IMG/VR virus record: IMGVR_UViG_3300034283_000229 | Span: 1 to 23,042 of that record | Origin: a virus | DNA length: 23,042 nt | Strand: one strand, 5' to 3' | Part shown: in pieces, positions 1 through 23,042 of the stretch | Numbering within the stretch: position 1 is the first letter of the stretch | Layout of the letters: each line of letters opens with the position of its first letter | The notes under the pieces: model-generated | The model's input: the letters and a program-made list of their open reading frames with translations, nothing else | What the model was told of the DNA's origin: nothing | Database searches by the model: none | Made by a program: the position numbers and the translations under genes

Positions 1-1
1 A

Positions 2-1150
2 ACCCTTAAAAAAGTCATTACGCAAAGCCCTGATTCTGTTGATGTTGTTAATTTCAGGGTTGCAGGGACTCAGGTCGTACCTGATAACTTGGCGGCTGAT
101 GCCATCAAACAAGGGTGGAAAGATGGCACGATTGCGAGTATTAAAGCTGCAACCGAAAAAGACCGCCAAGCCATGTCGAAGATGCTTAACATTTTCAAAA
201 TGGGCGAAAAGAGTGAAAGATTCAGGGCGACAACAAGACCCGCTGACATTTTGGGCGATACGGTCGAATCACGAATTTCATTTTTAACTAAAGCCAATAA
301 AGAGGCTGGAAACGAAATCAACAAAGTTGCCAACAGTCAGTTGCGTGATAAGCGCGTGAACTTTGACCCAGCTATCAATACGTTTATTGAAGACCTTGGT
401 GCTTTGGGCGTAAGAGTAGAAGTGGACTCAAACGGGGTTGCTAAAGCCATTTTGCAAGGCTCTGATATACAGGGAGACAGGCAGGCTCAAAGGGTCTTAA
501 ACGCCGTTTTGGAGCGTTTGAGCACTGTTAAACCGCCTGATGCTTATGGCATCCACACTGCCAAGCGTTTTATTGATACTCAGGTTGACTATGGCAAGCG
601 AAATCTTGCCAACCCGTTGACTTCACAAGCTGAACGTACTTTGAAAAACTTGCGTAGAAACTTGAATCAAACCCTTGGAGATACTTTTCCTGACTACAAA
701 GCAGCAAACGCAAAGTATTCGGACACAGTATCAACACTTGATGATTTGCAAAAAGCCGCAGGGACACAGATTAATTTTGAATCGCCTAATGCTGACAAAG
801 CACTGGGTGTAGCCATGCGTAAATTGACCAGCAATTACGGCACACGGGCAAACCTTATTGATGCACTCGATCAGGCAAACCAGACTGCCACTAAGTACGG
901 CATGAAAATTGAAGATGATGTCATCAACCAGTTAATTTTTGTCAACGAGCTTGATCGAATGTTTGGTGCGCAGGCACAGACTTCATTGAAGGGCCAAGTT
1001 GCCGAGGCAATGCAAACTGGGGTTGACATTGCAAGAGGTGGTGGCGCAAGACGAGCACTTGAATTACTTGCTGAAGGCGCAGAGAATCTGCGTGGCATCA
1101 ACAAAGAAAACGCAGTCAAGGCAATGGAAGAATTGCTTAAGCGCAAATAA
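2..1150 (+). CDS. Internal virion (DNA ejection) protein, C-terminal part
   Basis: The frame is open from the left edge, so the gene begins outside the window; the TTG at 89 is internal. The visible 382 residues are polar, mostly helical and rich in Ala, Asn, Lys and Gln, with no membrane segment. Long helical segments and the position directly before the tailspikes suggest a P22-like ejection protein, which leaves the capsid with the DNA and helps it cross the envelope. The C-terminus is strongly helical (LELLAEGAENLRG). The stop is followed by AAGGAGA at 1149-1155, which serves the next gene. I recognise no catalytic motif in this part; any lysozyme or transglycosylase domain would lie upstream. 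The function is inferred from context; that this is the C-terminal end of a large virion protein is likely but not certain. Confidence 0.6.
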   Translation, partial: TLKKVITQSPDSVDVVNFRVAGTQVVPDNLAADAIKQGWKDGTIASIKAATEKDRQAMSKMLNIFKMGEKSERFRATTRPADILGDTVESRISFLTKANKEAGNEINKVANSQLRDKRVNFDPAINTFIEDLGALGVRVEVDSNGVAKAILQGSDIQGDRQAQRVLNAVLERLSTVKPPDAYGIHTAKRFIDTQVDYGKRNLANPLTSQAERTLKNLRRNLNQTLGDTFPDYKAANAKYSDTVSTLDDLQKAAGTQINFESPNADKALGVAMRKLTSNYGTRANLIDALDQANQTATKYGMKIEDDVINQLIFVNELDRMFGAQAQTSLKGQVAEAMQTGVDIARGGGARRALELLAEGAENLRGINKENAVKAMEELLKRK

Positions 1151-1163
1151 GGAGAATAAATAA

Positions 1164-3026
1164 ATGGCAGCACTATCAATCAGCGTACCGTACCCAGTCT
1201 TTTCAGGACAGGATGGGTTGCCTTTGGACAATGGTTATGTGTGGATTGGCGCGCCAAACTTGTCGCCACAAGTTAACCCTGTTACTGTTTATTTTGATGA
1301 AGCATTAACAATACAAGCAGCCCAACCATTACGCACCATCAATGGCTACATTTCAAACTCTGGAACACCTGCACAAATTTATGTGAACGGCGTGAACTTT
1401 TCTATTTTGGTTCAAGATAGTAAAGGCTCAATGGTTTATCAATTTGCAGATGGTGCTTATGTTGCAACAAATGCAGTGAGTGTTGCATTTACTGGAGCCA
1501 ATGGTCAAACTGGTACGGTGGCTGACATTGCTGATCCAGATGGTGCTGATTGGATTGGGTTTACAGGGTACAAGGCCCAAGACGGAACAGTTGAAAATTT
1601 AGCTGGCGATGATGGTTCAGACTGGATTGGTTTTGAGCCATCGGCAACAGGCTCCATTGTTCGATCAGCTCAAGACAAGATGCGAGACAATGCCAACATA
1701 AATGATTTTGGTGGCAATGGTGACGGTATTGCTATCAATAATTCAGCGTTTTCTTTGATGGCAACTGCTTATGGCTATGTTGTATTTCCCGAAGGTGATT
1801 TCGTGCTGAATACTCGGAACATTGATGTGCCGATTTATTTCTCAGCAGGTGCGGCAATCACAGTCCCAACTGGCAACACAGTTACTATTCGCAACAGAAT
1901 CACAGCGTCAAACAAGCAACAAATTTTTAAGGGCGATGGCGACATTCGCCTTGAGAGCGACAACGCTCTAGGCATTGGTGAAGACAGCCGCCATGTGTAC
2001 GCTGCTTGGTGGGGTATTTTCCCTGTTGGTCAGGCAGCCACGATTCAAACGGCTTTGTTCAACAAAGCACTTGGCGCATTTACATCGCAGACCCGTGAAG
2101 GCATCTTTGAGCTAGACATTGGTTCTTATCGAATTGACGAAAAAGTAACTATCCCTCGCGGCGTGCATCTCAAAGGTGCTGGCACGCGCAGAACAGTTTT
2201 TGACTTGGTAGATGACGGTTACACCGCACTTGAATCTGGTGGTGCTGCTGTAAAAATTACAGGCGTTCAGTTTGAACAACCGACTGGATCGTTTTCGTAT
2301 TTTGATGGTATCCAGATTGGGTTGTTACACGATACTTGTGTGCTTGAGGACATAAGGCTGTGGAACCCTCGCGTTGGTATTTATATTGGCCTCGATGCAA
2401 CACGATCAAGCGTCAATCAAGTTGTTTGCGTTAACAACTCGGAGCCAGGTGGTGGCTACCCTGCCGACAGTGCTGTTGTGTGGGTACAGGCGACCAATGT
2501 TTTGCTTGAAGACATACAGTTGACAAACACCAGTTTTGGCCAAGATTGTGTCGTGCTTCTTGGCTTGGGAAACACATCTGCAATGCAAAACACCATCATT
2601 AACGATGTGGCTTGCACTGAGAAATCTACGCCAATCAAAATTATTGCGGACACCGAAAGTTTGCAAAACACGATGATTTGCAATGTCGGATTCTTTGGCT
2701 CTACTGGTGATGATATTGACGCAGTGGTGGAAGTCGTGACATCTGGAACGGCTAATGTGCAAGGCTTGTCCATGAACAACATTTGTTCCAACGGGCTTGC
2801 AAGTGCTTTGTTGAAAATGACGCAAGGTAGTTCTGGTTCTACGCTTGCGGTAACACTCGCTAGCGGAACGGCGTTTTCATCCAACACTCAAGCTGCAAAC
2901 TTGACGCGAACTGCTGGAACAATGTCTAAAATTGTTATTGCTCACGGCGTTGCAGCTTTTTCTGCTTCGCCACCTGTTTCAAGCACCGGCACTATTACCG
3001 ATCTTGAAATTGCCAGCTATATGTAA
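1164..3026 (+). CDS. Tailspike 1, P22-type head-binding domain plus beta-helix
   Basis: 620 residues. Residues 1-95 resemble the P22 tailspike head-binding domain (short beta strands, LDNGYVWIG, NPVTVYFDEALT, AQPLRTINGY), which attaches the spike to the tail. Residues about 110-160 form a Gly/Asp-rich linker in which DGADWIGF and DGSDWIGF recur. From about 168 (SAQDKMRDNANINDFGGNGDG) a right-handed parallel beta-helix of the pectate-lyase type begins, the fold used by spikes that bind or cut surface polysaccharide. The start at 1164 has AAGGAGA 9-15 bases upstream. The N-terminus is clearly paralogous to that of the next gene, while the bodies differ. No active-site residues can be assigned by eye. 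The structural role is confident; whether it is enzymatic is unknown. Confidence 0.85.
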   Translation: MAALSISVPYPVFSGQDGLPLDNGYVWIGAPNLSPQVNPVTVYFDEALTIQAAQPLRTINGYISNSGTPAQIYVNGVNFSILVQDSKGSMVYQFADGAYVATNAVSVAFTGANGQTGTVADIADPDGADWIGFTGYKAQDGTVENLAGDDGSDWIGFEPSATGSIVRSAQDKMRDNANINDFGGNGDGIAINNSAFSLMATAYGYVVFPEGDFVLNTRNIDVPIYFSAGAAITVPTGNTVTIRNRITASNKQQIFKGDGDIRLESDNALGIGEDSRHVYAAWWGIFPVGQAATIQTALFNKALGAFTSQTREGIFELDIGSYRIDEKVTIPRGVHLKGAGTRRTVFDLVDDGYTALESGGAAVKITGVQFEQPTGSFSYFDGIQIGLLHDTCVLEDIRLWNPRVGIYIGLDATRSSVNQVVCVNNSEPGGGYPADSAVVWVQATNVLLEDIQLTNTSFGQDCVVLLGLGNTSAMQNTIINDVACTEKSTPIKIIADTESLQNTMICNVGFFGSTGDDIDAVVEVVTSGTANVQGLSMNNICSNGLASALLKMTQGSSGSTLAVTLASGTAFSSNTQAANLTRTAGTMSKIVIAHGVAAFSASPPVSSTGTITDLEIASYM

Positions 3027-3036
3027 AGGGTAAAAA

Positions 3037-5442
3037 ATGTCAGCACTATCTATTCAACCAGTTTTTCCAACGTTTACTGACATTGATGGTCAGCCATTGG
3101 AAAATGGTTACATTTGGATTGGTCAGGCAAACCTTGACCCTCAAGCAAATCCAATAACTGTTTATTTGGATGATGCTTTAACTATCGTTGCAACTCAGCC
3201 TATAAGAACCATCGCTGGTTATCCATCAAATAATAGCGCTCCGTGTCGGCTGTATGTAAACACCAATTACAGCATCCGAGTAATGAACAGGAATGGAAGT
3301 ACGGTATATTCTGCACCAGAAGCAACCGAGCGTTACAGCAATGCGGTTCTAAGCAATGTCGCAATCAACGTGACAGACTTTGGCGCGATTGGTGATGGTG
3401 TAACGAATGACACTACCGCAATTCAAGCAGCATTGAATGCGGGTGCTGGCGGTTCTGTGTACCTGCCAAAGGGTGTTTATCGATGCACTGAAACGCTTGT
3501 AGTCCCACCTGGCACAATCTTTTATGGTGACGGCACAGGCGCATGGCGAGCCGCACCATTTTCCAACATTGAAACAGCAATTTATTCCAATGACATTGGC
3601 TCGGTGCTCTTGTTTACAGGGACTGGAACGCGTAACAAAACTGTTGACTTTGTGACCGAATCGCGTCAGTGCGGTTTTGACCGTCCGAACACTGTTCGCA
3701 ACTACACCAACTCGTTTGACGCTGAGTATTTGTTGGCAGACTTCACCAACAAAAATGCAAGTGGTGCAACTCCCGCAACACTGCGTCAATTTTCAGTTGG
3801 CGTCATTCTTGGCACTGGTGAGAGTGATAGTTGGTATCCAACTGTTCTCCGTCAAATGCGGGTTGTTATTAGCTGCCCAGGCCCATCGGAAACTTACGGC
3901 GTAGAGGGTTATGGCAACCAGTCAACGATTGTGCCTTTTGCCGATTGGGATATTGGCGTATGGGCAAAATCACCTTGGCGCACCCGCGTTGAATATTGTC
4001 AAGTCGTAGGCTATTGGAATATTAAAGGTCTTTTGGCAACTTCAATGGCAATGGATGGCGCTACCACTGAAACAGGTGGTTACGCTGAGTTTTTCCATAT
4101 TGAGGGCGGCGTCATTCAATCAGGCTTATCAATCCGGTCTGGAGACGTCTGGCCGATTACTGCAAAAACTGTAAACACATTGACCATCGAATGGACTGCA
4201 TCACATCGTTTTGCGAGTTCAGGCACTCTTATTACAGACGATGGTTCTGTAACATATACGGGTTTAACTTATACGGCTGGCAGCCCAAACACATTGACAT
4301 TTACAGGATGCTCGGCAACGACAAACATCGTTGTTAGCGGGGACACTCGTACTGTAATTCGCACCACGCCAACGGCAGGTTTTGCCAACAGCAGCATCAA
4401 CAACTGCGAGATCAACGATTTTGCTCATGCAACTCGCGTTGAAGAACAGTCTCCAGATTTTGCTCCACGGCAAATGCCTATTCGGGCTGCAATTGAAATT
4501 AGCGGTCACCCAACTCGCGGCATTTCGTTTAATGATGTGTCTGCCTACGGGACAAGCCCAGTTGCCTTGCACTTTGGCAATGCGCGAGATATTGAGTTTT
4601 ATTCATGTTACTTTGAGCCAAAGTCCTACAAGACAACTGTTGGCGGCGCATCACAAACTCAAGGCGCTGCGTTTGTCTGCGGCCCGAAAGCCACTTACAG
4701 CACACTCGTTCCCACTTACGAAAAAGGCATCATCACCGCATTTGGTGTTGACTTTACTGGTTCAATCGGGATGCTCCCATTGGTTAACACCACGGTAGGC
4801 ACTCGTTTGTATAACGTACCAGACCTTTTTAATCCTCGCGGGTACTTTAATCAAAGGCGCAATTTACCCAATGCCGATCTCAACACAAAGTTGGTTGGCA
4901 GCAATGGGCAAAGCGTTCAAATTATTTCTCAAAGCACAACTGGAAGTGATCGAATCGGGTTTGACGTTGACACTGATGGAAACGTAACGATTGGCCCTGA
5001 GTTTTCTGGCAACGTCACAAAATTTACAGCAGGCACACAAAGGTTTAGCAACATTGGCAACAGGGTTCAGTTTGAGCAAACCGATTTGGCCTTAGATGAA
5101 AAAGTCTGGGAGTTTGCCAACACCTCAAGTGCTGGATCGTTTGTTTTTAGAACCCTTGCCGATGCGTATTCCGTTGGAACAACGGCTTGGTCTTTGTCAA
5201 GGTCCACAACTAACATTACAGGTCAAACATGGACAATCGACTCAGGTGAATACCGATTCGTTGGTGGCTCAATTCGTCTTGGCAGCACAACTGGCCCCAC
5301 ATGGTCACAAGGGACAGGGAGTCCTGAAGGTGTTGTAACTGCACGTGTTGGCTCGTTCTTTTCACGCACAGACGGCGGCGCTGGAACTTCGTTTTACGTC
5401 AAAGAATCTGGCACAGGTAATACTGGCTGGGTTGCAAAGTAA
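3037..5442 (+). CDS. Tailspike 2, P22-type head-binding domain plus pectate-lyase-like beta-helix
   Basis: 801 residues. The first 95 residues match tailspike 1 nearly strand for strand (LENGYIWIGQANLDPQANP, ITVYLDDALTIVATQPIRTI). The next part, VTDFGAIGDGVTNDTTAIQ at about 112-130, is the standard entry of the pectate_lyase_3 superfamily beta-helix. The middle region is rich in Thr, Gly and Asn. The last about 25 residues (GTSFYVKESGTGNTGWVAK) resemble the closing segment common in phage tail fibres. The gene starts 10 bases after tailspike 1 (GTAAAGGGTAAAAAATG supplies AAAGGG as ribosome binding site). It probably recognises a second surface glycan. The family call is strong; the receptor and any enzyme activity are unknown. 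Confidence 0.85.
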   Translation: MSALSIQPVFPTFTDIDGQPLENGYIWIGQANLDPQANPITVYLDDALTIVATQPIRTIAGYPSNNSAPCRLYVNTNYSIRVMNRNGSTVYSAPEATERYSNAVLSNVAINVTDFGAIGDGVTNDTTAIQAALNAGAGGSVYLPKGVYRCTETLVVPPGTIFYGDGTGAWRAAPFSNIETAIYSNDIGSVLLFTGTGTRNKTVDFVTESRQCGFDRPNTVRNYTNSFDAEYLLADFTNKNASGATPATLRQFSVGVILGTGESDSWYPTVLRQMRVVISCPGPSETYGVEGYGNQSTIVPFADWDIGVWAKSPWRTRVEYCQVVGYWNIKGLLATSMAMDGATTETGGYAEFFHIEGGVIQSGLSIRSGDVWPITAKTVNTLTIEWTASHRFASSGTLITDDGSVTYTGLTYTAGSPNTLTFTGCSATTNIVVSGDTRTVIRTTPTAGFANSSINNCEINDFAHATRVEEQSPDFAPRQMPIRAAIEISGHPTRGISFNDVSAYGTSPVALHFGNARDIEFYSCYFEPKSYKTTVGGASQTQGAAFVCGPKATYSTLVPTYEKGIITAFGVDFTGSIGMLPLVNTTVGTRLYNVPDLFNPRGYFNQRRNLPNADLNTKLVGSNGQSVQIISQSTTGSDRIGFDVDTDGNVTIGPEFSGNVTKFTAGTQRFSNIGNRVQFEQTDLALDEKVWEFANTSSAGSFVFRTLADAYSVGTTAWSLSRSTTNITGQTWTIDSGEYRFVGGSIRLGSTTGPTWSQGTGSPEGVVTARVGSFFSRTDGGAGTSFYVKESGTGNTGWVAK

Positions 5443-5452
5443 GGGTTCTAAA

Positions 5453-5512
5453 ATGTTTCAACCAATGTTTGAACAACAATATGGCGACCCAATTTATGAG
5501 GATATGAAATGA
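5453..5512 (+). CDS. 19-residue ORF coupled to the fibre gene
   Basis: A short frame (MFQPMFEQQYGDPIYEDMK) fills the gap between tailspike 2 and the LamG-like fibre gene. Its TGA at 5510-5512 overlaps the ATG at 5509 in an ATGA arrangement, the usual form of translational coupling in this window. Upstream of its ATG is AAGGGTTCTAAA, with AAGGG at a usable distance. The peptide is rich in Met, Gln and aromatic residues and has no membrane segment. It could be a real small protein or only a leader that lets ribosomes reach 5509. Nothing in it is recognised. Confidence 0.35.
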   Translation: MFQPMFEQQYGDPIYEDMK

Positions 5513-6531
5513 TTGCGCCTTCATACGCCATAACAGCGACAGAGCGAGTTTTGCCAAGCCTTGCGCTGGACTTTACTACGGCACTTCTTGATGCCCGTGT
5601 TGGGTTTACCCGCACAGGCAATACGGCAACTGTAACAAATTCGTCGGGCGTGATTGTTGCAGCAAATGCAGATGTCCCGCGCTTTGACTACAACCCGACT
5701 ACGCTTGTTTGTCGAGGGTTGCTGATTGAAGAATCCAGAACCAACCTTGTGCTGAACAGTTTGATTGATGGCACAAACTTGGCAACGCAGTCTGTCACTG
5801 TTACTGCGGCTGCTCACACTTTGTCGTTTTATGGCACAGGTTCAGTTGTGTTGTCTGGAACAGCTAGCGCCACCGTTACAGGGACTGGCGCTTACCCTAC
5901 TCGCACAACGCTGACTTTTACACCTACTGCTGGCAGTTTGACGCTGACCGTGACTGGCGATGTGAAGTTCTGCAACCTTGAACTCGGCGCGTTTGCCACC
6001 TCGTTTATTCCGACAGCAGCATCGCAAGTCACACGCACTGCTGATCTTGCAACAATGACTGGGTCGAATTTCACTGATTGGTTCGGTACGACCGCAGGCA
6101 GCATCGAATCTATTGCAACCACATTTGGCCTTATAGATGCGGCGGCTGGAAACCGCAGGCATCATTGGTCGGTTACTCAAGGCGCAAGCATTGCAACAAA
6201 CACGTTACTTGCTTATGTTGTAACAACTGGCGTAACAAATGTTACTAGAAATTCTGGTGGCGCGACAACAACAATGCCATTGTTCGGTGGAACACAAACC
6301 AACGGTACAGTAAATAATTTTGTGATTGGTTTTAATGGCTCTACCGCAGATCGTGCTTTGAACACAACTGTTGCTGCTAATACGGCGGCAAGTCTAACAC
6401 TTTCCAATATGGATAGACTTTCATTGGGCCAGCAAAGTGATTCTGCACGTTTCCTCAATGGTCACTTGCAAAAGTTCAACTACTGGCCTATGAAGTTAAC
6501 CAACGCTGAAATTCAAGCATTTTCAAAATAA
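5509..6531 (+). CDS. Phage fibre/spike protein with LamG-like C-terminal domain
   Basis: 340 residues. The segment FTRTGNTATVTNSSGVIVAA and then VPRFDYNPTTLVCRGLLIEE followed by SRTNLVLNS is a motif I associate with phage head-spike or tail-fibre proteins, where it precedes a concanavalin A/LamG-like domain. The last about 90 residues (IGFNGSTADRALNT, LSLGQQSDSARFLNGHLQ, FNYWPMKLTNAEIQAFSK) look like the end of a LamG jelly-roll, which binds carbohydrate. It directly follows the tailspikes and probably is a third host-recognition or decoration protein. The start is set by the ATGA overlap with the 19-residue frame. Assignment to virion surface is likely; the exact position (tail or head) is not decided by the sequence. 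Confidence 0.7.
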   Translation: MIAPSYAITATERVLPSLALDFTTALLDARVGFTRTGNTATVTNSSGVIVAANADVPRFDYNPTTLVCRGLLIEESRTNLVLNSLIDGTNLATQSVTVTAAAHTLSFYGTGSVVLSGTASATVTGTGAYPTRTTLTFTPTAGSLTLTVTGDVKFCNLELGAFATSFIPTAASQVTRTADLATMTGSNFTDWFGTTAGSIESIATTFGLIDAAAGNRRHHWSVTQGASIATNTLLAYVVTTGVTNVTRNSGGATTTMPLFGGTQTNGTVNNFVIGFNGSTADRALNTTVAANTAASLTLSNMDRLSLGQQSDSARFLNGHLQKFNYWPMKLTNAEIQAFSK

Positions 6532-6539
6532 GGCAAACA

Positions 6540-6800
6540 ATGAACAACAAAGACATTCATTTACGTTTTGTTTCTGAAAAAGAAGCGGTATCAAAGCTGA
6601 TGGCTGCTGGTGTATTGGTAGAGCTTGACGACCTTGATGGCGGCAAGCGTATTGCAGAACTGCCGACATACTTGCTTGATGTGATCGGGGGCATACCCAA
6701 CGCATCTGGTTGGCACGTCAATATGCGCGGCGAGTTGCCAGAAGCACTCAAGCCGTACAAAATAACTGTATCTGGTACACCGTACCGCATTTGGGATTAA
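6540..6800 (+). CDS. Small conserved-looking protein of the tail region
   Basis: 86 residues, soluble, with no membrane segment. The C-terminal half (GWHVNMRGELPEALKPY, then TPYRIWD at the very end) resembles a short protein that in my experience often follows fibre genes in phages, but its function is not known. It starts 8 bases after the fibre gene, with AAGG 8 bases ahead of the ATG. The opposite strand also has an open frame here, but it lacks a ribosome binding site and runs against the operon. Likely a tail-associated or fibre-assembly factor, by position only. Confidence 0.65.
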   Translation: MNNKDIHLRFVSEKEAVSKLMAAGVLVELDDLDGGKRIAELPTYLLDVIGGIPNASGWHVNMRGELPEALKPYKITVSGTPYRIWD

Positions 6801-6809
6801 GGAACCATC

Positions 6810-7160
6810 ATGTTAAAAACCGTTGCTTTTTTACCAGGCTCTGCGCCAGCGTTCATCCTCAGTCCTGACGGCATCATTACAGAAGCAGGCGCGTCTCGCA
6901 CTCTGTCTGCTGCTGACAATGGCAAGGTGATTTACTGCACCAGCGGCTCGGCTGTCACTATTACCTGTGCGGTTAGTCTTGGCAAGGCGTTCTCATGCAC
7001 GATCATTCAGGGCGGCGCTGGTAAGGTTACAGTGGCTGCTGGTGCTGCTACTCTCAACTCGTACTCCGGTTTGCTGAGTACGATGGGACAATACGCTGTT
7101 ATTTCGCTCATCAGTCCCGTGGCTGACGAATTTATCGCAGCCGGTAACCTCGGCGTTTAA
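6810..7160 (+). CDS. Small beta-rich virion protein, fibre-domain-like
   Basis: 116 residues, starting after AAGGA with 7-base spacing. The pattern LSAADNGKVIYCTSGSAVTI, then GKAFSCTIIQGGAGKVTV and AGAATLNSYSGLLSTMGQYA, is a repeating beta-strand domain that I know from the ends of phage tail-fibre proteins (solvent-exposed trimer-type modules). Here it stands alone as a whole protein. It may decorate the fibre or capsid. No signal peptide or membrane segment. Structural role likely from content and position; exact role unknown. Confidence 0.65.
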   Translation: MLKTVAFLPGSAPAFILSPDGIITEAGASRTLSAADNGKVIYCTSGSAVTITCAVSLGKAFSCTIIQGGAGKVTVAAGAATLNSYSGLLSTMGQYAVISLISPVADEFIAAGNLGV

Positions 7161-7174
7161 CTCAAGGAAAAATC

Positions 7175-7528
7175 ATGGCAACCAATTCACAAATCGCATT
7201 TGCACCCCTTGGCAGCACAGTTGTTGTCCCTGCTGCTGCTGTTGCCCCAACTGGCGTTCAAGCGCTGGTTGACGCACGCTTTGATGCTCAAGGCACAGGG
7301 CAGTATCGCATCATCAACTCAAGCACCAACACAGTGTTTTTGGGTGTAGGCCCAACTGCCGCGATTGCTACGGCTAACGCTGTGGCCCCTATTGCTGGCA
7401 CACCCTCGGCTGCGATTGTGCTAGTGCCTGGTGCTGTTGAAGTCTTGCGCTTTGGGCGTGCATCATTCTTCAGTGGCTTGGCATCTGCCGCCTCTACGGT
7501 TTACATCGTGCAGGGCGAGGGTATGTAA
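7175..7528 (+). CDS. Small hypothetical structural protein
   Basis: 117 residues, extremely rich in Ala, Val, Thr and Gly, with alternating strand-like segments (YRIINSSTNTVFLGVGPTAA, AIVLVPGAVEVLRFGRASFF). The composition is like small decoration or fibre proteins. Start has AAGGA 9 bases upstream. The TAA at 7526-7528 shares one base with the next ATG (TAATG). I do not recognise a named family. It closes the run of small structural genes after the fibre. Confidence 0.6.
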   Translation: MATNSQIAFAPLGSTVVVPAAAVAPTGVQALVDARFDAQGTGQYRIINSSTNTVFLGVGPTAAIATANAVAPIAGTPSAAIVLVPGAVEVLRFGRASFFSGLASAASTVYIVQGEGM

Positions 7529-7725
7529 TGGCCGAGGATACCGACACACGGCTAGCGGTGCATGAGGCAGTTTGTTCAGCCAGATATGCCGCTATCGAAA
7601 AGTCTTTTGATTCAGGCTCACAACGCATGACCCGCATTGAGTATTTGCTTTATGTGGTGATTGCGGCTGTGTTGCTGGGGCCAGGCTTTGCTGGTGAGTT
7701 GGTCAAAAAAATACTGGGGCTGTAA
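7528..7725 (+). CDS. Small membrane protein, XhlA/holin-like
   Basis: 65 residues. A charged N-terminal half (MAEDTDTRLAVHEAVCSARY) is followed by MTRIEYLLYVVIAAVLLGP at about 34-52, a single membrane helix, and then a short basic tail KKILGL. Acidic/coiled N-terminus plus one C-terminal helix matches the design of haemolysin XhlA-like proteins that accompany phage lysis genes. It opens the envelope/lysis block and overlaps the preceding stop by one base. It may be a holin accessory or antiholin; that is inference. Confidence 0.6.
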   Translation: MAEDTDTRLAVHEAVCSARYAAIEKSFDSGSQRMTRIEYLLYVVIAAVLLGPGFAGELVKKILGL

Positions 7726-8415
7726 ATTGATCCGATCAGCATTTGTCTGCTTGCCGCAGGACTTGTTAAGCAAATACAAGCTGGGTGCGAGCTGTACAAA
7801 CAGGCAAAAGAATCTTTCGTTGAGATTAAGCAGACTGCTGATGAGGTTATCGCCATTGGCAAAGAAGTGCATGGCTTTTGGGGTCAATTACTTGCTTTTT
7901 TTAAACCCAAGCCCCAAGCGTCCAAGCCTGTGGCGAAAAAGAGGTCAACCTATGTCGCAGTTGACGAGACACAAGTCAAGATCGACATTGTAAAAAACCT
8001 AACTGAGTTTTTCAGACTGCAAGAGCAGTTAGCGGCACACATCAGAGAAGAGGAAGAGAAAAGCCTGACAGTTTATGACCCAGATCAAAACTTGATGGAA
8101 GCGGCGCTCAAGCGAGTGATGGCACAGCAGGAGATGGATAGATTGGTTGTGACAATTAGGGAGACGATGGTGTATCAATCGCCCAAGGAAATGGGTGCGC
8201 TGTACTCAGAAGTCCACAAGATGCGGGATGTCATACAAGGCGAACAGGAAAAAGCTAGACTTGCAAAAGAAGCGCAAGAGAGGCAAATGCGATGGCAACG
8301 GCGGCAAGAGGAAAGAAACCTCCAGCTAAAGCTGGCGGCAGTAATAGCGACTACTATATTCCTCCTGTACCTGTGGTTGTGGCTCCTCCTGTTAAGTCGC
8401 TGGCGGCAGATATGA
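7726..8415 (+). CDS. Tail-anchored coiled-coil membrane protein, probable ATT start
   Basis: The first ATG/GTG/TTG in frame is GTG at 7867, but it has no ribosome binding site at proper distance and would cut a clear N-terminus. The frame is open directly from the previous TAA (7723-7725), and the first codon ATT at 7726 would give DPISICLLAAGLVKQIQAG, which resembles the 'MDPI...' start I associate with similar phage proteins. GGGG at 7715-7718 could place a ribosome there, helped by termination one codon upstream. The protein (229 residues from ATT) has a helical N-terminus, a long charged coiled coil (LQEQLAAHIREEEEKS to about residue 200) and one C-terminal membrane helix (LAAVIATTIFLLYLWLWLLL). 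Function unknown; envelope-associated. Confidence 0.65.
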   Translation: MDPISICLLAAGLVKQIQAGCELYKQAKESFVEIKQTADEVIAIGKEVHGFWGQLLAFFKPKPQASKPVAKKRSTYVAVDETQVKIDIVKNLTEFFRLQEQLAAHIREEEEKSLTVYDPDQNLMEAALKRVMAQQEMDRLVVTIRETMVYQSPKEMGALYSEVHKMRDVIQGEQEKARLAKEAQERQMRWQRRQEERNLQLKLAAVIATTIFLLYLWLWLLLLSRWRQI

Positions 8416-8651
8416 TGGGCTGGATTTTTAGCTGTGTGCTGATCGGGTTGTTATTGCCTTTGCTTGGGTTTCTGTATGTGGACATACTGGAGGCAAAGCA
8501 AGAGGTCAAAATACAAGTGGAAAAAGTTGAACGGTTAAGGCGTGAGATTGAAAGGGAAAGACGTGAAAAGAAGCCTAGCGATACTATTTCTGATAACCCT
8601 GTATTTGATCGGGTGCGAAGACCGTTTTCGCTACCCATGCCAAGACCCTAA
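8292..8651 (+). CDS. Single-pass membrane protein with coiled coil, i-spanin-like topology
   Basis: 119 residues. A basic, Pro-rich N-terminus (to about 42) precedes one membrane helix at about 43-63 (GWIFSCVLIGLLLPLLGFLY) and a charged coiled coil at about 66-95. GAGAGG about 9 bases ahead of the ATG is a good ribosome binding site. The gene overlaps the end of the coiled-coil gene by 124 bases and the start of the lipoprotein gene by 89 bases, each in a different frame. Inner-membrane helix plus coiled coil overlapping a lipoprotein is the architecture of an i-spanin, but a canonical Rz/Rz1 pair lies just downstream, so this may do something else. The long overlaps lower certainty. Confidence 0.55.
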   Translation: MATAARGKKPPAKAGGSNSDYYIPPVPVVVAPPVKSLAADMMGWIFSCVLIGLLLPLLGFLYVDILEAKQEVKIQVEKVERLRREIERERREKKPSDTISDNPVFDRVRRPFSLPMPRP

Positions 8652-8745
8652 AAATTGGGAACTTGCTGATTGCAAACCTCCAATCTGCACTGCCACTGGC
8701 ACTTGCCCAGACCAGTTAATCAAACCTGAACAGGAGAAAAAATGA
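8563..8745 (+). CDS. Small phage lipoprotein
   Basis: 60 residues from GTG at 8563, which has AAAGGGAAA at 8551-8559 as ribosome binding site; an upstream in-frame GTG at 8542 would add seven residues before the signal. The signal sequence MKRSLAILFLITLYLIGC ends in a lipobox L15-I-G-C18, so the mature protein starts at Cys18 and is held in a membrane by lipid. The mature part carries five more Cys (YPCQDPKNWELADCKPP, CTATGTC), likely disulfide-linked in the periplasm. The sequence CQDP..W...CKPP recalls lipoproteins I have seen in marine and freshwater phages, of unknown role. Stop overlaps the next ATG by four bases. Confidence 0.75.
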   Translation: MKRSLAILFLITLYLIGCEDRFRYPCQDPKNWELADCKPPICTATGTCPDQLIKPEQEKK

Positions 8746-9068
8746 TGCCTACTGTTGCCTATAAAACAACCAACCGCCTGACCGCAGACGAGATTGAAGT
8801 CAGGGTATGGGCATTCGTTATCGTGGTCTTGGTGACCATTCTGTTGGCCTCAATGGGTATGTTCCTGTACTCAGTCTCTTTTGTTACTCAGCCCATGAAT
8901 GGCGCAATGGCGGCAATCGACAAGGTTTATACCCAACAAATCAGCACCATTATGGTGTTCATAACTGGCGTATTGGGTGGCGTTGCTGGTCGTTCTGGTG
9001 TCAAAGCTATTGCCAATGCAACCGCCAAGGCTGAAGCTACTGATAACGATGAGTCGCCCAAGCCATGA
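8742..9068 (+). CDS. Two-helix membrane protein, holin candidate
   Basis: 108 residues starting with an ATGATG whose first ATG overlaps the lipoprotein stop. Helix 1 is WAFVIVVLVTILLASMGMFL with following residues (about 23-50) and helix 2 is ISTIMVFITGVLGGVAG (about 67-83). The C-terminal tail is charged (ATDNDESPKP). Two helices, small size and a place immediately before Rz and the endolysin fit a class II holin, which would time the release of the endolysin. Holins share little sequence, so this rests on topology and context. The stop TGA overlaps the ATG of Rz. Confidence 0.6.
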   Translation: MMPTVAYKTTNRLTADEIEVRVWAFVIVVLVTILLASMGMFLYSVSFVTQPMNGAMAAIDKVYTQQISTIMVFITGVLGGVAGRSGVKAIANATAKAEATDNDESPKP

Positions 9069-9538
9069 GTTTGTTTAACCCTTGGGTAATTCTTGGCATC
9101 ATCATGACGGTGCTGAGTAGCTTTGGCGTTGGGTACTTCGCTGGTGAATTGAATGAGTATGAACGCCAACAATTAGAGATTGCGGCCCTGAATACCAAGG
9201 CAAGGGAAACTGAGCAAACGATGGCAAAGGTGGCACAGACTTATGCAGAGACACTACGAAAGGCAAACCATGTTGCAAAGATTAAAGAGACCCGTTTGCG
9301 TGATGATATTGCCACTGGCGCTCTCAGCCTGCGGGTTGCTGTCAAAGCCCCCCAGTGCGCCTTACAAGCCGCCACAGATACCTCCACTGCCAGCGGAGGT
9401 GACGCAGGAACAGCATCAGCCGAACTTGACAGATCGGTTGCTGATGCTCTTATCGCCATCACCGCAGAAGGAGATGCTGCCATCAGAAAACTCAACACCT
9501 GTATCCAAACCTATGACCAAATGAGGAGCATGAAATGA
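9065..9538 (+). CDS. Rz: Rz-like i-spanin
   Basis: 157 residues. An N-terminal membrane anchor (WVILGIIMTVLSSFGVGYF, about 7-25) is followed by a long periplasmic helical region (NEYERQQLEIAALNTKARET) and a C-terminal part with two Cys-containing helices (LNTCIQTYDQM). This is the i-spanin design: together with Rz1 it bridges and fuses inner and outer membranes in the last lysis step. The identification is secured by the Rz1 frame nested inside it. Start overlaps the holin candidate's TGA; the stop overlaps the endolysin ATG, so the lysis genes are translationally coupled. Confidence 0.85.
   Translation: MSLFNPWVILGIIMTVLSSFGVGYFAGELNEYERQQLEIAALNTKARETEQTMAKVAQTYAETLRKANHVAKIKETRLRDDIATGALSLRVAVKAPQCALQAATDTSTASGGDAGTASAELDRSVADALIAITAEGDAAIRKLNTCIQTYDQMRSMK
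9270..9524 (+). CDS. Rz1: Rz1-like o-spanin nested in Rz
   Basis: 84 residues in a different frame, wholly inside Rz. An ATG at 9270 with AAAGG upstream is the best start; an upstream ATG at 9243 would put 9 residues before the signal. The signal peptide MLQRLKRPVCVMILPLALSAC ends in lipobox L18-S-A-C21, giving an outer-membrane lipoprotein. The mature part is Pro-rich (KPPSAPYKPPQIPPLPAEV), the hallmark of Rz1 proteins. Lipobox plus Pro-rich stretch in an embedded frame of an Rz gene is diagnostic of the lambda-type arrangement. At 64 mature residues it is longer than lambda Rz1 (about 40). Confidence 0.85.
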   Translation: MLQRLKRPVCVMILPLALSACGLLSKPPSAPYKPPQIPPLPAEVTQEQHQPNLTDRLLMLLSPSPQKEMLPSENSTPVSKPMTK

Positions 9539-9963
9539 ATTTATCCCCAAACTTCACACTTGATGAGTTAACCCACACCGACCAACGCAACATGGACAAT
9601 ACGCCCAACGATGCCGAGCTGGAGAACTTGGTGCGCTTGGCTGAGTTTTTGGAACAGGTCAAAGAAGTGCTTGGCGGCAAGCCAATCATCGTGAATTCTG
9701 CGTTTAGGTCAAAAGCCGTAAATGATGCAGTGGGTTCAAAAGATTCCAGTCAACATCGGCGTGGGTGTGCGGCTGATATTCGAGTGCCAGGCATGAAACC
9801 CGATGAAGTGGTCAGGGCGATTATTGAAGCTGGGTTGCCTTATGACCAAGTTATCAGGGAGTTTGACCGCTGGACCCATGTCAGCATACCCAATGCAGGT
9901 GATATTAAGCCCAGAGAAATGGCCTTGATTATTGACAAATCAGGGACAAGGGCGTTTGCTTAA
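9535..9963 (+). CDS. Endolysin, peptidase M15A family
   Basis: 142 residues. The sequence has the M15A pattern: NFTLDELTHTD at the N-terminus, VNSAFRS at 53-59, the zinc-binding His74 and Asp81 in SSQHRRGCAADI, and His115 in WTHVSI. Such enzymes cleave peptide cross-links of peptidoglycan. There is no signal peptide, so it needs the holin to reach the cell wall. Its place after Rz/Rz1 completes the lysis set. The stop converges with that of a leftward 30-residue peptide gene, overlapping by up to four bases. Family assignment is strong; the exact bond cut is not shown by the sequence. Confidence 0.9.
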   Translation: MNLSPNFTLDELTHTDQRNMDNTPNDAELENLVRLAEFLEQVKEVLGGKPIIVNSAFRSKAVNDAVGSKDSSQHRRGCAADIRVPGMKPDEVVRAIIEAGLPYDQVIREFDRWTHVSIPNAGDIKPREMALIIDKSGTRAFA

Positions 9964-10052
9964 TCGGCATAAAAATGCAGCATTGCCAATAAAACGCCAA
10001 TGCCGATGATTGCGCCAGCAAATAGAACTGCGATGGTTATGAGGACTTCCAT
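9960..10052 (-). CDS. 30-residue single-helix membrane peptide
   Basis: A short leftward gene of 30 residues, MEVLITIAVLFAGAIIGIGV followed by a Leu/Ala-rich end and HFYAD. Nearly the whole peptide is one hydrophobic helix, with an acidic residue at each end. AGGAG lies 13 bases upstream on the coding strand, a good if slightly distant ribosome binding site. It overlaps the end of the 66-residue gene by 16 bases and converges on the endolysin stop. The uninterrupted helix and ribosome binding site support it as real. It is the last gene of the leftward operon. Function unknown; a small membrane protein acting on host or on lysis is possible. Confidence 0.6.
   Translation of the reverse strand: MEVLITIAVLFAGAIIGIGVLLAMLHFYAD
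9963..10007. repeat. Inverted repeat at the convergent operon ends
   Basis: ATCGGCAT at 9963-9970 is matched by ATGCCGAT at 10000-10007, a perfect 8-bp inverted repeat with a 29-base loop. Inside the loop is a smaller hairpin, AATGC-A-GCATT (9974-9984). It starts at the endolysin stop and lies inside the leftward 30-residue gene. It could end transcription from one or both sides, but there is no clear U-run, so terminator activity is only a guess. Confidence 0.4.
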
Positions 10053-10237
10053 TTTTTGCACATCTCCTGTACTTTGGGGGACTTTTTCTTTTTATCACAA
10101 ATATTGCTGAGTTGTTTCAATTTGTACTGCATTTGCATTTGTGCTGGAGTTGGTGGAACTGGTGGGTCTTTCGGCAATAAACCCGCCACACCCAACCAAC
10201 AGCACCCAGCGGCAATAAGTAAGCGGTCAAATATCAT
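10037..10237 (-). CDS. Small exported or membrane-bound protein
   Basis: 66 residues. The N-terminus MIFDRLLIAAGCCWLGVAGL is hydrophobic and looks like a signal or anchor; Cys12 follows LIAAG, a weak lipobox. A Pro-rich linker (PKDPPVPPTPAQ) leads into a basic helix (KKKKSPKVQEMCKKWKSS). The ATG overlaps the TGA of the gene upstream (ATGA). Unknown family. The layout (anchor, Pro-rich spacer, basic tail) suggests an envelope role. Confidence 0.5.
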   Translation of the reverse strand: MIFDRLLIAAGCCWLGVAGLLPKDPPVPPTPAQMQMQYKLKQLSNICDKKKKSPKVQEMCKKWKSS

Positions 10238-10446
10238 TCTTCGCCCTCATGTTCTTTGAGCCTGCGCTGTAACCGACCGATGCGTTCTACGTTGTATGTG
10301 ACGATTGAAGCCGCATATTCCACGGCACTCTCCGCCTCCAGCTTCTTGATGACGGCCTCACGCATTTCCTTCTCAATGATCTCGCTGATGGGCTTTGGCT
10401 TCATCAGTTCCTTGATGTACTTGAGTGTTGAATCTTTCCAACTCAT
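10234..10446 (-). CDS. Small charged helical protein
   Basis: 70 residues, almost entirely charged helix (EIIEKEMREAVIKKLEAESA, then ERIGRLQRRLKEHEGEE). It looks like a coiled-coil protein; no motif is recognised. Its ATG overlaps the stop of the preceding gene and its stop overlaps the next ATG, so it sits in the chain of coupled leftward genes. This kind of small helical protein is common in phage early operons and is usually uncharacterised. Confidence 0.6.
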   Translation of the reverse strand: MSWKDSTLKYIKELMKPKPISEIIEKEMREAVIKKLEAESAVEYAASIVTYNVERIGRLQRRLKEHEGEE

Positions 10447-10844
10447 GTGTTTCTTTCTTTTAATGCGGCTTCAATGTCACGCACCATCTCCAGCAAAGTT
10501 CCCTTCCCGCAACCGCACTGAAAGTCTTCCCAGTCCCAGTAGCTTTCTACTTCCTCATCCGTCAGCCCTACCCATGTGCGCTGTGGTGGTGTGCAAGTAT
10601 GGATGTCGTTTGTGCGTTTGCCGCATCGTGGGCAGAAGTTTTGTTCTTGGCTTTCCAACTCTGCAATGGCTTGGCGTAGGGATGCGATGGCATTTTCAGT
10701 TTCTTTATTTGTTCCATCAACATCAAAACATCCACTGTAATAGCCATCCATAGCACCCTCTAAACCAAAGCGAGTTCCCTCACCGTTGATTAGCTTGTAA
10801 TTTTTTTCCAACGCCTCAAGCGCCTGTTTCATTGCTTCAATCAT
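10443..10844 (-). CDS. Hypothetical protein with Cys cluster
   Basis: 133 residues from the ATG at 10844, which has GAGGAGAA eight to fifteen bases upstream; a longer frame to 10880 lacks support. The N-terminal half is helical (MIEAMKQALEALE, ETENAIASLRQAIAE), a pattern often seen in phage early proteins. The middle has CPRCGKRTNDIHTC, a likely zinc knuckle, and a second CGCG at about 115. It may bind nucleic acid or protein through zinc. Start overlaps the stop of the upstream gene by four bases. Function unknown. Confidence 0.65.
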   Translation of the reverse strand: MIEAMKQALEALEKNYKLINGEGTRFGLEGAMDGYYSGCFDVDGTNKETENAIASLRQAIAELESQEQNFCPRCGKRTNDIHTCTPPQRTWVGLTDEEVESYWDWEDFQCGCGKGTLLEMVRDIEAALKERNT

Positions 10845-11146
10845 GCTTGTTCTCCTCTGGCTCTGATGTCTTCGGCACAATGATGCGGCTCAGTCGCAGG
10901 AATATCCTGCAACTCATCACACAACTTTGCACAGGCTTCACGTTCAAGCGCAACCATCTTTTTGCACATCAATGTCCAAGAAGCATAGGTTCTTGCCTTG
11001 GTTTCTTCTGTTGCTTTTTCTGCTACCAGTTTGGCAAAGGTTTCAAATGCTTTTGCTCTGTCATCAAACCATTCTTTTGCGACCCATGCGTCTCCAGCAT
11101 CAGCCCAAGCTTGTTTAGCCATCACAATCACTTCATCTTGTGTCAT
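10841..11146 (-). CDS. Hypothetical early protein
   Basis: 101 residues, helical. The segment MVALEREACAKLCDELQDIP followed by HHCAEDIRARGE near the end is a pattern I know from many phage small proteins of unknown function. Three Cys and two His in this segment could hold a metal. ATGA overlaps join it to both neighbours. GGGGATTGAA before the ATG gives a weak ribosome binding site. Confidence 0.65.
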   Translation of the reverse strand: MTQDEVIVMAKQAWADAGDAWVAKEWFDDRAKAFETFAKLVAEKATEETKARTYASWTLMCKKMVALEREACAKLCDELQDIPATEPHHCAEDIRARGEQA

Positions 11147-11337
11147 TTCAATCCCCGAATGTAAATCGCAAAGCTGTGCAATGTGTCCTGTCCAAAGCCC
11201 TCCATTTTCTCGATATGCTGTGCAACCTCCTCAATAACTTGATCTCGGTAAGGGTTGGTTGACACGTTTTGCACGGCACGTTTACGCCACAGGCTTTGGC
11301 GTTCTAGTTCGTTAAATGCTTCATCTTCTTCAGTCAT
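11143..11337 (-). CDS. Hypothetical early protein
   Basis: 64 residues from the ATG at 11337, with GGGAG eight bases upstream on the coding strand; the longer frame to 11370 would need a non-ATG start with no site. Acidic helical N-terminus (MTEEDEAFNELERQSLWRKR) and a second helix (QVIEEVAQHIEKMEGFG). No family recognised. Coupled by ATGA overlaps at both ends. Confidence 0.55.
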   Translation of the reverse strand: MTEEDEAFNELERQSLWRKRAVQNVSTNPYRDQVIEEVAQHIEKMEGFGQDTLHSFAIYIRGLK

Positions 11338-11648
11338 ATCAACTCCCGTTGAATGGGCACGAAACACCATTCACGTTCTGCCCTGCCTGACTTGGACTTG
11401 GTGACCCGACCAGTCAACTCCACCAAGCCAATCTTGGCCAACTCAGGCAATCGCCTTGCGACTTGATTGCCATCCAGCCCAGTCAACTCAGCGATGCCAT
11501 CTTTGCCCCGTGCGCCAAAACGCTGGAGGCAACCCACTATCAGGTCAAAGTGCTGCCGAGCCAAGTCTTGCGCTTGGTCTGCAGCGGCGTGGCTGGTGGC
11601 TGGGTCAAGAGACCTTGCCCGATTAAAATGGGATTGCTGAAGTGTCAT
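11334..11648 (-). CDS. Winged-helix DNA-binding protein
   Basis: 104 residues from the ATG at 11648, preceded by AAAGGAG. After DPATSHAAADQA, a motif common in phage regulators of this type, comes a winged-helix core: GKDGIAELTGLDGNQVARRL (helix-turn-helix) then AKIGLVELTGRVTKSKSGRA, a likely wing. Such proteins resemble MarR-type or replication-type winged helices. It may regulate the early operon or act in replication. It overlaps the upstream small gene by 26 bases and the downstream one by four. Confidence 0.65.
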   Translation of the reverse strand: MTLQQSHFNRARSLDPATSHAAADQAQDLARQHFDLIVGCLQRFGARGKDGIAELTGLDGNQVARRLPELAKIGLVELTGRVTKSKSGRAEREWCFVPIQRELI

Positions 11649-11868
11649 CGTCAAACTCCTTTGGCTGTTGGCGTTCAGTTGGCTTGAGGTCGTAACAGTT
11701 TGCCCATCCATCCCACCCACCCTTGGGCAGGGGTATCACATCCAGCTTGATTTTAAGGTTGCCGTTATCTTCAAACACCGAGCCGATGTTTTGATAGCGT
11801 TTCTTTTCCTCGCCCATCTTGTTGACGTATGAGCCAGTAACTACAGTGATGTCTTTGATCTTTTTCAT
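11623..11868 (-). CDS. Small protein with SSB-like acidic C-terminal tail
   Basis: 81 residues. The N-terminus (MKKIKDITVVTGSYVNKMGE, EKKRYQNIGSVFE) looks like a small beta-barrel edge: strands with charged turns, then DGNLKIKLDVIPLP. The C-terminus ends DDDTSAIPF, very close in character to the DDDIPF tip by which bacterial SSB recruits repair proteins. It sits directly next to the exonuclease and annealing genes. A role as single-strand binding partner of the recombination proteins is a reasonable inference, but no family match is claimed. ATGA overlap with the YqaJ gene. Confidence 0.6.
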   Translation of the reverse strand: MKKIKDITVVTGSYVNKMGEEKKRYQNIGSVFEDNGNLKIKLDVIPLPKGGWDGWANCYDLKPTERQQPKEFDDDTSAIPF

Positions 11869-12470
11869 GCAAGGCTTTCAAGTTGTTGGATTTTCAGGTC
11901 TACATCACCCAGAAATTGGATGACTGAATTCTCAAGCGAATCAACCAGTTGTTTGTCAAAGTTGATGCGTTTGATGAATAGTTGGTATTTTTCTGGCATC
12001 CGTGGGTCAAAGGATACAAAGTCGCACCACGGGCGTTCTGTGCAGGCCATTTGCCACATCATTTGCGTGATGTACTTTTCTGGCACTTTTTGGTCAAGCA
12101 GGGTTGCAATATGGGTGGCGGTGTTGGGGCATTTGATTTCAACCAAACCCTTGTCTGCCAAACCATCAGGAGACGCACCAGACATCGCAATGGTTGGGTG
12201 GGTAATGAACCCCACCTCGGTTACCAAAATGTCAGCCTTGGCCTCGTAAGCAGCCCTCGCAAATGGTTCGGTATCAGTACCCCATTGCATTGCAGAATTG
12301 CTAAAAGACTCTGCTGGTTTGCCTGTCATGCGTTCACAGACAAGTTGGGCCATGTAGTTATCCCTGCTGGTGCTGTAACCCGTCTTGGTCTTGGCGATGA
12401 TGTCCGCAACCCTGCTGGCGGTGACCTTGCCGCATCGAGCGGCAAACCATTCTGTTGTGCCTTGGTCCAT
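11865..12470 (-). CDS. YqaJ/lambda Exo-type 5'-3' exonuclease
   Basis: 201 residues. The N-terminus (TTEWFAARCGKVTASRVADI) is the YqaJ-family opening. The catalytic core is visible: Glu68 in WGTDTEPFARAAYE, Asp102 in SGASPDGL, then Glu111 and Lys113 in LVEIKCP, matching the D-(9)-E-x-K layout of lambda Exo. The enzyme resects double-stranded ends to leave single strands for the annealing protein encoded immediately upstream. The ATG shares a base with the annealing gene's TAA (TAATG). Length is typical for the family. Confidence 0.9.
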   Translation of the reverse strand: MDQGTTEWFAARCGKVTASRVADIIAKTKTGYSTSRDNYMAQLVCERMTGKPAESFSNSAMQWGTDTEPFARAAYEAKADILVTEVGFITHPTIAMSGASPDGLADKGLVEIKCPNTATHIATLLDQKVPEKYITQMMWQMACTERPWCDFVSFDPRMPEKYQLFIKRINFDKQLVDSLENSVIQFLGDVDLKIQQLESLA

Positions 12471-13039
12471 TATTTCGCCCCTTCCAGCAAAGCCTTTTTA
12501 GCGTCTTTTTTGGCGATGACCTTGCTAACCCATGCCTGTTCACCTTTGGTGGCTGTATAGGCCGTTTTATAGGTTTTCTGCAACTCTGCGATGGTGGTGA
12601 CTTCATCCATTGCAGCCAATAGGTCAGCCATTTGGTTTTCGTTGACCTCGGACTTAACCTCGGTGCGGCGTGACCCTGCATTGCCATCGTCATCCTCTGG
12701 TGCAATACCGCAGGCAGCCATCAGGCTGTACCGCCTGGCATAAGTCAGGGCAGAACCAAACCCTTGCGGGTCTTGTTTGGCGGCTGGAACGTGGAGAATG
12801 CCGCATTCGAGCATTTCGCCTGATTCGTGTAGGAATACGGTTTCAACCATCACCCCATCGTTGCAGTCGTAGTTCTTTTGAATCAGGGCAATGCCGTTGT
12901 CGTTCAGCCCTTGAATGACTGCCTCAACACAAGCGGCAAGGTCAGCGTAGCGGCTTTTGAAGTGCGGGTTGGTGGAAGATTTGAGGGCAGGGCCAAAGGC
13001 TTTCTGAGCCTTGACCAGTGCGGTTGCGATGTGTTTCAT
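12470..13039 (-). CDS. ERF-family single-strand annealing protein
   Basis: 189 residues. The sequences NPHFKSRYADLAACVEAV (residues about 24-41) and DPQGFGSALTYARRYSLMAA with CGIAPEDDDGN (about 89-118) are signatures of the P22 Erf family. The protein coats single strands and pairs them, working with the neighbouring exonuclease. After the core comes a charged linker (RRTEVKSEVNENQ) and a helical C-terminal domain. AAAGGG stands seven bases before the ATG. Family assignment is strong. Confidence 0.9.
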   Translation of the reverse strand: MKHIATALVKAQKAFGPALKSSTNPHFKSRYADLAACVEAVIQGLNDNGIALIQKNYDCNDGVMVETVFLHESGEMLECGILHVPAAKQDPQGFGSALTYARRYSLMAACGIAPEDDDGNAGSRRTEVKSEVNENQMADLLAAMDEVTTIAELQKTYKTAYTATKGEQAWVSKVIAKKDAKKALLEGAK

Positions 13040-13048
13040 GTTGACCCT

Positions 13049-13318
13049 TTAAAAAGTTTTGTTGAAATGTGCATTGATTGCCCGACCTACACGCTGGCGG
13101 CTTGGCGGCTCGTAACCAGCGTATTCTTTGACTTCTTCTTCAATCCATTGGAAGTGCAGCTTGGGCAAGTCGTAAGTGATATCGACACCATCTTTGAAAA
13201 CAAAGATGTCAAAGTGACCATCGGCATAGCAATCTTCATCTTCGTACCAAGTCCACTTGACTGTGACTTCATCCCAAATCAGGAAAGTGGTGAATTCGCC
13301 TTCTTCTTCGTCATACAT
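13049..13318 (-). CDS. Small acidic hypothetical protein
   Basis: 89 residues from the ATG at 13318, preceded by GGAG with 8-base spacing. It is very acidic and aromatic (MYDEEEGEFTTFLIWDEVTV, then KWTWYEDEDCYADGHFDIFV). Strand-rich composition and strong negative charge recall DNA-mimic or inhibitor proteins, but that is only a resemblance. It lies between a tiny membrane peptide gene and erf in the leftward operon. No family recognised. Confidence 0.6.
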   Translation of the reverse strand: MYDEEEGEFTTFLIWDEVTVKWTWYEDEDCYADGHFDIFVFKDGVDITYDLPKLHFQWIEEEVKEYAGYEPPSRQRVGRAINAHFNKTF

Positions 13319-13320
13319 GG

Positions 13321-13437
13321 TTAAGGTCTCCAAACAAATACGTCAAGGGCAACCACCACGATGGCAGCAACGGATACAAACCAGAGGGCAACATTTGCCC
13401 AGTTGGTTGGTTTTTTGTAATGTTCAATGTCAAACAT
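13321..13437 (-). CDS. 38-residue membrane peptide
   Basis: A short leftward gene with AAAGGA nine bases before its ATG. The peptide opens MFDIEHYKKPTNWANVALWF and continues with a Val/Ala-rich stretch (VSVAAIVVVALDVFV) to WRP. It has one membrane helix at about 15-35, flanked by a charged N-terminus and a terminal Arg-Pro. It fills the space between two leftward genes and ends two bases before the next ATG. Ribosome binding site, spacing and helix support it as real; function unknown. Confidence 0.6.
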   Translation of the reverse strand: MFDIEHYKKPTNWANVALWFVSVAAIVVVALDVFVWRP

Positions 13438-13451
13438 GGTTTTTCCTTTGT

Positions 13452-13465
13452 GGGGCTTGCGCCCC
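13452..13465 (-). other. Short GC hairpin between leftward genes
   Basis: On the transcribed strand GGGGC-GCAA-GCCCC forms a 5-bp stem closed by a GNRA-type tetraloop, between the first leftward gene and the 38-residue gene. No U-run follows, so it is not a typical terminator. It could stabilise or process the transcript just ahead of the ribosome binding site at about 13446. Confidence 0.4.
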
Positions 13466-13472
13466 GTTTGGT

Positions 13473-13922
13473 TTACTTAACAATTTCAATTAATGCTGTG
13501 CCGTGGTATTTATCGGCAACTTCAGTCATTGCCTTGATAAATTCTTGGCCTGCTCTTGCGCGATTGCGATAGGCCCATTCCAGATTGGTTTTGGCGGCTG
13601 CTTGTTGGCGAAGCTCGCCTTGCTCAAAAGGGATTTCTTCTTTGCTCATCATCCGAACTTTTACAGTTTTAGGAGTAAGTTCACCAGACTTTACTTTTTC
13701 AGCCTTGGCAATCAATTCAGGTATTTCTGCGCTAATGTTAGAAATAATTTTGTCTGTCATGGTGCGGCTTACTTGGACTGGTGGGAAGTTGCGACCAGAG
13801 CAAACACCAGAAAACCAGCCTTCTTTTACTGTGTAACCATGCTTGGACATTAAGCCACCAACAACAGCTTGTTGGCGACCGCAGCATTGGCAATTGCCGC
13901 GAATTTGTTTAGTTACATTCAT
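13473..13922 (-). CDS. First leftward gene, zinc-cluster hypothetical protein
   Basis: 149 residues from the ATG at 13922 (AAGGAAAAGCAAG upstream); a longer frame to 13982 would overlap the promoter. Near the N-terminus is CQCCGRQQAVVGG with a later Cys in WFSGVCSGRNFPP, a Cys pattern I know from conserved phage proteins of unknown function. The C-terminal half is helical and charged. It is the first gene after the leftward promoter, the place of early host-takeover functions. No CI-type repressor occupies this site. Confidence 0.65.
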   Translation of the reverse strand: MNVTKQIRGNCQCCGRQQAVVGGLMSKHGYTVKEGWFSGVCSGRNFPPVQVSRTMTDKIISNISAEIPELIAKAEKVKSGELTPKTVKVRMMSKEEIPFEQGELRQQAAAKTNLEWAYRNRARAGQEFIKAMTEVADKYHGTALIEIVK

Positions 13923-13970
13923 CTTGCTTTTCCTTAAAGACCCTGTGCGGAATTGCTGGGGCATGGGTGC

Positions 13971-13999
13971 ATTATTAAGCAAAGTTAACTGCCTGTAAA
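13971..13999 (-). promoter_or_regulatory. Leftward early promoter (PL-like)
   Basis: On the minus strand TTTACA (13999-13994) and AATAAT (13976-13971) are separated by 17 bases. Each hexamer matches the sigma70 consensus at five of six positions. The start would be near 13964, leaving a leader of about 42 bases before the ATG at 13922. It would drive the whole leftward operon. Confidence 0.6.
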
Positions 14000-14009
14000 G
14001 GGTTTTTTA

Positions 14010-14024
14010 TAGGGACTTTCCCTA
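14010..14024. promoter_or_regulatory. Candidate operator, 15-bp inverted repeat
   Basis: TAGGGACTTTCCCTA has perfect 6-bp arms around a 3-base centre. It sits between the -35 boxes of the two divergent promoters, 10 bases beyond the leftward one and 3 bases before the rightward one. The Cro-like protein encoded next door is the natural candidate to bind it. In addition AAGTTAA occurs at 13982-13988 and 14036-14042, once in each promoter spacer, and could be a second class of site. Confidence 0.5.
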
Positions 14025-14027
14025 GTG

Positions 14028-14055
14028 TTGCTTTTAAGTTAATCCAAGTTACAAT
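14028..14055 (+). promoter_or_regulatory. Rightward early promoter (PR-like)
   Basis: TTGCTT (14028-14033) and TACAAT (14050-14055) are 16 bases apart. The -10 box matches five of six consensus positions; the -35 box keeps TTG. Transcription would start about 14062, which is the A of the cro-like ATG, implying a leaderless message. Confidence 0.55.
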
Positions 14056-14061
14056 GCCGCA

Positions 14062-14229
14062 ATGACAAAAGAGCAACTTATCAAATTGGCAGGGTCACAG
14101 AGTGAGCTTGCGAGGCTTTTGGGCATCAGCAAGCCTGCGGTCTGCCAGTGGAAGGCGCAAATCCCTGAGTTGCGCTTGCGCCAGCTCAAGGACTTGAAGC
14201 CTGAGTGGTTTTTAACGGAGGAAATATGA
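14062..14229 (+). CDS. Cro/YdaS-like helix-turn-helix repressor
   Basis: 55 residues. The helix-turn-helix is plain: SQSELARLLGISKPAVCQW at residues 12-30. The following IPELRLRQLKDLKPEWF (about 34-50) is the C-terminal pattern of small phage Cro-type proteins. There is no Shine-Dalgarno before the ATG, and the likely promoter would start transcription at the ATG itself. It is the first rightward gene and probably binds the inverted repeat just upstream to control both operons. No partner CI gene is seen in the window. The stop overlaps the next ATG (ATGA). Confidence 0.85.
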   Translation: MTKEQLIKLAGSQSELARLLGISKPAVCQWKAQIPELRLRQLKDLKPEWFLTEEI

Positions 14230-14375
14230 AAAAAGCACTGATTGCAATCTGGATTGCAGCATCTACAACAACGGTCTGGGCGGCTTGTTCAACTCATACC
14301 TACTATGCCAATGGAAGGTATGTAACCTGCACCACCTGCTGTTATGGAAATAATTGCAACACCAACTGTTATTGA
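14226..14375 (+). CDS. Secreted cysteine-rich peptide
   Basis: 49 residues. MKKALIAIWIAASTTTVWA is a complete signal peptide with AWA-like cleavage (VWA-A). The mature peptide of about 30 residues has seven Cys (CSTHTYYANGRYVTCTTCCY, then GNNCNTNCY), plus many Tyr, Thr and Asn. GGAGG at 14217-14221, inside the cro-like gene, gives a good ribosome binding site and the ATG overlaps cro's TGA, so the two are coupled. A disulfide-rich periplasmic peptide made at the start of infection could act on the host envelope or exclude other phages; this is inference. I have no family name for it. Confidence 0.65.
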   Translation: MKKALIAIWIAASTTTVWAACSTHTYYANGRYVTCTTCCYGNNCNTNCY

Positions 14376-14419
14376 TTTATAGTTGAGGCACGGCTACCTT
14401 TAGCGGGGGAAAAGACGAT

Positions 14420-14456
14420 TCGTTACCGTCCTGCCGAGGCTTCTTTCCAGTAACGA
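14420..14456 (+). other. Inverted repeat in the leader before the replication gene
   Basis: TCGTTAC (14420-14426) pairs with GTAACGA (14450-14456) around a 23-base loop. It lies in the 103-base gap between the Cys-rich peptide and the DUF1376 gene, followed by ACAACCGACAAC, a repeat of GACAAC. A structured leader, weak terminator or antitermination-type site is possible. No U-run follows the stem. Nothing else is seen in this gap apart from GAGG ahead of 14479. Confidence 0.3.
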
Positions 14457-14478
14457 CAACCGACAACGTGAGGTTTAT

Positions 14479-15258
14479 ATGCACTACTACACGCACCACA
14501 TTGGTGACTTCCTAAAAGACACAGGACACCTTAGCAACGACCAAATGGGCGTTTATCTGAGGATGCTCTGGCGATATTACCTTGACGAAAAGCCACTACA
14601 AGACGATTGCGAAAGCATTGCGTTTGCTATGCGTTCGGATGAAAAAACCGTGCGCTTGATACTGCGCCATTTCTTTGTTTTGCATGAAGATGGATGGCGG
14701 CACAACAGGTGTGACAAGGAAATTGCCAGATACCATGAAAAGAGTGGGAAGGCATCAGAAAGTGCAAACGCACGATGGAAGAATGCGAAGGCAATGCGAA
14801 CGCATACCGAACGCATTGCGGATGCACCTGTTTTTGATGCTAACCAAGAACCAATAACCAATAACCAAGTAAATACATATATATGTCCGCCTGACGGCGA
14901 ACTTGAGGCGATGACGGCTTCAAAAATACCAGCCTGTCAACATCAAGGGGTCATTGAGTTGTACCACCAGCACTTGCCAACTTTACGCAGGGTTGAGGTC
15001 TGGAATGCAACGAGGCAGGGTTATTTGCGGCAACGATGGCGGGAAGTGGCTGAAGAACTGGCGCAGGAAAAGCCCATCGAGATTGCAAATGTCTTGAACT
15101 GGTGGGGTGATTTTTTCCAGCACATTGGCAAAAGTAAATTCCTAACTGGCAAAGTCAACAGCAAGGATGGTCGGGCATTCACTGCCGACCTTGAGTGGAT
15201 TTTGAAACCAACCAATTTTGCAAAAATCGTAGAGGGAAAATATCATGGCAATAACTAA
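14479..15258 (+). CDS. DUF1376 (YdaU-like) replication protein
   Basis: 259 residues; GAGG lies eight bases before the ATG. Residues 1-90 are the DUF1376 domain: MHYYTHHIGDFLKDTGHLSN, then GVYLRMLWRYYLDEKPL and the HEDGWRHNRCDKEIARY segment. This domain has a winged-helix look and is found in phage replication regions, where such proteins take the place of an O-type initiator. A variable linker with NQEPITNNQV (about 121-131) carries an iteron-like DNA array. The C-terminal half (LRQRWREVAEEL, LNWWGDFFQHIGKSKFL, LEWILKPTNFAKIVEGKY) is typical of the family's second domain. It probably initiates phage replication at the repeats in its own gene. Confidence 0.8.
   Translation: MHYYTHHIGDFLKDTGHLSNDQMGVYLRMLWRYYLDEKPLQDDCESIAFAMRSDEKTVRLILRHFFVLHEDGWRHNRCDKEIARYHEKSGKASESANARWKNAKAMRTHTERIADAPVFDANQEPITNNQVNTYICPPDGELEAMTASKIPACQHQGVIELYHQHLPTLRRVEVWNATRQGYLRQRWREVAEELAQEKPIEIANVLNWWGDFFQHIGKSKFLTGKVNSKDGRAFTADLEWILKPTNFAKIVEGKYHGNN
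14842..14886. other. Candidate replication origin: four 7-bp iterons plus AT-rich palindrome
   Basis: Within the DUF1376 gene there are four head-to-tail 7-bp units: AACCAAG, AACCAAT, AACCAAT, AACCAAG (14842-14869). They are followed at once by TAAATACATATATATGT, which contains the perfect 12-bp palindrome ACATATATATGT (14875-14886). Tandem iterons beside an AT-rich block inside the initiator gene is the plan of the lambda origin in gene O. The call is by analogy. Confidence 0.5.
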
Positions 15259-15631
15259 TTTCAGAAAAGACGAGCCGCAGGACAATCTTGACCACCTTAT
15301 GTGTCAAGCGCATCGTTGCCCAAACCGCTGGTCAGTTGACCGTGGAAGCCGCCTGTGTTCAGCCCATGCATGGGAAGAGCCACATAAATGGCCGCAGATT
15401 ACAGAAAGCCTTTTCTACAAAACCAACTCAAAACAAACTGACAACCTACCGCCAATTAAATTTACTGAAGCAGAAAAAAGGGAAGTAATACAGAATTTGC
15501 GTCAACTTTCATCAACCAACCAAGACCAAAAGCAATGGGCAAAAGTTTTGCGGCAAAAAGAACAGGCTGGGGAAAACCTTAGCAAAATCCAGCGTGAGGC
15601 ATGGCGCACGGCTTTGAGGCATCATGAATGA
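15245..15631 (+). CDS. Zinc-binding hypothetical protein of the replication region
   Basis: 128 residues; the ATG lies 14 bases inside the DUF1376 gene. The N-terminal third has a Cys/His set, MCQAHRCPNRWSVD then LCSAHAWE, consistent with one zinc site. The rest is a charged helical segment (FTEAEKREVIQNLRQLSS, KVLRQKEQAGENLSKIQREA). Proteins with this zinc start often follow DUF1376 genes in phages in my experience; role unknown, perhaps a helicase loader or replication accessory. It overlaps the methyltransferase start by eight bases. Confidence 0.65.
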   Translation: MAITNFRKDEPQDNLDHLMCQAHRCPNRWSVDRGSRLCSAHAWEEPHKWPQITESLFYKTNSKQTDNLPPIKFTEAEKREVIQNLRQLSSTNQDQKQWAKVLRQKEQAGENLSKIQREAWRTALRHHE

Positions 15632-16388
15632 GCTGGCTCTTTTCGCAGGCGCTGGTGGAGGAATACTTGGGGGAAAACTTCTCGGATGGCAAACAGTCTG
15701 CGCCGTTGAATGGGAAGCCTACCCAGCAAGCGTATTGTGCGCCCGACAAAATGACGGACTTCTCCCGACTTTCCCAATTTGGGATGATGTACAAACCTTT
15801 GACGGCAAACCTTGGCGAGGAATTGTTGACGTTGTATCTGGAGGATTTCCTTGCCAAGACATCAGCGCAGCAGGAAAAGGCGCAGGAATTGACGGAGAAC
15901 GAAGCGGAATGTGGACAGAAATGGCTCGCATCATTTGTGAAGTACGACCCAGATACGTCTTTGTGGAGAACTCACCAATGCTCACTTCTAGGGGACTTGG
16001 AAGAGTTCTTGGAGACTTGGCCGCAATGGGGTTTGATGCGAAATGGGGAGTGTTGGGAGCAGCGGACATTGGAGCAAACCATCAGAGGGACAGAATCTGG
16101 ATTGTCGGAAAGCTGGCCCACCCCAAGAAGTTGCTCGGCAATGGCGGCAACGATAACGCCAGAGTCAGCATGGAACGACAAACGCAATCCAAACTTAGAA
16201 ACGATTGTGGGTCAGAGACTTTGGCCGACCACGACAGCGCACATGGCGAAGGAAACCAATGCACCAAGCGAACACACACGGAACACCCCAACCCTGACAG
16301 CACAAGTGAATTGGCTTACGCCCAGGACGAAGGGTATGTGCGGTGGCTCGGGAGCATGGGCGCAACTGAAGGCCAACACAACCATTGA
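15624..16388 (+). CDS. C5 cytosine DNA methyltransferase, cut short by a stop
   Basis: The 254 residues before the TGA hold the catalytic half of a C5 methyltransferase: motif I LFAGAGGG (6-13), motif IV GGFPCQDIS with nucleophile Cys77, motif VI ENS at 115-117 and motif VIII QRDR at 154-157. It would methylate cytosine with S-adenosylmethionine, protecting phage DNA from restriction. Then follows a low-complexity polar region. TGA at 16386-16388 stops the frame before motifs IX-X, which continue in the same frame to 16550. Without motif X the product is probably inactive or needs read-through. GAGG at 15616-15619 is four bases from this ATG. Confidence 0.8.
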   Translation: MNELALFAGAGGGILGGKLLGWQTVCAVEWEAYPASVLCARQNDGLLPTFPIWDDVQTFDGKPWRGIVDVVSGGFPCQDISAAGKGAGIDGERSGMWTEMARIICEVRPRYVFVENSPMLTSRGLGRVLGDLAAMGFDAKWGVLGAADIGANHQRDRIWIVGKLAHPKKLLGNGGNDNARVSMERQTQSKLRNDCGSETLADHDSAHGEGNQCTKRTHTEHPNPDSTSELAYAQDEGYVRWLGSMGATEGQHNH

Positions 16389-16539
16389 GGAAGCAAGGTC
16401 AATGGGCGCGGGGAATGGTGGCAAGTTGAACCCAACGTGGGTCGAGTGGCTGATGGGGTGGCCGCTAGGGTGGACAGACTTAAAGCCATTGGAAATGGAC
16501 AAGTTCCATTGTGTGCAGCAACAGCTTGGAGAATCTTAA
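15628..16539 (+). CDS. 303-residue ORF overlapping the methyltransferase in the +1 frame
   Basis: The frame is open for 303 codons across the entire methyltransferase locus, including past the TGA that breaks the other frame. Its ATG lies four bases after the methyltransferase ATG, and the shared GAGG is eight bases away, a better spacing than for the other start. The protein starts MSWLFSQALVEEYLGENFSD, has WPTP-like repeats in the middle and ends GGKLNPTWVEWLMGWPLGW with TDLKPLEMDKF. I recall phage proteins with this opening and this ending, usually unexplained. Whether it is translated or is a by-product of a conserved methyltransferase is undecided. No catalytic motif is seen. Confidence 0.5.
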   Translation: MSWLFSQALVEEYLGENFSDGKQSAPLNGKPTQQAYCAPDKMTDFSRLSQFGMMYKPLTANLGEELLTLYLEDFLAKTSAQQEKAQELTENEAECGQKWLASFVKYDPDTSLWRTHQCSLLGDLEEFLETWPQWGLMRNGECWEQRTLEQTIRGTESGLSESWPTPRSCSAMAATITPESAWNDKRNPNLETIVGQRLWPTTTAHMAKETNAPSEHTRNTPTLTAQVNWLTPRTKGMCGGSGAWAQLKANTTIEEARSMGAGNGGKLNPTWVEWLMGWPLGWTDLKPLEMDKFHCVQQQLGES

Positions 16540-16550
16540 GTGATATATGA
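16389..16550 (+). pseudogene. Displaced C-terminal segment (motifs IX-X) of the methyltransferase
   Basis: Directly after the TGA, the same frame reads EWWQVEPNVGRVADGVAAR, then VDRLKAIGNGQVPLCAATAW and RILSDI, ending in TGA at 16548-16550. AIGNGQVP with its flanks is the classical motif X of C5 methyltransferases, and NVGRVADGVAAR belongs to motif IX. No start codon in this piece could express it alone. The natural stop overlaps the next gene's ATG (ATGA), showing the ancestral gene ended here at 308 codons. Confidence 0.75.
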
Positions 16551-16822
16551 CCACAAATCCCTACTGGACAAAAGACGGGAAGGCCAAGAATTTAGCCTTG
16601 CTGACATCAACCGAGCGTTGCAAGATGCTGGAGACCTTGCGCCAGACCGAGGCGAGAGACTGGATTCGCAGATACCGACTGAAAGCGAAGCAGTTGGGGC
16701 AGCAGAAAGCACAGGCTTGGTGGCTGGATGTCAAGATGAGCCTAAAGAAGCGCCGTGGCCAGGCTGGTCTCGATACCTTGATTGCAGAAATGGAGAGACA
16801 ACGTGATTTCAATCGTCTTTGA
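16547..16822 (+). CDS. Small conserved-looking basic protein
   Basis: 91 residues. The segment EARDWIRRYRLKAKQLGQQK followed by AQAWWLDVKMSLKKRRGQAG is a pattern I know from short phage proteins in replication regions, function unknown. It is very basic and helical, consistent with nucleic acid binding. Its ATG overlaps the TGA that originally ended the methyltransferase. A competing frame from 16540 has no such pattern. The end overlaps the RusA start by 20 bases. Confidence 0.65.
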   Translation: MTTNPYWTKDGKAKNLALLTSTERCKMLETLRQTEARDWIRRYRLKAKQLGQQKAQAWWLDVKMSLKKRRGQAGLDTLIAEMERQRDFNRL

Positions 16823-17225
16823 TGTGCCGCTTGAACCCAAGGGCAAAGGCAGACCGAGGTTTTCCCGACACGGGAAGTTCACCAAGGTTTACACCGACCA
16901 AGCAACTCTTGATTACGAAACCGCAATCCAACTGTGCGCCAGCAAAGCAATGGGGATAAGCAAGCCCCTAGAAACGCCTGTGAGCGTTTATTTGTACATC
17001 AGGACACCAATCCCACAGTCGTACTCAAAAAAGCGCACAGAGGCTTGTTTAAGCGGTTCTGAGCGCCCAGCAAAGAAGCCTGACATTGACAATGTGGCAA
17101 AGGCATTTTTGGATGCAATGAACGGCACGGTTTATCTTGATGACACCCAAGTGGTCGAGCTGAACATCAAAAAGGTCTATTCAGCAGTGGCTGGGGTGGA
17201 TGTAGCAATCATGGAGGCTGCATGA
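16803..17225 (+). CDS. rusA: RusA-family Holliday junction resolvase
   Basis: 140 residues from GTG at 16803, which has GGAGAG five bases upstream; an upstream TTG at 16782 is less likely. The core is KPDIDNVAKAFLDAMNG with Asp94 and Asp96, then YLDDTQV with Asp113/114, the acidic residues by which RusA binds metal. KGKGRPRFS near the N-terminus is also typical. It cuts four-way junctions made during recombination and replication, and in phages clears branched DNA before packaging. Its TGA overlaps the next ATG. Confidence 0.9.
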   Translation: MISIVFDVPLEPKGKGRPRFSRHGKFTKVYTDQATLDYETAIQLCASKAMGISKPLETPVSVYLYIRTPIPQSYSKKRTEACLSGSERPAKKPDIDNVAKAFLDAMNGTVYLDDTQVVELNIKKVYSAVAGVDVAIMEAA

Positions 17226-18016
17226 ACCCTTACAAAATAACTGAACCAACTTGCATTAGCTTTAGCGGTGGGCGCACAAGTGCATATATGTTGTATAAAG
17301 TATTAGAAGCTGGGGGGGGGCAACTGCCAAGCGAGGCTGTTGTTTGCTTTGCCAATACTGGCAAGGAAGATGAGGCCACATTGAAGTTTGTACAAGCCTG
17401 CTCTAACAATTGGAATGTCCCTATCGTTTGGCTTGAGTTTGCTAAAAACCCGCAGAAATTTGTTGAAGTTGACTTTAAAGCAGCGTCCAGAGATGGTGAA
17501 CCCTTTGCCGAGATGATTCGACAAAAGCAGTTTTTGCCAAACTCAGTTATGCGATTCTGTACAACAGAACTCAAGATTCACCCGATAACTCGCCTCATGA
17601 AGTCAAAAGGGTTTGATGAATTTCAGACTTTTGCAGGGATTCGGGCTGATGAACCAAGGCGAGTCAGTAAATTGCGGCAAACAGTCCATGCACCCTTGGC
17701 CTTGGCTGGTGTCACCCAAACCCATGTCCAGCAGTTTTGGAAAGAAAACGATTTCGATCTTGGTCTTCAGTTTGTGGACAAGATAACACCGCTTGGAAAC
17801 TGTGATTTGTGCTTTATGAAGGGCGCACATCAACTAATGTCCATCATTCAGCATGAGCCTAATCGGGCTATTTGGTGGGCAAAGCAAGAGGAAATCATTG
17901 GCGGCAGATTTTCAAAAGACCGCCCGACCTATGCTTCAATGAGCCAATTTGGAAAAGACCAAATAGATTTGTTTGACGCAACAGAGGAAACAATAGCTTG
18001 TTTTTGTGGAGATTAA
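17222..18016 (+). CDS. PP-loop ATPase, PAPS reductase-like
   Basis: 264 residues. SGGRTSAYML at 15-24 is the PP-loop that binds ATP and activates a substrate by adenylation; CFANTGKEDEATLKFV, RFCTTELKIHP and GNCDLCFMKG are further family marks, the last two carrying Cys for sulfur chemistry or an iron-sulfur site. Phage proteins of this kind are labelled PAPS reductases, but without the rest of sulfate assimilation they more likely modify nucleic acid or a nucleotide. A run of nine G at 17312-17320 encodes Gly31-33. Start is fixed by ATGA overlap with RusA. Confidence 0.8.
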   Translation: MNPYKITEPTCISFSGGRTSAYMLYKVLEAGGGQLPSEAVVCFANTGKEDEATLKFVQACSNNWNVPIVWLEFAKNPQKFVEVDFKAASRDGEPFAEMIRQKQFLPNSVMRFCTTELKIHPITRLMKSKGFDEFQTFAGIRADEPRRVSKLRQTVHAPLALAGVTQTHVQQFWKENDFDLGLQFVDKITPLGNCDLCFMKGAHQLMSIIQHEPNRAIWWAKQEEIIGGRFSKDRPTYASMSQFGKDQIDLFDATEETIACFCGD

Positions 18017-18346
18017 ATGAGACCAGAAGATGCGGCGCAAGCCATCAGAGATAAAGCTCCAGCATTTGGGGAAGCCAAAGCCCAACGTGTTTATCTTGAG
18101 GAATTCCGCAAATCCAAAAAAGCCCTGCTAATGAAAGATGCCTTAACATTGGGCATTGAAGCGGCAAACGCACAGGAGCGGGAAGCGTATGCACACCCAA
18201 GTTATCAACAGCTTATCCGTGGACTGGCTGAAGCGATTGAAAAAGAGGAAACGCTGAAATGGGAGATTGAGTCGGCACGACTTGACATCGAGATTTGGCG
18301 CTCACGGGAAGCAACCAACAGAAACCAAGACAGGGCGCACCAGTGA
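18017..18346 (+). CDS. Hypothetical phage protein, helical
   Basis: 109 residues, ATG immediately after the previous TAA. Highly charged helices throughout (AKAQRVYLEEFRKSKKALLM, NAQEREAYAHPSYQQLIRGL, EKEETLKWEIESARLDIEIW). The pattern NAQEREAYA and the closing W-R segment are familiar to me from phage proteins near recombination genes, without known function. A structural or accessory role in replication or recombination is possible. The stop overlaps the next gene's GTG. Confidence 0.65.
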   Translation: MRPEDAAQAIRDKAPAFGEAKAQRVYLEEFRKSKKALLMKDALTLGIEAANAQEREAYAHPSYQQLIRGLAEAIEKEETLKWEIESARLDIEIWRSREATNRNQDRAHQ

Positions 18347-18528
18347 AATGCCCTATTTGTGGGACATGGACAATCGTGAAAGAAACCCGAACATCAACAG
18401 GTAACACGAGGCGCAGGCGCATGGAATGTGCAAATGAGCACAGGTTTACAACACTGGAGACAATCGTTGATAGAAAAACACCAATACGTCAGAAGCAAAA
18501 AACTGCTAAAGATGGTGGCAAGTCTTGA
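18343..18528 (+). CDS. Small zinc-ribbon protein, NrdR-like fold
   Basis: 61 residues from GTG at 18343, which overlaps the previous stop by four bases. The start MKCPICGTWTIVKETR, followed by NTRRRRMECANEHRFTTLET, is the layout of the zinc ribbon at the N-terminus of NrdR: CPxC, an Arg-rich turn, then a second metal pair (here Cys and His) and RFTT. The rest of NrdR (ATP cone) is absent. Such free zinc ribbons occur in phages as small DNA-binding regulators. Function inferred from fold only. Confidence 0.65.
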   Translation: MKCPICGTWTIVKETRTSTGNTRRRRMECANEHRFTTLETIVDRKTPIRQKQKTAKDGGKS

Positions 18529-18781
18529 CTGCCAAGCCTGCGGTTCTGGTCACATGGTCCAAGCAGCACACACAAACTGGGGTGGCGGCAAGGGCAGAGG
18601 AATCAAAGCGGATGACAATCTGGTGGCGGCTTTATGCCTGAAATGCCATTACGAGATTGACCAAGGGAAAACACTAAGCAAACAGGAAAGGCAAGACTTA
18701 TGGCAAAAGGCGCATATTGCAACCATTGCGGCTCTCGCAGAAGATTGGCCTGTGGATGTTCCCAAACCGATGGAGACTTAA
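18467..18781 (+). CDS. Zinc-finger HNH-like protein
   Basis: 104 residues if the TTG at 18467 is the start (GGAGA six bases ahead); a GTG at 18428 would add 13 residues. The core is LDCQACGSGHMVQAAHTNWG, GGKGRGIKADDN and LCLKCHYEIDQGK: two Cys pairs around a conserved AAH, the layout of small HNH-type phage proteins such as the DUF1364 group. The Cys hold zinc and the His could be catalytic. HNH proteins often sit beside terminase genes, as here, where they nick DNA during packaging. It overlaps the zinc-ribbon gene by 62 bases. Nuclease activity is not certain. Confidence 0.65.
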   Translation: MIEKHQYVRSKKLLKMVASLDCQACGSGHMVQAAHTNWGGGKGRGIKADDNLVAALCLKCHYEIDQGKTLSKQERQDLWQKAHIATIAALAEDWPVDVPKPMET

Positions 18782-19219
18782 ATGAAAACCGTCAACAAAC
18801 CCAAAACTAAACCAAAAAGCCCAGACAGAACAGAACTAGCCGAATTGGTCTTTGCGGGTATGCGAAACGGTCTAAGCGCCCACCAAGCCTGCAAACAAAT
18901 CGGCCTGCCTCAAAGTACATTTAACCACTGGCTTAATGATGACTCTAAAATGGCGGCAGAGTACGCGCGCGCGAGGGAAGACTTAATCGAATACATAGCC
19001 TCGGAGACCTTAAGAATTGCTGATACTCCTGTTGGAAGTACAGACAGCGGCGCAACCGATTCTGGCGCAGTGCAAAAACAGAGATTACAGGTTGATACTA
19101 GAAAATGGCTTTTGTCGAAGTTGGCCCCGAAAAAATGGGGCGACAAGTTAGAGCTTTCCAGTGACCCAGAAAACCCACTGTTTGAAAAACTTGAACGTGT
19201 TGTAGTCAAAAATGGGTAA
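18782..19219 (+). CDS. terS: Terminase small subunit, Sf6 gp1-like
   Basis: 145 residues. The N-terminal helix-turn-helix (LSAHQACKQIGLPQSTFNHW, about 33-52) is followed by the long helical core (ARAREDLIEYIASETLRIAD) and the RLQVDTRKWLLSKLAPKKWG segment, which is a close counterpart of Sf6 gp1. It binds the packaging site and loads the large subunit. ATG directly follows a TAA. The last eight bases overlap terL. The packaging site may lie in or near this gene, as in P22-type phages, but I cannot point to it. Confidence 0.85.
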   Translation: MKTVNKPKTKPKSPDRTELAELVFAGMRNGLSAHQACKQIGLPQSTFNHWLNDDSKMAAEYARAREDLIEYIASETLRIADTPVGSTDSGATDSGAVQKQRLQVDTRKWLLSKLAPKKWGDKLELSSDPENPLFEKLERVVVKNG

Positions 19220-20438
19220 AACCCTACAAATCCACACTCCAGAATGGTGCTTGCCATTGCTTGAGCCAGCCCGATACAAGGGCGCATGGGGTGGTCGGGG
19301 CAGCGGTAAGTCCCATGCCTTTGCTGAGTTGATGATTGAGGAACACATCCTCGACCCCAAGCGCAGAAGCGTTTGCGTCCGTGAAATCCAGAAGTCCCTT
19401 AACCAATCAGTCAAACGTCTGCTGGAAACCAAGATTGAGGCTATGAACGCAGGGGCTTACTTTGAAGTCCAAGATTCGGTCATCAAGTCCAAAAAGGGCG
19501 ATGGGGCGATTATTTTCCAAGGGATGCAGAACCACACCGCCGACTCGATTAAGTCGCTGGAAGGGTACGACTGCGCATGGGTAGAAGAAGCTCAGTCATT
19601 AAGCCAGACCAGCCTTGACCTATTAAGGCCAACAATCCGCAAGCCCAACAGCGAACTGTGGTTTACATGGAATCCACGCCAGCAATCCGACCCAGTTGAT
19701 TTTCTACTGCGTGGCCCTGAACCGCCAGCCAGTGCAACGGTCATCAAGGTGAACTTTGGTGAAAATCCGTGGTTTCCACAAGTCCTGAAGGACGAGATGG
19801 AGTACGACAAACGGCGTGACCCTGACAAGTATCAGCACGTTTGGATGGGGCAGTACCTACGCAACAGCAACAGCAGGGTATTCAGAAACTGGAAGATTGA
19901 TGACTTTGAAGCCCCAGCAGAGGCCATTCACCGACTGGGTGCGGACTGGGGATTCTCGGTTGACCCAACAGTTTTGGTGCGCTGCCACATTATTGGGCGC
20001 ACCCTGTACATTGACTATGAGGCGTACATGGTGGGCTGTGAGATTGTCAACACGCCTGAACTGTTCATGCAAGTACCAGAGGCAGAGAAGTGGCCTATCG
20101 TTGCCGACTCAGCCAGACCAGAGACCATCAGCCACATGAAGCGCAACGGCTTTCCCAAGATCATGACAGCTGTCAAAGGGCCAAAGTCTGTTGAGGAAGG
20201 CATCGAATTCTTGAAGAACTACGACATCGTTGTTCATCCTCGCTGTATTCACACCATTGACGAATTAAGCCTATACAGTTATAAATCTGACCCATTGACG
20301 GGGCGAATCCTGCCCCAGCTTGAGGACAAAAAGAATCATGTGATTGATGCTTTGCGGTATGCGTGTGAGGGCATTAGGCGGTCAGCGGTCACAAAACCAG
20401 CTACATTTACGCCATTGCCCAATGTCAAACGCTGGTAG
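19212..20438 (+). CDS. terL: Terminase large subunit
   Basis: 408 residues. ATPase domain: Walker A GGRGSGKS at 27-34, Walker B YDCAWVEEA at about 119-127, and WFTWNPRQ as coupling motif. Nuclease domain: LGADWGFSVDPT with its Asp, VADSARPETI, and DKKNHVIDALRYA near the end, giving the three acidic clusters of an RNase H-like nuclease. It pumps DNA into the head and cuts it. Length and motif order match the Terminase_3/PBSX-like group. It overlaps terS by eight bases. Confidence 0.95.
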   Translation: MGKTLQIHTPEWCLPLLEPARYKGAWGGRGSGKSHAFAELMIEEHILDPKRRSVCVREIQKSLNQSVKRLLETKIEAMNAGAYFEVQDSVIKSKKGDGAIIFQGMQNHTADSIKSLEGYDCAWVEEAQSLSQTSLDLLRPTIRKPNSELWFTWNPRQQSDPVDFLLRGPEPPASATVIKVNFGENPWFPQVLKDEMEYDKRRDPDKYQHVWMGQYLRNSNSRVFRNWKIDDFEAPAEAIHRLGADWGFSVDPTVLVRCHIIGRTLYIDYEAYMVGCEIVNTPELFMQVPEAEKWPIVADSARPETISHMKRNGFPKIMTAVKGPKSVEEGIEFLKNYDIVVHPRCIHTIDELSLYSYKSDPLTGRILPQLEDKKNHVIDALRYACEGIRRSAVTKPATFTPLPNVKRW

Positions 20439-20461
20439 ATAATCGCCCCAAAAGGACAAAT

Positions 20462-22522
20462 ATGGCACGAATACCCAATGACCAACGCCTTGCCAATCTG
20501 CACGCTGAAGCACTGCGGCAGTTCAACGACATACAAACTGCGCTGCGGGATGAACGCCTGCAATGCCTGCAAGACAGACGGTTTTATTCTCTCTGCGGAG
20601 CACAGTGGGAAGGTCCATTGTGGGATCAGTACGAAAATAAACCCAAGTTTGAGGTCAACAAAATCATGTTGGCGGTCATTCGCATCGTTAACGAATACCG
20701 AAATAACCGCATCACCGTTGACTATGTAAGCAAAGACGGGACTGAGAACGACAAGCTGGCCGAAGTCTGCGATGGGTTATATCGTGCTGATGAACAGGCA
20801 TCGGTGGCTGACGAAGCCTACGACAACGCCTTTGAAGAAGCCGTAGGCGGTGGTATTGGCGCATGGCGTTTGCGGACTGTCTACGAGGACGAAGAAGACC
20901 CAGAGAACGAACGCCAGCGCATCAGGTTCGAGCCAATCTTTGATGCTGACAGCTCTGTATTCTTTGACTTAAACGCCAAGCGGCAAGACAAGTCAGATGC
21001 CAAATATGCCTTTGTGGTCACGAGCATGACCCGTGAAAGCTACAAAGAAACCTACAACGATGACCCAACGGACTGGCCAAAGATCATTCACCAGTACGAG
21101 TTTGACTGGGCAACACCAGATGTGGTGTTTGTGGCCGAGTACTACAAGGTCGAGGAAAAGACCGAGGTTATCCGCATATTCGAAGCCATTGATGGAACTG
21201 AGGAACGCTACACCCAAACGGACTTTGCGAACGATGAGACGCTAGAGGAAACCCTGATGGCAGTCGGCACTCGTGAGGTGCGCCAAAAGCGTATCAAGCG
21301 GATGCGGGTTCGCAAATACATCATGTCGGGCGGCAAGGTGCTGGAAGATGCAGGCTACATTGCAGGCCGAAACATCCCCATCGTGGTGGTCTACGGCAAA
21401 CGGTGGTTTGTGGACAACATCGAGCGATGCATGGGTGCTGTGCGCCTGGCTAAAGATGCCCAACGCCTCAAGAATATGCAACTGTCCAAGCTGGGCGAGA
21501 TCAGCGCACTGTCGAGTATCGAAAAGCCCATCATGACCCCTGAGCAAGTAGCAGGGCATCAAGTGATGTGGGCTGAAGACAATCTGCGGGATTACCCTTA
21601 TCTGCTGGTCAACCCAATCACTGGGCCAGATGGCAACACTCAAGTGACTGGGCCATTGGCTTACACCAAGTCGGCAGCAATCCCGCCTGCAATGGCGGCA
21701 CTGTTGCAGATTACCGAGCAGGATATGCAGGACATTTTGGGCAACCCGCAGGGCGCAGACAAGATGGTTTCGGGCGTATCAGGCAAAGCGGTAGAGATGA
21801 TTCAAACCCGTGTGGATATGCAGACGTTCATTTACATGAGCAACTTTGCCAAGGGTATGAAGCGATGCGGCGAGATATGGCTTGGCATGGCAAAGGAAAT
21901 CTACACCGAGGACAAGCGCAAGATGAAAACCATTGCGCCCACTGGTGAAGCTGGCATGGTTGAGCTGATGCAACCCACGATTGACACCGAGACTGGTGCA
22001 GTGGTGATGGCGAATGACTTGAGTGCTGCGACCTTTGATGTGATTGCCGAGGTTGGCCCATCATCCAGCAGTAAACGTGCGGCCACGGTCAGAGCGTTGA
22101 CTGGGATGCTGCAAATCACCCAAGACCCTGAGACAGCCCAAGTCCTGACTGCAATGGCAATGATGAACATGGAAGGCGAGGGCGTTGGGGATGCCAATGC
22201 TTATTTCCGCAAGAAGTTACTGCGGATGGGCGTTGTGCAGGCAACCGAAGACGAAGCACAGGAAATGATGGCTGAGATGCAAGGGCAGACCCAAGACCCG
22301 AACGCTGTATTCCTGCAAGCGGCGGCTGAAGAAGCAATAGCTAAAGCAGCCAAAGCCAGAGCGGATACCGTGGAAACTGTGGCGGCGGCAGAACTTAAAC
22401 GTGCCCAGACGCTGGAAACTTTGGGCAAAGTTCAAGAGAGCGCACAAAACATGGCATTGACAAATACCGAGGCTGTTCAGCAAATTCTGCAAGGGCAGAT
22501 TGTTCAGCCTGTTGTCAGGTAA
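20462..22522 (+). CDS. Portal protein, P22 gp1-like
   Basis: 686 residues, close to the length of P22 gp1 (about 725). AAAGGA stands six bases ahead of the ATG. Recognisable parts: the N-terminal GAQWEGPLWDQYENKPKFEV, then VNEYRNNRITVDYV, the GIGAWRLRT segment, and in the centre NIPIVVVYGKRWFVDN and DNLRDYPYLLVNPITG. The C-terminus is a long Ala/Gln/Glu-rich helix (about 590-680), the counterpart of the P22 barrel that reaches into the capsid. It forms the ring through which DNA enters and leaves. Confidence 0.9.
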   Translation: MARIPNDQRLANLHAEALRQFNDIQTALRDERLQCLQDRRFYSLCGAQWEGPLWDQYENKPKFEVNKIMLAVIRIVNEYRNNRITVDYVSKDGTENDKLAEVCDGLYRADEQASVADEAYDNAFEEAVGGGIGAWRLRTVYEDEEDPENERQRIRFEPIFDADSSVFFDLNAKRQDKSDAKYAFVVTSMTRESYKETYNDDPTDWPKIIHQYEFDWATPDVVFVAEYYKVEEKTEVIRIFEAIDGTEERYTQTDFANDETLEETLMAVGTREVRQKRIKRMRVRKYIMSGGKVLEDAGYIAGRNIPIVVVYGKRWFVDNIERCMGAVRLAKDAQRLKNMQLSKLGEISALSSIEKPIMTPEQVAGHQVMWAEDNLRDYPYLLVNPITGPDGNTQVTGPLAYTKSAAIPPAMAALLQITEQDMQDILGNPQGADKMVSGVSGKAVEMIQTRVDMQTFIYMSNFAKGMKRCGEIWLGMAKEIYTEDKRKMKTIAPTGEAGMVELMQPTIDTETGAVVMANDLSAATFDVIAEVGPSSSSKRAATVRALTGMLQITQDPETAQVLTAMAMMNMEGEGVGDANAYFRKKLLRMGVVQATEDEAQEMMAEMQGQTQDPNAVFLQAAAEEAIAKAAKARADTVETVAAAELKRAQTLETLGKVQESAQNMALTNTEAVQQILQGQIVQPVVR

Positions 22523-22619
22523 GAAAAAAAGTACGACAATCAAAACAACGGTTACCACCCAGCCGTTCAAAGTGGGTGAGTTGAATGGGGTCAAAGATGA
22601 ATCAAAAGGCAGTAATTGA
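22500..22619 (+). CDS. Possible 39-residue ORF between portal and scaffold
   Basis: A TTG-started frame with AAGGG four bases ahead overlaps the end of portal and the start of scaffold. After a short hydrophobic start (MFSLLSG) comes KKKSTTIKTTVTTQPFKVGE, a strikingly Lys/Thr-patterned stretch. It bridges the otherwise gene-free 62 bases. Overlap on both sides and the non-ATG start keep the confidence low. It might be a small structural or assembly peptide. Confidence 0.3.
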   Translation: MFSLLSGKKKSTTIKTTVTTQPFKVGELNGVKDESKGSN

Positions 22620-23042
22620 AGACAATGAACCTGAAGTAGAAGAAGAGGAAATCGAAGTCAGCGAACCCGTTGAAGAGATTGAACCAGAAGATACCGAAGA
22701 AGTTGTTGTCAGCATTGGTGAGGAAGCGCCACCTCCCGAAGAACATACTCCTGCGCCTGAATGGGTTAAAGAGTTGCGTAAGACGAACCGAGAACTGCAA
22801 CGGCAGAATCGTGAATTGCAAGGCAGGCTACAAGCCGCACCACCTGAGACCAAGCCAGTGGTGATAGGTAATAAGCCAAAGCTGGAAGATCACGACTATG
22901 ACGCCGATAAGTACGAGGAAGCATTGGCAAATTGGTTTGAGCGCAAGCGACAAGCTGATGATGCTAACGCCAAGCAAGAAGCTGAAGTTATGAATCAGCA
23001 GAAGGCATGGCAGGCCAAGTTGGATGGTTACGGCAAGGCGAA
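22585..23042 (+). CDS. Scaffold protein (partial)
   Basis: The frame runs past the right edge. Two in-frame ATGs (22585 and 22597) are possible; 22585 follows a stop directly and has GGTGAG four bases upstream, while 22597 has GGGG six bases ahead. The visible part is very acidic at first (EDNEPEVEEEEIEVSEPVEE), then Pro-rich, then a charged coiled coil (ELRKTNRELQRQNRELQGRL). This composition and its place right after portal fit a P22 gp8-like scaffold, which organises coat assembly and then leaves. Confidence 0.75.
   Translation, partial: MGSKMNQKAVIEDNEPEVEEEEIEVSEPVEEIEPEDTEEVVVSIGEEAPPPEEHTPAPEWVKELRKTNRELQRQNRELQGRLQAAPPETKPVVIGNKPKLEDHDYDADKYEEALANWFERKRQADDANAKQEAEVMNQQKAWQAKLDGYGKA

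Follow-up and report, generated by a model that had tools for sequence, protein, structure and literature searches.

Can one stretch of phage DNA encode two proteins in two frames of the same strand, and if so, what would the second protein do beside the first? A cytosine methyltransferase gene raised this question in a window of 23,042 bases, by which we mean the whole stretch of DNA analyzed, positions 1 to 23,042 of IMG/VR virus record IMGVR_UViG_3300034283_000229. A first-pass annotation had noticed a second open frame lying over the methyltransferase and had suggested a long same-strand overlapping gene. We compared both frames of this locus across viral and cellular relatives, and examined how selection is distributed between them.

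Layout of the methyltransferase locus

The zero frame, here called alpha, runs from an ATG at 15624 to a TGA at 16386-16388, upstream of motif X, and its PF00145 match assigns it to the C5 cytosine DNA methyltransferases, with a large domain that holds the catalytic Cys (Table 1). Past the TGA the zero frame reopens and continues to a stop at 16548-16550; this tail, with motif X, is joined in frame to the catalytic chain in most relatives, unlike in the window. The +1 frame, here called beta, spans 303 codons from an ATG at 15628 to a stop at 16537-16539 and ends 11 bases before 16550. Re-reading of the window confirmed the coordinates first given for both frames. The first-pass annotation had assigned both motif IX and motif X to the zero frame past the stop. 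For motif X (GNGQVP) this holds, but what occupies the motif IX position is an element of the +1 frame.

Elsewhere in the window, a PAPS-reductase-like gene lies a short way downstream of the methyltransferase at 17222-18016 (PF01507, 7.1e-5; phrog_424, 6.4e-49). Two tandem tail-fibre or spike-like genes at 1164-3026 and 3037-5442 have similar N-termini, and the second of the pair has a pectate-lyase-like domain (PF12708, 2.5e-15).

Table 1. Features of the overlapping methyltransferase locus, in window coordinates
Feature	Position	Strand	Evidence
Upstream ORF, 128 aa, without family match	15245..15631	+	TGA stop overlaps beta ATG as ATGA
Shine-Dalgarno-like GAGG	15616..15619	+	8 nt to beta ATG, 4 nt to alpha ATG
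Alpha, 254 aa, catalytic frame of the C5-methyltransferase with motifs I-VIII	15624..16388	+	PF00145 1.1e-32; phrog_363 1.4e-59
Motif IV Pro-Cys, catalytic Cys77 of alpha	15849..15854	+	P76-C77 invariant in 57 alpha relatives
Beta, 303 aa, overlapping gene in the +1 frame, putative small-domain (specificity) subunit	15628..16539	+	phrog_1008 match in 117/117 aligned betas; kept start; synonymous suppression; frame-specific constraint
Beta target-recognition region (proposed), WPTP-type modules	16105..16419	+	62-69% of substitutions on beta third positions; amino-acid difference beta 12-18% vs alpha frame 43-52%
Beta element at motif IX position, GKLNPTWVEWLMGWPLGWTDLKPL	16420..16491	+	W274, M276 and G277 invariant in 117/117 betas
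Orphan zero-frame tail with motif X (GNGQVP 16491-16508), severed by TGA	16389..16550	+	phrog_32758 1.3e-18; phrog_363

Openness and start signals of the +1 frame

IMG/VR was scanned twice, with the zero-frame protein and with the +1-frame protein as queries, and each scan yielded at least about 600 relatives; the set used here comprises 106 distinct loci with both ends, among the IMG/VR matches listed. Both frames are open over about 245-350 codons in nearly all 106 relatives among the matches listed. Within the same 106 among the matches listed, L007 and L030 have an interrupted alpha and L029 an interrupted beta; stops thus break the +1 frame in a single relative rather than in most. In the window, the +1 frame was fully open in 0.08% of 5000 zero-frame synonymous-codon shuffles, with a median longest run of 118 codons. 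Across 104 distinct sequences, a set restricted to those with both frames open (3 of 107 excluded), no +1-frame stop was observed, while 549 were expected from zero-frame synonymous-codon shuffling. A less biased figure comes from the loci retrieved by the zero-frame query, 76 of 77 of which, among the matches listed, keep a +1 ORF 230 codons long or longer.

The start of beta is also kept. Among the matches listed, 106 of the 107 sequences have its ATG. The first codon of alpha in the 107 sequences varies among ATG, GTG, TTG, CTT, TTA, TTT, CTA and CTC, and in 25 of them is none of ATG, GTG or TTG. A Shine-Dalgarno-like motif occurs in 61 of the 107, most often 7-8 nt from the beta ATG (42 of 61), also in loci whose zero-frame start sits upstream. 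The MSWL...ALVEEY opening is shared by the relatives, as the first-pass annotation had said of phage proteins. From this start-site evidence, beta appears to be translated independently. As far as sequence can tell, the +1 frame is a real gene in same-strand overlap. The original proposal of a long overlapping gene holds, as does its use of a separate start and ribosome-binding site; the ATG is kept and the Shine-Dalgarno spacing fits beta.

Selection on the two frames

The control for synonymous variation was a different gene, the terminase large subunit from the same group of phages. With amino-acid divergence at 9-12%, the difference at 4-fold sites was 0.27 in the zero frame and 0.58 in this control. 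Column heterozygosity at 4-fold sites was likewise lower in the methyltransferase frame (0.296) than in the terminase (0.512), and near-invariant 4-fold columns made up 11 of 56 (20%) in the zero frame versus 1% in the terminase. These near-invariant columns encode +1 residues such as W113, Q117 and G135.

The codon-position test used frame-neutral, ungapped DNA alignments, taken by gene part, with the viral and bacterial-genome sets kept separate. Over motifs I-VIII in the viral set, 58% of changes fell on alpha third positions, and the amino-acid difference was 10.9% in alpha versus 30.8% in beta. Over the recognition region the pattern was reversed: in the viral set 65% of changes fell on beta third positions (amino-acid difference 15.6% in beta versus 47.3% in the alpha frame), and in bacterial genomes 62% (18.0% versus 52.4%), with all recognition-region alignments sharing one beta frame (596/596 viral and 123/123 genomic). 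In the last part, which holds motifs IX and X, both frames are constrained, with amino-acid differences of 17.7% in the +1 frame and 12.9% in the zero frame. A protein-guided codon-position version with 392 pairs agreed with the frame-neutral test. Purifying selection acts on both frames, and constraint passes from the zero frame to the +1 frame between the large-domain and recognition regions. Constraint on the +1 frame beyond that imposed by the methyltransferase is thus present, both as synonymous suppression relative to the terminase and as conservation of the recognition region in that frame.

According to passages in PMC3404938 and PMC5944983, motifs I-VIII and X of C5-methyltransferases lie in the large domain, and the recognition region lies in the small domain together with motif IX. 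The reversal of constraint falls at the border between these two domains.

Predicted structure of alpha

In the predicted alpha structure of an intact relative (L001), residues 1-168 have pLDDT values mostly of 84-98 and correspond to the large domain. Residues 171-254 are mostly below 50, without secondary structure except for the start of the last helix, and the motif X helix exceeds 90. The best Foldseek matches of this model are M.HaeIII and M.HhaI, over about 167 columns. No conserved residues were found in the recognition region of alpha in 57 relatives. The model shows a predicted alpha that lacks the small domain, its recognition region reduced to an unstructured linker.

Proposed recognition modules and the motif IX-like element of beta

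Among beta relatives the WPTP-type modules vary in number, and the LNPxWVEWLMGWP element is nearly invariant. In two relatives, L361 and L359, the corresponding stretch of the beta profile falls in a single ORF between motifs VIII and X; the 451-aa ORF of L361 (Actinomycetota) holds motifs I-VIII, PTP modules, a WVEWLMG-like element and motif X, all in one frame. We call the beta element motif IX mainly because L361 has it in one ORF between motifs VIII and X, so the label is a putative one, given by position in single-ORF relatives. The single ORF of L361 may reflect a natural fusion, or else a frameshift introduced in assembly. PTP-type modules are present in both frames of L361 (421-1773 and 866-1189), the first in the +1 ORF and the others fused in frame with the catalytic domain.

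All 117 aligned betas match phrog_1008, named 'DNA methyltransferase', and phrog_26627, of unknown function, and 113 of the 117 match phrog_27243, also of unknown function. Pfam and NCBIfam models gave no meaningful match to beta members, and a PDB profile search with beta returned nothing below E 0.067. An AlphaFold2 model built from 117 sequences was poor (pLDDT 58, pTM 0.29), and Foldseek found no structural match for it in the PDB; therefore, we claim no fold for beta. Its assignment to the small domain is proposed from position, constraint and the single-ORF relatives, not from fold.

A proposed division of the methyltransferase between two frames

We read beta as a methyltransferase subunit because the +1 frame carries the constrained recognition region and WVEWLMGWP at the expected place of motif IX. 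Its product had first been suggested to be perhaps an accessory or antagonist of the methyltransferase; given where these two elements lie, beta is probably the second half of the same enzyme, and very probably the half that chooses the DNA sequence to be methylated. We consider it highly likely that the locus encodes a C5 cytosine DNA methyltransferase split into its two structural domains, made as separate polypeptides from overlapping frames of one mRNA. Alpha would supply the cofactor-binding catalytic large domain with motifs I-VIII, an unstructured linker in place of the recognition domain, and motif X. Beta, from its own ATG and Shine-Dalgarno sequence, would supply the small domain, with one to several WPTP-type modules followed by the motif IX-like element; together the two chains would form an enzyme for marking phage DNA. 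Translation, alpha-beta assembly, specificity through beta and a part in the evasion of host restriction are inferred. In the distant relatives L211, L221, L224, L229 and L234, motif X is in the beta frame and alpha ends soon past motif VIII, at 168-185 aa.

A +1-constrained recognition region between zero-frame motifs VIII and X could also arise by programmed frameshifting, in which ribosomes would shift out of the zero frame into +1 once past motif VIII, and return ahead of motif X, to make one full-length methyltransferase and no separate beta; that a single-frame version exists in L361 fits such a scheme. It requires two shifts, however, and leaves unexplained both the near-invariant beta ATG with its Shine-Dalgarno spacing and the constraint on beta over motifs I-VIII. 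We also looked for a conserved slippage-promoting sequence just past motif VIII and saw none, and we regard frameshifting as very improbable. Independent translation of beta, to which the start sites point, would suit a protein with an accessory or antagonistic role whose gene simply happens to overlap the methyltransferase, and the N-terminal half of beta (residues 1-155), which overlaps the catalytic motifs, has no assigned role. Yet the zero frame would then be left without a constrained recognition region (alpha-frame difference 47%), the alpha model has no small domain, and motif X shifts into beta in some relatives, so that an independent protein seems quite improbable.

The open +1 frame could instead be a by-product of base composition and of conservation of the methyltransferase frame, and the region of motifs I-VIII, where conservation is stronger in the zero frame and the +1 residues are more variable, speaks for this. 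Against it stand the missing stops (0 versus 549 in the 104 sequences, a set chosen as open), the +1 ORF kept in 76 of the 77 loci from the zero-frame query (among the matches listed) and the halving of synonymous divergence against the terminase. The +1-frame constraint in the recognition region of both the viral and the genomic sets refutes it as a full explanation, and we regard it as extremely improbable. A different matter is whether the window copy is decaying, its enzyme inactivated by the alpha stop and its beta a leftover. The TGA at 16386-16388 removes motif X from alpha, which may leave this contig with an inactive enzyme, and the three interrupted relatives noted above (alpha in L007 and L030, beta in L029, of 106 among the matches listed) show that interruptions occur elsewhere too. 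Against decay, beta and the zero-frame tail are otherwise intact, and the TGA may be a sequencing error in a metagenome contig; we hold decay to be a serious possibility that falls somewhat short of an even chance. It concerns the window copy only and is compatible with a split enzyme in the family as a whole.

Distribution and unusual relatives

The same +1 relation is found in genomes of Pseudomonadota, Desulfobacterota, Verrucomicrobiota, Planctomycetota and others, as well as in archaeal metagenome bins, in a cross-phylum genome set selected by beta similarity. In 398 Pseudomonadota genomes sampled evenly across the phylum, 25 had a beta match, and in those examined of the 25 the alpha profile lay in the other frame of the same DNA. 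Tentatively, and with rather less than even confidence, we suggest that frame-splitting into catalytic and specificity subunits is old and widespread in phages, bacteria and archaea, that one frame gains and loses recognition modules and the other merely stays open as an unstructured linker, and that the conserved N-terminal half of beta, dual-coded with motifs I-VIII, forms a further folded domain, for example an alpha-beta interface.

L124, L141 and L143 were considered as simple nonsense cases of a broken alpha and rejected, since motif X sits in the beta frame, with an insertion. This insertion (L124:2867-3214, L141:2795-3145 and likewise in L143) lies between motifs IX and X and has an HNH-like ORF in the third frame, with a PF01844 match below the cut-off in L141 (E 0.0017) and no HNH match in L124. 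The beta frame is open across it in L124 and L141, with motif X then in the beta frame. It may represent a mobile HNH endonuclease lodged inside a gene with two frames already in use. In L328 (Embleya plasmid NZ_CP108778.1) the split methyltransferase is followed directly downstream by a second cytosine methyltransferase ORF, and another frame nearby has a beta-like W.T...TWP...G.MR.G element.

If the split reading is true, many genes called 'DNA cytosine methyltransferase' encode half an enzyme only, and the half that sets specificity, for which no Pfam or NCBIfam model was found, is labelled hypothetical or left uncalled. This would bear on methylome prediction, on studies of phage anti-restriction and on overlapping-gene biology. 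A single overlapping pair in which selection moves between frames along the gene also offers a direct test bed for dual-coding methods.

Comparison with known split methyltransferases

The small polypeptide of M.EcoHK31I, 176 aa long, is read from a different frame within the coding sequence of the large one, and M.EaeI is also a two-polypeptide C5-methyltransferase. The phage beta differs from the shorter M.EcoHK31I beta in being as long as alpha, and it starts four bases after alpha. Compared by description rather than by sequence, M.EcoHK31I would be the closest precedent for the phage locus, with M.AquI also near; the literature on overlapping C5-methyltransferases in general yielded only passing mentions of these two. 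No EcoHK31I-like copy was found in E. coli genomes with L331 as the query.

The PHROG families that match beta (phrog_1008, phrog_26627 and phrog_27243) record neither its overlap with the catalytic frame nor a recognition-domain role. In Paenibacillus phage Redbud, beta has a match at REDBUD_51 (27% identity for that phage group), described as a 'g50 internal gene' inside a DNA-cytosine methyltransferase and listed as hypothetical, without a proposed role.

M.AquI is split within the variable region, with motifs I-VIII on one chain, according to a passage in PMC3404938. The distant relatives L211, L221, L224 and L229 resemble it in having motifs IX and X on the second chain. The window, where the motif X DNA is in the zero frame, and most relatives differ in keeping motif X in the first frame, and their genes overlap over the whole length.

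In M.EcoHK31I, motifs I-VIII and X are on the large polypeptide and motif IX is on the smaller second one (passages in PMC3404938, citing Lee, Kam and Shaw 1995), and the recognition domain is predicted in the large polypeptide (PMC3404938, same passages). The phage family would be alike, with motifs I-VIII on the first frame, the motif IX-like element, so named by position, on the second, and motif X in the alpha frame in relatives. It differs in being a phage gene without a restriction enzyme identified alongside and, in the window, in an alpha without motif X. Contrary to the M.EcoHK31I prediction, the alpha-frame recognition region is unconstrained in the codon test and unstructured in the model, and the constrained recognition region is in the frame of the small domain.
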